Notes under the pieces: model-generated
Seen by the model: only the letters and a program-made list of their open reading frames with translations
Told to the model about the DNA's origin: nothing
Databases searched by the model: none
Part shown: positions 1-64,000 of the stretch, one piece after another
Position numbering within the stretch: position 1 is the first letter of the stretch
How the letters are laid out: each line of letters opens with the position of its first letter
Assembly: GCF_004310865.1 (NCBI RefSeq)
Contig: NZ_SIXI01000007.1
Span: forward strand, 1 to 64,000
Length of the DNA: 64,000 nt
Source: Aquabacterium lacunae
Lineage (GTDB): Bacteria > Pseudomonadota > Gammaproteobacteria > Burkholderiales > Burkholderiaceae_C
Direction: 5' to 3'
Program-made: the position numbers and the translations under genes

Positions 1-481
<481 letters not shown>

Positions 482-534
482 GATGCGCACTCCAGCTTTC
501 GAATGAGCTCAGAAGATTCAGATGGGGAAGATTG

Positions 535-609
535 TGGTGCCCATGGGCAGGATCGAACTGCCGACCTCCCCCTTACCAAGGGGGTGCTCTACCACTGAGC
601 CACATGGGC
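535..609 (-). tRNA. tRNA-Thr (GGT)
   Basis: 75 nt with an encoded CCA end. The cloverleaf reads cleanly: acceptor GCCCATG pairs with CATGGGC, the anticodon stem CCCCC/GGGGG holds loop TTGGTAA with anticodon GGT, and the T arm has GTTCGATCC. It lies 53 bp before tuf in the same transcript. Confidence 0.97.
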
Positions 610-734
610 ATCGACACAGGTGTGTGCACGCAAAACCTGCACACACCGGTATCGACCGCGGGTACCACAGAGAAAACCGCGAAGATTTTGATTCTAGCAC
701 GCCTTGCGTGACAGTTTGGCGACAACCTCGAGCC

Positions 735-808
735 TGGAGCGGGAGACGGGAATCGAACCCGCGTCATTAGCTTGGAAGGCTAAGGTTCTACCATTGAACT
801 ACTCCCGC
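735..808 (-). tRNA. tRNA-Gly (TCC)
   Basis: 74 nt including an encoded CCA. Acceptor GCGGGAG pairs with CTCCCGC. Anticodon stem TTAGC/GCTAA holds loop CTTCCAA, so the anticodon is TCC. T loop is GTTCGATTCC. It is the middle tRNA of the tuf transcript. Confidence 0.97.
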
Positions 809-864
809 CCGGGAGTGTTTCACTGACACAGCGCGCCGGGCCTGGTAAGGACCCCGGTGTTGCC

Positions 865-950
865 TGGTGGAGGAGGCTGGATTCGAACCAGCGTAGGCGT
901 TAGCCAACAGATTTACAGTCTGCCCCCTTTAGCCACTCGGGCACCCCTCC
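865..950 (-). tRNA. tRNA-Tyr (GTA)
   Basis: 86 nt including CCA, with the long variable arm expected of bacterial tRNA-Tyr. Acceptor GGAGGGG; anticodon arm GACTGTAAATC gives anticodon GTA; T arm has GGTTCGAATCC. It is the first gene of the tRNA-tuf transcript. Confidence 0.97.
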
Positions 951-964
951 AAGGCAAGAACGCT

Positions 965-994
965 ACTGTAGCACAGTGTTTTTGGCTTTTTCAA
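965..994 (-). promoter_or_regulatory. Probable sigma-70 promoter of the tRNA-tuf operon
   Basis: On the minus strand, TTGAAA (989-994) and TACAGT (965-970) are 18 bp apart, and the tRNA-Tyr 5' end is 14 nt below the -10 box. This suits a stable-RNA promoter. It is a read by eye; no start site is known. Confidence 0.55.
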
Positions 995-1012
995 GCCTCG
1001 CTGAAAATTTCT

Positions 1013-1846
1013 TCAAAAATCTTGCAGCGCCCAGCCCAGTGACACGCCTCGCTCGGCCAGGAAGCGTTGGGCCTGCCCGAAGTGCCCGTTGCCCACAAAG
1101 GGCGCTGGCGGGCGCGTGGCCGACAGGGGCGAGGGGTGGTTGCTTTGCAGCACCAGCAGGTCAGTGGCGGCATGGCCACTGGCGGCGCGGGCCTGTTCGA
1201 TGCCTGCGCGCTTGCGCTGCGCGTGGGCGCCCCACAGCATGAACACCTTGGGGCCCGGGTCAGCGGCCACGGCCTGCATGAGCTGGTCGGTCAGGCGCTC
1301 CCAGCCCCAGCCGGCATGGCTGGCGGCCTGTTCGGCCTGCACCGTGAGCACGGTGTTGAGCAGCAGCACGCCGGCGTCGGCCCAGTCGCCCAGGTGGCCG
1401 TGCGCGGGCGCCGGCAGGCCCAGATCGCGGGCGATCTCCTTGCGGATGTTGCGCAGGCTGGGCGGAATGGCCAGGCCCGGCGGCACCGAAAAGCTCAGGC
1501 CCTCGGCCTGGCCGGGGCCGTGGTACGGGTCTTGCCCCAGGATGACCACCCTCACCTGCTGGCGTGGCGTGCGCTGCAGGGCCGCAAACACCTGGGCCGG
1601 GTAGATGAGCAGGCCGGCGGCCACGGCCGCGTCAACTCGCCGCACAAGGGCCTGGCCCTCGGGGCTGGCGACGAAAGGATCCAGCAGGGCGCGCCAGCCC
1701 GATGTGGGCGGCACGGCATCGAACTGGGCCTGCAGAGGGCCCTGCAGCCGGTTGTCGGGCGTGGGCTGCGGGCCAGGTGGGGCCGCCTTGCGCGGGGAGC
1801 GGCCGGCCCTGTCGGGCAAGGGCTCCAGTTCAGGGAACAGCGACAC
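1013..1846 (-). CDS. ung: Uracil-DNA glycosylase, family 1
   Basis: Removes uracil from DNA as the first step of base-excision repair. The 277-residue product carries the water-activating motif GQDPYHGPGQAEGLSFSV and the late HPSPLSATRPP loop with the catalytic histidine. The usual AHGL in the first motif is AEGL here. The N-terminal 40 residues are proline- and arginine-rich, longer than in E. coli Ung and probably disordered. The start is 11 bp below the trpC stop, so it probably rides at the end of the trp transcript. Confidence 0.96.
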   Translation of the reverse strand: MSLFPELEPLPDRAGRSPRKAAPPGPQPTPDNRLQGPLQAQFDAVPPTSGWRALLDPFVASPEGQALVRRVDAAVAAGLLIYPAQVFAALQRTPRQQVRVVILGQDPYHGPGQAEGLSFSVPPGLAIPPSLRNIRKEIARDLGLPAPAHGHLGDWADAGVLLLNTVLTVQAEQAASHAGWGWERLTDQLMQAVAADPGPKVFMLWGAHAQRKRAGIEQARAASGHAATDLLVLQSNHPSPLSATRPPAPFVGNGHFGQAQRFLAERGVSLGWALQDF

Positions 1847-1857
1847 CGGGGCGCTGC

Positions 1858-2658
1858 TCAGGCGAACAGCTCGGCCAGGGCCAGGCCCGGATCGGGCTGG
1901 CGCATGAAGGCCTCGCCCACCAGGAAGGCGTGCACATCGGCGGCGCGCATGCGCTGCACATCGGCTGCGCCCAGGATGCCGCTTTCGGTGACCAGCAGGC
2001 GGTCGGCCGGCACGCGGTCGAGCAGGCCCAGCGTGGTGTCGAGCGTGACGTCGAAGGTGCGCAGGTTGCGGTTGTTGATGCCGACCAGCGGGGTCTTGAG
2101 CCTCAAGGCACGGTCGAGTTCTTCGCCGTCGTGCACTTCCACCAGCACGGCCAGGCCCAGGCTGTGGGCGCAGGCTTCCAGGTCGGCCATCTGGGCATCC
2201 GACAGGCAGGCGGCGATCAGCAAGATGCAGTCGGCGCCCATGGCGCGGGCTTCGTACACCTGGTAGGCGTCGACCATGAAATCCTTGCGCAGCACGGGCA
2301 GCGGGCAGGCGGCACGGGCCTGCTGCAGGTAGCTGGCATGGCCCTGGAAGAACTGCTCGTCGGTCAGCACGCTGAGGCAGGCGGCACCGTGCCGGGCGTA
2401 GCTGGCGGCGATCTCGGCGGGCACGAAGGGGTCGCGCATGACGCCCTTGCTGGGGCTGGCTTTCTTGATTTCGGCGATGACGGCGGCCTGGCCGGCGGCC
2501 ACTTTGGCGCGCAGCGCGCCGGCGAAATCACGCAGGTCGGCCTGTTCGCGGTTGCGGGCCTCGGCGGCTTCGCGCACGCTGGCCAGCGACTGGCGCTGCA
2601 AGGCCGCAGCAACTTCCTGGTGCTTGACCGCGACGATTTTCTGGAGGATGTCGGACAT
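1858..2658 (-). CDS. trpC: Indole-3-glycerol phosphate synthase
   Basis: Closes the ring of carboxyphenylaminodeoxyribulose phosphate in tryptophan synthesis. The 266-residue TIM barrel shows the family landmarks [29 protein letters not shown] and [11 protein letters not shown]. There is no fused TrpF domain, as usual in Burkholderiales. It follows trpD by 23 bp and precedes ung by 11 bp on the same strand. Confidence 0.97.
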
Positions 2659-2681
2659 GGGAAAGGCTTTCGGCGCGGGGC

Positions 2682-3722
2682 TCAGGCGGTGGGCTTGAAC
2701 GATTGCGTGGTTTGCACGAACTGGTACAGGCGCTCGGCCGCGGCGCCACTGGCCAGGGCCGCGCGGGCACGCTCGATGCCATCGGCCAGGGACTCGGCCA
2801 CACCCGCCACGTACAGCGCGGCACCGGCGTTGAACAGCACGATGTCGCGGGCGGGGCCGCTCTGGTTGTCGAGCACGCGGCGGGCGGCGTCGACCGAGGC
2901 CTGCGGGTTGCTCACGCGCAGGGCCGAGCCGTCGTGCACGGCCAGCCCGAACTGCTCGGGGCGAATGGTGTACTCGCGCACTTCGCCGTCGCGCAGCTCG
3001 GCCACGTGGGTGTCGCCGGCCAGGGTGATCTCGTCGAGGCCGTCGCAGCCGTGCACGATCAGCACGCGTTCAGAGCCCAGGCGCTGCAGCACGCGGGCCT
3101 GGATGCCGACCAGGTCACGGTGGAAGACGCCCATGAGCTGGTTGGGCGCGCCCGCCGGGTTGGTGAGCGGCCCCAGGATGTTGAACAGGGTGCGCACGCC
3201 CAGCTCTTTGCGCACGGGCGCGGCATGCTTCATGGCGCCGTGGTGGTTGGGCGCGAACATGAAGCCGATGCCGGTGGTTTGCAGGCTTTGGGCCACCTGC
3301 TCGGGATTCAGGTTGATGTAGGCGCCCAGGGCTTCGAGCACGTCGGCACTGCCGGTGCTGGACGAGACGCTGCGCCCGCCGTGCTTGGCCACGCGGGCCC
3401 CGGCGGCGGCGGCCACGAACATGGCCGTGGTGGAGATGTTGAAGGTGTGGGCGCCGTCACCGCCCGTGCCGCACAGATCGACCAGGTGGGTGGTGTCGGC
3501 CACGGCCACCGGGGTGGCGAACTCGCGCATGACCTGGGCGGCGGCCGCGATTTCACCCACGGTTTCCTTCTTGACGCGCAGGCCGGTGATCAGGGCGGCC
3601 ATGGTGACGGGCGACATCTCGCCCTGCATGATGCGGCGCATGACGCTCAGCATCTCGTCGTGGAAGATTTCGCGGTGCTCGATGACGCGCTGCAGGGCGT
3701 CCTTGTCGCTGATGGTGCTCAT
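2682..3722 (-). CDS. trpD: Anthranilate phosphoribosyltransferase
   Basis: Transfers phosphoribosyl from PRPP to anthranilate. The 346-residue protein has the PRPP/Mg motif [15 protein letters not shown], the [21 protein letters not shown] segment that lines the anthranilate tunnel (the usual KHGNR-S is KHGGR-S here), and GCDGLDEIT. It is a stand-alone TrpD, not fused to TrpG. It sits between trpG (19 bp) and trpC (23 bp). Confidence 0.97.
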
Positions 3723-3741
3723 GACGTGGGCCTTGCGTGGG

Positions 3742-4326
3742 TCACATGGTCAGGAAGTTCTTGAGCATGGCGTGGCCGTGCTCGGTCAGGATGGACTCGG
3801 GGTGGAACTGCACACCTTCCAGCGGGGCGAAGTTCTGGTCGGTCTGCGGGCCCTTGTGGCGCACGCCCATGATCTCGCCGTCGTCGGTGGTGGAGGTGAT
3901 CTCCAGGCAATCGGGCAAGGTGGCGCGCTCGATGGCCAGCGAGTGGTAGCGGATCACGGTGAAATCGGCCGGCAGGCCGGCGTACACGCCCTTCTGGTCG
4001 GTGTGGATGACGGCGGTCTTGCCGTGCATCTGCACCTGGGCACGCACCACCTTGCCACCCAGGGCCGCGCCGATGCTCTGGTGGCCCAGGCACACGCCCA
4101 GGATGGGCAGCTGGCCGGTGAAGCGCTGCAGTGCGGGCACGCAGATGCCGGCCTCGGCGGGCGAGCAGGGCCCGGGCGACAGCACCAGGCGGTCGGGCCG
4201 CAGGGCAGCGATCTCGTCGAGGGTGATTTCGTCGTTGCGGACGACCTTCACCTCTTCACCGAGTTCGCAGAAGTACTGCACCAGGTTGAAGGTGAAGCTG
4301 TCGTAGTTGTCGATCATGAGCAGCAT
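3742..4326 (-). CDS. trpG: Anthranilate synthase component II (glutamine amidotransferase)
   Basis: Supplies ammonia from glutamine to TrpE; the same subunit often serves aminodeoxychorismate synthase. I placed the start at the ATG giving [14 protein letters not shown] because it has a GAGGAA ribosome-binding site and matches the family; a longer in-frame extension upstream is not family-like. 194 residues, with the catalytic Cys in GVCLGHQSI and the His/Glu pair in QFHPESI. trpE lies 4.4 kb upstream, so the two subunits of the enzyme are not adjacent here. Confidence 0.96.
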
Positions 4327-4465
4327 GGCGGATTCCTCAGTCGGGCCAGGAGGGGGTTGCGGGGCGCGGGGTGTGCACTCAGTGCAGACACAAGCGGCGC
4401 CATCGCCACGACTCACCGCCACGGTGAGGGCTGTTCAGGATCGCAAGGGGCAACACGGCAAAACG

Positions 4466-4489
4466 GTGGCAACACATGATGGTTGCCAC
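4466..4489. repeat. Inverted repeat GTGGCAAC-N8-GTTGCCAC between xdhC and trpG
   Basis: Perfect 8-bp arms separated by 8 bp. Read on the minus strand it is a hairpin followed by CGTTTTG, so it may be a weak terminator for the molybdenum-hydroxylase genes; it could equally be an operator for trpG. The 201-bp gap around it holds no gene that I can see. Confidence 0.5.
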
Positions 4490-4527
4490 ATTATCGCCCC
4501 CCAGGGGCGTGCCTGCTCAGGGCCGGG

Positions 4528-5565
4528 TCATGCCAAGGTGCAGCCGGTGCTTCGGGCGGCCGCGGGGGCGGGCCAGCCCCGTTGTTCGGGCGCGGCCAGC
4601 TCGGGCAGGCCCTGGCGGCTGCGCTGGCGGGCCGACACCAGTTCTGCCGCGATCGACACGGCGATCTCGGCGGGGGTGCGGCTGCCGATCGGCACGCCGA
4701 TGGGGCCGTGCAGACGGCCCACCTCGGCCTCGCTGAGGTCGAAATGGCGGCGCAGCCGGTCACGGCGGGCCTGGCTGTTGACCTGCGAGCCCAGGGCGCC
4801 CACGTAGAAGGCGGGCGAGCGCAGGGCCTCCAGCAAGGCCATGTCGTCGAGCTTGGGGTCGTGCGTGAGCGCCACGACGGCCAGGTTGGCGTCCGGGCGC
4901 TGGGCCACGACCACGTCGTCGGGCATGCCGGGCAGCCAGGGGGCCTGGGCCAGGTCCCACTCGGCATGGTATTCCTCGCGCGGATCGCACACGCTCACGG
5001 CAAAGCCCAGGCTGTGGGCGATGGGCACGAGGCAGCGCGCCACCGGGTTGGCGCCAATGAGCAGCAGGCGCCAGCTGGGGCCATGGGTGGTGGCCAGCAC
5101 CCGGCCGTCCCACTGCACCTCGGGGGTGCCTGTGGCGTCGAGCACCTGCACGGTGCCGCTCGCCAGGTCGATGCGGCGGCACATGCGGCGCCCCTCGCGG
5201 ATGCCGGCCTGCAGGTGAAGCAGGCTGGCCAGGTCGGGGCAAGACTCCACCACCAGCGCCAGGGTGCCGCCGCAGGGCAGGCCGAAGCGGTGGTTGGCCT
5301 CGCGGTGGCCGCCGTAGGTGACGCATTCGGGCGTCGCGCCGTGGTGGGCCAGCTCGCCCCGGCGCACCCGGTCGATCAGGTCGTCTTCGATGCATCCCCC
5401 TGAGACGGAGCCTTGCACGCGGCCGTCGTCACAGATGGCCAGCCAGGCGCCAGGCTGCCGAGGAGCCGAGCCCCAGGTCTGGGCCACGGTGACCAGGGCA
5501 AAGCGGCGCCCCTGGGTGTGCCAGCGCAGCACGGCGTCGAGCACCTGCAGGTCGAGGCTTTCCAT
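4528..5565 (-). CDS. XdhC-family molybdenum cofactor chaperone
   Basis: XdhC/CoxI proteins bind sulfurated molybdopterin and insert it into xanthine-dehydrogenase-type enzymes. The 345-residue product has the N-terminal XdhC/CoxI segment (GSAPRQPGAWLAI and GSVSGGCIEDDLI, roughly residues 30-60) and a C-terminal Rossmann-like XdhC_C part (VGALGSQ, then GPIGVPIGSRTPAEIAVSIA). It starts 13 bp after the 2Fe-2S subunit stop, so it is almost certainly co-transcribed with the enzyme it matures. Confidence 0.9.
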   Translation of the reverse strand: MESLDLQVLDAVLRWHTQGRRFALVTVAQTWGSAPRQPGAWLAICDDGRVQGSVSGGCIEDDLIDRVRRGELAHHGATPECVTYGGHREANHRFGLPCGGTLALVVESCPDLASLLHLQAGIREGRRMCRRIDLASGTVQVLDATGTPEVQWDGRVLATTHGPSWRLLLIGANPVARCLVPIAHSLGFAVSVCDPREEYHAEWDLAQAPWLPGMPDDVVVAQRPDANLAVVALTHDPKLDDMALLEALRSPAFYVGALGSQVNSQARRDRLRRHFDLSEAEVGRLHGPIGVPIGSRTPAEIAVSIAAELVSARQRSRQGLPELAAPEQRGWPAPAAARSTGCTLA

Positions 5566-5578
5566 GGCCGAACCTGTT

Positions 5579-6049
5579 TCAGCGGGCGGCGCCGGCCATG
5601 CGCGAGGCGGCCAGCTTGATGGCTGCGCGGATGCGCCCGTAGGTGCCGCAACGGCACACGTTGTCGAGCGCGTCGATCTCGGCGTCGGTCGGGTTGGGGT
5701 TGCGGTTCAGCAGCGCCACCGCCGCCATGATCTGTCCAGGCTGACAGAAACCGCACTGCGACACGTCGAGGTCGAGCCAGGCCTGCTGCACAGGGTGCAG
5801 CTGCCCGTTGGGTGCCAACCCCTCGATGGTGGTGATGTGCTGGCCGCGCACGGTGGCAACCGTGGTGGAGCATGGCGTGAAGGCTTTGCCGTTGACATGG
5901 CAGGTGCAGGCTTTGCACACGTTGATGCCGCAGCCGTACTTGGGCCCGGTGATGCCGAGCTTGTCGCGCAGCACCCAGAGCAGGGCCATGTCGTCGGGGG
6001 CGTCGACCGACACCTGCTTGCCATTGACGGTGAGGTTCTGTGTGGGCAT
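5579..6049 (-). CDS. 2Fe-2S subunit of a molybdenum hydroxylase (IorA-like)
   Basis: Small electron-transfer subunit of an aldehyde-oxidase/isoquinoline-1-oxidoreductase type enzyme. 156 residues with two 2Fe-2S sites: a plant-ferredoxin-like site (GCGINVCKACTCHV plus a later Cys in TPCST) and a helical site (CGFCQPGQIM and NVCRCGTYGRI). The start has a GGAG-type ribosome-binding site. It lies between the large subunit (36 bp) and xdhC (13 bp). Confidence 0.93.
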   Translation of the reverse strand: MPTQNLTVNGKQVSVDAPDDMALLWVLRDKLGITGPKYGCGINVCKACTCHVNGKAFTPCSTTVATVRGQHITTIEGLAPNGQLHPVQQAWLDLDVSQCGFCQPGQIMAAVALLNRNPNPTDAEIDALDNVCRCGTYGRIRAAIKLAASRMAGAAR

Positions 6050-6085
6050 GTGGGACTCCTCGGTGCGGGATCGGGGGGGGCAGGG

Positions 6086-8449
6086 TCAGTTCGGCAGGGG
6101 CAACTTCAGGCGCTCGGGCAGCTTGCCCGGCGGGAAGGGCGTGAAGTCCACCGGGAAGAACAAGGGGAACTTGCGCACCTTCGTGCCGGTGGCGCGGGCA
6201 TAGGCATTGGCGATGGCGCCGCTGGAGGCCGACAGCCCGACCTCGCCCAGGCCACCGATGGCTTCGCCGTTGGCAGGCATCTGGATCACCTGCACCTGTT
6301 TGGGATAGCTGTTGATGCGGCCGTAGTGGTACTGCGAATAGCTGCCTTCCAGCGGCAGGCCGTTGCGGATGTGCAAGCCGGCGCTGAGCACGATGGAGAT
6401 GGATTCGGCCAGCGCCCCCTGCACCTGAGCGTCGATGCCACTGGGGTTGATGGGCACGCCCACGTCGATGGCAATGACCGCCCGGGTGACCAGGGCCGGC
6501 CCTGTGCCTGCGATGGCGGGCCGGGCGTCGAGTTCGACCAGGCAGGCCGTGTAGGCGCGGGTTTCCTGGTGCACGGCAATGCCCTGGGCAAAGCCTTTGG
6601 GCATGGCCTTGCCCCACTGCCCGGCTTCGGCCACGGCCTTGAGCACCGCCTTGGCGCGTGCCTGGCGCAACAGGCGCATGCGGAAGGCGTAAGGGTCTTG
6701 CCGCAGGGCCTTGGCCATCTCGTCGACGATGACTTCCTCGACCAGGCGTGCGGGCTGGATGTGCACCGAGCGGTACGAGCCCGTGTTCATGATGATGGGC
6801 TGGGGCAGCAGCAACTTGTTGGCCACGCCGAAGTTGTAGGGCGAGGACACCATGGTCTTGAACAGGGCCTCTTCAACCGCCAGATTGCCCAACGACTGCT
6901 GGACGATGGCGGGCGCCGCCGTGGCCACGGCGCTGAGCAGGTCACCGAAACCGTGGCGGGTGTCCAGACGCGGGCTGGCGATGCGGTGGTCGACCGACAC
7001 CACCTGCCCGGCCACGGCCGTGGCCCGGATGCGGTGGTACTGCGCCGGGCGGCCGCGGCCATGGCGCATGTCGTCGGCGCGGTGGTACATGAGCTTGCAG
7101 GGCCGACCCAGCAACTTCGACACCTGCGCAGCCTGCTGCACCGGGTCCCAGAACAGCCGGCGGCCAAAGGAGCCGCCCGAGGGCAGCACGTGCGCCTTCA
7201 CCGCCAGGGGCGACAGGCCCAGGTCGAGCGCCACCGACTGGGCCGCGGCAATGGGCGACTGCATGCCGGCCCAGATTTCACACCCCACGACCTTGCCGTT
7301 GCCGTCGGTGCGCACATCGGCAATGGCGCAATCGGTTTCCAGGGGCGCGTGGCTGAGCGGCGCCATTTCGAACTCGCCCTCGACCACCACCGAACCCAGC
7401 GATGGCAGGTTCAGCATGGGCGGCACGGCCTTCTTGAGCTTGGCCGTGATGGTGTCGTTGTTGTCGGCGTCGATGGTGCCGGCGCCCCAGGTGACGTCGA
7501 GCGCATTGACCGCATCCCAGGCCTGGCCGAAGGTTTCGGCCATGACCGCCACGCCGGGCGGAATGGGCGTGACGGCGCCGCCCTTGGGCAGCACGCACAC
7601 CCCGATCACCCCGGGCATGGCCTTGACCGCGGCCAGGTTGTTCACGCGGACCACCGTGCCCAGCAGCGTGGGCGGGCGGCGCACCATGGTGGGCTTGGCG
7701 TTGGGCACCGGCAGGTCCAGGGTGAACTGCTTCTTGCCGGTGACGATGTCCAGCGCGTCCAGGCGGCGGGCGGCCTTGCCGATCACCTTGTACTGGCCCG
7801 GGTTCTTGGGGCGCACGTCGAGCGGCGGCGGGATCAGCGAGGCGGCCAGCGTGAGCGCGCCGTAGGTGAGCCGGCGGCCGTCGGGCGCGACCACCGAGCC
7901 ATTGACCGTGATCAGCGTCGAGGCGCCCACGTTCAGCTGGGCGGCGGCTGCGGCCACCAGGCGGGCACGGGCCTTGGCGGCCAGCAGGGGCAACACCCCG
8001 GCAAAGCTGCGCACCGTGGTCGAGCCCCCGGTGAGCTGGTTGAACACCAGTTCGGGCCGCATGTCGGACAGCACCACATCCACCTGGGACAGCGGCACGT
8101 CCATCTCCTCGGCGATCATCATGGCCAGGGCCGTGTTGATGCCCTGCCCCGACTCCAGCCGCGGCAGCTCGAACAGCACGCGGTTCTGCGGCGTGACCTG
8201 CAGCTTGACCAGCGGCATGGTGGGCAGAGCCGCCTGCGTGACGGCGTCACCCAGGTCGTAGAAGTCGGTGGTATCGGGGGGCGTGAGGGGCAAAGCCGCC
8301 TGGGCCTCGGTGGGCAGGGCCAGCCCCGCGGCCATGGTCATGACCGGTGCGCTCAGGGCGTAGGTCAGCAGGGTGCGGCGGGTGAGGCCCGTCGGTGCAT
8401 CGCCCTCGGCAAGCGGGCCCTCGGCCTGCTCGGTGTCTCGCTCGTTCAT
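6086..8449 (-). CDS. Molybdopterin-binding large subunit, isoquinoline 1-oxidoreductase (IorB) type
   Basis: Catalytic subunit of a xanthine-dehydrogenase-family hydroxylase; the substrate (aldehyde or N-heterocycle) cannot be read from sequence. 787 residues. The N-terminus carries a Tat-like signal (TRRTLL, a hydrophobic stretch and a PTEAQA end), so the enzyme is probably exported folded with its cofactor. Cofactor-binding segments include GGSFGRRLF; the presumed catalytic glutamate is in GGLGEVGLSASSGAIANA near the C-terminus. No FAD subunit is present, as in IorAB enzymes that pass electrons to cytochromes or azurin. It lies between trpE and trpG. Confidence 0.9.
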   Translation of the reverse strand: MNERDTEQAEGPLAEGDAPTGLTRRTLLTYALSAPVMTMAAGLALPTEAQAALPLTPPDTTDFYDLGDAVTQAALPTMPLVKLQVTPQNRVLFELPRLESGQGINTALAMMIAEEMDVPLSQVDVVLSDMRPELVFNQLTGGSTTVRSFAGVLPLLAAKARARLVAAAAAQLNVGASTLITVNGSVVAPDGRRLTYGALTLAASLIPPPLDVRPKNPGQYKVIGKAARRLDALDIVTGKKQFTLDLPVPNAKPTMVRRPPTLLGTVVRVNNLAAVKAMPGVIGVCVLPKGGAVTPIPPGVAVMAETFGQAWDAVNALDVTWGAGTIDADNNDTITAKLKKAVPPMLNLPSLGSVVVEGEFEMAPLSHAPLETDCAIADVRTDGNGKVVGCEIWAGMQSPIAAAQSVALDLGLSPLAVKAHVLPSGGSFGRRLFWDPVQQAAQVSKLLGRPCKLMYHRADDMRHGRGRPAQYHRIRATAVAGQVVSVDHRIASPRLDTRHGFGDLLSAVATAAPAIVQQSLGNLAVEEALFKTMVSSPYNFGVANKLLLPQPIIMNTGSYRSVHIQPARLVEEVIVDEMAKALRQDPYAFRMRLLRQARAKAVLKAVAEAGQWGKAMPKGFAQGIAVHQETRAYTACLVELDARPAIAGTGPALVTRAVIAIDVGVPINPSGIDAQVQGALAESISIVLSAGLHIRNGLPLEGSYSQYHYGRINSYPKQVQVIQMPANGEAIGGLGEVGLSASSGAIANAYARATGTKVRKFPLFFPVDFTPFPPGKLPERLKLPLPN

Positions 8450-8633
8450 CGCGCCAACCTCCGTCGGTCAGTGCTGCCCATGCAGCGTGACCGGAAGGTT
8501 ACGGAATGTATCGAGCGGTCATTCAGGGGGTCTGAACAAACAATCGCAGGGCGTGCGCAGCGTCACGAACTGGTGCGCCGCACCATGCCACCGCGTGCGG
8601 TTTCGCACGCTGGCGTGTGCCCCTGAAAACACA

Positions 8634-8659
8634 CAAGCCCCACCGGGCGGAGGGGCTTG
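8634..8659 (-). terminator. Probable intrinsic terminator downstream of trpE
   Basis: CAAGCCCC (8634-8641) pairs with GGGGCTTG (8652-8659) around a 10-nt loop. On the minus strand the hairpin is followed by TGTGTTTTC. It sits 56 bp after the trpE stop, so trpE may end before the molybdenum-hydroxylase genes. Confidence 0.6.
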
Positions 8660-8715
8660 CAGACAGATCGCGCCACGAACGCGACAAATGGCGACAGAAG
8701 AAATCAGGGCGGGGT

Positions 8716-10191
8716 TCAGAGCCCCTGCTCGACCATCTCGGCCGCACGCATCACGGCACGGGCCTTGGCCTCGGTTTCCTTCCACTCCAGTTCGGGCACC
8801 GAATCGGCCACCACGCCGGCCCCAGCCTGCACGTACAGGGTCTGGTCCTTGATGACCCCCGTGCGGATGGCAATGGCCACGTCCATGTCGCCCGCAAAGC
8901 TCAGGTAGCCCACGGCGCCGCCGTAGATGCCCCGCTGCACGGGCTCGAGCTCGTCGATGATTTCCATGGCGCGGATCTTGGGCGCACCGCTGAGCGTGCC
9001 GGCCGGGAAGCTGGCGCGCAGCACGTCGAGCGGGCTCATGCCGTCTTTCAGCAGGCCTTCGACGTTGCTGACGATGTGCATGACATGCGAATAGCGCTCA
9101 ATGCCGAAGGCTTCGGTCACCTTGACCGTGCCGGTCTTGGCGATGCGGCCGATGTCGTTGCGGGCCAGGTCGATCAGCATGACGTGCTCGGCCCGCTCTT
9201 TCGGGTCGGCCAGCAGCTCGTGCTCGTGGGCCACGTCCTGCTCGGGGGTGGCGCCCCGCGGGCGGGTGCCGGCAATGGGGCGCACGGTGATCTTCTCGCC
9301 TTCGTCCACCCGCTCCTGGCGCACCAGGATCTCGGGGCTGGAGCCCACGATCTGGTGGTCGCCCATGTCGTAGTAGTACATGTAGGGGCTGGGGTTGAGC
9401 GAGCGCAGCGCGCGGTACAGGCTCAGCGGCGAGGCGGTGAAGCGCTTTTCCAGGCGCTGGCCGATCACGACCTGCATGCAGTCACCCGCGGCGATGTAGT
9501 CCTTGCAGCGCAGCACGGCGGCCTCGAAATCGGCCTTGTCGAAGTGACGCTGCACCGGGTGGGCCTCGGTGGCTTCGGTGGACGGCACGCTGTAGCCCTG
9601 CTTGAGTTGCGCCTGCAAGGCGGCCAGGCGGGCCTGGGCACGCTCGTAGGCCTGCGGCTGAGCCGGGTCGGCATAGACGATCAGGAACAGCCGGTCAGAC
9701 AGCTTGTCGATGACGGCCAGCTCTTCGCACTGCAGCAGCAGGATGTCGGGCGTGCCGATGCCGCCGGTTTTGTGGGTTTTCGCCAACCGGGGCTCGATGA
9801 AACGTACCGTGTCGTAACCAAAGTAACCGGCGAGGCCGCCAATGAAACGCGGCAGCCCCTGGGGCACGGCCACCTTGAAGCGCTGCTGGTACTGGGCGAT
9901 GAAGTCGAGCGGGTTGCCCTCGAAGGTCTCGACCACCTGGCCGTCGGTGACCACCTCGACATGGTGCCCGGTGGCGCGCACCAGGGTGCGGGCGGGCAGG
10001 CCCACGAAGGAATAACGGCCAAAACGCTCACCGCCCACCACCGATTCGAGCAGGAAGCTCAAGGGCTGGCCCTGCGTGAGCTTGAGGTACAGCGACAGCG
10101 GGGTGTCCAGGTCGGCCAGGGCCTGAGCGACCAGGGGGATGCGGTGGTGGCCTTCGGCGGCCAGGGCCTTGAATTGGTCCAGGGAAATCAT
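8716..10191 (-). CDS. trpE: Anthranilate synthase component I
   Basis: Converts chorismate to anthranilate with TrpG. The start was set at the ATG giving [15 protein letters not shown], which has a GGAG site nine bases upstream; 491 residues, normal length. The chorismate-binding domain shows [42 protein letters not shown] and the ending [18 protein letters not shown]. The N-terminal part contains [18 protein letters not shown], the region involved in tryptophan feedback. It is separated from trpG-D-C by a three-gene cassette. Confidence 0.97.
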
Positions 10192-10274
10192 GTTCAGGCG
10201 CTCCAGCAGGGGCCGCATGGCCCTGCCTTCAGGATGTGGGGGCGGGAGGGGTGCCCGCATGCCGCAAAGCGGAA

Positions 10275-10361
10275 TCAGGCGGGCTGTCGCAACACGCCGC
10301 GACGCCAGGGCCAGGCCCCCCGGTCGTTGCAACCTTTGGTGAACTTGCGCGGCAGAAACAT
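10275..10361 (-). promoter_or_regulatory. Candidate trp leader peptide upstream of trpE
   Basis: A 28-codon frame starting at ATG 10361 ends at TGA 10275, 83 bp before trpE. It has tryptophan at codons 17 and 19 (Trp-Pro-Trp), the pattern of an attenuation leader. Short pairing segments follow or overlap it (GTCGC/GCGAC; CCGC-TTT-GCGG), but I see no run of T that would make a classical terminator, and no strong ribosome-binding site. The rest of the 331-bp trpE/10523 gap shows nothing else clear. Confidence 0.35.
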
Positions 10362-10522
10362 GCAGATGAGTGTATCAGGGCCCACTTTGTGACAGATTTC
10401 CGGGGGTAGATACTGAGAGGTGAAATCGGGGCCGCATGTAACATGGGGTTACTTAATGCGAGTGATGGCCAACGCATAACACCAAGCATTTCACTGACGG
10501 GCCCTCACCAATGGAAGAGACA

Positions 10523-11152
10523 ATGACACGCAGCTTTCAGCGACTGGGCGCCGCAGGCCTGATCGCCCTGACCTTGGGGTTGGGTTTCAACGGCCTGGCA
10601 GCGGCCGGCAACACCGACATCGCCGGGGTGCACTACGACGCCACCGTGAAGGTGGAGGGCCAACCTCTGCAGCTCAATGGCTCGGGCTTGAGCTACAAGG
10701 CGCTGCAGAAGGTCTATACCGTGGGCCTGTACACCAAGCGCAAGGCCAGCAAGGCCGAAGACGTGCTGCGCATGGACGGCCCCAAGCAGCTGAAGTTCGT
10801 GATGCTCGTGCCCATGCGCATCGACGAGCTGGGCAAGCTGATCGCCCGTGGCATCGAGGCCAACAGCCCGCGCGACGAGTTCATGCGCCTGATCCCGTCC
10901 ACCGTGGACATGGGCCGCACCTTCTCGAAGCTGCGCCGCATGAGCCCGGGCGACAACGTGGTGATCGAGTACGTGCCACGCCGTGGCACCGTGTTCTATG
11001 TGAACGGCCAGCCCGCGGGCCTGCCGATCGGCCAGCAGGATTTCTACAACGCCATCCTGAAGGTGTGGCTGGGCAAGAACCCCACCAGCCAGGACCTGAA
11101 AGACGCCCTGCTCGACTTCAAGCCCGCGCCGCTGCTCGACGCGCTGGAATGA
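10523..11152 (+). CDS. Secreted chalcone-isomerase-fold protein
   Basis: About 209 residues with a signal peptide (hydrophobic run to GFNGLAAA). It belongs to the bacterial chalcone-isomerase-like family; members of this fold bind lipids or have no known reaction, so no activity is claimed. Visible landmarks are GSGLSYKALQKVYTVGLYT and the final segment with WLGKNPTS. I chose ATG 10523 over ATG 10511 because GGAAGAG precedes it at the right distance. It is divergent from trpE and ends at a strong terminator. Confidence 0.82.
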   Translation: MTRSFQRLGAAGLIALTLGLGFNGLAAAGNTDIAGVHYDATVKVEGQPLQLNGSGLSYKALQKVYTVGLYTKRKASKAEDVLRMDGPKQLKFVMLVPMRIDELGKLIARGIEANSPRDEFMRLIPSTVDMGRTFSKLRRMSPGDNVVIEYVPRRGTVFYVNGQPAGLPIGQQDFYNAILKVWLGKNPTSQDLKDALLDFKPAPLLDALE

Positions 11153-11171
11153 GCGCTGCGTCGCCCCACTG

Positions 11172-11197
11172 AAAAAAGGCCCCGAGGGGCCTTTTTT
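11172..11197. terminator. Bidirectional intrinsic terminator
   Basis: AAAAAAGGCCCC, GA, GGGGCCTTTTTT: a perfect 12-bp stem flanked by A and T tracts. It serves the convergent chalcone-isomerase-like gene and gph. Confidence 0.93.
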
Positions 11198-11227
11198 CAT
11201 GCCGGAGGCCCCATGCCGGGCGCGGAA

Positions 11228-11947
11228 TCAGGTTCGCACCTGCCATTCGATCTGGTCCATGCGATCGACATGGGCCAGCGCCGGCACCTCGTCGATCGGG
11301 TGGCCATGGTTGTAGCCATAGCGCACCAGCACCACGCCACAGCCGGCGGCGGTGGCGGCCTGGGCGTCGTTGCTGGAATCGCCCACCATCACGGTGTCGG
11401 CCGGGGCCACGCCCAGCGCTTCGCAGGTCTTGAGCAGGGGCAGCGGGTCGGGCTTCTTGCGCTCGAAGGCATCGCCCCCGAACACGCAGGCGAAATGCCC
11501 GCGCAGGCCCTTGAGCTGCAGCAGCTGCTCGGCAAAGGCCGTGGGCTTGTTGGTCAGGCAGGCCATGGGCAGGCCCAGGGCGGCCAGCTGGGCCAAGCCT
11601 TCGGCCACACCGGGAAACACATCGGCATGCTGGCCATTGAGGCGCTGGTAGTGGCCCTGGTAGTGCCGCCAGGCTTGCGGCACCTGGGCGGCCACCTCGG
11701 CATCGTCATCCGGCAGGCCCCAGGCATGGGCCAGGCTGCGGCGCAGCAGGTCTTCGGTGCCCTTGCCCACCGTGAGCTCCAGGAAGGCACGATCGACCCG
11801 CGCGATCTCGACCGGGTGGCACCCCATGTCGGCCAGGGTGTGCTGCAGCACGACGACGAAATCGCCCAGGGTGTCGACCATGGTGCCGTCGAGGTCGACG
11901 ATGACGGCGCGGGCGGGGATGGCAGAAAGCTGTCGGTGTAGATTCAC
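11228..11947 (-). CDS. gph: Phosphoglycolate phosphatase (HAD superfamily)
   Basis: Removes phosphate from 2-phosphoglycolate. HAD motifs are in order: VIVDLDGTMVDT (nucleophile Asp), CLTNKPT (motif II Thr), the lysine in FERKKPDPLPLL (motif III) and MVGDSSNDAQAA (motif IV). About 239 residues from GTG 11947; this start is uncertain because no ribosome-binding site is clear and the open frame continues upstream into the next gene. gph commonly lies next to trpE in this order of bacteria. Confidence 0.88.
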   Translation of the reverse strand: MNLHRQLSAIPARAVIVDLDGTMVDTLGDFVVVLQHTLADMGCHPVEIARVDRAFLELTVGKGTEDLLRRSLAHAWGLPDDDAEVAAQVPQAWRHYQGHYQRLNGQHADVFPGVAEGLAQLAALGLPMACLTNKPTAFAEQLLQLKGLRGHFACVFGGDAFERKKPDPLPLLKTCEALGVAPADTVMVGDSSNDAQAATAAGCGVVLVRYGYNHGHPIDEVPALAHVDRMDQIEWQVRT

Positions 11948-11990
11948 GGTGATCACGCTGAGAGCGACGCGGAACAAGCCCGCGATGTTC

Positions 11991-13028
11991 TCAGAAATCG
12001 TCCCCGGGACGGCGCAATCCCAGGCGCCTGACCATGGCCATGATCGCCCGAGGTTGTACCCCGGCCTTGTCGGCATAGCGGCTGTCGGTGTATCCCCACC
12101 AGTCCCAGCAGCCCTGCGGGTTGCGTGGCTCGAGCGCATCGACCTGCGGGTACAGCACCAGAATGCGGTTGGTGTCCGCCCAGCGGTTGTACCCCGTGTC
12201 GCGCAAGAAAACCTCCCCGACCTTCGTCACCGACTGCGCACACCCATGAAGCGCGACATGAACGCGGCATCGCGAGCCCACAGGCTGACATGCTGGCGGC
12301 ACGTAAAGGTAAGCGGCAGCGGCCATGGACGAAGACGCGGGGGCGAAACCACGTTGCCGAAACTTCAGCAAGTTGCCCTGGGCCTGCGCCGAGGGCGGCT
12401 GCAGTGTGCCCAGCAAATGCGTGAGCAGGTCACCGGCCTGGTCATAGGCTTGCCCTTGCACCTGACAGTGATTGATGTATGGCGAGGCGTTGTCGGCGCA
12501 ATCACGCCCCTGCCCGGTTGTGATCAGCGCGTGGCCCGAGGGAATGTCGTTGACGTAGCGCAGATGCGCGGTCGGCACCCCGACCTCCTCGAAGAAGGCC
12601 ACGGTTGCATCCACGGCAAGGGGCCGCACGATGTTGTCTCGCGTGCCGCTGTAGACATAAACACGCCGGGCTGTCAGATGCTCCAAAGGGTCGATGCGTC
12701 CATCCGCGGCGCGGTCTCTGGCAAAGCCAGCCCGAAGGCTCGCATTGGGCGGCAACAAAGGGTTCTGCCCCATGCACTGCCAGGTGAAGAACACCGAATT
12801 CAGTGCGCAGTAATACGGCCCACCGGCCACCACACCGACGCCTGCAATGCGTGAGGAAAAGGCCACTTGCAACTGAACGGCCATGAACGCCCCCGAAGAC
12901 AGCCCCGACACCGTGGTCTGGCTGAGATCGGCCCCCATGCGGGGCAGGGCCGGCACCGCAGCGCCAACAGGCAGGCAAGCCAGCAAAAGCGCACCGAACC
13001 ACCCCCAACACCACGACCTGTTGTGCAT
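11991..13028 (-). CDS. Extracellular short-chain PHA depolymerase / esterase (type 2 catalytic domain)
   Basis: Likely hydrolyses poly(3-hydroxybutyrate) or short esters. About 345 residues with a signal peptide (hydrophobic run to VGAAVPA). The nucleophile is in GLSSGAFMAVQ, an Asp candidate in YSGTRDNIVRP, and VHVALHGCAQS near the end gives the oxyanion/His region typical of the family. No substrate-binding domain is attached, so soluble or oligomeric substrate is possible. Start ATG 13028 has GGGAGG upstream. Confidence 0.85.
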   Translation of the reverse strand: MHNRSWCWGWFGALLLACLPVGAAVPALPRMGADLSQTTVSGLSSGAFMAVQLQVAFSSRIAGVGVVAGGPYYCALNSVFFTWQCMGQNPLLPPNASLRAGFARDRAADGRIDPLEHLTARRVYVYSGTRDNIVRPLAVDATVAFFEEVGVPTAHLRYVNDIPSGHALITTGQGRDCADNASPYINHCQVQGQAYDQAGDLLTHLLGTLQPPSAQAQGNLLKFRQRGFAPASSSMAAAAYLYVPPACQPVGSRCRVHVALHGCAQSVTKVGEVFLRDTGYNRWADTNRILVLYPQVDALEPRNPQGCWDWWGYTDSRYADKAGVQPRAIMAMVRRLGLRRPGDDF

Positions 13029-13091
13029 GCGCCCTCCCGCTGTGATGTGATTCCGGCAGAGTGTGGGCGGCATGCGGCGCCGCAACAATCC

Positions 13092-13541
13092 CTAGTTCTG
13101 CAGCACCACAGCCGCCCCGTAAATGCGCAGGAAAGGCTCGGGCATGCGCCGCACCTTGCCCTGCGCAATGTCCACGCACACATAGTGCGTGCGGGCGCGG
13201 AACACGGTCTGGCCGTCGCTGGCGCGCACAAACTGGTGATGGCGGTGCAGCGAGAGCTTGTCGATGGCCACCAGCCAGGTGCCACGCACAAGGGTGTCGC
13301 CCAGGCGAGTGGGCTGCAGGTAGCTCAGCTCGTGCTGGCGCACCACCATGCCATGGCCGAGGGCTGCGTACTCGGCCTGCCCCAGGCCCAGGGCCGTGGA
13401 ATGCGCCCAGGCCATGTCTTCCACCCACTGCAGGTAGTTGACGTTGTTGGTGTGCTGCATGAGGTCGATGTGGGCAGGCTGCACCACAAGCGTCTCGGTG
13501 TAGGGGGCCGGGTGGTCCCAGGCGATGTCAGGCAGGCTCAT
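13092..13541 (-). CDS. Acyl-CoA thioesterase, 4HBT hotdog family
   Basis: 149-residue single hotdog domain with DLMQHTNNVNYLQWVEDMAW, the family's active-site helix region, and VVRQHELSYLQPTRLGDTL. It probably cleaves an acyl-CoA; the acyl group is unknown. It lies 63 bp upstream of the PHA depolymerase on the same strand and is divergent from maeB. Confidence 0.87.
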   Translation of the reverse strand: MSLPDIAWDHPAPYTETLVVQPAHIDLMQHTNNVNYLQWVEDMAWAHSTALGLGQAEYAALGHGMVVRQHELSYLQPTRLGDTLVRGTWLVAIDKLSLHRHHQFVRASDGQTVFRARTHYVCVDIAQGKVRRMPEPFLRIYGAAVVLQN

Positions 13542-13704
13542 GGCGGCAGATCATGCCACCGAGGCCCACGCAGCACTGAAAGGTCGCTGAAAGGCATGTT
13601 GGCGTACAAAGTAGGCCTGACGCCCACCCCGTATTGCGGACATCCACACCACCGCCCGGCGCTGACTTCCTACAATGGCTCCCTCAGGCCACTCAAACCA
13701 CCCC

Positions 13705-15999
13705 ATGACCACGCCAGAACAGAAACGCGCTGAACTCAAAAAGGCAGCGCTTGAGTACCACGAGCTGCCCACACCCGGCAAGCTCGCCATCAGTGCCACC
13801 AAGCAACTGACCAACCAGCGCGACCTGGCGCTGGCCTACTCGCCCGGCGTGGCTGCGCCCTGCGAAGAAATCGTCGAGAACCCGGCCGCGGCCTTCAAGT
13901 ACACCAGCCGCGGCAACCTGGTGGCCGTGATCACCAACGGCACGGCCGTGCTGGGCCTGGGCGACATCGGCCCGCTGGCGGCCAAACCCGTGATGGAAGG
14001 CAAGGCCGTCCTGTTCAAGAAGTTCTCCGACATCGATGTGTTCGACATCGAGATCAACGAGAAAGACCCGGAAAAGCTGGTCGAGATCATCGCCAGCCTG
14101 GAGCCCACCTTCGGCGGCATCAACCTCGAAGACATCAAGGCCCCCGACTGCTTCTACGTCGAGCGCAAGCTGCGCGAGCGCATGAAGATCCCCGTCTTCC
14201 ACGACGACCAGCACGGCACCGCCATCGTGGTGGGTGCGGCCATGCTGAACGGTCTGAAGGTGGTCGGCAAGGACATCAAGCAGGTCAAGCTGGTCACGTC
14301 GGGCGCCGGTGCGGCCGCCCTGGCCTGCCTGCAGCTGCTGGTCAAGCTGGGCCTGCCGCGTGAAAACATCTGGGTGACCGACCTCGCCGGCGTGGTCTAC
14401 GAAGGCCGCACCGAGCTGATGGACCCGGACAAGGCGCAGTTCGCGCAGCCCACCGAGCAGCGCAAGCTGGCCGAGGTGATCGAGGGCGCCGACATCTTCC
14501 TGGGCCTGAGCGCCGGCGGCGTGCTCAAGGCCGACATGGTGGCCAAGATGGCCGCCAAACCCCTGATCTTCGCGTTAGCCAACCCCAACCCCGAGATCCT
14601 GCCGGACGAGGTCAAGGCCGTGCGCGACGACGCCATCATGGCCACCGGGCGCACCGACTTCCCCAACCAGGTCAACAACGTCCTGTGCTTCCCGTACATC
14701 TTCCGGGGCGCACTGGATTCGGGTGCGACCACCATCACCGACGAGATGGAGATCGCGGCCGTGCACGCCATTGCCGAGCTGGCCCAGGCCGAGCAGAACG
14801 AGGTGGTGGCTGCCGCTTACGCCGGCTCGAACCTGAGTTTCGGGCCCGAGTATCTGATCCCCAAGCCGTTCGACCCGCGCCTGATGATCATGATCGCGCC
14901 CGCGGTGGCTCAGGCTGCGGTGGCCTCCGGCGTGGCGACCCGCCCGGTGCCGGACATGGCGGCCTACAAGGAAAAGCTGCAGAGCTTCGTGTACGCCTCG
15001 GGCAACACCATGAAGCCCATCTTCAGCGTGGCCAAGCGCGCCAAGAACAAGCGCGTGGCCTTTGCGGAAGGTGAAAACGAGCGCGTGCTGCGCGCCGCGC
15101 AGATCGTGGTCGACGAAAACCTGGCCCGCCCGGTGCTGGTGGGCCGCAGCGACGTGATCGCCCAGCGCATCGAGCGCTTCGGCCTGCGCCTGCGCCCCGG
15201 CATCGACGTCGACCTGGTCAGCACCGAGCACGACCCCCGCTACCGCGAGTACTGGCAGACCTACCACGAGCTGACCGAGCGCAAGGGCGTGACCCAGCAG
15301 ATGGCCAAGATCGAAATGCGCCGCCGCCTGACGCTGATCGGCTCGATGCTGCTGCACAAGGGCGAGGTGGATGGCCTGATCTGCGGCACCTGGGGCAACA
15401 CCTCGCTGCACCTGCACTACATCGACCAGGTGATCGGCAAGCGCGCGGGCGTCAAAACCTACGCGGCCATGACCGGGCTGATCCTGCCGGGCCGCACGGT
15501 GAACCTGCTGGACACGCACATCAACTACGACCCGACCGCCGAGCAGCTGGCCGAGATCACCATCATGGCCGCCGAGGAAATGATGCGCTTCGGCCAACGC
15601 CCCAAGGCAGCCCTGCTGTCGCACTCGAATTTCGGATCGAGCAACCAGCCCTCGGCCGTGAAGATGCGCGAGGCCCTGGCCCTGATCCAGCAGCAGGCCC
15701 CCTGGCTGGAGATTGATGGCGAGATGCACGGCGACACCGCCCTGGACGAGGCCTACCGCCAGGAACTGATGCCCCGCACCACCCTGAGTGGCGAGGCCAA
15801 CCTGCTGGTGTGCCCCAACATCGACGCGGCCAACATCTCGTACAACCTGCTGAAAGTGGCCGCCGGCAACAACATCGCGCTGGGCCCCGTGCTGCTGGGT
15901 GCGGCCAAGCCGGTGTGCATCCTGACGCCCTCGGCCACGGTGCGCCGCATCGTCAACATGACCGCCATGACCGTGGCCGACGCGAACGCGATTCGTTAA
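13705..15999 (+). CDS. maeB: NADP-dependent malic enzyme with C-terminal phosphotransacetylase-like domain
   Basis: Decarboxylates malate to pyruvate with NADP. 764 residues: malic-enzyme catalytic and NAD-binding part to about residue 430 ([29 protein letters not shown], then [11 protein letters not shown]), then a phosphotransacetylase-like domain ([17 protein letters not shown] to the end). In this family the second domain is regulatory, sensing acetyl-CoA. I placed the start at ATG 13705 ([20 protein letters not shown]) by family fit; an in-frame ATG 30 bp upstream is less likely. No strong ribosome-binding site is visible. Confidence 0.96.
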
Positions 16000-16047
16000 A
16001 TTTCGCTGACAAAGTGGGTGAACGCCCACTTGTCAAGCCCCGGCCCA

Positions 16048-16095
16048 AAGGCCCCGCAATGCTGTCATCGCAGCCTGCGGGGCCTTGAGTTTTTG
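16048..16095 (+). terminator. Intrinsic terminator of maeB
   Basis: AAGGCCCCGCA (16048-16058) pairs with TGCGGGGCCTT (16076-16086), followed by GAGTTTTT. The 17-nt loop is larger than usual. Confidence 0.85.
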
Positions 16096-16176
16096 GGGGG
16101 GTTTCTATAGAGTTGCGGCTTCGGAATTCGCACGATTTTGAGCGCCAAGCTGGAACACACGGCCAAGGCATCGGAC

Positions 16177-16638
16177 ATGAGGCAGCACGTGACATCTGGG
16201 GAGACTTCCTGGACCACCCGGGCCCGGCAGGCGCTGAAAGCAGGCGCACTGGCAGCCGCCACCGCCCTCACGTTGGCAGCGGGTTGGGCGCCACAAGCGC
16301 AGGCCTTCGTTCGCAGCCAACCCGCCGAGACCGCTCCAGCCACCGAGGTGGTGGGGCTGTCCCAGCTGCCCAGGCAGGCGCAAGACGTTCACCAGCGCAT
16401 TCTGGCTGGTGGCCCGTTCCGGTACGAGAAGGACGGCACTGTGTTTGGCAACCGCGAGCGGCTTCTGCCCCGCGAGCCCCGTGGCTTCTACCGCGAGTAC
16501 ACCGTGCCGACGCCGGGCGCTCGCAACCGGGGCGCGCGCCGCATTGTGTGTGGCGGCAAAGTTGTGCAAATGCCCGAAACTTGTTTTTACACCGCGGATC
16601 ACTACCAGAGCTTCAGCCGTATTGATCCCGCGCGTTGA
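16177..16638 (+). CDS. Secreted barnase-like guanyl-specific ribonuclease (N1/T1 family)
   Basis: Cleaves RNA at guanine. About 153 residues with an export signal (hydrophobic AGALAAATALTLAAGW, then APQAQA). The mature part follows barnase closely: DGTVFGNRERLLP (guanine loop), FYREYTVPTPG with the general-base Glu, arginines in NRGARRIV, and TADHYQSFSRI with the general-acid His. Two extra cysteines (VCGGK and ETCFY) could form a disulfide. ATG 16177 has AAGG upstream; a TTG at 16138 would add 13 residues. The barstar gene follows by 35 bp. Confidence 0.9.
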   Translation: MRQHVTSGETSWTTRARQALKAGALAAATALTLAAGWAPQAQAFVRSQPAETAPATEVVGLSQLPRQAQDVHQRILAGGPFRYEKDGTVFGNRERLLPREPRGFYREYTVPTPGARNRGARRIVCGGKVVQMPETCFYTADHYQSFSRIDPAR

Positions 16639-16673
16639 GCCCGATTTGACCAGCTTCCGTACCCGGTAACTCC

Positions 16674-17255
16674 ATGCATCAGTCTCAAGCGATCATGTTG
16701 CTGCAATCCATCCGCCCGAACATCGTTCAGGCCATCCGCGCGTACCGCCCGGACGACCTCCAGGCGGCCGCCCAAGAGGTGGGTCAGCACTTCCTGTACA
16801 CCAACCTGTCCGAAGCGAAGGACAAACAGGACGTGTTCGACATCATTGCACGCGACTTCCTGTTCCCCGACCACTTCGGCAAGAACCTCGATGCCCTGTA
16901 CGACTGCATCACCGATGCCGTGCACAAGTCGGGCCCCCAGCCCGGCTTCATCGTCGTGCTGGAACTGCTGCCGAACGATGCCCGCATGGACCGCGAATCG
17001 CGCGAGCTGCTGCTCGACGCCTTCCGTGACGCCGCCGACTTCTGGTCGGAGCGCAAGGTGCCCTTCCGCGTGTTCTACTCCATCGCCGTCTCGGGCAAGG
17101 AATCGGCCGGCAACTGGGACAAGGCCGAAGTGGCCCAGAACGACACCCCGGCCAAGCCGGTGAAGGTGTCGAAGAACGCCCCTCAGCCGATGATCATGAA
17201 CCTGCCGCCGATGAGCAGCGTGTTCGACACCGCCCAGCTGCTGTCGGCCGCCTGA
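16674..17255 (+). CDS. Barstar-family ribonuclease inhibitor
   Basis: Cytoplasmic inhibitor that would protect the cell from unexported RNase. The barstar core is clear: FDIIARDFLFPDHFGKNLDALYDCITD, with the acidic binding helix, then VVLELLPNDA and DAADFWSERKVPFRVFYSI. 193 residues, about twice barstar itself. The extra C-terminal tail (about 50 residues, ending MSSVFDTAQLLSAA) is not part of the known fold and its role is unknown. ATG 16674 is used; ATG 16695 is an alternative. Confidence 0.9.
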   Translation: MHQSQAIMLLQSIRPNIVQAIRAYRPDDLQAAAQEVGQHFLYTNLSEAKDKQDVFDIIARDFLFPDHFGKNLDALYDCITDAVHKSGPQPGFIVVLELLPNDARMDRESRELLLDAFRDAADFWSERKVPFRVFYSIAVSGKESAGNWDKAEVAQNDTPAKPVKVSKNAPQPMIMNLPPMSSVFDTAQLLSAA

Positions 17256-17279
17256 TTTCAGGCTCCCCCACATGCTGAA

Positions 17280-17301
17280 CAGGCCACCTTCGGGTGGCCT
17301 G
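17280..17301. terminator. Intrinsic terminator with UUCG tetraloop
   Basis: CAGGCCACC-TTCG-GGTGGCCTG lies between the convergent barstar and NDUFA9-like genes. The following T tract is poor (TGTCGTTT), so strength is uncertain. Confidence 0.7.
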
Positions 17302-17332
17302 TGTCGTTTACAGCGCGGGTTGATGGGGCGGT

Positions 17333-18310
17333 TCAGCGCCCGGCCAGGCTGCGCAGGAAGTCGAGCCGGCGGGCCCAGTCACCGCTGCGGTTGAGGTACT
17401 GCGGCGCGATCGCCTCGGCCGAGGCCGGCGTGATGCCCAGTTCGGCCAGCCCTGGCAATGCCCCGGTGGCCACATTCGGCACCTGCATCGAGTCGAGGTT
17501 GTCCTTCGACATCAGGGGCTCGCCCGGCATGAAGGCCATGGCCGCAGCCTGCAGGCGCCCCACGGCCATGGGCATGGGCACCACCCAGCGGGCATGGCCA
17601 CTGCCCTTGCCGGCCAGGCGCACCAGATCGGCCAGGGTCAGCACCTGCGGGCCCGCGCATTCGTAGGTTCGGCCTGCGGTGGCCGGGTCGAGCAGGCAGG
17701 CCACCAGGGCCCGGGCCACATCTTCCACCCACACGGGCTGAAACCGCGCCTGTGCACCGGCCAGTGGCATGAAGGGCGCCACGGCCTGCAATTGGGCGAA
17801 CAGGTTCAGGAAGCGATCGTGCTCACCGAAGATCACGCTGGGGCGCAGCACGGTCACGTCCAGAAGGCCAGCCGCCTGGGCTTCGCGCAGGGCCTTTTCG
17901 CCCTCGGCCTTGCTGGTCAGGTAGTTCGAGGGGGCCTGGGCGGGGTCATCGGGCACGCCCAGCGCGCTGACGTGCACCAGGCGTCGCACCCCCTGCTTCA
18001 CGCAGGCCTGCACCAGGCGCTGCACCAGGGTCACATGGGCCTGCTCGAAAGCCTGGGGCGTGCCATGCAGGATGGCGACCAGGTTGACCACGGCGTCGGC
18101 GCCGGCCAGCACGCGCTGCAGGTCGGCCTCGCGGTGCACGTCGGCCTGCAGCACATCGACGCGCGGCAGGGTGAACAGGTGCTTGGCCCGCTCGCGCCGT
18201 CGGCTGGGCACCAGCACGCGCAAGCCACTGAGGGCCGGGTGCGCCGAGATCTGCTCGCACAGGGACCGGCCCACGAAGCCGGACCCTCCCAGGATCACCA
18301 CGCGGTTCAT
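17333..18310 (-). CDS. NDUFA9-like atypical short-chain dehydrogenase, NAD(P)-binding
   Basis: 325 residues. The N-terminal Rossmann motif VVILGGSGFVGRSLCEQ and later VHVSALG and NYLTSKAEGEKAL (YxxxK) place it with complex-I NDUFA9-type and isoflavone-reductase-like sugar epimerase relatives. The bacterial members have no firmly known reaction; ubiquinone or cell-envelope roles have been suggested. It starts 27 bp below the slt stop and is probably co-transcribed with it. Confidence 0.83.
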   Translation of the reverse strand: MNRVVILGGSGFVGRSLCEQISAHPALSGLRVLVPSRRRERAKHLFTLPRVDVLQADVHREADLQRVLAGADAVVNLVAILHGTPQAFEQAHVTLVQRLVQACVKQGVRRLVHVSALGVPDDPAQAPSNYLTSKAEGEKALREAQAAGLLDVTVLRPSVIFGEHDRFLNLFAQLQAVAPFMPLAGAQARFQPVWVEDVARALVACLLDPATAGRTYECAGPQVLTLADLVRLAGKGSGHARWVVPMPMAVGRLQAAAMAFMPGEPLMSKDNLDSMQVPNVATGALPGLAELGITPASAEAIAPQYLNRSGDWARRLDFLRSLAGR

Positions 18311-18337
18311 GTGTTTTCCTTCAGCCCCAAGGCGTGC

Positions 18338-20605
18338 TCAGGGCAGTTCGGTGTTGTCGGGAACGCCGCCAGGGGCCTTGGGCCCGACGCCACTTCCCAG
18401 ACGGTTTTTAATCGACAGCGACTTGCCGTGCAAGACGTGGCCGTACATGACGGCGTTGTACAGCACCTTCTTCACGTAATCGCGTGTTTCGTTGAAGGGC
18501 ACGTTTTCGGCCCAGGCGGCGGTTTCCAGGCGGGCGCCTTCACGCCATTTGCGCGGTCGCCCCGGGCCGGCGTTGTAGGCAGCCGCGGCCATGGCCTGCG
18601 AGCCGTCGAGGTCGTCCATGACCAGCTTGAGGTAACCGGCACCCAGGCGCAGGTTGGTGTCGCGGTCGGTGATCATGTCGGGCGTGTAGTCGTTCATGCC
18701 CAGCTTGCGGGCCGTCCATTGCGCGGTGGCCGGCATCACCTGCATCAACCCTGCCGCACCCACGTGCGAGCGCACCGTGATCTGGAAGCGAGACTCCTGC
18801 CGGATCAGGCCGAACATGTAGGCCGCATCGAGGCCCACGTCACGGGCTGCGGCCACGATTTCGCGGCGGAAGGGCAGCGGGAAGCGGGTCACGACATCGA
18901 ACTCGCTGCGCGTGCGCTCGCTGGTGTTGATGCAGCGGTCCCAGATGTCGAGGCTGCAGGCCAGCTCGGCGGCGGCGATCAGCTCGCGGTCGTTCATGCC
19001 GCCCGGCTTCTGGAAGTTCAAGGCGTAGTTCCATTCGCGCGCACCTTCACTGCGCCAGCCTTGCTCGTACAGGCGCAGCGCGCGGTCAAGCCCCGGGTGC
19101 TGGCGCGCAGCGTCCATCTCGTCGGGGCCCGGGCGGGCCAGGCGGCTGGGCGCTTTGAGGGGCTGCCCGTTCAGGTCTTCGGCGGCCAGCAAGCCGTAAA
19201 AGTGATGGGGCGAAGCCACGCGGCTCAGCATTTCGCGACCGGCCATGCGGCGCGGATCGGCCACCGAGGCCCCAGCCGACTGCGCCAGCAGCGACCGTGC
19301 CTTCCAGTACATCCAGGCCGGGTCGGCCTTCTGCTCGGCCGACATGGACTCGTAGGCGAAATCGACCAGCGGCCAGGCGCTGGACTGCCCTGACGTGCTG
19401 GCGCGCACGCCCGTGCGCACGGCCCAGGCCAGGGTGTCGGGCGCCCAGGCACGGGCAAAGGGCATGGGGGCTTCGTTCAGCTCAGCCATCACCATGGCGC
19501 GGTCGAAATGGCGCACGGCCTCGGGCATCAGGCGCCCGGCCGCCACACGGCCCACCGAGGCCCAGGCCCACACCTGCTGTTCGCGGTCGAGCTGCCAGCG
19601 GCGCGCGGCACCGTCCTGACCCAGGGCGGCGGCGGCGGCCACCGGGTCGAGCTGCGCCCAGCGCTGCAGGGCCAGCAGGTTCACCGGGCCCGCGTGAGCA
19701 GTGGGCACGGGCGGCGGCGGCGGTACCAGCGCACGGCTGGGTGCCTGTTTGCCCTTGCCGGCCTTGGCGTTCTTCTGGCGCTGGGCCTTGGCCGAAGCTT
19801 TGGCCCCCTTGGTCGGCGTGGGCTCGACGGTGGCACCTGGTGCGTGGGCCCCACCGGGTGGCACCACGGCCTGGTCCTGCGTGAGGAAGGCCTGAGGTGC
19901 GCCCATCAGCCGGGCAATCGCCTGCTGCGTGGGCTCGCCCAGCAAGCGTGAGGTCTGCGAGATGGCCTTGGGCATGGCGTTGTCCATCGACTGCCACAGC
20001 TTGCGCCACACGTCGGAAGGTTGCAGCACATTGGCCGCCAGCAGGGCCTGGGCCATGGTGTCGCAACCGTTGTCGGCGTCGCGCTGGGCCAGCCAGGCCT
20101 GACGGGCCTGCTCGCGCAGGTCATTGGGGCCCTCCATGGGCAGGCCCAGCTGCTGGCGGGCCAGCAGGCCCAGGCACAGCACTTCACGGTCATCGGCCAT
20201 GCGGAAGGCCGGCTGCACACGCAAGAAGTTGCGCCAGTCCTTGCGGCGCCCCAGCTCCAGCAGCCAATCATTGCGGAAGCGGTCGGCCACGTAGGCATCA
20301 CCCCATCGGGCCATGAACTCGTCGGCCTCGGCCGGGCCCATCTCGACGATGCGCAGCGAGGCCCACCAGTAGTCGGCCCAGGGCGCCAGTGGGTGGCGCT
20401 CGGCGATCAGGGCATCACGGGCAGCCAGCAGGCGGGCACGGTCTCGCAGGCGCCAGGCCTCGCGGGCATCGGAGATGCTGTACTCGGCCGCTTGTGCTGT
20501 GGAGGCTCCCAGGCCCAGCCCGCTCGCTCCGACCACCAGGGCACAGGCCATGACCACCGACGCCAGCACCGGCCGACGCCCCTTCGCAAAGGTCCACAAT
20601 CGCAT
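18338..20605 (-). CDS. slt: Soluble lytic murein transglycosylase
   Basis: Cuts the glycan strands of peptidoglycan with anhydro-muramic acid formation. 755 residues from ATG 20605, which has GAGGAAAG upstream and gives a signal peptide ending ASTAQA. A long superhelical U-domain fills most of the protein. The catalytic domain near the end shows MFGLIRQESRFQ with the catalytic Glu, GAAGLMQVMPATA and AAYNAGPGRPRKW. A proline/alanine/lysine-rich linker lies near the middle. The gene is divergent from the fau gene, with 38 bp between starts. Confidence 0.94.
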   Translation of the reverse strand: MRLWTFAKGRRPVLASVVMACALVVGASGLGLGASTAQAAEYSISDAREAWRLRDRARLLAARDALIAERHPLAPWADYWWASLRIVEMGPAEADEFMARWGDAYVADRFRNDWLLELGRRKDWRNFLRVQPAFRMADDREVLCLGLLARQQLGLPMEGPNDLREQARQAWLAQRDADNGCDTMAQALLAANVLQPSDVWRKLWQSMDNAMPKAISQTSRLLGEPTQQAIARLMGAPQAFLTQDQAVVPPGGAHAPGATVEPTPTKGAKASAKAQRQKNAKAGKGKQAPSRALVPPPPPVPTAHAGPVNLLALQRWAQLDPVAAAAALGQDGAARRWQLDREQQVWAWASVGRVAAGRLMPEAVRHFDRAMVMAELNEAPMPFARAWAPDTLAWAVRTGVRASTSGQSSAWPLVDFAYESMSAEQKADPAWMYWKARSLLAQSAGASVADPRRMAGREMLSRVASPHHFYGLLAAEDLNGQPLKAPSRLARPGPDEMDAARQHPGLDRALRLYEQGWRSEGAREWNYALNFQKPGGMNDRELIAAAELACSLDIWDRCINTSERTRSEFDVVTRFPLPFRREIVAAARDVGLDAAYMFGLIRQESRFQITVRSHVGAAGLMQVMPATAQWTARKLGMNDYTPDMITDRDTNLRLGAGYLKLVMDDLDGSQAMAAAAYNAGPGRPRKWREGARLETAAWAENVPFNETRDYVKKVLYNAVMYGHVLHGKSLSIKNRLGSGVGPKAPGGVPDNTELP

Positions 20606-20643
20606 TCTTGATTCTTTCCTCGGGCCCTTGGGCCTCGCACGCC

Positions 20644-21219
20644 ATGCCAGATTCCCGCACCGCCCTTCGCCAGCAACTGCTGCAGGCCCGTCAGGCCTGG
20701 GCAGCCACCGAAGCAGCCGTGGCCGCACAGGCCCGGCTGAACGAGCACCTGCTGGCCTTGCTGAGCCAGCTGGAGCCCGAGGGGCTGGGCCTGTACTGGC
20801 CAATTCGTGGCGAATTTAACCCATGCCCTGTGGCCGAGACGCTGGCCGGGACATTGAATTTGCAACGCAGCCTGCCCCACGCCTTCAAGGGTGAAGGCGG
20901 GGCCGGCCGACGCATGGAGTACCGCGTGTGGGACGGGCAGGCGCCGCGTGCGGTGGACGAGTGCGGCATCGCATGCAGCGACGGCGCGAAGGCCTCCCCC
21001 GACGTGCTGCTGGTGCCCTGTGTGGGCTTCACGCGCAGCGGGTTCCGGCTGGGCTATGGCGGCGGGTATTTCGACCGCTACATGGCCGCACACCCCCACG
21101 TCACGGCCGTGGGGGTGGCATGGGACGAAGCGCTGGTGGATGACACCGCCTTCGCCCCGCAGGCACACGACCAGCCCTTGATGCTGATCGTCACGCCCTC
21201 GGGCGTGGTGGACGCCTGA
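20644..21219 (+). CDS. 5-formyltetrahydrofolate cyclo-ligase
   Basis: Uses ATP to turn 5-formyl-THF into methenyl-THF (ygfA/fau family). 191 residues from ATG 20644 (MPDSRTALRQQLLQARQAW). The family signature GFRLGYGGGYFDRYMA is intact, preceded by LLVPCVGFTRS. It shares a short divergent promoter region with slt. Its TGA directly abuts the ompW stop on the other strand. Confidence 0.94.
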   Translation: MPDSRTALRQQLLQARQAWAATEAAVAAQARLNEHLLALLSQLEPEGLGLYWPIRGEFNPCPVAETLAGTLNLQRSLPHAFKGEGGAGRRMEYRVWDGQAPRAVDECGIACSDGAKASPDVLLVPCVGFTRSGFRLGYGGGYFDRYMAAHPHVTAVGVAWDEALVDDTAFAPQAHDQPLMLIVTPSGVVDA

Positions 21220-21828
21220 TCAGAAACGCCAGCCGATGCCGACGCCAGCCAGGATCGGGTCGATCTTGACCTTGCCGATCGATGTGCCGCCCGCCAGCAG
21301 GTCGGTGCGGATGTAGACCTTCTTGAGGTCGAGGTTCAGGTACACGCCCTTGCCCACCGGGATGTCCACACCGGCCTGGAAGGCGGCGCCGAAGCTGCTG
21401 CGGTCGACGTCAAAACCGGCCGGCAGCTTCACGCTGGAGAAGTTGGTGTAGTTCAGGCCAGCCCCCACGTACGGGCGCACACTGCCTTCGGGCATGAAGT
21501 GGTACTGCAAGGTCAGGGTGGGCGGCAGGTGCTTGAGGGTGCCGATCTTGCCGCCGTGCGCGGTGGACGACACGTCCTGCTTTTGCGGGTAGGTCAGGAT
21601 CAGCTCGGCCGCGATGTTCGGCGTGATGAAGTAGCTGATGTCCAGCTCGGGGATGACCTTGCTGTTGATCGACACGTCGGTCACGGCCACGGTGTCCTTG
21701 TTGGACGGGTCGAGGTTCACGGCGCGGGCGCGCACCAGCCAGGGGCCTTCGGCGGCCTGGGAGGCCATCACGGGCAGCATCAGGGCGGCAGCAGCAGCCA
21801 GGGCGAGCAGGGAGCGTTGCTTGTTCAT
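21220..21828 (-). CDS. OmpW-family outer-membrane beta-barrel protein
   Basis: 202 residues with a clear signal peptide (to MASQAA) and a C-terminal Phe (GVGIGWRF), the signature for outer-membrane insertion. Family features: GPWLVRARAVNLDP at the mature start, LPPTLTLQYHFMP, VRPYVGAGLNYTNF, VYLNLDLKKVYIRTDL. OmpW proteins form a small eight-stranded barrel for hydrophobic solutes. The ribosome-binding site is AAGGA. Confidence 0.93.
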   Translation of the reverse strand: MNKQRSLLALAAAAALMLPVMASQAAEGPWLVRARAVNLDPSNKDTVAVTDVSINSKVIPELDISYFITPNIAAELILTYPQKQDVSSTAHGGKIGTLKHLPPTLTLQYHFMPEGSVRPYVGAGLNYTNFSSVKLPAGFDVDRSSFGAAFQAGVDIPVGKGVYLNLDLKKVYIRTDLLAGGTSIGKVKIDPILAGVGIGWRF

Positions 21829-22099
21829 GGTCTTGTCCTTCAGGTCAATGCGTTGGAATCACGTTGGGTGTGACGCCATTGCAGCAAGACATGCAACCAT
21901 CGCGATTGACGCACCGCAAGGTCTGCAAGGCCGCCGGCTCGCGCGCCCCGCCCACCTGCGGCAGGTTTGCGCTTGATCAGCATCCCGCGCTCCAGCTGAG
22001 GCATTGAGGCAACATGCGCGACCCAAGGCCCAGGGTGTTTCACTCACGCGCAACGGTCGTCAGACACGGCAAGATGTGCACACCCTGATCAGCACCGGC

Positions 22100-22789
22100 A
22101 TGACGCCCATGCAACCGACCGCATCCATCGATCAAATCGCCACCCAGGAATTCAAGGTGGCCTTCCCTGAACTGCAGGCACAGCCGGTGCAACAGGCACA
22201 GCTGAGGTTTTTCAAACGCCTTGATGACGCTGTGGCAGACGCCTTGTCACGCACCAGCGTGGCATGCCAAGCCGGGTGCGATCACTGCTGTCACTACGTG
22301 ATCCGAGCCACCGGCGCCGAATTGCTGATGATTCGGCAACACCTGCTTGACCACTTCCCGGCAAGCCGAATCAAAGAAGTGATCGACCGGGCCAAGGCCA
22401 ATGTGCAGGCGGGCAAAGGCCTGAGCAATGAACAGCTGACTGCCATCAACCTGGCCTGCCCGTTCCTCTCGGCTGGCCAATGCACGATCTACCCGGTACG
22501 GCCTGCCAACTGTCGCGGCTACCACTCGACCGACGCCCAGCAATGCCGAGACACCTTCGAGCGGCCTCAAGACGTGCTGCCTCGCAAAGTGGCGCGCGCC
22601 GTTGAAGATGCCGCTGGCGGTGTGCTGGGCGGCTACCTCGATGCTCAAAAACGCGCCGGCCTGGACACCCGGGAATACGAATTGAGTTCAGCGCTGGTGG
22701 AGGCCATGGCGTCGCCCCAGCTGGCCCAACGCCTGAAGGCCGGCAAGAAAACCTTGCAGAAGGCCCGCGTGATGGCCGGAGGCGCCTGA
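22100..22789 (+). CDS. YkgJ-type cysteine-cluster (putative zinc/iron-chelating) protein
   Basis: About 229 residues. Cysteines are grouped as in the YkgJ/Fe-S chelatase family: CQAGCDHCCHY (residues about 54-64), then CPFLSAGQCTIYPVRPANCRGYH. No enzymatic function is known for the family. The start is uncertain: ATG 22100 and ATG 22109 are close together and neither has a strong ribosome-binding site. It converges on metF with 8 bp between stops. Confidence 0.8.
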   Translation: MTPMQPTASIDQIATQEFKVAFPELQAQPVQQAQLRFFKRLDDAVADALSRTSVACQAGCDHCCHYVIRATGAELLMIRQHLLDHFPASRIKEVIDRAKANVQAGKGLSNEQLTAINLACPFLSAGQCTIYPVRPANCRGYHSTDAQQCRDTFERPQDVLPRKVARAVEDAAGGVLGGYLDAQKRAGLDTREYELSSALVEAMASPQLAQRLKAGKKTLQKARVMAGGA

Positions 22790-22797
22790 ACTCGGGC

Positions 22798-23643
22798 TCA
22801 CAGTCCCAGCTGTTCGCAGATGGCCTTGACCGGCCCAGACTGGTTCATGGTGTAGAAGTGCAGTCCCGGCACGCCCACGGCGCGCAGCTGCTCGCACAGG
22901 TCGGTCACCACATCGAGGCCGAAGGCCTGGATGGAGGCCTTGTCGTCACCGAAGCCTTCCAGGCGGGTGCGGATCCAGCGGGGGATCTCGGCGCCACAGG
23001 CATCTGAAAACCGCATCAGCTGCGAGCTGTTGGTGATGGGCATGATGCCCGGCACGATGGGGATGTCCACGCCCAGGGCCTGCACGTCTTCGACGAAGCG
23101 GAAGTACGCATCGCTGTTGAAGAAGTACTGCGTGATGGCCACGTCGGCACCGGCCTTCACCTTGGTGACAAAGGCCTGCAGGTCGGCCTGCGGGTTGCGG
23201 GCCTGCGGGTGCATCTCGGGGTAGGCGCCCACCTCGATGTGGAAGTGGCTGCCGGTTTCTTCGCGGATGAAGGCCACCAGCTCGCTGGCGTACTTGAACT
23301 CGCCGAAGCCGCCGTAGCCGCTGGGCAGGTCACCGCGCAGGGCCACCAGGCGCTTGATGCCCTCGGCCTTGAACTGGGCCAGCTGCTCGCGCACGCTGGC
23401 TTTGCTGGCGCCGATGCACGAGAAGTGCGGGGCCGCGTCGTGCCCTTCCTTCAGGATGGCGCGCACCGTCTGGATGGTGCCGTCTTGCGTGGAGCCGCCC
23501 GCGCCATACGTGACCGAGCAGTACTCGGGCTTGAGCGCGTACAGCTGCTGGCGCACGGCCGTCAGCTTGTCGGCGCCCTCGGGCGTCTTGGGCGGGAAAA
23601 ACTCGAGGCTGATGGGCAGTGGGCCCGAAGCGAAATCGCTCAT
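22798..23643 (-). CDS. metF: 5,10-methylenetetrahydrofolate reductase
   Basis: Makes 5-methyl-THF, the methyl donor for methionine. 281 residues from ATG 23643 (MSDFASGPLPISLEFFPPKTPEGADKL). Landmarks: SVTYGAGGSTQDGTIQTV, LVALRGDLPSGYG and QYFFNSDAYFRFVE. It is the third gene of ahcY-tlyA-metF and so is probably under the SAH riboswitch upstream of ahcY. Confidence 0.97.
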   Translation of the reverse strand: MSDFASGPLPISLEFFPPKTPEGADKLTAVRQQLYALKPEYCSVTYGAGGSTQDGTIQTVRAILKEGHDAAPHFSCIGASKASVREQLAQFKAEGIKRLVALRGDLPSGYGGFGEFKYASELVAFIREETGSHFHIEVGAYPEMHPQARNPQADLQAFVTKVKAGADVAITQYFFNSDAYFRFVEDVQALGVDIPIVPGIMPITNSSQLMRFSDACGAEIPRWIRTRLEGFGDDKASIQAFGLDVVTDLCEQLRAVGVPGLHFYTMNQSGPVKAICEQLGL

Positions 23644-23677
23644 GTGTTCAGCTTTCCGGATCAGAGAAAGGGGCAGG

Positions 23678-24454
23678 TCAGGCCGCAGACGCTGCAGCAG
23701 GTGACTGAGCCCAGATGAAGAATTCAAGGTTGCCATCGCCACCCTTGATGGGGCTGTCAAAGCCCTTGAGGGCTTTCCAGCCCAGGTCGGTGCAGGCACG
23801 GCGCACCATGTCGCGGGCGCGGGCGTGCTGGGCCGGGTCTTTCACCACGCCGCCCTTGCCCACGTGCTCCTTGCCCACCTCGAACTGCGGCTTGATCAGC
23901 AGCAGCACCTGGCCACCCGGCTTGAGCCAGGGGCCCAGGCTGGGCACGATCTTCGACAGCGCGATGAAGGACAGGTCGGCCACGATCAGGTCGAAGCCGC
24001 CTTCGGGCGCATGCTGCCCCAGCACGCTGCCTTCCAGCTCGCGCGCGTTCAGCTCTTCGAGGCACACCACGCGCGGGTCGGCGCGCAGGCGCTCGTGCAG
24101 CTGGCTGTGGCCCACCTCGATGCCCACCACGCGGGCGGCACCGCGGCTGAGCAGCACGTCGGTGAACCCGCCGGTGCTCTGGCCCACGTCCAGACAGTTC
24201 ATGCCGGCCACGTCGATGCCGACCACCCCCAGCGCCCCTTCGAGCTTCAGCCCTGCGCGGGACACCCAGCGCAGCTCCTCGTCGTTGGTGATGCGCACCT
24301 CGGCACCGTCGGGCAGGTCTTCACCCGATTTGCGCACCGTGGTCCAGCCACGCGGGCCGTTCCATTGCACGCCACCGGATTCGATCAGGCGCTGGGCGGC
24401 CGACCGGGTGGGCGCATGCCCCCCGGCCACCAGTTGTTGGTCGGCTCTTGGCAT
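23678..24454 (-). CDS. tlyA: TlyA-family rRNA 2'-O-methyltransferase / hemolysin-like protein
   Basis: 258 residues: an N-terminal S4 RNA-binding domain (PTRSAAQRLIESGGVQWNG) and an FtsJ-like SAM-dependent methyltransferase domain (CLDVGQSTGGFTDVLLSRGA, then VADLSFIALSKIVPSLG and KPQFEVG). The usual DVGASTGGFTD is DVGQSTGGFTD. It lies 5 bp after ahcY and 34 bp before metF. A methyltransferase between SAH hydrolase and metF fits a methyl-cycle operon. Confidence 0.92.
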   Translation of the reverse strand: MPRADQQLVAGGHAPTRSAAQRLIESGGVQWNGPRGWTTVRKSGEDLPDGAEVRITNDEELRWVSRAGLKLEGALGVVGIDVAGMNCLDVGQSTGGFTDVLLSRGAARVVGIEVGHSQLHERLRADPRVVCLEELNARELEGSVLGQHAPEGGFDLIVADLSFIALSKIVPSLGPWLKPGGQVLLLIKPQFEVGKEHVGKGGVVKDPAQHARARDMVRRACTDLGWKALKGFDSPIKGGDGNLEFFIWAQSPAAASAA

Positions 24455-24459
24455 GTCGA

Positions 24460-25908
<1,449 letters not shown>

Positions 25909-26052
25909 GACAAAAGCTCCGGTTCAGAGGTGGTGTCTGAAACCGCAGGGCCGACCGGGAAGCTGTCAGGGCGCAAAAACACCGGGCGTGGCTGTTTCAG
26001 CCACACGGCGCGCGCAAAGTTCTGCAAACTCACCCAGAGGGACACATGCGGG

Positions 26053-26134
26053 TGAGCGCCGTTGCAATGGAAAGCGTCTCGAGCCTGGGGACATGCGCCA
26101 ACGGTGTGGGCAGCCTTGCAACGCTCCTCGAGAC
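26053..26134 (-). promoter_or_regulatory. SAH riboswitch upstream of ahcY
   Basis: On the minus strand the RNA shows the conserved SAH-riboswitch pieces in order: GUCUCGAG opening P1 (26134-26127), GAGGAGCGUUGCAA (26129-26116), CCAGGCUCGAGAC closing P1 (26088-26076) and CAACGGCGCUCA (26064-26053), whose GCGCUC can pair with GAGCG as the pseudoknot. TAGAAT just upstream (26142-26147) could be the -10 box. A hairpin GTGGCTG-AAA-CAGCCAC (25988-26004) lies between the aptamer and ahcY and may be the expression platform. SAH riboswitches turn genes on when SAH builds up. The stretch 26148-26372 shows no gene. Confidence 0.9.
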
Positions 26135-26372
26135 AGGCTGCATTCTACATGGGTGAGGGGGCCTGTGCCTGAACACTGGCCGGTCAAAACCCGCCATTTC
26201 CGCGAGGCATTTCACGGGTGGTGTCCCCTTGAGACGAGGGTGCTGATTTCCCGCAATGCGGGCTGCAATGCAAGCTCATTAGGGTAACCCCGGTCCTTCT
26301 CATCCAGAGCTTCGGCGTTGAATACGCACGGGCAAACGACGTGCCCACGTGCTCTCTAAGGATCCCATCACC

Positions 26373-27410
26373 ATGAACATTCGCCCCCTTGCCATTGCCG
26401 CCGCTGCGCTGTTTGCTGCTGCCGGTACCGCCCAAGCCAAACAACTGCTGTGCGTCTGGGACGTCGCCGGCAAGTCGGGCGACGTCTTCAACATGGCCAT
26501 CGACTACAGCGTGGCCATGCAGAAGGCCGCTGGCGTTGATTTCGAACTCAAGAGCTATGTCGACGAACGCGTGGCCGTGGAAGATTTCCGCGCCGGCCAG
26601 TGCGACGGCGTGATCGCCACCGCTTTCCGCATCAAGCCCTTCAACGGCGTGTCGACCTCGATGGACTCCATCGGCTCGGCCACCATCGTGCGCAACAACA
26701 AGATCGACCTGCCCGCCAGCTACGACGTGGTACGCAAGGTCATCCAGGTGTTCGCCAGCCCGGCCGGCGGCAAGCTGATGGTCGAAGGCAACTACGAAAT
26801 CGGCGGCATCTTCCCGCTGGGCGCGGCTTACCCCATCGTGCGTGACCGCACCTGGAACTCGGTCGAAGCCCTGTCGGGCAAGAAGATCGCCGCCTTCGAC
26901 TACGACAAGGCCCAGGGCGCCATGATCCAGCGCATCGGCGCTCAGCCCGTGTCGGTCGACGTGACCAACATCGGCCCGCGCTTCAACAACGGCTTCGTCG
27001 ACATGGTCACCCTGCCGGCCGTGGCCTACAAGCCCCTGGAGCTGTACAAGGGCATTGGCAGCAAGGGCGGCATCGGCCGCTTCCCGGTGATGATCCCGAC
27101 CGTGCAGATGGCCTTCAACCGCAGCAAGCTGCCTGAAGGCTTCGGCGAGAAGTCGCGCACCTTCTGGTTCAACCAGTTCGACCGCGCCATGGGTCTGATC
27201 AACAACGCCGAAAAGGGCATCCCGGCCGCCACCTGGGACGACCTGCCCGCCGAAAACGTGCCGAAGTACGTGCTGATGCTGCGCGAGTCGCGCATCGACA
27301 TCGCCAAGCAAGGCATGTACAACAAGCAGGCCCTGAACATCATGAAGAAGGCCCGCTGCAGCGTGAACCCCTCTGACGCCGAGTGCGCCAGCAAGAACGA
27401 AATCGACTGA
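26373..27410 (+). CDS. AdeT-type putative periplasmic solute-binding protein (copy A)
   Basis: 345 residues from ATG 26373 (AAGGAT upstream). Signal peptide ending GTAQAK, then the family opening LLCVWDVAGKSGDVFN, KPFNGVSTSMDSIGSATIVRN, EIGGIFPLGAAYPIVRD, SKLPEGFGEKSRTFWFNQFDR and a C-terminal pair of cysteines (ARCSVNPSDAEC). The family is related to TRAP/RND-associated AdeT binding proteins; the ligand is unknown. This is the most divergent of four paralogues and the only one on the plus strand. Confidence 0.75.
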   Translation: MNIRPLAIAAAALFAAAGTAQAKQLLCVWDVAGKSGDVFNMAIDYSVAMQKAAGVDFELKSYVDERVAVEDFRAGQCDGVIATAFRIKPFNGVSTSMDSIGSATIVRNNKIDLPASYDVVRKVIQVFASPAGGKLMVEGNYEIGGIFPLGAAYPIVRDRTWNSVEALSGKKIAAFDYDKAQGAMIQRIGAQPVSVDVTNIGPRFNNGFVDMVTLPAVAYKPLELYKGIGSKGGIGRFPVMIPTVQMAFNRSKLPEGFGEKSRTFWFNQFDRAMGLINNAEKGIPAATWDDLPAENVPKYVLMLRESRIDIAKQGMYNKQALNIMKKARCSVNPSDAECASKNEID

Positions 27411-27453
27411 GTCCAGAACTTCAGCGAACACCTCGGTACACGAGGAGACAAGG

Positions 27454-27482
27454 AAAGGCCCGCTCACAAAGCGGGCCTTTTT
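27454..27482. terminator. Bidirectional intrinsic terminator
   Basis: AAAGGCCCGC (27454-27463) pairs with GCGGGCCTTT (27471-27480) and is followed by further T. It ends the convergent AdeT-type copies A and B. Confidence 0.92.
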
Positions 27483-27520
27483 CTTGGGGCGCGGCACTCA
27501 GCGCATGGCGATGCGGCACG

Positions 27521-28570
27521 TCACCAGTCGATCTCGACGCGGTTTCGGCATTCCGCATCCTGCGGGTTCACATGGCAGCGCACGCGCTTGATGATGCGCA
27601 AGCCCCGCTGGTCATAAATGCCCTGCTTGGCCATGTCGACGCGGGCCTCCTGCAGCATCAGGGTGTAGCGGTACATGGCATCGGCCGACAGGTCGATCCA
27701 GGCCGCCGCCGGGATGTCCATGGTTTCCGCGCGGCGGATCAGCTGCAGCGACCGATCGAACTGCGACAACCACCAGCTGCGCGATTTCTGGCCAAAGCCT
27801 TCGGGGAACTTGCTGCGGTCCAGCACCAGCTGGTAGGTCAAGATCATCAGCGGAAACCGCGCCACCCCCCCCTTGGGGCCCATGGCCTCGTCCACGCGCA
27901 AAGGGCGAAAGGCCAGCGCGGGCAGCGCGATCACGTCGGTGCGTGCTTCGCGCAGCGCAGGCACCACCGTGGTCACATCGGTGGACACCGGCTGCGCCTG
28001 GATGCGCCGGATCATCATGGCCTGGGCCGGGTCGTAGTCCATGGCGGCAATGCGCTTGCCCTTCATGGCCTCGACCGAATCGATGCGGCGGTCACGGGTG
28101 ATGATGTAGGCGGCCCCAATGGGCGCCATGCCCCCCACCTCGTGCTTGCCCTGGTTCATCAGGGCCTGGGCCTGACTGGAATCGGCCGCAAAGGTCTGCA
28201 CCAGCTTGCGCAGCACCTCGTAGCTGGCATTGATGTCGATGGCACCGTTGCGCACGATGGTGGTCGAGCCCAGGGTGTCGATGGCACCCGACACGGTGTT
28301 GAAGGGCCGTGTGCGCAAGCCCGTGGCCCACAGGGCGTCGCAGCGGCCCGCCTTGTAGTCCTCCACCGCGCGGGCCTCGCTGGTGTAGGCCCGCATCTCG
28401 ATGAACACGTTCTCGCGCTGCATGGCGAGCACGTAGTCTTTGGCGAAGTTGTAGGCGTCGCCGGTGGTGCCGACCAGGTCGAACACGCACATGGATGCGG
28501 CCTGCACAGCACCGCTGGCCATCAGGCCCCAGGCCAGCATGACCCGTTTGGCTCCCGCCACTTTTTTCAT
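27521..28570 (-). CDS. AdeT-type putative periplasmic solute-binding protein (copy B)
   Basis: 349 residues with a signal peptide ending GAVQAA. It shares with copies C and D the blocks MCVFDLVGTTGDAYN, ARAVEDYKAGRCDALWATGLRTR, GSTTIVRNGAIDINASYEVLRK, PIGAAYIITRDRRIDSVEAMKGKRI, KFPEGFGQKSRSWWLSQFDR and the C-terminal VRCHVNPQDAEC. AGGAGA lies upstream of the ATG. It is the last of three tandem minus-strand copies, 58 bp below copy C. Confidence 0.75.
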   Translation of the reverse strand: MKKVAGAKRVMLAWGLMASGAVQAASMCVFDLVGTTGDAYNFAKDYVLAMQRENVFIEMRAYTSEARAVEDYKAGRCDALWATGLRTRPFNTVSGAIDTLGSTTIVRNGAIDINASYEVLRKLVQTFAADSSQAQALMNQGKHEVGGMAPIGAAYIITRDRRIDSVEAMKGKRIAAMDYDPAQAMMIRRIQAQPVSTDVTTVVPALREARTDVIALPALAFRPLRVDEAMGPKGGVARFPLMILTYQLVLDRSKFPEGFGQKSRSWWLSQFDRSLQLIRRAETMDIPAAAWIDLSADAMYRYTLMLQEARVDMAKQGIYDQRGLRIIKRVRCHVNPQDAECRNRVEIDW

Positions 28571-28628
28571 GATGTCTCCTCTGAACGGCCACTAGCATAC
28601 GTCCATCGGCAGACATTCAACTGTCACT

Positions 28629-29696
28629 TCAGTTCCAGTCTTCCTCCTGGCGGGTCTTGCACTCGTTGTCAGAGGGGTTCACGTGGCAGCGCACTTTTTT
28701 CATGATGCGCAGTGCTCGCTTGTCGTAGATGCCCTGCCGCGCCATGTCGATGCGGGCTTCCTGCAGCATCAGGTTGTAGCGGTAAGTGGCCTCGGGGCTG
28801 GGGTCCAGCCACAACGAAGCCGACACGTCGATGGTTTCAGCCTTGCGGATCAGCTGCAAGGCCCGGTCGTATTGCGACACCCACCAGGTGCGCGACTTCT
28901 GGCCGAAGCCTTCAGGGAACTTGTTGCGGTCCAGGATGACCTGGTAGGTCAGGATCATCAGAGGGAAGCGCCCGATGACGCCGTTGGGCCCCATGGCGTC
29001 CTCCACCCGCAGGGGGCGAAACGCCAGAGCCGGCAGGGCGATGATGTCGATGCGGTTGTCCCGGAAGGCCGACATCACGCCATTGATGTCGGTGAGGAAG
29101 GGCACGGCCTCGATGCGCCGCACCATCATGGCCTGCGCCGGGTCGTACTCCATCGACATGATGCGCTTGCCCTTCATCGACTCGACCGAGTTGATGCGGC
29201 GGTCTTTGGCCAACAGATAGGCCGCGCCAATGGGCGCCACACCGCCCACCTCGTAGCGCCCTTGCGTCATGAGCGCCTGGGCCTGCGGAGAATCGGCCGC
29301 GTAGATCTGCAGCAACTTGCGCAAGACCTCGTAGCTGGCATTGATGTCCATGCGGCCATTGCGCACGATGGTGGTCGAGCCATAGGTGTCGATCGAGCCC
29401 GACACCAGGTTGAACTGGCGCGTGCGCAGGCCGGTGGCAAACAGCGCATCGCAACGCCCGGCCTTGAACTCTTCCACGGCACGGGCCTCGCTGGGATAGG
29501 CCTTGAGGTCGAAGCTCACGTTCTCGCGCTGCATGGCCAGCACGTAGTCTTTCGATGCATTGAAAGCATCGCCTGTGGTGCCCACCAGGTCGAACACGCA
29601 CAGGGTGGCGGCCTGCGCCGCCCCACTCAAGGTCAGCAAGGCACACCCCGCGGCCAAGATCCATGCGCTCACATGACGTACTGCTGTCGTGACCAC
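28629..29696 (-). CDS. AdeT-type putative periplasmic solute-binding protein (copy C)
   Basis: 355 residues. The start is GTG 29696, one base after the TGA of copy D, so translation is probably coupled. Signal peptide ends GAAQAA; the mature protein opens TLCVFDLVGTTGDAFNASKDY. Same blocks as copy B (YGSTTIVRNGRMDINASYE; KFPEGFGQKSRTWWVSQYDR; VRCHVNPSDNECKTRQEEDWN). The ending is almost identical to copy D, a sign of recent duplication. Confidence 0.75.
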   Translation of the reverse strand: MVTTAVRHVSAWILAAGCALLTLSGAAQAATLCVFDLVGTTGDAFNASKDYVLAMQRENVSFDLKAYPSEARAVEEFKAGRCDALFATGLRTRQFNLVSGSIDTYGSTTIVRNGRMDINASYEVLRKLLQIYAADSPQAQALMTQGRYEVGGVAPIGAAYLLAKDRRINSVESMKGKRIMSMEYDPAQAMMVRRIEAVPFLTDINGVMSAFRDNRIDIIALPALAFRPLRVEDAMGPNGVIGRFPLMILTYQVILDRNKFPEGFGQKSRTWWVSQYDRALQLIRKAETIDVSASLWLDPSPEATYRYNLMLQEARIDMARQGIYDKRALRIMKKVRCHVNPSDNECKTRQEEDWN

Positions 29697-29697
29697 T

Positions 29698-30750
29698 TCA
29701 GTTCCAGTCTTCTTCCTGGCGCGTCTTGCACTCGTTGTCGGCAGGGTTCACGTGGCAGCGCACCTTCTTCAGGATGCGCAAGCCCCGCTTGTCGTAGATA
29801 CCCTGGCGTGCAATGTCGAGCCGAGCCTCCTGCAGCATCAGGGTGTAGCGGTAGATGGCGTCATCGGGCAAGGTCATCCAGGCGCGGGCTGGAATGTCCA
29901 ATGCTTCAGACCGGCGAATGAGTTGCAACATGCGGTCGTACTGGCTCATGAACCAGGTGCGCGAGCGGGGCCCGAAACCTTCGGGAAACTTGCTCGGGTC
30001 GATGATGACCTGGTAGGACAGCAGCATCAGCGGAAACCGCACCACGGCACCCGACACGCCCAGTGCCGAATCGACCTGGAACGGCCCGAAGGCCAGGGCT
30101 GGCAGGGCAATGACATCGACCTTGTTGTCACGGAAGAAGGGCACGATCTGCGACACCTCCATGGGCGTGGGCACCGCCTTGATGCGCCGGATCATCATGC
30201 TTTGCGCCGGGTCATGCGGCAGCGCGATCACGCGCTTGCCGGCCAGCGCCTCGACCGTGGTGATGCGGCGGTCTCGGGTGATCAGGTAGGCCGCCCCCAC
30301 AGGCATGATCCCTCCCACCTCGTACTTGCCCTGCACCATCAGGTTGTAGACCTGCGGCGAGTCGGCCGAGTAGGTCTGCAGCAGCTTGCGCATGACTTCG
30401 TAGCTGGCGTCGATGTCGAGCTGGCCATTGCGGATGATGGTGGTGCCGCCCAGGCTGTCGATGGCGCCGGTCGCCCGGTTGTACTGACGCAAGCGAAGCC
30501 CGGTGGCCAGGATGCCATCGCACAGCCCCGCCCGGAAGTCGTCATGGGCCCTCGCCTCGTCCTGGTACACCTTGAACGTGAGCGAAGCCCCCTGCCGCTG
30601 CATGGCCAGTGCGTAGTCCTGCATGAGGCTGGGCATGGGCCCTGCATTGCCCGCAGGGTCGAACACGCACATCGACGCGGCGTGCGACACCCCGCTGCCC
30701 AGGGCACCGATGGCCAAGAGTACCGCTGAACACCAAGACCTGAACTGCAT
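29698..30750 (-). CDS. AdeT-type putative periplasmic solute-binding protein (copy D)
   Basis: 350 residues from ATG 30750 (MQFRSWCSAVLLAIGALGSG), with signal peptide end VSHAAS. Family blocks: MCVFDPAGNAGPMPSLMQDY, SLGGTTIIRNGQLDIDASYEV, MPVGAAYLITRDRRITTVEA, KFPEGFGPRSRTWFMSQYDR and VRCHVNPADNECKTRQEEDWN. It lacks the GTTGD of copies B and C (GNAGP here), so the ligand may differ. First gene of the D-C-B series. Confidence 0.75.
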   Translation of the reverse strand: MQFRSWCSAVLLAIGALGSGVSHAASMCVFDPAGNAGPMPSLMQDYALAMQRQGASLTFKVYQDEARAHDDFRAGLCDGILATGLRLRQYNRATGAIDSLGGTTIIRNGQLDIDASYEVMRKLLQTYSADSPQVYNLMVQGKYEVGGIMPVGAAYLITRDRRITTVEALAGKRVIALPHDPAQSMMIRRIKAVPTPMEVSQIVPFFRDNKVDVIALPALAFGPFQVDSALGVSGAVVRFPLMLLSYQVIIDPSKFPEGFGPRSRTWFMSQYDRMLQLIRRSEALDIPARAWMTLPDDAIYRYTLMLQEARLDIARQGIYDKRGLRILKKVRCHVNPADNECKTRQEEDWN

Positions 30751-30858
30751 GGGTGGCGCCTTACGCTCAATACAAACGAAGTACCAGCATATCCAGACAC
30801 CCCCGGCCACCGCGATGCGGGAATGCCCGCTCCCGCTCGCTTTCACTGATGGGGGAAG

Positions 30859-31971
30859 TCAGGCCACCGCACCGTCACATTGCACCCTGTTGCGCCCGGC
30901 ACGTTTACCGGCGTAGAGCGCTGAATCGGCCCGGGAAATGGCCTGCTCGGCCGTTTCACCCTCGCGCACCTCGCTCACGCCGAAGGTGGCGGTGATCGGC
31001 AGGCCGCGCACCGGTTGCCGGGCCACCGCCTGACGCAGGCGTTCGGCCACCTGAACAGCCTCGCCTGCATCGGTGTCGGGCAGCACGATGAGGAACTCTT
31101 CGCCACCCCAGCGCGCCAGGTGGTCGATGTCGCGCACCCCGGCGGCCAGGGTCTGGCTCACCTGGCGCAGCACCTCATCGCCCGCGTCGTGGCCCAAGGT
31201 GTCATTGACCTGCTTGAAGTGGTCGATGTCGGCCATCACGAAGGACAGCACCTGGCGCCCACGCTGCAGCCGGCGCTCTTCGTGGCGAATGACGTCCATC
31301 AGGGCCCGGCGGTTGCTGAGCTGGGTGAGCGGGTCGGTGGTGGCCAGGGCGCGCAGCTGCCGTTCGACCTTCTGGATCTGCAGGAAGTAAAAGGCCGCCA
31401 AGAAGCACAGGATGACCATGCAGGCCACCAGGTTGAAATAGTGCAGAAAGTTCAGCACCGGCAGGTCCAGCACCACCTGTGGGGCTCGGGTTCGGAAAGC
31501 CACATCCACCCCGATGGCCACCCCGGCCAGCGCCGGCGTGAAGAACAGCTTGTCGCCGCGGTGGATCACGCTGCTGACAATGACCACCGGCAAAGGCAAC
31601 AGCAGGTAGTAATGAAAGCCGCTGCCCCACCCCAGCACCCACAGGGCCAACACGGCATGGCCGATGACTTCGACCCCAGCCATGATCAAGGCGCCACGCA
31701 ACTGACCGCGCCGGGCCAGGTGGAACATCAGCCAATAGCACAGCACACTGGCCACATTGACCACCGCCAACACCTGCACACCGGCCCACAGCATCAGCAG
31801 CAGGAAGCACAGGTGGGTGACCCCTGCCACCAGGGCCGTGCCCAGCAGCACCAGAGCGAAACCCTGCTGGTGCACCGAGAGCGGTTGCCCGGCCGCATCC
31901 ACGGTGGGCACTTGGTCCTGGAAATAGGCGAGCACAGACATGACCTCGGGGGCGATGGCCCCCAGTGCCAT
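30859..31971 (-). CDS. Membrane-bound diguanylate cyclase (GGDEF domain)
   Basis: Makes cyclic-di-GMP from two GTP. 370 residues: about five or six membrane helices in the first 200 residues, then a GGDEF domain (DPLTQLSNRRALMDVI, SFVMADIDHFKQVNDTLGHDAGDEVL, RWGGEEFLIVLPDTD). The active motif is GGEEF. An RDID sequence five residues before it fits the RxxD inhibitory site for product feedback. A start at 31941 (MSVLAYF) is also possible. Confidence 0.93.
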   Translation of the reverse strand: MALGAIAPEVMSVLAYFQDQVPTVDAAGQPLSVHQQGFALVLLGTALVAGVTHLCFLLLMLWAGVQVLAVVNVASVLCYWLMFHLARRGQLRGALIMAGVEVIGHAVLALWVLGWGSGFHYYLLLPLPVVIVSSVIHRGDKLFFTPALAGVAIGVDVAFRTRAPQVVLDLPVLNFLHYFNLVACMVILCFLAAFYFLQIQKVERQLRALATTDPLTQLSNRRALMDVIRHEERRLQRGRQVLSFVMADIDHFKQVNDTLGHDAGDEVLRQVSQTLAAGVRDIDHLARWGGEEFLIVLPDTDAGEAVQVAERLRQAVARQPVRGLPITATFGVSEVREGETAEQAISRADSALYAGKRAGRNRVQCDGAVA

Positions 31972-32073
31972 CTTATCGACGCGAGCCCCCCGCCCCTTGA
32001 GCCTGCACAGAAACAGTCAAGCCTGAGACAATAGCGGGTTCCCCGCCCTGCTCTTTGCATTCCGAGGCCCGAC

Positions 32074-33699
<1,626 letters not shown>

Positions 33700-33732
33700 T
33701 GCGCAGGGCAGGCGCACAAGCACCTGCCGCGC

Positions 33733-34968
33733 TCAGGGCGTCAGCCAGTACTCATCCAGCATCCGGAAGCCCCACTGCCCCGGGTTCTCGCGCGATTCGA
33801 TCTGGTCGTTCGATTTCGACAGGTCGATCACTTCCGGTGCAATCGGCTCATTGGCACGGGTCGAGAAAAAGGCCTTCACCGTGGGCTGCAGCAGCGACTG
33901 CCCGCCCTGCACCACCACCACGGCCAGCTTGCCCGACTTCAACCGCACCAGCGAACCGGTGGGGTAGATGCCGATGCTCTTGACGAAGGCCTGGAACACG
34001 CGAGGGTCGAAATGCCCCTCCTGCGCCCATTGCGCCATCTTCTGAAGGGATTCAGACGGGTCCCAACCCGCCTTGTACGGGCGGTTCGAGGTGATGGCGT
34101 CGTACACGTCGCACACCGCCCCCATGCGCGAGTAGATGGAAATGTCGTCGCCGGCCAGGCCATGCGGGTAGCCCTTGCCGTTCACCTTCTCATGGTGGTG
34201 GAGGCACACGTCCATGGGCACCTCGCCCACGCCGCGGGCCTCCTTGAGCATGTCGTAGCCGGCCTGCGGGTGTGATTTCATGATGGCGAACTCGGCCTCG
34301 GTCAGCTTGCCTGGCTTGTTCAGCACCTCGTTCGGCATCATGGCCTTGCCCAGGTCATGCACCAGCCCGGCCATGCCGGCCTCTCGTGTGTCGGCCTCGT
34401 TCAAGCCCAGCTGGCGGGCCAAGGCCACCATGAGGGCACACACGGCCACGCTGTGCATGTAGGTGTAGTCGTCGCTGGTTTTCAGGCGGGCCAGGCTCAC
34501 GATGGCGCCCGGATTGCGCGACACCGACTGCGTGATGTCGTCCACCAGGGGCAGGCAATGCTCGGCATCCACGGCCTTGCCCAGGCGCGCGTCTTCGAAC
34601 ATGCTTTTCATCTGGCCGCGCGCCTGCTGCACGATGCGGTTGGCGCGCACCACCTCTTCTTCGAAAGGCACAGGCCGAGGCGGCTCCGACTGGGCTACCA
34701 GCACCAGCGGAGCAGTGTCGCCCACATGCTCGGGTTCTTCCGCAGGCTCGTGCAGCGAGGCTGCTCCTGGCGCCTCTTTGGACACATCCAAGCCCTTGCG
34801 GGTGTCGATCACCACCTCTTTGACCGCGCCCCCCTGCAACTGGAGCAATTGCTTGTCCGAACTCAACAGGAAGCTGCTGCGCCAGAACGGGTGGTCCATC
34901 CAGGAACCACACACCTCCTGCACGTACATGCCGGTTCGCAGCTGTTGGATGGGAATTTTCTTGAGCAT
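33733..34968 (-). CDS. HD-GYP domain protein (putative cyclic-di-GMP phosphodiesterase) with DUF3391
   Basis: 411 residues from ATG 34968 (MLKKIPIQQLRTGMYVQEVCG), the typical opening of the DUF3391 N-terminal domain. The HD-GYP domain has LVHDLGKAMMP, CLHHHEKVNGKGYPHGLAGDDI and DVYDAITSNRPYKAG; the metal ligands and the GYP signature (KGYPHGL) are intact, so activity is plausible. A serine/proline/glutamate-rich linker separates the two parts. No strong ribosome-binding site is visible. Confidence 0.92.
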   Translation of the reverse strand: MLKKIPIQQLRTGMYVQEVCGSWMDHPFWRSSFLLSSDKQLLQLQGGAVKEVVIDTRKGLDVSKEAPGAASLHEPAEEPEHVGDTAPLVLVAQSEPPRPVPFEEEVVRANRIVQQARGQMKSMFEDARLGKAVDAEHCLPLVDDITQSVSRNPGAIVSLARLKTSDDYTYMHSVAVCALMVALARQLGLNEADTREAGMAGLVHDLGKAMMPNEVLNKPGKLTEAEFAIMKSHPQAGYDMLKEARGVGEVPMDVCLHHHEKVNGKGYPHGLAGDDISIYSRMGAVCDVYDAITSNRPYKAGWDPSESLQKMAQWAQEGHFDPRVFQAFVKSIGIYPTGSLVRLKSGKLAVVVVQGGQSLLQPTVKAFFSTRANEPIAPEVIDLSKSNDQIESRENPGQWGFRMLDEYWLTP

Positions 34969-35107
34969 GGCAGGGCTTGGAGCCGCCTGAGCAACACTGC
35001 TGTGGATATCGGCATGTGCGAACCAGGGTTGAGTGGCAGGCCCATGCACCCAGCCTTGGGCCTGCTGAACCCAGGCGCCCATCGTGGGCACCTGGGTCTA
35101 CCCGGGA

Positions 35108-36916
35108 TCAACGGTTGCCGCTGTACTCGTAGCGACGCATGAAGCTGCGCGTGGGGCTGTCAAAGGTCTCCACTTGCAGCACCTTGTAGCCGATGCCATC
35201 CTGCCCTGGGTCGCCCAGGTTGATCTGGGTCTCGGCACGCCCCTGCGCGTTGGGCAGCAAATCCTCACTCGCATCGGCATAGTTGCCGCCTGCATTGCGG
35301 CCGGCATACACGCGGGCCAGGAAGCCCGTGTTCAAGCGCATGGCACCCACATTCGTCTGATTGAAAAAGTCGGTGTCCAAGTCAAATGCATCCAGCGACG
35401 AAGGCAACACAATGTCCGGGAAGGGCGACGAGGCCGCCGTCATCTCCGCCAGCGTCACGGGGCGCTTGAACAGCTTGCGCTGGTAGGTGTGCAGCACGGT
35501 GCCGCTGCCGCCCTCCAGCGCAATCTGGTACACCGACCCATCGGGAATGGCGGCAATCTCTTGATCGGTCATCAGCGCCGAGCCACCGCAATCCTGTTCG
35601 GTCAGGGTGTACAGCGAACCGCCGATGCCGCCGATCTCGTAGCGGCCAGGGGCACCGCCAGGCTGGAACACCAGGCCCAACTCGGGCAGACCAGGCCCGG
35701 TCACCCGCACGGTGGAGACGCCGCTGCTGTTGGCCGTGTCATAGTCTTCGATGTAGAACTCTAGGCCCGATCGCTTGCAGTCCCCATTCACCGATGCATT
35801 GTCCTGAGTGATCACGGCCAGGGCCATGGCGCTCACATCGATCACCTCCTGGTTGCCGTGCAGCTTCCAGGTCGTGGCGTCCGACGCGCGTGCCAGCTTG
35901 AAGTCACGCACCACATCGATCACCGCGCCATTGGCGGCACGCACCGTCATGGTCACCGTGGCGTATTCGGTGTTGGCATCGCCGTAGTCGAAGCCCTGAA
36001 TCTCCACGTCGGTGAACCGCGCGTTGACCATCAGCCCGTCTCCTGCCAGTTCGCTGGCAAACAGCAGCTTGTCGCGGTCGTTCATGAGGAAGTCGTCGGT
36101 CAACTGGGCCTGGATGTCGCCAGGGTCTGGCAACCCGCCCGCAAACAGCCCCGTGAAGGCCTGCAAGGCTGCCCGCACGCGGGTGATGTCATCGGCCGCG
36201 GTGCTGAGGTCGGTGGTGTTACTCATGACCGGCGGGTTGGTTTCGGCACCGGCCTTCACGGCCAGGTCGTCGGAAATGGTTTCGCTGGTCAGCACATTGC
36301 GCAAAGTGGCCGTGTTGTTGACGCTGTCGTACTCCACGCGCACGGCATCCAGCGCCTTGTCCAGCGCGCTCACCAAGGGGGTGAACGGCGTGCGCAACAA
36401 GTCGGTCGCGGCATCCACGCCCATGGCCGACAGCACTGGCAGCAGCTTTTCCTTGAGCTTGGCCACCTCGGCATTGAGGGCAGCGGGGCTCAGTTCGTTG
36501 GCCGCACTGCCCTGGAAGCGCTCAAAGTAGCCTGAAGCCAGCTCACCGGCCACGTTCGACAGCACCAGGTCGGTCAGCGGTGTGATGTTGATGGTGCCAT
36601 TGGCATCGGCGCTGGTGGCGCCCGAGTGCAACGTGTAGGTGGCGCTCCCCGCCGTGCCTGACGCACGGAACACAAAAGGCCCGGTCATGTCGGACACGTC
36701 CACCGTGTATGCACCATTGGCGCCAATGGTCACGGTCTTGACTCGGCCTGTGGCGTCTTTCACGGCCACGGTCCCGACCAGCGGCAAACCTGCTGCCGCC
36801 GTACCTGAGATTGTCAAGGTGGTGGGCGATGTGCCCGTGCTGTCATCGCTGTCGCCGCCGCAGGCCGACAGCAGCACGGACATCGCCAGCGCTGAATAGA
36901 AAAAGTTGGACTTCAT
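35108..36916 (-). CDS. Large predicted lipoprotein of unknown function
   Basis: 602 residues. Lipobox VLLSACGG predicts lipidation at Cys19; the next residues (GDSDDSTG) would keep it at the outer membrane. After a Ser/Thr-rich stretch there is a carboxypeptidase-regulatory-like beta domain (TISGTAAAGLPLVGTVAVKDATG). The rest is not recognised; it has many acidic segments and repeated Asn/Asp-Gly turns. Start ATG has AAAGGAG upstream. It is divergent from a PEP-CTERM gene at 37098. Confidence 0.8.
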   Translation of the reverse strand: MKSNFFYSALAMSVLLSACGGDSDDSTGTSPTTLTISGTAAAGLPLVGTVAVKDATGRVKTVTIGANGAYTVDVSDMTGPFVFRASGTAGSATYTLHSGATSADANGTINITPLTDLVLSNVAGELASGYFERFQGSAANELSPAALNAEVAKLKEKLLPVLSAMGVDAATDLLRTPFTPLVSALDKALDAVRVEYDSVNNTATLRNVLTSETISDDLAVKAGAETNPPVMSNTTDLSTAADDITRVRAALQAFTGLFAGGLPDPGDIQAQLTDDFLMNDRDKLLFASELAGDGLMVNARFTDVEIQGFDYGDANTEYATVTMTVRAANGAVIDVVRDFKLARASDATTWKLHGNQEVIDVSAMALAVITQDNASVNGDCKRSGLEFYIEDYDTANSSGVSTVRVTGPGLPELGLVFQPGGAPGRYEIGGIGGSLYTLTEQDCGGSALMTDQEIAAIPDGSVYQIALEGGSGTVLHTYQRKLFKRPVTLAEMTAASSPFPDIVLPSSLDAFDLDTDFFNQTNVGAMRLNTGFLARVYAGRNAGGNYADASEDLLPNAQGRAETQINLGDPGQDGIGYKVLQVETFDSPTRSFMRRYEYSGNR

Positions 36917-37097
36917 CGCACACTCCTTTGAGACATTGAATGGGTATCGCGCCGCAACAGGCGCAATTCATGTCATCGGCCGATGGCGGTGGCCGATGAA
37001 GCAGCGCATGCCCCCGACGCGGTGTTAAGTCACATGAGTTGCCAATCCCACCATCTGCTCTTAAGATGCAACAAATCACGCCAAACAGGGGTTCTGC

Positions 37098-38045
37098 ATG
37101 TTCCAAGTGAGACACATTGCGTGTGCCAGCGCATTGGCCTTCACCGCCATTGGCTCAGCCCAAGCGGCCAGCTACACGGCACAGGCCAACCTGAGCAACT
37201 TGCAGTTCCAAGTGATCGACCTGACCCCAGGCGACGGCCTGACCGCCGGATTCACTTACGACATGAACAGCCCCCTGGCCTTTGTCGGAGCCATCACGGT
37301 GATCGAACCGGTGTTCGGCGGCAGCATTCAAGATGTGAAGAACATTCGCCGGTCATCGCCCGTGAGCAGCAGCTCGCCGTTTGATGTCAGCAGCCAGAGC
37401 ACCTGGGCCGACGCCGGCCGCACCGGCTTTGCCAGCGCACAAGCAGGCACGCTCAGCAGTGGTGTCACCCTCAACGCCATGGGCTCGGTGCTGTACACCG
37501 AAAGCGTGGCCGCCGCCCTGAACCTTGACGTCACGCAGCCTGACCCGAGCGTGCTGCCCGCTCAACGCGTGCTGGTGCTGGCGCCCTACACCAGCGTGAC
37601 GCTCACCGGGCTGGCTCGCACCAGCCTGACCCTGGCAGATGCCACGGCCTGCCCCAACTGTGCTTACGACATTGAGGCACAGACCGCGCTGCTGAACAGC
37701 GAACTGTTTGACACCTACTTCAACGGAGAAGACGGCAACCTGCTGGACAGCACCGATGTGCTCGGCCAGGACTACATGGCGATGGGCATCAACCGCTTCT
37801 ACCAGCCCGACCAGTTGGGCAACGTGACGCTGGAGAGCACCCTCAGCATCACCCTGCGCAACGACACGGCCCAGACCAAGACCATGGGCTTCATTGCCGA
37901 CACCTGGGTGTACGCACGCACCTTCCAGGGCGTGACCACGCCGGTGCCTGAAGCCAGCACCTGGGCCTTGTTTGCAGGAGGCATTGCCACGGTGCTGGTG
38001 GCCGGCAGGCGCCGGCGTGCAACCAGCCACCCAGCCGTGGCCTGA
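37098..38045 (+). CDS. PEP-CTERM sorting-domain protein
   Basis: 315 residues. Signal peptide to GSAQAAS; the C-terminal tripartite signal is VPEAS, a hydrophobic helix (TWALFAGGIATVLVA) and basic GRRRRA. The middle is beta-rich and Ser/Thr-rich with no recognised domain. PEP-CTERM proteins are exported and then cut and anchored or released by an exosortase. It sits 10 kb away from the main PEP-CTERM cluster. Confidence 0.9.
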   Translation: MFQVRHIACASALAFTAIGSAQAASYTAQANLSNLQFQVIDLTPGDGLTAGFTYDMNSPLAFVGAITVIEPVFGGSIQDVKNIRRSSPVSSSSPFDVSSQSTWADAGRTGFASAQAGTLSSGVTLNAMGSVLYTESVAAALNLDVTQPDPSVLPAQRVLVLAPYTSVTLTGLARTSLTLADATACPNCAYDIEAQTALLNSELFDTYFNGEDGNLLDSTDVLGQDYMAMGINRFYQPDQLGNVTLESTLSITLRNDTAQTKTMGFIADTWVYARTFQGVTTPVPEASTWALFAGGIATVLVAGRRRRATSHPAVA

Positions 38046-38080
38046 ACTGGCGCGGCTGAGGGCCTGAAGCAAGGACTGTC

Positions 38081-39265
38081 TTACAGGCCGGCCGCTGCAC
38101 GCAGCGCAGCCACCTTGTCCGTGCGCTCCCAGCTGAACTCGGGCTCTTCGCGGCCGAAGTGGCCGTAAGCCGCGGTCTTGCTGTAGATGGGGCGCAGCAG
38201 GTCGAGCATCTGGATGATGCCCTTGGGGCGCAGGTCGAAAATGCCGGCTTCGGCCACGATCTGCGACAGTTTTTCGTCAGACACCACGCCCGTGCCCTCG
38301 GTGTACACCGTGATGTTCATGGGCTGGGCCACGCCGATGGCGTAGGCCACCTGCACCTGGCACTGCTTGGCCAGGCCGGCGGCCACGATGTTCTTGGCCA
38401 CGTAACGGGCGGCGTAAGCGGCCGAGCGGTCCACCTTCGAGGGGTCTTTGCCCGAGAAGGCACCACCACCGTGCGGGCAGGCGCCGCCGTAGGTGTCCAC
38501 GATGATCTTGCGGCCGGTCAGGCCACAGTCGCCTTGCGGGCCACCGATCACGAAACGGCCGGTCGGGTTGATCAGGTAGCGGGTGTTCTGCAGCCATTCC
38601 TTGGGCAGCACCGGCTTGATGATCTCTTCGATGATGGCCTCGTTGAACTCGGGCTTCATCTTGTCGCCCAGGCTCCACTCAGGCGCGTGCTGGGTGCTCA
38701 GCACCACGGTGTCGATGCTGTGGGGCTTGCCATCCACGTAGCGCATGGTCACCTGGCTCTTGGCATCAGGGCGCAGGAAGGGCAGGCGGCCATCCTTGCG
38801 CAGCTGGGCCTGGCGCTCGACCAGGCGGTGCGCGTAATAAATGGGCGCAGGCATCAGCTCGGGCGTTTCGTTGCAGGCGTAGCCGAACATCAGGCCCTGG
38901 TCACCGGCGCCGATGTTCAGGAAATCGTCAGACGCATGGTCCACGCCCTGGGCGATGTCGTTGCTCTGCTTGTCGTAGGCCACCAGCACGGCGCAACCCT
39001 TGTAGTCGATGCCGTACTCGGTGTTGTCGTAGCCGATGCGCTTGATGGTGTCGCGCGCCACCTGGATGTAATCGACGTGCGCGTTGGTCGTGATCTCGCC
39101 GGCCAGCACCACCAGGCCGGTGTTGCACAGCGTTTCGGCGGCCACACGGCTCTTCGGGTCTTGCTCGAAGATGGCGTCGAGGATGGCGTCAGAGATCTGG
39201 TCGGCCACCTTGTCAGGGTGCCCTTCAGAGACGGATTCGGAAGTGAAGAGGAAATCGTTCGCCAC
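38081..39265 (-). CDS. metK: S-adenosylmethionine synthetase
   Basis: Makes SAM from methionine and ATP. 394 residues with [37 protein letters not shown], and the P-loop-like [19 protein letters not shown]. Start codon is GTG 39265 with GGAG eight bases upstream; family starts ([19 protein letters not shown]) agree. The leader carries a SAM-II-type riboswitch and a competing hairpin, so the gene is probably repressed by its own product. Confidence 0.98.
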
Positions 39266-39271
39266 GGTGTG

Positions 39272-39330
39272 TGCTCCAGAAAGTTGTGACCTCGGCGTGT
39301 CGCCGTGGCTGGGGGAGCAAACAACTTTCT
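39272..39330 (-). promoter_or_regulatory. Mutually exclusive hairpins over the metK ribosome-binding site
   Basis: In the metK leader AGAAAGTTGT (39330-39321) can pair with ACAACTTTCT (39287-39278), a perfect 10-bp stem. TGCTCC (39319-39314), inside that loop, can instead pair with GGAGCA (39277-39272), which contains the ribosome-binding site. Outside a pseudoknot both stems cannot form at once, so this looks like a translational switch. Fold is by eye. Confidence 0.55.
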
Positions 39331-39343
39331 CCGGGCAGCGGCG

Positions 39344-39400
39344 AACGCTTTAGCGGCATGTTTGAATCGCCCCGCAAGTTGTCCTGTTAACTCGGCGATG
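39344..39400 (-). promoter_or_regulatory. SAM-II-type riboswitch (SAM-alpha) upstream of metK
   Basis: On the minus strand P1 is AUCGCC (39399-39394) pairing with GGCGAU (39371-39366). The loop holds GUUAACAGG and CUUGC (39378-39374), and the 3' tail is UUCAAACAUGCCGCUAAAG with the diagnostic GCUAAAG (39354-39348). This order, CUUGC, then P1 3' strand, then UUAAACA...GCUAAAG, is that of the SAM-II elements described upstream of methionine genes in Alphaproteobacteria. It lies about 80 nt above the metK start. Confidence 0.75.
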
Positions 39401-39477
39401 CAGAAAGTGTAGCGCAAGGGCTCATTTCCGGTGTCCGCATCAGGCATGGTCTGCGGGCCTTTATCATTCGCGCCACC

Positions 39478-40374
39478 ATGACCCGTGTGTTTTTCATGCT
39501 GGCTCACTGGCCTCTGGGGCTGCTTCAGGCCATCGGGGTCGTGCTGGGCTGGTTGGCCTTCCTGCTGTCGCCCTCTTACCGCCGCCGCCTGTGGCAGCAC
39601 GGCGGGGCGGCGGGCCTGACGGTGGGGCAAAGGCTGTCGGCCGTGGCCCACGCCGGGCGCATGGTGGCCGAAACCCCGTACCTGTGGGGACGCCCCCGTG
39701 ACGCCAGCCTGGGCCAGCGCGTTCAATGGCGGGGTGCAGAGCATGTCGATCAGGCCGTCGCCCAAGGCCGGGGCGTGATGATCCTCACCCCCCACCTGGG
39801 TTGCTTCGAGGTGGTGGCTCAGGCCTACGCCGAGCGCCACGGCGCCGAGCACCCCATCACCGCGCTGTACCGGCCCTCCAAGCAGCCCTGGCTGGCCGAG
39901 ATGATGGTGCACGCGCGCAACCGCCCGGGCATCCTGGCCAGCCCCGCCACCTTGAGCGGTGTGCGTCAGCTCGTTCGGGCGCTCAAAAAGGGCGACACCA
40001 TCGGCGTTCTGCCCGACCAGGTGCCCCCTGAAGGCATGGGCGAATGGGCGCCTTTTTTTGGTCGGTCTGCCTACACCATGACCATGGCCGCCAAGCTGAT
40101 CGCCCAAACCGGCTGCACCCCGGTCCTGTTGCGCGGCGAACGCCTCGGCCTGTTGCAACGCTGGCGCCAGGGCTGTGATTTCGTTGTGCATGCCACGGCG
40201 GTGCATGCGCCTGCCATGGCCGTGCTGCGCGAAGGCAACAACGTCCGTTCCGCCGAGGTCATGAACCAGCTCATGGAAGCCATGATCCGCCAGTGTCCCG
40301 AGCAATACCTCTGGGGCTACAACCGCTACAAGGGCCCCAGGCCCGACATCCTGACCACGGCGGCCGAACCATGA
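39478..40374 (+). CDS. LpxL-type lipid A acyltransferase (first of two)
   Basis: 298 residues of the HtrB/LpxL family, which adds secondary acyl chains to lipid A on the inner membrane face. N-terminal membrane anchor (residues 10-31), the catalytic HX4E motif as TPHLGCFE (His106, Glu111), then LPDQVPPEGMGEWAPFFGR and an ending QYLWGYNRYKGPR. It may equally act on other acyl acceptors. Its stop overlaps the next start by four bases (ATGA). Confidence 0.9.
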   Translation: MTRVFFMLAHWPLGLLQAIGVVLGWLAFLLSPSYRRRLWQHGGAAGLTVGQRLSAVAHAGRMVAETPYLWGRPRDASLGQRVQWRGAEHVDQAVAQGRGVMILTPHLGCFEVVAQAYAERHGAEHPITALYRPSKQPWLAEMMVHARNRPGILASPATLSGVRQLVRALKKGDTIGVLPDQVPPEGMGEWAPFFGRSAYTMTMAAKLIAQTGCTPVLLRGERLGLLQRWRQGCDFVVHATAVHAPAMAVLREGNNVRSAEVMNQLMEAMIRQCPEQYLWGYNRYKGPRPDILTTAAEP

Positions 40375-41267
40375 AAAGCTTCGGCATTCGCCTGTTCCTG
40401 TCGTTCATGTGGTTGCTGCACTGGCTGCCCCTGCCGGTGCTGGCGGCCCTGGGCCGTGGCCTGGGCGCCCTGCTCTACCGTCTGGCGGGCTCGCGCCGCA
40501 AGATCGGCCTGCGCAACCTCGAACTGTGTTTGCCCGGCATGCCACTGGCCGAGCGCCAGGCCTTGCTGAAACAGCACTTCGGCTGGCTCACGCGCAGCCT
40601 GATCGAGCGCAGTGTGCTGTGGTACGGCAGCGAGCAGCGTGTGAAAGGGTACATCCAGGTCGAAGGTGACATTGGCCTGGCCGAGCGCGTGTTCCAGGAA
40701 ACCGGCCGCCCCACCATGTGGCTGTGCCCGCACTTCGTGGGCCTCGATGTGGCCGGTGCGGCCATTTTGTTGTGCCAGCCCCGCCCCGGCGCGTCGATCT
40801 ACCAGACACAAAGCAACCCCGTCATCGATGCCGCCATGCGCCGCGGGCGCCTGCGTTTCGGTGACGCCGAGATCTTCCCGCGCAGCGATTCGGTCAAGCC
40901 GCTGCTGCGCGCCGTGAAACAGGGCCGCGGCTTCTTCAACCTGCCTGACATGGACTTCGGTCGCCAAGATTCGGCATTTGTGCCCTTCTTCGGCGTTCCT
41001 GCAGCCACCTTGCTGGCGCCTTCGCGGCTGGCGCGCATGCTGAACATGGTGGTGCAGCCCGTGATCGCCGAGATGCTGCCGGGTGGCCAGGGCTACAAGG
41101 TGCACTTCATGCCGCCGCTGGACAACTTCCCCACGGCCGACACCGAAGCCGACACCCTGCGCCTGAACCAGTACATCGAGCAGCAGATCCTGCGCAACCC
41201 CAGCCAGTACCTGTGGGTGCACAAGCGCTTCAAGACCCGTCCAGAAGGCGAACCCAGCCTTTATTGA
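40371..41267 (+). CDS. LpxL-type lipid A acyltransferase (second of two)
   Basis: 298 residues from ATG 40371. N-terminal anchor LWLLHWLPLP-like hydrophobic stretch, catalytic HX4D as CPHFVGLD, then LPDMDFGRQDSAFVPFFGVPAAT and QYLWVHKRFKTRP. The pair differ in motif (HX4E versus HX4D), so they are probably two activities (for example acylation at two positions) rather than simple copies. Translationally coupled to the first gene. Confidence 0.9.
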   Translation: MKSFGIRLFLSFMWLLHWLPLPVLAALGRGLGALLYRLAGSRRKIGLRNLELCLPGMPLAERQALLKQHFGWLTRSLIERSVLWYGSEQRVKGYIQVEGDIGLAERVFQETGRPTMWLCPHFVGLDVAGAAILLCQPRPGASIYQTQSNPVIDAAMRRGRLRFGDAEIFPRSDSVKPLLRAVKQGRGFFNLPDMDFGRQDSAFVPFFGVPAATLLAPSRLARMLNMVVQPVIAEMLPGGQGYKVHFMPPLDNFPTADTEADTLRLNQYIEQQILRNPSQYLWVHKRFKTRPEGEPSLY

Positions 41268-41380
41268 CGTGGCGCAAACAGCCCCCTGGCTGCGCTCAAT
41301 TTCCCCTCACCAGCGGCCGATACCTGCTCAGAGCCGGTCATCAGTGTGGACAGACCGGGCACAACGCATGGAGTGTCGGT

Positions 41381-42952
41381 ATGCAAACCTGGATCACCTG
41401 GCTGCGGGGCTTTTCCATCCGCGCCCGCCTGATCGCGTGCATGGGCCTGGTCGTGGGCATCGGCCTGCTGGTCGGTGGCGGCATGACCGTGCAGCTGCTG
41501 GGCCTGAAAACTTCGCTGGATGACTTTGCCGACCAGGAGTTCATGGCCACCCAGAAAGTGGGCCAGCTCGCCCAGGTGCTGGGCCAGTTGCGCGCCAACG
41601 AAAGCGCCGCCCTCATCAACACCGGTGATTCAGTGACGGTGGAGGCTGAGGTCAAGGCCTGGAACGCCCGCCACGCGGAACTGGTCGACGTGCTGCAAAG
41701 CCTGAATGCAGGCGCCCCCACACCCGCCATTGCCGAGCAGGTCAAGGCCATGCAAGCCCTGCTGGGGGCCTACGACAAGGGCATCCGGCCCACGCTCGAC
41801 CTGATGCTGTCGAACGCGATTTCGTCGTCGGCCGAGGCCTTCCAGAGCACCGCCGAAGGCCGCCAGCAAGCCGCTGAACTCGACAAGGCCGCCACCCGGC
41901 TGCGCAATGATGTGGAGAAACTGGCCCAGGCCCGGCGCGACCAGACCGGCGCCACCGTGCAGCAAAGCCTGCTGGGCCTGTGGGTGATGCTGCTGGCGCC
42001 GGGCTTCATCTTCCTGCCGCTGATGGGGCTGACCATCCTGTCGGTGTCGCACCCGCTCAAGCGCGCCGAAGACATCACACGCGCCATTGCCGACGGCGAC
42101 CTCACCCGCGACATCAACCCCCGAGGCAATGACGAGATCGCCCGCCTGATGCTGGCCATGCACCACATGCAGGAATCGCTGCGCGACATGGTGGCCTCGG
42201 TGCGTGAATCGGCCCAGTCGATGCTGCGCGCCAGCACCGAGATCGCCGCCGGCAACCAGGACCTGTCGCTGCGCACCGAGCAGACCGCCTCCAGCCTGCA
42301 GGAAACCGCCAGCTCGATGGAGCAGCTCAATGACACGGTCGATCGCTCGGCCATGTCGGCCTTCACGGCCAATGAGCTGGCCGACACCGCCAGCCAGCGC
42401 GCCCAGCACGGCGGCGAGGTGGTGGGCAACGTGGTGCAGCAGATGGACGCCATCAGCCAGGCCTCGCGTCAGATCAACGACATCATCGGCGTGATCGACG
42501 GCATCGCCTTCCAGACCAACATCCTGGCGCTGAACGCGGCGGTGGAAGCCGCCCGCGCGGGCGAACAGGGCCGAGGCTTTGCGGTGGTGGCTGGCGAAGT
42601 GCGTTCGTTGGCCCAGCGCAGCGCCGAAGCCGCTCGCGAAATCAAGACCTTGATCGGCCAGTCGGTCGAGCGGGTCGATGTGGGCGCACAGCGCGTGAAA
42701 GACGCCGGCGAGGTGATGAGCGAGATCGTCCACTCCATCACCCGGGTGACGCAGGCCATGGGCGAGATCACCGGCGCCACCCAGGTGCAGGCCCAAGGCA
42801 TCAGCCAGGTGTCGAAGGCGGTGGGCCAGCTCGACCAGATGACCCAGCAGAACGCCGCCCTCGTGGAACAGTCGGCGGCAGCGGCCGACAGCCTGCGCCA
42901 GCAGGCCCTGGCCCTGCACGACGCGGTGGCGCGCTTCAAGTTGCAATCCTGA
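41381..42952 (+). CDS. Methyl-accepting chemotaxis protein
   Basis: 523 residues from ATG 41381 (GGAG upstream). One membrane helix near residues 15-40, a periplasmic four-helix-type sensor region of about 150 residues, a second helix (LGLWVMLLAPGFIFLPLMGLTIL), a HAMP segment and a long cytoplasmic coiled coil. The signalling tip is intact (GIAFQTNILALNAAVEAARAG, then FAVVAGEVRSLAQRSAEAA). No C-terminal CheR-binding pentapeptide is seen. Confidence 0.96.
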   Translation: MQTWITWLRGFSIRARLIACMGLVVGIGLLVGGGMTVQLLGLKTSLDDFADQEFMATQKVGQLAQVLGQLRANESAALINTGDSVTVEAEVKAWNARHAELVDVLQSLNAGAPTPAIAEQVKAMQALLGAYDKGIRPTLDLMLSNAISSSAEAFQSTAEGRQQAAELDKAATRLRNDVEKLAQARRDQTGATVQQSLLGLWVMLLAPGFIFLPLMGLTILSVSHPLKRAEDITRAIADGDLTRDINPRGNDEIARLMLAMHHMQESLRDMVASVRESAQSMLRASTEIAAGNQDLSLRTEQTASSLQETASSMEQLNDTVDRSAMSAFTANELADTASQRAQHGGEVVGNVVQQMDAISQASRQINDIIGVIDGIAFQTNILALNAAVEAARAGEQGRGFAVVAGEVRSLAQRSAEAAREIKTLIGQSVERVDVGAQRVKDAGEVMSEIVHSITRVTQAMGEITGATQVQAQGISQVSKAVGQLDQMTQQNAALVEQSAAAADSLRQQALALHDAVARFKLQS

Positions 42953-43119
42953 ATTGCAGATCTGACGAGCGCATTCGTCCGAAAAAGCCACCCGGTGGCC
43001 ACAAATGACAGCTTTCTGGCCGTCTGAGTGAATGATCCACTGGGCGGGCCTGCTGCAGAATGTTGCAAAGCACCACAACGGGTCACAGAGCCCCGGTGCA
43101 CCAACCGGGGAGCACGGCA

Positions 43120-46100
43120 TTGAAACGTCTGACGGACCTCGCCTCGCAACTGGCACTGCTGCATCGGCGCGGCGCCAGCATTGGCGTGGATTTCAAGTTC
43201 ATTGCCGACCACCTGAACCTGCACGTCTCGGTCAAAGACCCTGAACTGCGCTACCGCTACATCAACATGCCCGGCCAGGTGAACCACCTGTTGCCCGGCA
43301 GCCTGCAAGGCCAGCTGTCTGATGCCGACCTGATCGGGCAGGACGTGGCCAGCTGGCGCGTGCAGGCCGACCGACTGGCCCTGCGCAGCCGCGAGCCCCA
43401 CATCGTCTGGTCTGAGCCCCAGCCCGGGCCCGACGGCCACGCCGTGCGCCAGCCTCAGGTCAAGATCGGCCTGCACGACGAACGCGGCATGCCCGCCGGC
43501 GTGCTCGACCTGGCCCCCGTGGGTGACGATGTCGAGCACATGCGCATGGAAGTGCAGCGCCTGCGCGAAGCCCTCGACCTGGTCACCGAGGTGCTGGGCC
43601 TGCTGATGCGGCACGACCATGAAACCGACCTGCTCGAACGCGTGTGCAGCACCCTCGTGGTCAAGGGCCGCTACCTGGCCGCCGCCGTGGTGCCCGTGGA
43701 AAGCAGCAAGCGCACCGTGCATGTGCCCCTGTGCCAGGCGGGCAACCGGGCCGAACTGTGCCTGCCCGGGCCCTTCCGCCTGGACGACCCCATCTGGGAA
43801 AGCCACCCCCTGGTGCGCACCGTGGAATCGGGCATCTGCATGGTGCAGCGCCTGAACTCGGCCCGCGAACAGCCCCTGTGGCAACAGGCGCACCCGCCCG
43901 AACACGCCCAGGCCCTGATCGCCCTGCCGCTGCACACCGACGACGACGTGCACGCGGTGCTGCTGCTGGCCTGCGACGGCGTGGACAGCTTTGCCCCCTC
44001 GCGCGCGGTGCTGCTGCAGCGCATGGCCGACGAACTCTCGCTGGGCCTGGAGCTTCTGCGCTCGCGTCACCGCCTGGCCACCGAGCGCCAGCAGAAAGAG
44101 CTGCACCTGCGCCAGCAACTGGCCACCTCGCAACGCCTGAACCTGGCCACCCACAGCGGCCAGGTCGGCCTGTGGGAGTGGGATCTGGCGCGCAACACCG
44201 TGGTGCTGGACGAACAGGCCACCGCCCAGCTGGGCCTGCCCTCGTACGCACGCACCCTGCCCCTGAACACGGTGCTGGGCTGGATCCATGCTGACGACCA
44301 CCCGGGTGCGGTGGTGGCGCTCGACCAGGTGCGGCACGAAGGCCTGGCCGTCGACACCACCATGCGCATCATCCCGCCCGACGGCCGCGAACGCGTGCAG
44401 CGCGTGTGCATGGCCGCCTTGCGCCAGGAAGACGGCACCATCACCGGCGTGCTGGGCGCCAACCTCGACATCACCGACCCCACGCGCGACATGGAGCGCC
44501 TGCAGCACCTGGGCACCAAGCTGCAACTGGCCACTCAGGCCACGGGCCTGGGCATCTGGGAGCTCGACCTGGTGCAGTTCCGCATGCTGCTCGACGGACG
44601 CGCCTGCCAGATCCATGGGCTGGACGAACCCCAGTCGGTGGTGAGCTGGCAGACCTGGCTGCAGTGGGTGCACCCGGCCCAACGCCAGGAAGTGCATGAC
44701 CAGTTCAGCCGCGGCCTGCGAGAGGCCAGCCAGGGCCAGTTCGAATGCGCCCTCACACCGCCCGACCAGCACCCCCGGCGCCTGCTGGTGAACTGGGCCA
44801 GCCAGGCCAACGAAGAAGGCCAGGTTCAGCAACTGCTGGGCACCCTGGTGGACCTGACCGAGCGCCGCCGCAGCGAGGCCCGCACCGCCCAGACCCACCA
44901 GCGCCTGGCCCTGCTGGCCGGGGCCACCGGCGTGGGCCACTGGCGCTACGACCTGCAGGAAGGCTTCCATTTCGACGAGCCCATGCTGCGCTTGCTGGGC
45001 GTGCACACCACACCACCGCCGGCCACGGCCTGGCTGATGGAGATGTGCCTGAACGGCACGCAACGCGAGGCGCTGGAGCTGGCACTGATCACAGCCGACG
45101 AACAGCTCGAAGTGGCGCTGCAGTGGCAGGGCCTGGACGGGGTGAACCGCCGTGTGATCTGGCTGGGCACGGTCGACCGAGACAGCCGCCGCACCGTCAC
45201 CCGGGCCGAGGGCCTGTGCATCGACGTGACCATGCAGCACCAGCTGGAAGAAGCCCGCCAGCGCGAAAGCCTGGGCCACAAGGCCGACCGCAGCGCGCTG
45301 GTCTCGCGCATCAGCCAGGAACTGCGCTCGCCGCTGAACGCCATGCTGGGCTTTGTGCAACTGCTGCGCCGCTCGGGCAGCCCTGAGCGCCTGCAGCAGT
45401 TCGACGACTACATGGCCCAGGTCGAACAGGCCGGCTGGCACATGCTGGCGATGGTCAACGACGTGATGGACCTGTCCAGCCTCGAATCGGGCAGCACGCC
45501 TCTGGACATTGAAACCGTCTCGCTGGTCGACCTCATGGGCGAACTGCTGCCCCTGATCGAACAACTGGCTTCGGTGCAGCACGTGCGCATCGACCTGCGT
45601 GAACTGGGCGCCTGGCCTTCGGTCAGGGCCGACCGCCGCCTGCTCAAGCAGACCCTGGTGAACGTGGCCTCGCACGGCATCCAGCGCACCCCGGCCTATG
45701 GCACTGTCACCCTGGCCTTCGAGCCCTTCGGGCATGAGGTGGCCATCCGCGTGATCGACGAAGGCCTGCCACTGACCCCCATGCAGGTGGGCGCCATGCT
45801 CGACCCCTACGGCGCCCTGCAAGAAGCGACCCTGAATGACAAAGAGCCCCACCAGGGCATGCGCCTGGCCATCTCGCGCCAGGCCCTGGAATCGATCGGT
45901 GGGCACCTGCGCATCGACAACGGCCCCGACAGCCCGGTGGCCCTGAGCCTGGTGCTGCCACGCGCCGAGCCCCTGATGGACACCCTCCTGCCCGTGCCAA
46001 CGCGCATCACGGCAGACGAGGCCGTGCAGGTGAACGCCCACACCCGAGGCAAGGTGCTGTACGTGGAAGACAACCCCAGCAACGTGCTGCTGGTGCGTGA

Positions 46101-46428
46101 GTTCCTCAGCCTGCGCCCCGAGGTGGAGCTGGTGGTGGCCCACAACGTGGCCGAAGGCCTGGCCGCCGTGGCGGGCCAGCGCTTCGACTTCGTGCTGCTC
46201 GACCTGCAATTGCCCGACGGTGACGGCTACGAAGTGCTCCAGGCGCTGCGCAGCCAGCGGCACCCCACGCCCTGCGTGGCCCTGACCGCCAACGCCATGA
46301 TCAACGAGCGCAACCGCGCGCTCGAAGCCGGTTTCGAGGCCTTCTGGACCAAGCCCCTGAACCTGCCCGAGTTCCTGCAGGGGCTGGACCTGTGGCTCAG
46401 CAGCCGCCGCAGCCGTGCCGAGGCCTGA
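43120..46428 (+). CDS. Large multi-PAS hybrid sensor with degenerate histidine-kinase core and intact receiver
   Basis: About 1100 residues, soluble, no membrane helix. A PAS-like N-terminus (VDFKFIADHLNLHVSVKDPE), a GAF-like part, then three PAS-like units (the WEWDLARN, IWELDLVQF and WRYDLQEG segments), a HisKA/HATPase core and a C-terminal receiver. The H-box reads ISQELRSPLNAMLGF: the phospho-acceptor His is Gln (45316-45318). In the ATPase, the N-box Asn is His (NVASHGIQRT) and the G1/G2 boxes are DEGLPL and QGMRLA, so ATP use is doubtful. The receiver is intact (YVEDN; phospho-Asp at 46201-46203; LTANA; TKPLN). TTG 43120 has GGGGAG upstream; ATG 43060 is the alternative. Confidence 0.88.
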   Translation: MKRLTDLASQLALLHRRGASIGVDFKFIADHLNLHVSVKDPELRYRYINMPGQVNHLLPGSLQGQLSDADLIGQDVASWRVQADRLALRSREPHIVWSEPQPGPDGHAVRQPQVKIGLHDERGMPAGVLDLAPVGDDVEHMRMEVQRLREALDLVTEVLGLLMRHDHETDLLERVCSTLVVKGRYLAAAVVPVESSKRTVHVPLCQAGNRAELCLPGPFRLDDPIWESHPLVRTVESGICMVQRLNSAREQPLWQQAHPPEHAQALIALPLHTDDDVHAVLLLACDGVDSFAPSRAVLLQRMADELSLGLELLRSRHRLATERQQKELHLRQQLATSQRLNLATHSGQVGLWEWDLARNTVVLDEQATAQLGLPSYARTLPLNTVLGWIHADDHPGAVVALDQVRHEGLAVDTTMRIIPPDGRERVQRVCMAALRQEDGTITGVLGANLDITDPTRDMERLQHLGTKLQLATQATGLGIWELDLVQFRMLLDGRACQIHGLDEPQSVVSWQTWLQWVHPAQRQEVHDQFSRGLREASQGQFECALTPPDQHPRRLLVNWASQANEEGQVQQLLGTLVDLTERRRSEARTAQTHQRLALLAGATGVGHWRYDLQEGFHFDEPMLRLLGVHTTPPPATAWLMEMCLNGTQREALELALITADEQLEVALQWQGLDGVNRRVIWLGTVDRDSRRTVTRAEGLCIDVTMQHQLEEARQRESLGHKADRSALVSRISQELRSPLNAMLGFVQLLRRSGSPERLQQFDDYMAQVEQAGWHMLAMVNDVMDLSSLESGSTPLDIETVSLVDLMGELLPLIEQLASVQHVRIDLRELGAWPSVRADRRLLKQTLVNVASHGIQRTPAYGTVTLAFEPFGHEVAIRVIDEGLPLTPMQVGAMLDPYGALQEATLNDKEPHQGMRLAISRQALESIGGHLRIDNGPDSPVALSLVLPRAEPLMDTLLPVPTRITADEAVQVNAHTRGKVLYVEDNPSNVLLVREFLSLRPEVELVVAHNVAEGLAAVAGQRFDFVLLDLQLPDGDGYEVLQALRSQRHPTPCVALTANAMINERNRALEAGFEAFWTKPLNLPEFLQGLDLWLSSRRSRAEA

Positions 46429-46478
46429 AAGCCCATTGAACAGCCCATGAACACGCCATGTGCGCCGATAATGGGCAC

Positions 46479-47342
46479 ATGAAGCTGCGTTTCACCAAGA
46501 TGCAAGGCGCGGGCAACGACTTCGTCGTGCTCGATGCCACCCAGGCGCCCCTGGCCTTGAGCCCGGCGCAATACCGGTTCCTGGCCGACCGACGCTTTGG
46601 CATCGGCGCCGACCAGATCCTGATCGTCGAGCCCGGCAACGCCGCCAACGGCACCGACTTCACCTACCGGATCATGAACGCCGACGGTGGCGAGGTGGAA
46701 CAGTGCGGCAACGGCGCCCGCTGCTTCGCGCGCTTCGTGCACGACGCCGGCCTGACCACCCAAACCAGCATCCGCGTGCAGACCCTGAAGTCGGTGATCG
46801 AACCGCGCCTGCAGGCCGATGGCCGCGTCACGGTCGACATGGGCGCGCCCTTTCTGGTGCCTGCCGAGGTGCCCTTCAACCCCGAAGGCCTGAGCCCCAC
46901 CCTGGTCAACGGCTGCGCGCTGTACACCATCGAGCTGGCCAATCACCCGGTCGATGTGGCCGTGGTCGGCATGGGCAACCCGCATGCCGTCACCCGTGTC
47001 GGCAACGCCGAACAGGCCCCGGTCGATGAACTGGGCCCCCAGATCGAAGGCCACGAGCGCTTCCCCCGCCGCGTGAACGCCGGCTTCATGGAAGTGGTCA
47101 GCCGCAGCCACATCAAACTGCGCGTGTACGAACGGGGCTCGGGCGAAACGCTGGCCTGCGGCTCGGGCGCCTGCGCCGCCGTGGTGGCCGGCATCCGCCT
47201 GGGCTGGCTCGACAACACCGTTGATGTCGACATGCGCGGTGGCCGCCTCACCATTTCCTGGGCCGGCCCCGGCCAGCCCGTGCTCATGACAGGCCCGGCC
47301 GTCACCGTGTTCCACGGCGAAATCGACGTGCCCGCCCTCTGA
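46479..47342 (+). CDS. dapF: Diaminopimelate epimerase
   Basis: Converts LL- to meso-diaminopimelate for lysine and peptidoglycan. 287 residues with the two catalytic cysteines in [13 protein letters not shown] and [13 protein letters not shown], and the opening [19 protein letters not shown]. Start ATG 46479 chosen by family fit. Followed by the DUF484 gene, its usual neighbour. Confidence 0.97.
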
Positions 47343-47364
47343 CATCCGACCCCATACCCCTGCC

Positions 47365-48045
47365 ATGAACCTGCAAGGCATCACCGAAGACGAAATCGCG
47401 AACTACCTGATCCACACGCCGGGGTTTTTCGAGCGCCAGGCCCAGCTGCTGCATGCCGTGCAGCTGGTCAGCCCACACGGCCAACGTGCCGTGTCGCTGC
47501 AAGAGCGCCAGCTGGAAATGATGCGTGACAAGGTCAAGGGGCTCGAACGCCGCATCATGGAGATGATCCGGCACAGCCAGGAAAACGAAGCCATTGCCCA
47601 GCGCCTGCAGCACTGGGTGCGCACCGTGATGCTCACGCACGACGACGCGCAACTGCCCGAGGTGCTCACCACCGAACTGCAGCGGCAGTTTCTGATCCCG
47701 CAAGTGGGCCTGCGCGTGTGGGGCAACGCCCAGCACCCGGTCAAGCCCGAGCATGCCGAGCTGCCCTGCGCGCAGGCCATCAGCGACGACGCCCGCAGCT
47801 TTGCACGCAGCCTGACCCTGCCTTACTGCGGCGTGAACGCCGGCTTTGAAGCCGCCCGCTGGCTGGAAGACCCGACCACCGTGGCCTCGCTGGCCCTGCT
47901 GCCCCTGCACCATGATGGCGACGTGTTCGGCCTGCTGGTGCTGGCCTCGCCCGACGCCACCCGCTACACGGCCGACATGGGCGTGGAGTTCCTGACGCAG
48001 ATCAGCGAGCTGGCCAGCGCCGCGCTGTCACGGCTGCTGGCCTGA
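47365..48045 (+). CDS. DUF484 family protein
   Basis: 226 residues. N-terminal helix region (EDEIANYLIHTPGFFERQAQLL) and a GAF-like C-terminal half (LASPDATRYTADMGVEFL). The order dapF-DUF484 followed by xerC is conserved in many proteobacteria, but here PEP-CTERM genes follow instead of xerC. Function unknown. Confidence 0.88.
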   Translation: MNLQGITEDEIANYLIHTPGFFERQAQLLHAVQLVSPHGQRAVSLQERQLEMMRDKVKGLERRIMEMIRHSQENEAIAQRLQHWVRTVMLTHDDAQLPEVLTTELQRQFLIPQVGLRVWGNAQHPVKPEHAELPCAQAISDDARSFARSLTLPYCGVNAGFEAARWLEDPTTVASLALLPLHHDGDVFGLLVLASPDATRYTADMGVEFLTQISELASAALSRLLA

Positions 48046-48059
48046 AGGCTGGCGCCTGA

Positions 48060-48938
48060 TCAAGCGCCCGCCTGACGCCGACGGCGCGCTGCCGCCACGG
48101 CCAGCCCCGCACCCGCCAGAGCCAACCACGTGGCGCCTGCCTCGGGCACAGCGCTCACGCGCTCCAAGGTCGTGGTGGTGAAGCTGTACGAGGTGTCCTG
48201 GGTGACGCTGCGCACATTGAAGTACTGGCTCACCAGCTCAATGCCGAAGCGCGAAGCGCTGCCGCCCCTGGCATTTTCCAGGCCCAGGGTCAGCACCCCT
48301 GGCGCCGAGATGCCATAACGGCCAGCGTCCCAGGTTTCAGAGCGAACCGACAAAAAGGTGTCGGTGCCCGCCGTACCGGCCCGCACCCCATCGAAGGTCA
48401 CGGCGGGCGGCACCGCCACGGTGGCCCCGGTGCGCGGGTGCGTGAAGCTGCCATTGCGGCCCTCCACGCGCACCGCTGCGTCGCGCACATCGCCCGTGAA
48501 GTTGAAGCGCACATCGAACCAGTGGGCCGTGCCTTCGTCCGGGGCCGTGAAGCTGCCACGCCAGTCCAGCATGTCGTAGCTGCCGTACTGGGTTTCGGTG
48601 GTCTGCTGTACGTCGATGCGGCTGACACGGTAGGCATACAGCTCACCGGTGGCGGCGTCGACAAACTGCGAACTCATGTCCAGGCCCAGGTCCACCACCG
48701 TGCGGCCCAGCTCGTTCGTGGCCGACGCAATGCCCACGTCGGTGTAACGCCAGGCTCCGAACAGCTCATCGGGCAGCAACTGGGCTTGCGGGCTCGAGGT
48801 GGTCGACGTGATCGACACGCCCACGCGGGCCTCGGCCAGGTTGATCAGTTCAGACTGAAACGCCTGGGCATGCCCGGCAGCCAGCGCCCAGGCGCCACAC
48901 AGGGCCACGCCCTTGAACGACATCCATGCGCGCTTCAT
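48060..48938 (-). CDS. PEP-CTERM protein
   Basis: 292 residues with signal peptide to GHAQAF and C-terminal signal VPEAGATWLALAGAGLAVAA followed by ARRRRQ. Mature part is beta-rich; nothing else recognised. The start overlaps the stop of the upstream PEP-CTERM gene by four bases (ATGA), so the two are translated as a pair. Confidence 0.88.
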   Translation of the reverse strand: MKRAWMSFKGVALCGAWALAAGHAQAFQSELINLAEARVGVSITSTTSSPQAQLLPDELFGAWRYTDVGIASATNELGRTVVDLGLDMSSQFVDAATGELYAYRVSRIDVQQTTETQYGSYDMLDWRGSFTAPDEGTAHWFDVRFNFTGDVRDAAVRVEGRNGSFTHPRTGATVAVPPAVTFDGVRAGTAGTDTFLSVRSETWDAGRYGISAPGVLTLGLENARGGSASRFGIELVSQYFNVRSVTQDTSYSFTTTTLERVSAVPEAGATWLALAGAGLAVAAARRRRQAGA

Positions 48939-49792
48939 GCGGCCTCCTTGAGGGCGTTGTTGGTTTTGCTTTGCTTGCGGGCGGCGCCCAGGGCCACCAG
49001 CGCGCCCACCAGGGCCAGGCCCACCACTTCGGGCTCCGGCACGGCGGCCGGCGTGTACTGCAGCGACGAAAACTGGGTGCCCTGGAAGGTGGTCTTCTGG
49101 TAGGTGTTGTAAGCCTTGCTGCTCACGCCAGCAAACCAGCGGTCGGTGTAACCACCCGGCAGGTGGTCGGTGGCCAGCAGCACACCGGTGCTGTCGGAGC
49201 CCACAGAAGCCACCGTGGCGCTCCAGCGGGTGTCAACGGTGGTGAGGAACACATTGCCACGCTGCTCAGCGGTCTGGCCATCCACCAGCACCCCGGCGGC
49301 CACCGGCACACCCAAGCCCGAGTGGTTGTGCACAAACTGGCCCGACGTGCCGTACAGGCTCACGTTGAAGCTCGCCACAGGCTGAGAAAACGAAAACTGC
49401 AGGTCCAGCCACGAGCCATTGGCGCCCGCGGCCCCTGCACCGGGCTGCCCTTGGGCATCTCGCACCTTGCCCGTGCTGGTCAAGGTGTCCACCGAGCCGT
49501 ACACGGCCAGCACATTGCGGCCTGTGCGCTGGGTCACTTCGCGCACATCGAACAGCACCCCGTTGATGGTTTCCTGCCAAGCCGGCGAATACAGCGTGTC
49601 GCTGAACGTGTCGCCCACGCTGAGCTGCTCCACGAACACATCGTTGGTGGTGCTGATGAACTGACGCACGTCGGTGAGTTGCGCGGCATACGAGCCGCTG
49701 ACCGACACATTGACCGACAAGGCAGCGTGTGCGCCACTGACGCACAGCCACCCTGCCGCAGCGCACAGGGCGCGCGTGAACAGGGGGTTCAT
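48935..49792 (-). CDS. PEP-CTERM protein
   Basis: 285 residues. Signal peptide to GAHAAL; C-terminal signal VPEPEVVGLALVGALVALGA then AARKQSK. The motif is VPEPE, less usual than VPEPS. GGAGG lies upstream of the ATG. First gene of a two-gene unit with 48060-48938. Confidence 0.88.
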   Translation of the reverse strand: MNPLFTRALCAAAGWLCVSGAHAALSVNVSVSGSYAAQLTDVRQFISTTNDVFVEQLSVGDTFSDTLYSPAWQETINGVLFDVREVTQRTGRNVLAVYGSVDTLTSTGKVRDAQGQPGAGAAGANGSWLDLQFSFSQPVASFNVSLYGTSGQFVHNHSGLGVPVAAGVLVDGQTAEQRGNVFLTTVDTRWSATVASVGSDSTGVLLATDHLPGGYTDRWFAGVSSKAYNTYQKTTFQGTQFSSLQYTPAAVPEPEVVGLALVGALVALGAARKQSKTNNALKEAA

Positions 49793-49975
49793 GGTTCCTC
49801 CGGGTTGAATGACAAGCCCGAAGGCCCGCGCTTTTGTGCCCGTAGGTTACGCCACCGATGCCCCTTCTTTCAATGGGGTTCCCACCAAAGGGGGCCAGGA
49901 TCCCGAGTTGTCGGGATGGTTAGGAGCAAATCCAAGCTCTCACACTGCTGGGTTGCCCCTACTGCCGTCTGACCC

Positions 49976-50635
49976 ATGCGCTCCATTGTTGTTGCCGCTG
50001 CCGCCGCCCTCTGGCTGGCCAGCACCACGGCCCAAGCCACCTCCATCGTGGCCACCTTGCCTGTCTTCTACACCGACGAAGCCAGCTTCCTGGCTGCTGC
50101 GGCGTCAGCGCGCATCACGCTGACCGAAGAAACCGTCGAGAACCTGACTTACCCCACAGTCCAGTCACTCACTCAACTGGCGTCTGGGCTGAATGTGCAA
50201 TCCAACACCGCGCTGTTCCCCCACAGCGGCAACTTCTGCTGGGGGCAGTCGGGCTGCATGCTTCTGGTCAACCCAGTGGAAGGCAGCCGTCTCACATTCA
50301 CCTTCGACGCCCGCACCATGAACGCCTTCGGCTTTCACACCGGCGACCTGGGCGATGTGGGGCCCACCACCTTCACCTTGCAAACGCCACAAGGTTCAGC
50401 GTCTTATGTGTTTCATTACCAGGCCGACTCCAACCACAAGTTCTTCGGCGTGATCAACACCCACCGCGCTTTCAACCAGGTGGTGGTGACGGGCAGTGCG
50501 CCAGGCGACGCAGTCGGCTTCGACCAGTTCCGCTTCGGCAAGGTCAGCCCTGTGCCAGAACCTTCGGCCATCCTGCTGATGCTGGCCGGCGCACTGGCTG
50601 CCGGGGTTGCCGCACACCGGCGCCGGGCAGGCTGA
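49976..50635 (+). CDS. PEP-CTERM protein
   Basis: 219 residues, signal peptide to TTAQAT and C-terminal VPEPSAILLMLAGALAAGVA then AHRRRAG. Landmarks such as FYTDEASFLAAA and FTFDARTMNAFGFHTGDLGD resemble PEP-CTERM proteins annotated only as hypothetical in other Burkholderiales. Single-gene unit, divergent from 49792. Confidence 0.88.
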   Translation: MRSIVVAAAAALWLASTTAQATSIVATLPVFYTDEASFLAAAASARITLTEETVENLTYPTVQSLTQLASGLNVQSNTALFPHSGNFCWGQSGCMLLVNPVEGSRLTFTFDARTMNAFGFHTGDLGDVGPTTFTLQTPQGSASYVFHYQADSNHKFFGVINTHRAFNQVVVTGSAPGDAVGFDQFRFGKVSPVPEPSAILLMLAGALAAGVAAHRRRAG

Positions 50636-50649
50636 GGCCACTCTCACGT

Positions 50650-51444
50650 TCAAACCCGGCGCTGGCGCCCCCACACCCCCCAAGCCAACAGCCCCACGGC
50701 GGCCATGGCCCAAGTGCTTGGCTCGGGCACAGGCAACAGGCGTGACACCGCCACCTGCTCATACACCGGCGTGGGCAACCAGACAAAGTTCCCGTCACGT
50801 GCGGTGTCGGCATACACCCACAAGTTTGTAATGTCTGCGCCCGGCGCGGCTTGCGCCAGCAGGCCGCTGAACGTGACATCGGGCTGATAACCCAGATCGA
50901 GGCGCCACTCGGTCAGGCCCGACGGCCCGATGCCCCGGTCGACCATGGTCACCTGCTGCCCATTGAACGTCACCACTGGCGCCTGGGCGCTGGTCAGGCT
51001 CAGGGTCAGCGACAGCAGCGGGTCGGTGGTGGTGGGTTGAAGGCTCAGCGTCTGCCAGCCCACCTCGGGCGGCCCCGCCAAAGCCGGCCCAGAGCTCACT
51101 GAAAACCGATCCACCGAAGCGGCCCGCAAGTGCCAGTCGTCCCCCTGGATCAGCTGCGTGCCCTCCTGGCGAACCACCCACTGGCCGTTTTCGTCGCGGA
51201 AAGGTTCTGAAGTTTCGGGCGCCCACCACTCAGCCGACACGAAGGTCTGCCTGCGGGTCACCCCCACCCATTCGTCGAAAGTCAAGAAGGAATAGGAGGC
51301 GGTCGTGAGGTCACGCGCGCCCTCGGGCCCCGTCAATGTGGTGATGAAATTCACCTCGCCGATGGCGGCCTGGGCCCCACCGGCACACAGCGCCCATGCC
51401 AACACACCCCATGCGGCCACGCCGCAGCCCCCCTTGCTTTTCAT
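50650..51444 (-). CDS. PEP-CTERM protein
   Basis: 264 residues from ATG 51444 (GGAGG upstream). Signal peptide to GGAQAA; C-terminal VPEPSTWAMAAVGLLAWGVWG then RQRRV. Mid-part has SLTLSLTSAQ and beta-sheet character only. Stops 14 bp from the convergent gene above. Confidence 0.88.
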   Translation of the reverse strand: MKSKGGCGVAAWGVLAWALCAGGAQAAIGEVNFITTLTGPEGARDLTTASYSFLTFDEWVGVTRRQTFVSAEWWAPETSEPFRDENGQWVVRQEGTQLIQGDDWHLRAASVDRFSVSSGPALAGPPEVGWQTLSLQPTTTDPLLSLTLSLTSAQAPVVTFNGQQVTMVDRGIGPSGLTEWRLDLGYQPDVTFSGLLAQAAPGADITNLWVYADTARDGNFVWLPTPVYEQVAVSRLLPVPEPSTWAMAAVGLLAWGVWGRQRRV

Positions 51445-51672
51445 GCAAGCCTCCGCTGTTGATTGATGGTCACATTGAACCCACTCGCCGCAAAAAGCGC
51501 CATAGAAATAGCCCGAATGCACTGCGCCCCCCTCAATCAAGCGGGGTTCCATACACATCTGGTGACCAAGGGTGGGTTGTTTGCTGCGCCGCAGCGTGTT
51601 AAAAATGTCACAACCGACGCGCTACGGAATCCACATGGCGCGCTGTCTTGAACCTACACGGGAGTGATCCAC

Positions 51673-52146
51673 ATGTTTTTCCAACGCGCAGCACTCGGCA
51701 TCGCAGCCGCGCTGGCCTTCTCGGCCGCCCACGCATCCGTGCCCCTGGCCTCCGGCCCGGGCGCCATTGACCTGAGCGACGGCAGCGAAAGCATCTTCGC
51801 CGCCGCCTACACCCCTGCCGCCTACAGCTTCGCGCTGGGCGCAGGCAGCACCTACCAGCTCGACCTGTCGTTCTTCTCGCTGTTCGGCCCGGTCAACATC
51901 AGCAGCATCGCTCTGAGCGGCCCCACCGCCAGCAGCCTCAGCCCCAGCGCTGGCACCGCTTCGTTCACCGGCCTGGCCGCTGGCAACTACAGCCTGACCT
52001 TCAACTTCGCGCCCAGCTCGGGCCTGCTGGCCGGCAACATCAATGTCACCGCCACCCCGGTGCCTGAAGCCGAAGCCACCATCCTGGCCCTGGCCGGCAT
52101 GGGCGTGGCTGGCCTGATGGCCGCTCGCCGCCGCCGCGCTGCCTGA
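51673..52146 (+). CDS. Short PEP-CTERM protein
   Basis: 157 residues from ATG 51673 (GGAG upstream). Signal peptide to AAHASV; a Ser/Ala-rich beta domain (FALGAGSTYQLDLSFFSLFGP; LSGPTASSLSP); C-terminal VPEAEATILALAGMGVAGLM then ARRRRAA. Motif VPEAE departs from VPEPS but the rest of the signal is full. Ends at a strong terminator. Confidence 0.87.
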   Translation: MFFQRAALGIAAALAFSAAHASVPLASGPGAIDLSDGSESIFAAAYTPAAYSFALGAGSTYQLDLSFFSLFGPVNISSIALSGPTASSLSPSAGTASFTGLAAGNYSLTFNFAPSSGLLAGNINVTATPVPEAEATILALAGMGVAGLMAARRRRAA

Positions 52147-52220
52147 TCCAGCAGGGCGTCGTCAAGCCGCCCAGCCAGCGGCTCAGCATGCGCCACCCCA
52201 GGCGCTTGAGCCTGGCACCA

Positions 52221-52245
52221 GCCGACCCTCGGGTCGGCTTTTTTT
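52221..52245 (+). terminator. Intrinsic terminator
   Basis: GCCGACCC-TC-GGGTCGGC, then seven T. Ends the short PEP-CTERM gene. A near-copy follows the next gene at 53118. Confidence 0.93.
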
Positions 52246-52312
52246 GTCGATTTTTTTGACAGTGCGCCTGGCTCAGCCCATGTCACCCCTTTGAAATCAA
52301 TGGGTTACAAAT

Positions 52313-52328
52313 TGGCACAACTATTGCG
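52313..52328 (+). promoter_or_regulatory. Sigma-54 promoter of the 52393 PEP-CTERM gene
   Basis: TGGCAC-N5-TTGC: -24 TGGCAC at 52313-52318 and -12 TTGC at 52324-52327, with the exact GG-N10-GC spacing. It lies 65 bp above the TTG start. PEP-CTERM genes in exosortase-A systems are reported to be under RpoN with the PrsK/PrsR pair. Confidence 0.75.
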
Positions 52329-52392
52329 ACAAGTGAGTTGAAGCCGCCTTTGACCAGGCGGGTGCATCCCTCACAAGCTAAGGAGCCACATT

Positions 52393-53088
52393 TTGCGCAA
52401 GCAGTACATCGCCATGGCGGCCAGCACCCTTGTCATGGGCGCCGCCCAAGCGGGCGTGATCCCGTCCGGTCTTCAAACCAACGTGTCCAACGCCACCATT
52501 GCCGGCTGGGGCTGGACCGAGTGCTCACGCACCAACGCCTCTTACGCAGCCAGCACCGCCGCCGTGCTGAGCAGTTGCCAGGGTGACTACCTGGCCATGG
52601 GCATCTGGGACGCCAGCCTGGGAGCCTACGGCGTGGTGGGCGTGGGCGCGTACAGCACCGTCACCCGCATCACCTACGCCGACTACCGGGGTGACGACAA
52701 CGGCACCGTGCAAAACTGGTCCAACGGGCTGAACTGGTACCGCACCTCGGGTGACGGCTCTTGGGGCTTCACCACGGCGGCTGAAACCGCGCTCAACAGC
52801 GCTGACATCAACCTGTTGAACGGCATCAACAGCTTTGACAACGAGGGCACCCTTGAAACCACGCTGGCCAAGGGTGTGAGCTTCCACGTGGACTACTACG
52901 GTAACTTCAGCAATGGCTGGGCTTACAACGCCACAGGCAACAACTTCACGCCGATGGAATACTACGGCAATGACCAACGCGTGTTCTGGACCGTGTCTGC
53001 CCCGCAGGCCGTGCCCGAGCCCTCGGCCCTGGCCCTGATCGGCCTGGTGCTGGGTGGTGTGTACCTCAGCCGCCGCCGCGCCGCCTGA
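52393..53088 (+). CDS. PEP-CTERM protein, tandem paralogue 1
   Basis: 231 residues. TTG start with AGGAG seven bases upstream; no ATG fits. Signal peptide to MGAAQAG, then VIPSGLQTNVSNATIAGWGW; core block DYLAMGIWDASLGAYGVVG and NWSNGLNWYRTSG; C-terminal VPEPSALALIGLVLGGVYLS then RRRAA. About half identical by eye to the next gene. Confidence 0.9.
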   Translation: MRKQYIAMAASTLVMGAAQAGVIPSGLQTNVSNATIAGWGWTECSRTNASYAASTAAVLSSCQGDYLAMGIWDASLGAYGVVGVGAYSTVTRITYADYRGDDNGTVQNWSNGLNWYRTSGDGSWGFTTAAETALNSADINLLNGINSFDNEGTLETTLAKGVSFHVDYYGNFSNGWAYNATGNNFTPMEYYGNDQRVFWTVSAPQAVPEPSALALIGLVLGGVYLSRRRAA

Positions 53089-53117
53089 ACCAGCAGGCGC
53101 TCTGGCCACAGCCGATC

Positions 53118-53142
53118 AGCCGACCTCAGGGTCGGCTTTTTT
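53118..53142 (+). terminator. Intrinsic terminator
   Basis: AGCCGACC-TCAG-GGTCGGCT followed by T6; ends tandem paralogue 1. Confidence 0.88.
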
Positions 53143-53297
53143 GTGCCCACCACCAGAAGCGTGAAGTTTTCACTCCCCTGGCTGCAGGGCTGGAGGGTGG
53201 TCGGCCGGTTACACCTTGTCACCTGGAGCTAAGCTTTGCAGCGCCGTGCTCGGCTGGGCACGGACTCTTGCCCACAGCTCACGCGGAGGACCCCGTT

Positions 53298-54014
53298 TTG
53301 CGCACGCCCCACACCGCCCTGGCCGCTGCCATCACCATGTCGCTGCTGGCCAGCACGGCCCACGCCGGCGTGATCCCATTTGGCATTCAAACCAACGTCA
53401 GCACCGACACCGTGGCCAGCTGGGGCTGGACCGAGTGCTACCGCTCCAATGCCACGTCCGCCCACCTCATCAGGCCTGTTCTGGACGCCTGCACCGGTGG
53501 CGACTACATGGCCATGGGTTTGTGGGACGCATCGCTGGGCGCTTACGGCGTGATCGGCATGGGCGAAACCAGTGCGGTGAGCCGCATCACCTACGTTGAC
53601 CACACCGGCGACGACACCGGCACTGTGCAGAACTGGTCGAATGGCCTGAACTGGTACCGCACCTCCGGCTCTGGTGGATGGGGCTTCACCACCGCCGCAG
53701 AAACGGCCCTGAGCATTGGCGTTGAGCGCAATTTGATGGACGGCTTTGGCAATGCGAGCACCGCTGGCACGCCAGAAACCACGTTGGCGCGTGGCCTGTT
53801 TTTCAGCACCGGGAGCTTGGGCGTCTTGGGCGGCAGCATCCAATACAACCCCACAGGCAACAACCGCACAGGTGTTGCCACGGGTGACCAGCGCGTGTTC
53901 TGGACCTACTCGTCCAACCCGCAGGCCGTGCCCGAGCCCTCGGCCCTGGCCCTGATCGGCCTGGTGCTGGGTGGCGTGTGCCTCAGCCGGCGCAAGGCAT
54001 CAAGCCAAGGCTGA
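53298..54014 (+). CDS. PEP-CTERM protein, tandem paralogue 2
   Basis: 238 residues. TTG start at 53298 with GGAGG eight bases upstream, in the same setting (TTGCGC) as paralogue 1. Signal peptide to STAHAG, VIPFGIQTNVSTDTVASWGW, YMAMGLWDASLGAYGVIG, NWSNGLNWYRTSG, and a nearly identical C-terminus VPEPSALALIGLVLGGVCLS. Its stop overlaps the convergent gene by 15 bp. Confidence 0.88.
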   Translation: MRTPHTALAAAITMSLLASTAHAGVIPFGIQTNVSTDTVASWGWTECYRSNATSAHLIRPVLDACTGGDYMAMGLWDASLGAYGVIGMGETSAVSRITYVDHTGDDTGTVQNWSNGLNWYRTSGSGGWGFTTAAETALSIGVERNLMDGFGNASTAGTPETTLARGLFFSTGSLGVLGGSIQYNPTGNNRTGVATGDQRVFWTYSSNPQAVPEPSALALIGLVLGGVCLSRRKASSQG

Positions 54015-54536
54015 GTTGACCGCTCGCTGGCGCTTCAGCGTACTGCGCCTGGCCAGCCCAACGCCGGCCAGCACAAGCACCGCCAGTGCCATGGCGCCAG
54101 GTTCAGGAATTTCTGACACATCACCGGTGACTGTCAGACGGTAGTCGCCATGGTCTGCCACGACATAGCTTGCACCGTTCCACGTGATCGGCCCCCTGCC
54201 GAACGCTGACCCAGACAAGGCGTCCACATCATCGAAGTCCCACGAGCCCACCGCCAGGAAGTAATCGCCTGCGGCCAGGTTCGCGCTCATGAAGGCGTCG
54301 CGGTCGTAAATCGACCCATCGCCGTTGATGTCGGTCGGAGGCGAAGTGCTGCTCCCGCCCGCCCCCTCCCATGACAGGATGTCAAAGGTGACGCTGCCCG
54401 GCGAATTCACAGTGAATCGGTGGATGCCGACGGTCGTCTGCACCAAATCGCCAGAACCGCTGTACCAAGGTGCGGCGGCCCCCAGCTGCAACCCACCTGT
54501 GCGGTACAGCGTGCCGTCCACGACGGATGCCGGCAT
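54000..54536 (-). CDS. PEP-CTERM protein, reading frame broken in its signal peptide
   Basis: The 178-residue frame runs from MPASVVDGTLYRTGGLQ to a C-terminal VPEPG-like signal (IPEPGAMALAVLVLAGVGLA then RRSTLK). It contains FDILSWEGAGG and a DINGDGSIYDRDAFM calcium-type loop. It has no signal peptide of its own; a good one (MRNVGSKVKAAISW to VATAANAG) lies just upstream in another frame from ATG 54606, with AAGGTG above it. Removing one base near 54530-54536 would join them. Confidence 0.8.
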   Translation of the reverse strand: MPASVVDGTLYRTGGLQLGAAAPWYSGSGDLVQTTVGIHRFTVNSPGSVTFDILSWEGAGGSSTSPPTDINGDGSIYDRDAFMSANLAAGDYFLAVGSWDFDDVDALSGSAFGRGPITWNGASYVVADHGDYRLTVTGDVSEIPEPGAMALAVLVLAGVGLARRSTLKRQRAVNSALA

Positions 54537-54644
54537 TCGCTGCAGTCGCCACCGTCCAAGCGATCCAACTGATCGCTGCTTTCACCTTGGATCCAACGTT
54601 GCGCATGGCATTCACCTTTTGGTTGATGAATGAGCCAAGACGCC

Positions 54645-54661
54645 AGCAATTTCTGCACCTG
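54645..54661 (-). promoter_or_regulatory. Weak sigma-54-like site above the 54606 start
   Basis: AGGTGC-N5-TTGCT on the minus strand with GG-N10-GC spacing. The -12 half is perfect, the -24 half is weak. It lies 39 bp above ATG 54606. Confidence 0.35.
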
Positions 54662-54735
54662 CAGGGATGCCGAAAAGCACCACTTCGGTCAGGTGGCCTG
54701 CGTGCCCTTGTTCGTCATGGGCACGCGGCTGAATT

Positions 54736-55386
54736 TCAGGCCCGGCGGCGGCTGGCCACGCCCAGCCCGGCCAGCGTCAAGCCCACCAGGGCCAGTGCCG
54801 AGGGCTCGGGCACCTGCTGCGGGGCGGCCACCAGGGTCTGGAACACCAGGTCGGCATTGGTCACGCCCGCCTTGTAGGTGATGGGCATGTGGTAGCCCTG
54901 CCCCATGAACACGCCCGCCGCGTAAGCATCGGTGTTTTGGATGGCGCTGTAATTACAAGCCCACATGCTGCCGCCACACACCAGGTTTTCCAACGAGAAG
55001 GTGTACACACTGCCAGCGGTCTGCGCCACGCTCAGGCTGGTGGTCAGGGCCTGCAGCCCGTTGTTGCCTGCCAGGTTGCTCAAGGTGTAGCTGCCCAGCA
55101 GCGTGCCGGTCACGCCAGTGCCAGCGTAGATCTTCAGGTCGGCGCTGGCAATGGTGCCGCCCCAAGCCATGCCCACCCCAGCCAGGTTGCCCGTGATGCC
55201 CGCGGTGTACGACTGCCAGACGCTGACTGGGCGGTCCCAGTTGTACAGGTTGCCGAACAAGCCATAGTTGACGTTGGACGCGGTCTGCGACTGGTCCACC
55301 ACGATGGGGGCGGCCAGGGTGGCCTGCGACAAGGCCGCCAGGGCGAGGGCCACAACGGCGGGCTTGAATGAGCGGCGGGTGGTCAT
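54736..55386 (-). CDS. PEP-CTERM protein
   Basis: 216 residues from ATG 55386 (MTTRRSFKPAVVALALAALS). Signal peptide to ATLAAP; mature blocks VDQSQTASNVNYGLFGNLYNW and WQSYTAGITGNLAGVGMAWGG; C-terminal VPEPSALALVGLTLAGLGVA then SRRRA. Only two cysteines in the mature part (VCGGSMWAC), likely a disulfide. Confidence 0.9.
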   Translation of the reverse strand: MTTRRSFKPAVVALALAALSQATLAAPIVVDQSQTASNVNYGLFGNLYNWDRPVSVWQSYTAGITGNLAGVGMAWGGTIASADLKIYAGTGVTGTLLGSYTLSNLAGNNGLQALTTSLSVAQTAGSVYTFSLENLVCGGSMWACNYSAIQNTDAYAAGVFMGQGYHMPITYKAGVTNADLVFQTLVAAPQQVPEPSALALVGLTLAGLGVASRRRA

Positions 55387-55435
55387 GACGGTACTGCTTT
55401 CGATGCACACCCAAACGTCTGGGCAGGCTCAAACC

Positions 55436-55451
55436 AGCAATGTTCGGGCCA
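55436..55451 (-). promoter_or_regulatory. Sigma-54-type promoter of the 55386 PEP-CTERM gene
   Basis: TGGCCC-GAACA-TTGCT on the minus strand (-24 at 55446-55451, -12 TTGC at 55437-55440) with exact GG-N10-GC spacing; one mismatch to TGGCAC. About 50 bp above the start codon. Confidence 0.6.
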
Positions 55452-55508
55452 CGCACCCTCAATGCCCAAAAATCAATGACTTGCGAAAGGTTGTTGAGCC
55501 CCCGCCGC

Positions 55509-55532
55509 AAAAAGTGTCAAATTCTTCGACAC
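55509..55532 (-). terminator. Intrinsic terminator of the EPS operon
   Basis: GTGTCGAA (55532-55525) pairs with TTTGACAC (55521-55514), eight pairs with one G-U, loop GAA, then five T on the minus strand. It begins immediately after the ugd stop. Confidence 0.82.
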
Positions 55533-55533
55533 C

Positions 55534-56721
55534 TCAATCTTGCCCAAACAAATCGCGGCTGTACACCTTGTCGGCCGCATCGGCCAGTTCGGGGCTCATG
55601 CGGTTGGCCACGATCACGTCGCAGCGCTGCTTGAACTCGGCCAGGTCACGCACCACTTCGGAATTGAAGAAACGGCTTTCTTCCAGCACCGGCTCGTACA
55701 GCACCACCTCCACGCCCTTGGCCTTGATGCGCTTCATCACGCCCTGGATCGAGCTGGCGCGGAAGTTGTCGCTGCCTGCCTTCATGATCAGGCGGTAAAT
55801 GCCCACCACCTTGGGCTTGCGCTCCAGGATGGAATCGGCCACGAAATCTTTGCGCGTGGTGTTGCTGGTGACGATGGCGCCGATCAGGTTCTGCGGCACC
55901 GCGCTGTAGTTGGCCAACAGCTGCTTGGTGTCTTTGGGCAAGCAGTAGCCGCCATAACCAAAGCTGGGGTTGTTGTAGTGCTGGCCAATGCGGGGGTCCA
56001 GGCACACGCCGTCAATGATCTGGCGGGTGTCCATGCCATGCAGCTGGGCATAGGTGTCCAGCTCATTGAAATAAGCCACGCGCATGGCCAGGTAGGTGTT
56101 GGCAAACAGCTTGATGGCCTCGGCCTCGTCGCTGCCGGTCAGCAGCACGCGCACGTCTTGCTTCAGGGCCGCCTGCTTCAGCAAGGCCGCAAAGCGCTCG
56201 GCACGGGGCGACTGCTCGCCCACCACAATGCGGCTGGGGTGCAGGTTGTCGTACAGCGCACGCCCCTCACGCAGAAACTCGGGGGAGAACATCACGTTGC
56301 TGGTGCGCAAGCGCTCGCTCACATCTTTGGTGTAGCCCACCGGAATGGTCGACTTGATGACCATGACCGCGTCAGGCGCCAGCGACAGCGTTTGCGCAAT
56401 GACCGACTCCACGCTGCGCGTGTTGAAGCGGTTGGTTTCAGAGTCGTAATCGGTGGGCGTGGCAATGACCACGAACTCGGCACCCTCCAGGGCCTCGGCC
56501 GCGCTGGTGGTGGCGCGCAGGTTCAGGGGCTCAGATTGCAGGTAACGCGTGATGTCTGCGTCTTCAATGGGTGACACCTTGTCATTGACCTTGGCCACCC
56601 GGTCGGCCGACAGGTCAACGGCCACCACCTGGTTGTGGCGGGCCAGCAGCACGGCCATGGACATGCCGACGTAGCCGAGGCCAAACACGGCGATCTTAAC
56701 TTCACCCGAAGATACATTCAT
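55534..56721 (-). CDS. ugd: UDP-glucose 6-dehydrogenase
   Basis: Oxidises UDP-glucose to UDP-glucuronate for capsule or EPS. 395 residues closely matching the E. coli Ugd type: [16 protein letters not shown] Rossmann motif, [35 protein letters not shown], the catalytic Cys in [19 protein letters not shown], and [11 protein letters not shown] at the end. It is GC-rich like the rest of the chromosome, unlike its upstream neighbours. Last gene before the EPS terminator. Confidence 0.97.
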
Positions 56722-56787
56722 ATCAGCACCACTGAATCAAAAGGATTACAAAAAGAACGCGAGAAATGAAAAATAGTAATCAATAAT

Positions 56788-57819
56788 TTACCTAAGAAGA
56801 ACATCCCTAAAGCCAGGAAGCCACTTTGAACTTTTAAAATCAAAAACACCAAAGTCGCTCGCTATTTGCCAATAAAACCAAGGAATCCTGTATTCACGAG
56901 CCAAAGCAACAAAAGTGGAAGTATATTCAATCCGAGACTTATGATCAGCAATATTAATAGAACCAAATTCACCAACAAAAACGGGGCGCCCGTATGTTTT
57001 AGACCATCGACTGATCCGAAAAATTCTATTTCGAATCAAAGCTATTTGCGCATAGTCACAACAAGACACACCAACAGGCCTGGTAGGCTTTACCCAAGAG
57101 GCGCCTTGGTGAGTAAACAGGAAAGGATCATATACATGCACAGTATAAATGACATTGACATCATCGACGGGATTGCTTGCTTCAAGGCCAGCAATGGAAG
57201 ACCAATCGTCTGCACCAAAAATTACGATCCGTCGCGGGTCAATTAAGCGAATTCTCTTCAAGCCTCTGTCAAAAAGATTGCGCCATGTCGAACCCGACAG
57301 GCGACCATGAGGTTCGTTATAAACCTCAAACACCAATTTTTTCCCGTACCCCTTGTAACGTTCAGCCAATTGGGACCATATATTAACAAAACGCTCCTCC
57401 AAAACAAGCTCATCAACCTCAGATTCACCAAAGTTAAGCTTGCCACCTGTAATCTGCCTGTAATGAAAGAAGGAAAGTATGACCGTCTTGTTCTTACTCA
57501 GCAACCTATTTACAACAAGATCCAAACGCTCCATAAAGAGAGGATCTAGCTTTGCTGTTGCGTCGACTGATGCAAAAGAACCGAACTTTACTGGAATACG
57601 AACTGAATCAAAATCAAGTATCGCATTTTCCAACTCTGGAGAATACTTAACACCTAACTCACCGTACACGGACCGATCGAACACAGCACCGAGGTTTACA
57701 CCTCGTCCTAGGTTGTTATAAACAGAACAAGCCGAATCCGAAACCTTCAAACAAGACGGATCAGCCGCATTTGAAGAAAAACAGAGAAGAGCGAAGAAAA
57801 TTAAAATTAAATTCCTCAC
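56788..57819 (-). CDS. Secreted glycoside hydrolase family 5 (cellulase-like)
   Basis: 343 residues with a signal peptide (LILIFFALLCFSSNAA). GH5 features: RGVNLG near the start, DSVRIPVKF, the acid/base Glu in VFEVYNEPHG, TVHVYDPFLFTHQG, and the nucleophile Glu in RPVFVGEFGSI. It probably trims the EPS made by this operon rather than plant polymer. AT-rich. Its start overlaps the upstream glycosyltransferase by four bases. Confidence 0.9.
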   Translation of the reverse strand: MRNLILIFFALLCFSSNAADPSCLKVSDSACSVYNNLGRGVNLGAVFDRSVYGELGVKYSPELENAILDFDSVRIPVKFGSFASVDATAKLDPLFMERLDLVVNRLLSKNKTVILSFFHYRQITGGKLNFGESEVDELVLEERFVNIWSQLAERYKGYGKKLVFEVYNEPHGRLSGSTWRNLFDRGLKRIRLIDPRRIVIFGADDWSSIAGLEASNPVDDVNVIYTVHVYDPFLFTHQGASWVKPTRPVGVSCCDYAQIALIRNRIFRISRWSKTYGRPVFVGEFGSINIADHKSRIEYTSTFVALAREYRIPWFYWQIASDFGVFDFKSSKWLPGFRDVLLR

Positions 57820-58865
57820 GTTTTAACCAATTCAGAAAGATTTTTACAAATCAAGGGGCGAACAGCGTCAAGTGAGTAATGATTTAACCAATGCTCATAG
57901 CCAAGATTCCCAATAATTTGCCTCTTATTGGAATCTGACAAATCGATAAGTGAAACAGACAGAAGATCGGGCCGACCTGGAGGAACCAAGAGACCCGCAC
58001 CGCCGTCAAGTAAGAGCTCAGGAATTCCACCAACGGTTGTGGAAATGACTGGAACCTTATATGACATTGCCTCAAGTAAGCTTACCGGCAGCCCTTCATT
58101 ATGGGATGGCAAAACAAATATATCGGCCGATTTCAGCAATGCCTCCTTTTTTGTGCCGTCGACCCAACCAAGAAAATTAAACGACTGAGAAACACCACAG
58201 TCCTTCGCAAAAGCTATTGCACGCTCGATATCACCATTGCCCCCAACAAAAAACTTAAAATGCTCTTTGACAGGAAGCTGTTGGGCTGCCTTGATCAAAT
58301 CAAAAATACCTTTCCTATCACCAACATAACCAAGAAACAGAACATTGATGTGCGATTTCTCTCCGACTACAGAAGAGCAACACGACTTAGAATTAACCAC
58401 AAAGTTAGGAATCACCCTGACGTCAGCTTTTGGGGAAACCTTTAATACAAACTCCTGCCAAGAATTAGATAGGACCCATACCTGATCGGATAGCCTAAAA
58501 ACATAGGAAACTAGAGACTTAAAAAGGCAACCCAGCTTAGAATAAAATACCTTAAATTCCGAACCGTGCAGATGAAGCACAACAGGTACACGGAAGCTTT
58601 TGCACAAAACAATTAATATCGCTTTTCTCCAAAAACTGCCCCGCATGGCTGAATGTGCATGGAGCAAACTCACACGACGACTAATCAGCAACTTCGTCAA
58701 CATTAGTAGCACACGAAGGAATACAAATACTCTCTTGTAAACAGAATACTCGCCATGGGTTTCTAGTATCAAATAGTCATGTGGGGCATACAGCCCACAG
58801 CTGACGTAACTATCAATAACAGATTTAATTCCGCCACGTGAACTCGTGCCAACAACTACAATCAT
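57816..58865 (-). CDS. GT4-type glycosyltransferase
   Basis: 349 residues. GT-B fold; N-terminal GTSSRGGIKSVIDSY and LHAHSAMRGSFW; C-terminal nucleotide-sugar part ADIFVLPSHNEGLPVSLLEAMSYKVPVISTTVGGIPEL with the EX7E motif. Sugar and acceptor unknown. Overlaps both neighbours by four bases. AT-rich. Confidence 0.9.
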   Translation of the reverse strand: MIVVVGTSSRGGIKSVIDSYVSCGLYAPHDYLILETHGEYSVYKRVFVFLRVLLMLTKLLISRRVSLLHAHSAMRGSFWRKAILIVLCKSFRVPVVLHLHGSEFKVFYSKLGCLFKSLVSYVFRLSDQVWVLSNSWQEFVLKVSPKADVRVIPNFVVNSKSCCSSVVGEKSHINVLFLGYVGDRKGIFDLIKAAQQLPVKEHFKFFVGGNGDIERAIAFAKDCGVSQSFNFLGWVDGTKKEALLKSADIFVLPSHNEGLPVSLLEAMSYKVPVISTTVGGIPELLLDGGAGLLVPPGRPDLLSVSLIDLSDSNKRQIIGNLGYEHWLNHYSLDAVRPLICKNLSELVKT

Positions 58866-59962
58866 GAAGAAATTACCTCAAAGTAAGCCTGCTTGCTCAC
58901 ATCTACAGCAGTTGCCCATGACATAGGGCCCCTCGCCAATTCAATAGAAGAGACACTCATTGCTTCATTTAATGAGCGATCCTCCACTAGTTTCTGTATC
59001 GCGTCGGCAAGAGCCTCAACATTGCGTGGAGGACAGAGTAGCCCATTAACGCCATGGACGACCATATCAGAGAGGGATCCAACATCCGTTGAAACGATCG
59101 GTTTGCCACGGCCCAACGCGTATGCTGCCACACCACTTTGAGTGGCCTCGGTGTATGGCAGTACAACTACATCTGCGAGTTGAAACTCCTGCAGCACTTC
59201 ACAACTAGAAAGATACCTCTCGTTAATAACGAATGAATTGGGATTATCAATAAACTTAGCACAACGCGCCAAATCTGGACCACGGCCAGCAATTACACCA
59301 ACTACGTGACAACCTCGATGATTTAGCATTTCAATGGCTTTGATAAAGAAATCAAGCCCTTTATACTCCTGAATTCTACCAAAGAAGAGACAGCGTCCGA
59401 TTACATTTTTGGCAGTAGATTGAAACGGAATTATTATCCCAAGCGGGCCGTGTGGTGCGCTAAAAATTCTCTTTTTTGATAACAGAGCGACCTTCGAACA
59501 TAACTCCCTCATCCGTTCACCGTGAACAATAATAGCGCCTGCTCTTAACCTTAAATAGGATCTATACAACCGGTATCTAGAGAAGCGCTGCTTTCTTAGA
59601 TCTTCCCCCGCATGGGGCTTTGGGTCATGAACTGTCAGAACAATCTTTGACCTCATAAACATAAGAGCCAAAACTAAATAGTCTTTCGGCTCCTCTTGAA
59701 GATGAACAACGTCGGGTCGAAAATCTAAATATGCTTTTAAATATAGAAGAGCGTTACTAACAAGACACTTAATCGATCGATTGTGCGGAAAGGATATTAC
59801 TTTGAGCCGAGGCGGAAGCTTCAGTTCATGTAAGTGGGCAACCTCGTTTCTCAGATTTTCGTCGTTTAAAACCAGGCAGACGTCACAATGTTCTGCTAGC
59901 TCAATTGCAAAGCTAAGAGAATACTCAGCAAAATGCGGCGCAAAGAGCATTACTTTTAACAT
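58862..59962 (-). CDS. GT4-type glycosyltransferase
   Basis: 366 residues. Segments GRIQEYKGLDFFIKAIEML, ADVVVLPYTEATQSGVAAYALGRGKPIVSTDVGSL and GVNGLLCPPRNVEALADAI are those of the GT4 C-terminal domain. Substrate unknown. Tail overlaps the next gene by four bases; follows the GT2 gene by two bases. Confidence 0.9.
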   Translation of the reverse strand: MLKVMLFAPHFAEYSLSFAIELAEHCDVCLVLNDENLRNEVAHLHELKLPPRLKVISFPHNRSIKCLVSNALLYLKAYLDFRPDVVHLQEEPKDYLVLALMFMRSKIVLTVHDPKPHAGEDLRKQRFSRYRLYRSYLRLRAGAIIVHGERMRELCSKVALLSKKRIFSAPHGPLGIIIPFQSTAKNVIGRCLFFGRIQEYKGLDFFIKAIEMLNHRGCHVVGVIAGRGPDLARCAKFIDNPNSFVINERYLSSCEVLQEFQLADVVVLPYTEATQSGVAAYALGRGKPIVSTDVGSLSDMVVHGVNGLLCPPRNVEALADAIQKLVEDRSLNEAMSVSSIELARGPMSWATAVDVSKQAYFEVISS

Positions 59963-59964
59963 GG

Positions 59965-60894
59965 TTAGCTCGACTTTCTTCGTGCGACGAATTCACGGAC
60001 AAGTTTCGGGGTAAGAAGAAAAAGAAACAATGTCACAAAACCTCGCCGCTGCAAGAAGGCATCTGGTGCATTGCACATTACTTTGACCGCGTCAAGACGT
60101 CGACCTAAACATAGCAATCTCCGACCTTGGGAAATAATCTGGTGGTTAATAAATAAACGCGTTGAAACCTTTATTCTCTGAGGGACATTACCTCTATCGT
60201 ATCTGGCTTTGAGTCGAATCAAATATGGCAATAGATTCGCGTTAACCTTGGCATTCTTTGTAATGCTGTCATGTCCATCGGTTCTATATGCCATCAGTTT
60301 GGTAGGGGTAAAAACCAAACTCGATATTTCACCGAGTCGCAACCAAAGATCCATATCCTCGCCGACACTCTCGCCCGGAGGAAAGTGATATTGAAGAGAA
60401 GCCAATACTGACCGCCTCACGCCAACGCAACTTGTAAGAAATCCGCCGTCGACGATCCAGAACTTTGGGAGGTCGGACACAAGAAAGGACTGTTTTTCCT
60501 CTATTACATCCCAATCTGGCAATGGAAAAAACTTGGTATCAACTGAAAAATAGCCCGTTGCGGCCCAAGAAGCACTGGGATGTCGATGAAAGGCATCAAG
60601 CTGTAGTTCTAAGTATCTTGAGTGCCAACAGTCGTCAGAATCCAAAAAGAAAATCAAGTCACCTGAAGATACATTGATGCCAAAATTTCTAGCTACCGAA
60701 ACACCCGAGTTTTCAATTCTGTAATATCTGATTCTTTTATCAGAATACGATTCAACTATTTTACCTGTGCCATCAGTGGAGCCATCATCAATAACTAAAA
60801 GCTCAAAATCGCTGAAAGTTTGCGTAAGCACGGAATCAATAGAACTTCCAATACAAGCCTGCCGGTTGTACGCAGGCATCACGATTGATATCAT
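59965..60894 (-). CDS. GT2-type glycosyltransferase
   Basis: 309 residues. SIVMPAYNRQACIGSSIDSVLTQ, VIDDGSTDGTGKIV (DDG nucleotide motif), ARNFGINVSSGDLIFFLDSDDCW (DSD metal motif) and EDMDLWLRLGE (catalytic ED). Cytoplasmic, inverting; sugar unknown. Its start overlaps the Wzy stop by four bases. Confidence 0.93.
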   Translation of the reverse strand: MISIVMPAYNRQACIGSSIDSVLTQTFSDFELLVIDDGSTDGTGKIVESYSDKRIRYYRIENSGVSVARNFGINVSSGDLIFFLDSDDCWHSRYLELQLDAFHRHPSASWAATGYFSVDTKFFPLPDWDVIEEKQSFLVSDLPKFWIVDGGFLTSCVGVRRSVLASLQYHFPPGESVGEDMDLWLRLGEISSLVFTPTKLMAYRTDGHDSITKNAKVNANLLPYLIRLKARYDRGNVPQRIKVSTRLFINHQIISQGRRLLCLGRRLDAVKVMCNAPDAFLQRRGFVTLFLFLLTPKLVREFVARRKSS

Positions 60895-62288
60895 TTGAGA
60901 TCTGCCTCAACCTTAAATATAGACCACCGAAGGAATAATAAGAATGAAACGAAAGGGATGACCGACGCACCATGTCGAGCTATATTGAACGGAACTTCGC
61001 TAATTGAGAGGCTCACAAGTAAGGTAAGCAAAAAATAGCCGAGGGGGGCGAGCGGCAAAACAGACCATGTAATTCTCGCTAGCACAAATAAATGAAGCAA
61101 AAATCCAGCCATTCCTACAAGCCCACTTCTAGCTAGTACATCGATCAATTGGTTGTGGCCATGAGTTGCATGCGGCAACCCTATAACTAATCTATGATCA
61201 ATTTCGAAGACGCCCAGTCCGTATCCAAACAATGGGCTAAGACTCCATTCATCGAGTGCCACCTTCCAAATCAGATCACGGCCGGTTAGAGATGACAGAT
61301 TTCCGGCCACATCTGATATAAGAAACTTCTGAAGGATGGAGGATGTATCTAAAAAAATAGCAATTAATCCAGCCGAAAGTACGGAGGTAACCAGAAGAGC
61401 CAAGTCTCTATTCAAAACAAATTTTCGGTTTAATGACCCACCGAACAACGCCTGTCGAATATTTGGAGCCAAAGTAGCCGTGAGGTAATAAGAACAGAAA
61501 GAAACTAATGAGCAAATCCAGATAACCTTTGACTGCGACCAGAATATAATAAGTACGGACACGAAAACGGCTATGATATTTACGCCTGTTTTTCTATAGG
61601 GCATCCCAATGGCAAAGGCTAGTAAAACGTATGCAAAAGCACCCATTGAAATTGCATGCTGAGATAAACCGGCGAATCGCGGCAGACTTGGTATTAGTCC
61701 CTGAGAATATTCAAGATCCAGCGCCATGGATGGCTTTATCGCTGCAATAACAAGACTAAAAACGCAAAAAACAAACAAAGCATCGCGAATCAACAACAGC
61801 GACTTTTTTGTACCGGCCTCATCTTGCAGCAACAATGCGGTACCGAGTATTGCCAGGTAGAAATACTCATGGGATGGATCTGGATGAGATGAAAAAAGCA
61901 TGGGTATGAATACTGCTCCGACCCAATATGCTAAAAATGATCCAATTAATAACTTTCCTCCCTTGTCAATTCTAGTTTCCTCAAAAAGACTCCTGCAGAT
62001 AGATGACAAGCCGACGACTAGGATGAATAGAGAAACAATGCGTGTTGCATTTGAAGCGACAATGCCTTTAACCTGGCCTGTAGTAAGCAATTGACGCGCC
62101 TCAGCAAGATCCCTATTGGACGAAAGAACGCTTATAGCAAGAGCAGCGATGATCAGGGGCAATGCATATCGAATCGGCAACGACAAACCATGTGATTCAA
62201 ATCTAGAAGCCGACAACGCAGCAATAATCAAACCAAATGCCAATATGGCGCCAATTGACCCGTAAAGTAGAATCGGATAGATTTCCAT
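60891..62288 (-). CDS. Wzy-like polysaccharide polymerase / O-antigen ligase family
   Basis: 465 residues, about 11-12 membrane helices. The large periplasmic loop has GRDLIWKVALDEWSLSPLFGYGLGVFE and GLPHATHGHNQLIDVLARSGLVG, the pattern of the Wzy_C/WaaL superfamily (His-rich HGHNQ). It would polymerise the repeat unit or join it to an acceptor. Start ATG 62288 is used; an earlier in-frame start at 62309 overlaps the flippase. Confidence 0.85.
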   Translation of the reverse strand: MEIYPILLYGSIGAILAFGLIIAALSASRFESHGLSLPIRYALPLIIAALAISVLSSNRDLAEARQLLTTGQVKGIVASNATRIVSLFILVVGLSSICRSLFEETRIDKGGKLLIGSFLAYWVGAVFIPMLFSSHPDPSHEYFYLAILGTALLLQDEAGTKKSLLLIRDALFVFCVFSLVIAAIKPSMALDLEYSQGLIPSLPRFAGLSQHAISMGAFAYVLLAFAIGMPYRKTGVNIIAVFVSVLIIFWSQSKVIWICSLVSFCSYYLTATLAPNIRQALFGGSLNRKFVLNRDLALLVTSVLSAGLIAIFLDTSSILQKFLISDVAGNLSSLTGRDLIWKVALDEWSLSPLFGYGLGVFEIDHRLVIGLPHATHGHNQLIDVLARSGLVGMAGFLLHLFVLARITWSVLPLAPLGYFLLTLLVSLSISEVPFNIARHGASVIPFVSFLLFLRWSIFKVEADLK

Positions 62289-62293
62289 TATCT

Positions 62294-63766
62294 TCACCGG
62301 GCAAGCCACTTATTAATTAGCCAGGTATTTTTCAAACCTGACGGAAGAATAGATGAAATGAATTTCCAAGAGGCTTGTGGCAAAAGAGCGGGAAATAACC
62401 AAGACACAATGAAGATTGCTGTCATAACACCAACGACTTTCGCCATCAACAATAACCAAGTAGGCTTTATAGCCAAAAGTTCAATACAATTCGACAGGAA
62501 ATAGACGAATAAACCGAGCGCTATGCCCACAGCTGTTACTGTTAGCATTTTTCCCAAATTTGACCCGAGTTGAATTGATGCTGTAGTTCCAAGGACTAAA
62601 GCCCGTAAACAACATACTGCCAAAAATGCCCATGCAAGCGAGCTAGCACCGAACGAACTTGCAATGTAGAAAAGCGGTAATGCAATAAGTACCAACGGGA
62701 TTTGAACTATCGGCTCAAGTCTATTTTTCCCGATATTCCAAAGAATAGGCGTGGATATAGCCCAAAGTGCATATACTGGAGGAAACAAAAGAAGCACCTC
62801 CAACAATGGCTCAGCAATCCTCCATCTGGATCCATATAGTAGCTCTATAATTTCGCTTGCGCAGCTTGATAAAAAAGCAAAACAAGGCAACAAAACTGTT
62901 GCGCAAACAGACCATGCCTCGGTGTAAGAGCGCCGCAGATCAGCCTTAAGGCTATGCTTAGCCCCAGATGACAACAACGTGGGTTGCAGCACGCTTGTTA
63001 ACATGCCAGCAGGAGTGTTAGACAAATTAAATGCTACGGTGTAAGCAGCAACAACGGAAGTTGACTGAACTTTCGCTATTAGCAGACGATCAAAGTTGAA
63101 CAATGTCCAATTTACGATATTTGCTGCGAATACACTCATTGCAGATTTGACGAAAAAACTGGCTCCGTCCAAATTTAGATTAATACGGAACGAGACGGGG
63201 CTTTGAATCTGAATTCTATAAAGCCTCCAAATGGATTGAGCTATCCAAGATACAACTAAAGCAAGGAAACTCTTTGTCAGGGCGGCTAATGGCACGCCGA
63301 TCAAGACATATCCAACAAAATAGCTCTCGGCTTGGATCCGGGTCGCCAGACCAACCTGTAGCTTTCGAACTAGCATGCTGTGCCCGACCACCGATGCAGC
63401 ACAAATAGGAACCGATATGGCTAGCAACTGAATCGCAAGTGTTGCCCCTGGTTTGTCGTAGAAAGCAGAAAGATTTTCTGCATAATAGGCAAGCAATATT
63501 CCGACAAGAAAGCCAATTAAAATCTGTACAGATGAGACAAAGCGTATCTCTTCTTCAGAAATCGAGCTCTTATTGATAATTGTCCAACCGAAGCCCATTT
63601 CCGTTACAAATAACGACAAGTTTATTATCACTAACGCAACAGCATACAATCCGAACTCCTCGGGTCCCAGCAAGCGCGCCATTGCAATTTGGCTTCCAAT
63701 CTGCAGTGCGTATCTTATTGCTGTGAACAAAAATCCAGACTTAAGCGCGGTTTCTGTGCTTGCCAT
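62294..63766 (-). CDS. Wzx-type polysaccharide flippase
   Basis: 490 residues, 12-14 membrane helices, MATE/MOP superfamily. Opening GFLFTAIRYALQIGSQIAMARLLGPEEFGLYAVALVIINL and the ending with WLFPALLPQASWKF. It carries lipid-linked repeat units across the inner membrane for Wzy. AT-rich like its neighbours; 5 bp above the Wzy start. Confidence 0.92.
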   Translation of the reverse strand: MASTETALKSGFLFTAIRYALQIGSQIAMARLLGPEEFGLYAVALVIINLSLFVTEMGFGWTIINKSSISEEEIRFVSSVQILIGFLVGILLAYYAENLSAFYDKPGATLAIQLLAISVPICAASVVGHSMLVRKLQVGLATRIQAESYFVGYVLIGVPLAALTKSFLALVVSWIAQSIWRLYRIQIQSPVSFRINLNLDGASFFVKSAMSVFAANIVNWTLFNFDRLLIAKVQSTSVVAAYTVAFNLSNTPAGMLTSVLQPTLLSSGAKHSLKADLRRSYTEAWSVCATVLLPCFAFLSSCASEIIELLYGSRWRIAEPLLEVLLLFPPVYALWAISTPILWNIGKNRLEPIVQIPLVLIALPLFYIASSFGASSLAWAFLAVCCLRALVLGTTASIQLGSNLGKMLTVTAVGIALGLFVYFLSNCIELLAIKPTWLLLMAKVVGVMTAIFIVSWLFPALLPQASWKFISSILPSGLKNTWLINKWLAR

Positions 63767-63773
63767 CGAAATT

Positions 63774-64000
63774 CTACTTTTCTATATGTGCCAGATATGA
63801 CCTTATGTTATTCAAAAGCTCTTCGTCTGCAAATCGAGAAATTTTCGGCTTCACATTATCAGAAAGCAAAAAGCTTTCAAGCTCATGCTTCAAAGCTTTT
63901 TCATCAAAAGCAACGGTAACGCCTTGCCGTCCTACGAATTTTCTTGCTGTCGCTAGCTGATGGTCGTTTCGGTGCTCTCCTCGTTCCGCCAACCTTGGCA
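63774..64000 (-). CDS. C-terminal end of an Alg13/PssE-like glycosyltransferase (cut by window edge)
   Basis: About 75 residues are visible, ending at TAG 63774. The segment PRLAERGEHRNDHQLATARKF, with the Gly-Glu-His and Asn-Asp-His-Gln core, is the sugar-nucleotide part of GT28-C proteins such as Alg13 and bacterial PssE, which act with a membrane partner (Alg14/PssD) upstream. That partner would lie beyond the window. 7 bp above the flippase. Confidence 0.75.
   Translation of the reverse strand, partial: PRLAERGEHRNDHQLATARKFVGRQGVTVAFDEKALKHELESFLLSDNVKPKISRFADEELLNNIRSYLAHIEK

Follow-up and report, generated by a model that had tools for sequence, protein, structure and literature searches.

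The stretch of DNA analysed here, referred to below as the window, is 64,000 nucleotides long and comes from Aquabacterium lacunae (contig NZ_SIXI01000007.1). On its minus strand lies metK (38081–39265), which encodes a methionine adenosyltransferase of 394 amino acids with a GTG start at 39265, matches TIGR01034 at 590 bits and contains the Pfam N, M and C domains. The leader of this gene (39266–39399, minus strand) holds a SAM-II-type pseudoknot aptamer. Read from 39399, the order is the P1 5′ strand AUCGCC, GAGUUA...GGAC...CUUGCGG, the P1 3′ strand GGCGAU, a short linker, CCGCUAAAGCGUUCGCC, the region of a 10-bp stem, GGAG and the start codon. The two P1 strands lie at 39394–39399 and 39366–39371, and loop L1 (GAGUUA) at 39388–39393. 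The outer pseudoknot helix is formed by GGAC (39381–39384) with GUUC (39346–39343), while the inner helix pairs GCGG (39372–39375), which is part of CUUGCGG and overlaps the CUUGC loop segment (39378–39374), with CCGC (39353–39356). GCUAAAG (39348–39354) supplies the ligand-pocket strand. A first-pass annotation of this DNA had read AUCGCC/GGCGAU, CUUGC and GCUAAAG as standing in SAM-II order, and all of these are indeed found on the minus strand as it described them. The metK copy in the window carries a single such element and no tandem.

Downstream of the pocket strand lies a strand referred to here as X (GCGUUCGCC, 39340–39348), which contains the GUUC of the outer helix. Between its end at 39340 and the GTG there are 74 nt, so that a methionine/SAM gene follows the aptamer, as is asked of a SAM-II element. 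This interval holds the 5′ arm of a local 10-bp stem (AGAAAGTTGT, RNA AGAAAGUUGU; 39321–39330), a possible anti-Shine-Dalgarno UGCUCC in its loop (DNA TGCTCC; 39314–39319), a second strand, Y (GGCGACACGC, 39295–39304), the 3′ arm of the stem (ACAACTTTCT, RNA ACAACUUUCU; 39278–39287) and the Shine-Dalgarno sequence GGAG (39274–39277). Upstream of P1, a −10-like box TACACT (39406–39411) ends 6 nt before the helix. Among relatives, 168 of 177 leaders have TANNNT 3–12 nt upstream of P1, 124 of them at exactly 6 nt, compared with 6 of 527 control windows placed 40, 60 and 80 nt further upstream. The RNA is therefore expected to begin at or beside P1, which, judged from sequence, would place the aptamer at the very start of the metK mRNA.

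To follow the element through relatives, 190 metK leaders were gathered, 110 from family genomes (the window's own included) and 80 from contigs of GTDB genomes; the family leaders were chosen by rank of MetK similarity, starting with the closest match, and metK was present at E ≤ 1e-100 in 193 of the 200 genomes sampled. Removal of 10 duplicates left 180 distinct leaders, and the same aptamer was parsed in 178 of them; the two others are cut by a contig end (L209) or have another L1 (L222). The parsing pattern itself demands G.[G/T]TTA, TTG and TAAAGCG. Without any pattern, GCTAAAG is found within the last 130 nt of 179 of the 180 distinct leaders, the exception (L091) having ACTAAAG with a matching GUGG. 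A longer insert of 17–122 nt precedes the GCUAAAG strand in 78 of the 178 leaders. These 78 are left out of the pair counts, which come from an alignment (A1) of the 100 short-loop leaders, 87 of them distinct; a second alignment (A2) holds 49 of the 100 rows.

Across the three helices in A1, 98.9% of cells are paired and 7 of 14 pairs have changed on both sides, in 83 cells, with at most 2 pairs and 24 cells in controls with slid helices. None of 500 shuffles, which ignore shared descent, scored as high on paired cells, two-sided pairs or two-sided cells, while a count of further pair types (13) was no higher than in shuffles (171 of 500 as high). Two-sided change affects 3 of 6 pairs in P1 (helix 1), 1 of 4 in the outer pseudoknot helix GGAC:GUUC (helix 2; 98.3% of cells paired) and 3 of 4 in the inner helix (helix 3). 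The compensatory changes that the first-pass annotation had proposed to look for in P1 and the pseudoknot are thus present among relatives, and a chance resemblance is ruled out by this covariation (7 of 14 pairs, compared with a slid-control maximum of 2). In the Undibacterium rows, P1 consists of CCCGCC with AGCGGG or of ACCGCC with GGCGGU. Among the 164 leaders with a full G run before the P1 3′ strand, the inner pseudoknot is GCAG:CUGC in 80, GCGG:CCGC in 56 and GCGG:CUGC in 21, with GCGA:UCGC in 5 and GUGG:CCAC and the mismatch GCGA:CCGC in 1 each. The other 14 of the 178 leaders are one G short there, which makes the inner pseudoknot one pair shorter; seven of them have CAGC opposite, with poorer pairing.

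In an Rfam search of the window at family cut-offs, no family reached its cut-off at the metK leader, which rules out an ordinary above-threshold SAM-II. The first-pass annotation had suggested a search with SAM_alpha (RF00521), and this model does match end to end, over all 79 positions (E 0.0033, 301 nt searched), but at 22.9 bits the match stays under the gathering cut-off of 36 bits. Over 39200–39500 at E ≤ 10 there are 4 Rfam matches, of which SAM_alpha is the sole SAM or SAH class; the other SAM/SAH classes, for which no family model matched there, are ruled out. They include the SAM/SAH riboswitch RF01727 of Rhodobacterales, likewise a small aptamer directly before metK (PMC2864571), which differs in that its model has no match in this interval. 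In a search of the whole genome with SAM_alpha the metK leader ranks second (E 0.0101), behind one copy above the cut-off (L001, 1501–1575 on contig C33; 37.9 bits), which has U at aptamer position 10 and precedes metX, identified by NF047916 and NF001209, both above their cut-offs. At E ≤ 1 SAM_alpha also found matches in 7 of 14 control genomes, none above cut-off, so a match under the cut-off is by itself weak evidence; 19 of 20 relatives' loci had no SAM_alpha match at E ≤ 1 (46,440 bases searched), and by folding energy alone the leader does not stand out (z 0.56). In the reverse direction, all 31 of the loci at which SAM_alpha exceeds its cut-off are matched at E ≤ 0.053 by a model built from the metK leaders (R1); metX follows at 29 of these loci, or at 30 if L025 is counted, where the alignment and the element overlap. 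Elsewhere in the window, 26047–26135 on the minus strand carries an SAH riboswitch (RF01057, 57.7 bits) before ahcY (24460–25908, TIGR00936), and the genome therefore has separate SAM- and SAH-type elements.

The element is accepted as real because 178 of 180 leaders parse and the helices covary, and not on the sub-cut-off match alone; comparative sequence analysis confirms it as a SAM-II-type pseudoknot aptamer. With SAM-II it shares P1, an H-type pseudoknot, L1, UUGC and GCUAAAG in the same order and a methionine/SAM gene downstream, and the models match each other's loci, SAM_alpha weakly at metK. It is very probably of common descent with SAM-II and should work alike. It differs in its score below the Rfam cut-off, in a G in place of U10, in its position on metK, in a translational-looking platform made of X and Y, and in the longer insert of many leaders. 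The first-pass annotation's SAM-II aptamer on metK in the Burkholderiales therefore holds as to order and covariation, but not as a textbook member: with G at position 10 and a score short of the Rfam cut-off, it is not filed as a standard SAM-II.

How the aptamer might reach the ribosome site is suggested by X, which was absent from the first-pass annotation. By sequence comparison, this conserved switch strand has three possible partners: the aptamer loop (via GUUC), Y, and the metK start region. Y, a proposed antisequestor, has the form GGCAACGC in 119 of 178 leaders, and X:Y complementarity exceeds that of shuffles at p ≤ 0.05 in 118 of 178 (mean −13.2 compared with −9.0 kcal/mol); the window's own Y fits X with one bulge (p 0.02). 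Codons 1–4 of metK (GUGGCGAACG) are complementary to X as well, and in the window GGCGAACG (39256–39263; the last base of GTG plus codons 2–4) may act as a start-codon clamp. Ala2 is GCG in 74 of 87 genes, the highest of 40 Ala positions (mean 0.287), two others of which exceed 0.7; AAC at Asn3 is not unusual, being third of 9.

The tests below used 172 of the 178 rows for the ribosome site and for X blocking, 163 for the stem around Y and 170 for nascent RNA, the promoter count above having used 177. GGAG lies 8–20 nt before the start in 172 of the 178 leaders. A stem around Y, in the region through GGAG, has p ≤ 0.05 in 67 of 163 leaders. Pairing of the ribosome site, tested alone, gave a weaker result: 55 of 172 leaders are significant at p ≤ 0.05, and 70 have p above 0.2. 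Between the three bases preceding CUCC and the three following GGAG, the fit (210 of 318) is slightly better than permutation gives (maximum 208). In the window the stem around Y consists of the 10-bp stem together with GGAGC pairing with upstream bases. The first-pass annotation had taken this 10-bp stem for a competitor of the pairing between TGCTCC and GGAG, and here the prediction contradicts it: in the duplex of the window's own leader (L038 in the leader set; the locus is L232 in the order set) the stem extends the GGAG-containing helix, to −21.0 kcal/mol, with 0 of 100 shuffles as good. The ribosome-site duplex around UGCUCC alone is not significant there (p 0.10). The letters of the stem are local, as a same-genus relative (L084) differs in them.

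In nascent RNA that stops just beyond Y, the expected number of X:Y pairs is 4 or more in 122 of 170 leaders. In full-length RNA, X and the start region share at least 4 pairs in 146 of 170, and X:Y reaches this number in only 5. With one strand, X, shared by the aptamer, Y and the metK start, the metK expression platform looks translational. We propose that the 5′ end of the metK mRNA is a SAM-II-type riboswitch through which abundant SAM reduces translation of metK, a reading to which we give a probability of roughly three in four. With SAM bound, GUUC would already be locked in the pseudoknot by the time Y is made; X:Y would then be blocked, and the ribosome site and start codon would be sequestered together in a helix (OFF). 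If SAM is absent, the X:Y hairpin would form first in the nascent RNA, leaving the ribosome site accessible for a time (ON). Such a switch would be kinetic, with a translational OFF, and its ON state needs kinetics because the full-length equilibrium favours X with the start region and a paired GGAG: in equilibrium folding of the tail, GGAG is paired both with X free and with X blocked, and no ON state appears.

Very probably, then, the metK-leader RNA senses SAM and turns down its own synthase. We infer both parts of this statement, SAM as ligand because the pocket is conserved and the target gene is metK, and the OFF direction because of gene function and transcription order rather than energies, which are compatible with the opposite direction. 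With the same aptamer and ligand, SAM could instead turn metK on, if capture of GUUC in the pseudoknot weakened the clamp of X on the start codon. When free, X makes about 9 pairs (median) with the start region at full-length equilibrium, and when the aptamer and GCGTTC are blocked the bases just after make about 3.9. Blocking X alone also raised the unpaired fraction of the ribosome site slightly, from 0.102 to 0.112 (Wilcoxon p 7e-5), opposite to what the OFF model expects; across the 172 leaders access fell by more than 0.1 in 6 and rose in 10, and the increase was larger, to 0.186, when other 6-nt windows were blocked. However, the ribosome site is paired in either state of X, and a SAM-ON switch would mean positive feedback on SAM synthesis and leave no clear role for Y, which is conserved and complements X as well. 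Activation by SAM thus seems unlikely to us.

The identity of the ligand depends on the pocket. Position numbers were assigned through the letters of structure 2QWY, by which GCUAAAG would be G42 to A47 plus the next base. In SAM-II, U10–U12, U20, U21, G22, C23, G42, C43, U44, A45, A46 and A47 are described as completely conserved, and SAM contacts U11, U21, G22, U44 and A47 (PMC3764141). By alignment to the crystal letters, the window keeps all of the listed pocket bases except U10, the five SAM-contacting ones among those kept. The base at position 10 (39391 in the window) is G, as it is in 175 of the 178 parsed leaders: L1 is GAGUUA in 173, GGGUUA in 2 and, with the U kept, GGUUUA in 3. One leader (L091) departs from the pocket at one further pair.

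A changed ligand, or a changed selectivity between SAM and SAH, might have arisen in a SAM-II-derived aptamer through the replacement of U10 by G, since this base is among the completely conserved pocket bases (PMC3764141) and yet is G in nearly all leaders, and since GAGUUA also occurs in 26 of 30 metK rows outside the window's family. Against this, the bases that contact SAM are kept by alignment, the target gene is the SAM synthetase itself, and SAH has its own riboswitch before ahcY in the genome, so that we regard a change of ligand as improbable. Among rows not before metK, L1 is mostly GAUUUG or GAUUUA (27 of 44). With the 178 leaders left out, a terminator follows 20 of 36 U10 sites compared with 3 of 46 G10 sites (Fisher p 9e-7, descent ignored); for this count the metX pattern caught 5 sites among the 31 loci, and 9 rows of the window's family stayed in. 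A tentative and rather doubtful extension is that the metK elements form a distinct SAM-II subclass marked by G10, with translational platforms as opposed to terminators with U10, in which the change retunes or alters ligand recognition, so that the reading of SAM (or a related compound) differs between the two forms inside a single genome. Finally, a conserved and covarying leader need not have a metabolite ligand and might instead be bound by a protein, but with an end-to-end SAM_alpha match and a metK-built model that recognises metX, metZ-like and metH-like leaders, a protein acting without any metabolite is very hard to credit.

The element extends beyond the window's family. R1 has matches in 281 of 399 genomes from the order (E ≤ 0.01) and in 97 of 274 class-sample genomes (E ≤ 0.001), in both cases not split by target and with genes beyond metK included. 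In 51 of 200 family genomes SAM_alpha itself scores above its cut-off. At 70 selected order loci (L228–L297), a non-random set of the 30 best matches plus 40 chosen regions, of which one search covered 69, metK lies downstream in 40, the window's own locus among them. Other targets were seen as well. Elements precede O-succinylhomoserine sulfhydrylase-like genes (metZ) at seven loci (L285 by profile; L269, L276, L277, L286, L290 and L295 by eye) and a metH-like gene at one (L284, profile-checked). In family f13, near-identical G10-form elements (L242, L243, L244, L247) stand before a non-metK gene, of which the L242 reading frame resembles, by eye, an AAA ATPase. Tandem SAM-II-type pairs precede a small ORF beginning MYDC or MFDC at L259, L260, L261, L262, L287, L288, L292 and L297, the first element at L292 being cut off by the end of that locus's sequence. 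These ORFs encode 95–112 amino acids (7 loci), and the 2 that were checked had no Pfam match at E ≤ 0.01; a MATE transporter follows at L288 (MatE match) and, by eye, at L259–L261 and L292. In class-sample genome G832, ten R1 matches on contigs C2 and C6 form pairs about 95–105 bases apart, resembling several tandem pairs.

Several of these arrangements have counterparts in the literature. Tandem SAM-II/SAM-V and SAM-II/SAM-II riboswitches with mixed platforms have been reported (PMC9481103), and L239 is similar: a U10-form first copy (1384–1441) is followed by a terminator-like hairpin and T-run, and then by a G10-form second copy (1501–1558) of translational appearance, with GGCAACGC and GGAG, before a further gene. 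The window's metK, with its single copy, differs. SAM-II with terminators has already been described in alpha- and betaproteobacteria, in an account whose available text does not mention metK (Barrick and Breaker 2007, PMC2258182). A betaproteobacterial metXZ RNA element, with a pseudoknot and terminator in metX and metZ leaders, was described in a survey that found SAM_alpha only in Rhizobiales and Rhodobacterales and that, in its available text, states no link of the metXZ element to SAM-II (Leyn 2014, PMC4239095). Since SAM_alpha and R1 matches sit on metX and metZ-like genes, the metXZ element would itself be SAM-II, and the elements in metZ- and metH-like leaders are probably this same element. 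A literature search of titles and abstract beginnings, with subscription papers mostly outside its scope, found no report of SAM-II on betaproteobacterial metK.

Part of the SAM-II family thus appears to be hidden by the Rfam cut-off, and the natural change at a pocket position offers material for studying how RNA recognises SAM. In the 2014 survey, betaproteobacterial metY, metK and metNIQ are given as without a known regulator, the authors' attempts on metK having failed (PMC4239095). For metK, the riboswitch proposed here is a concrete and testable answer, and as a candidate it would cover 178 of 180 distinct metK leaders as well as some metK genes across the wider order (40 of the 70 selected loci).
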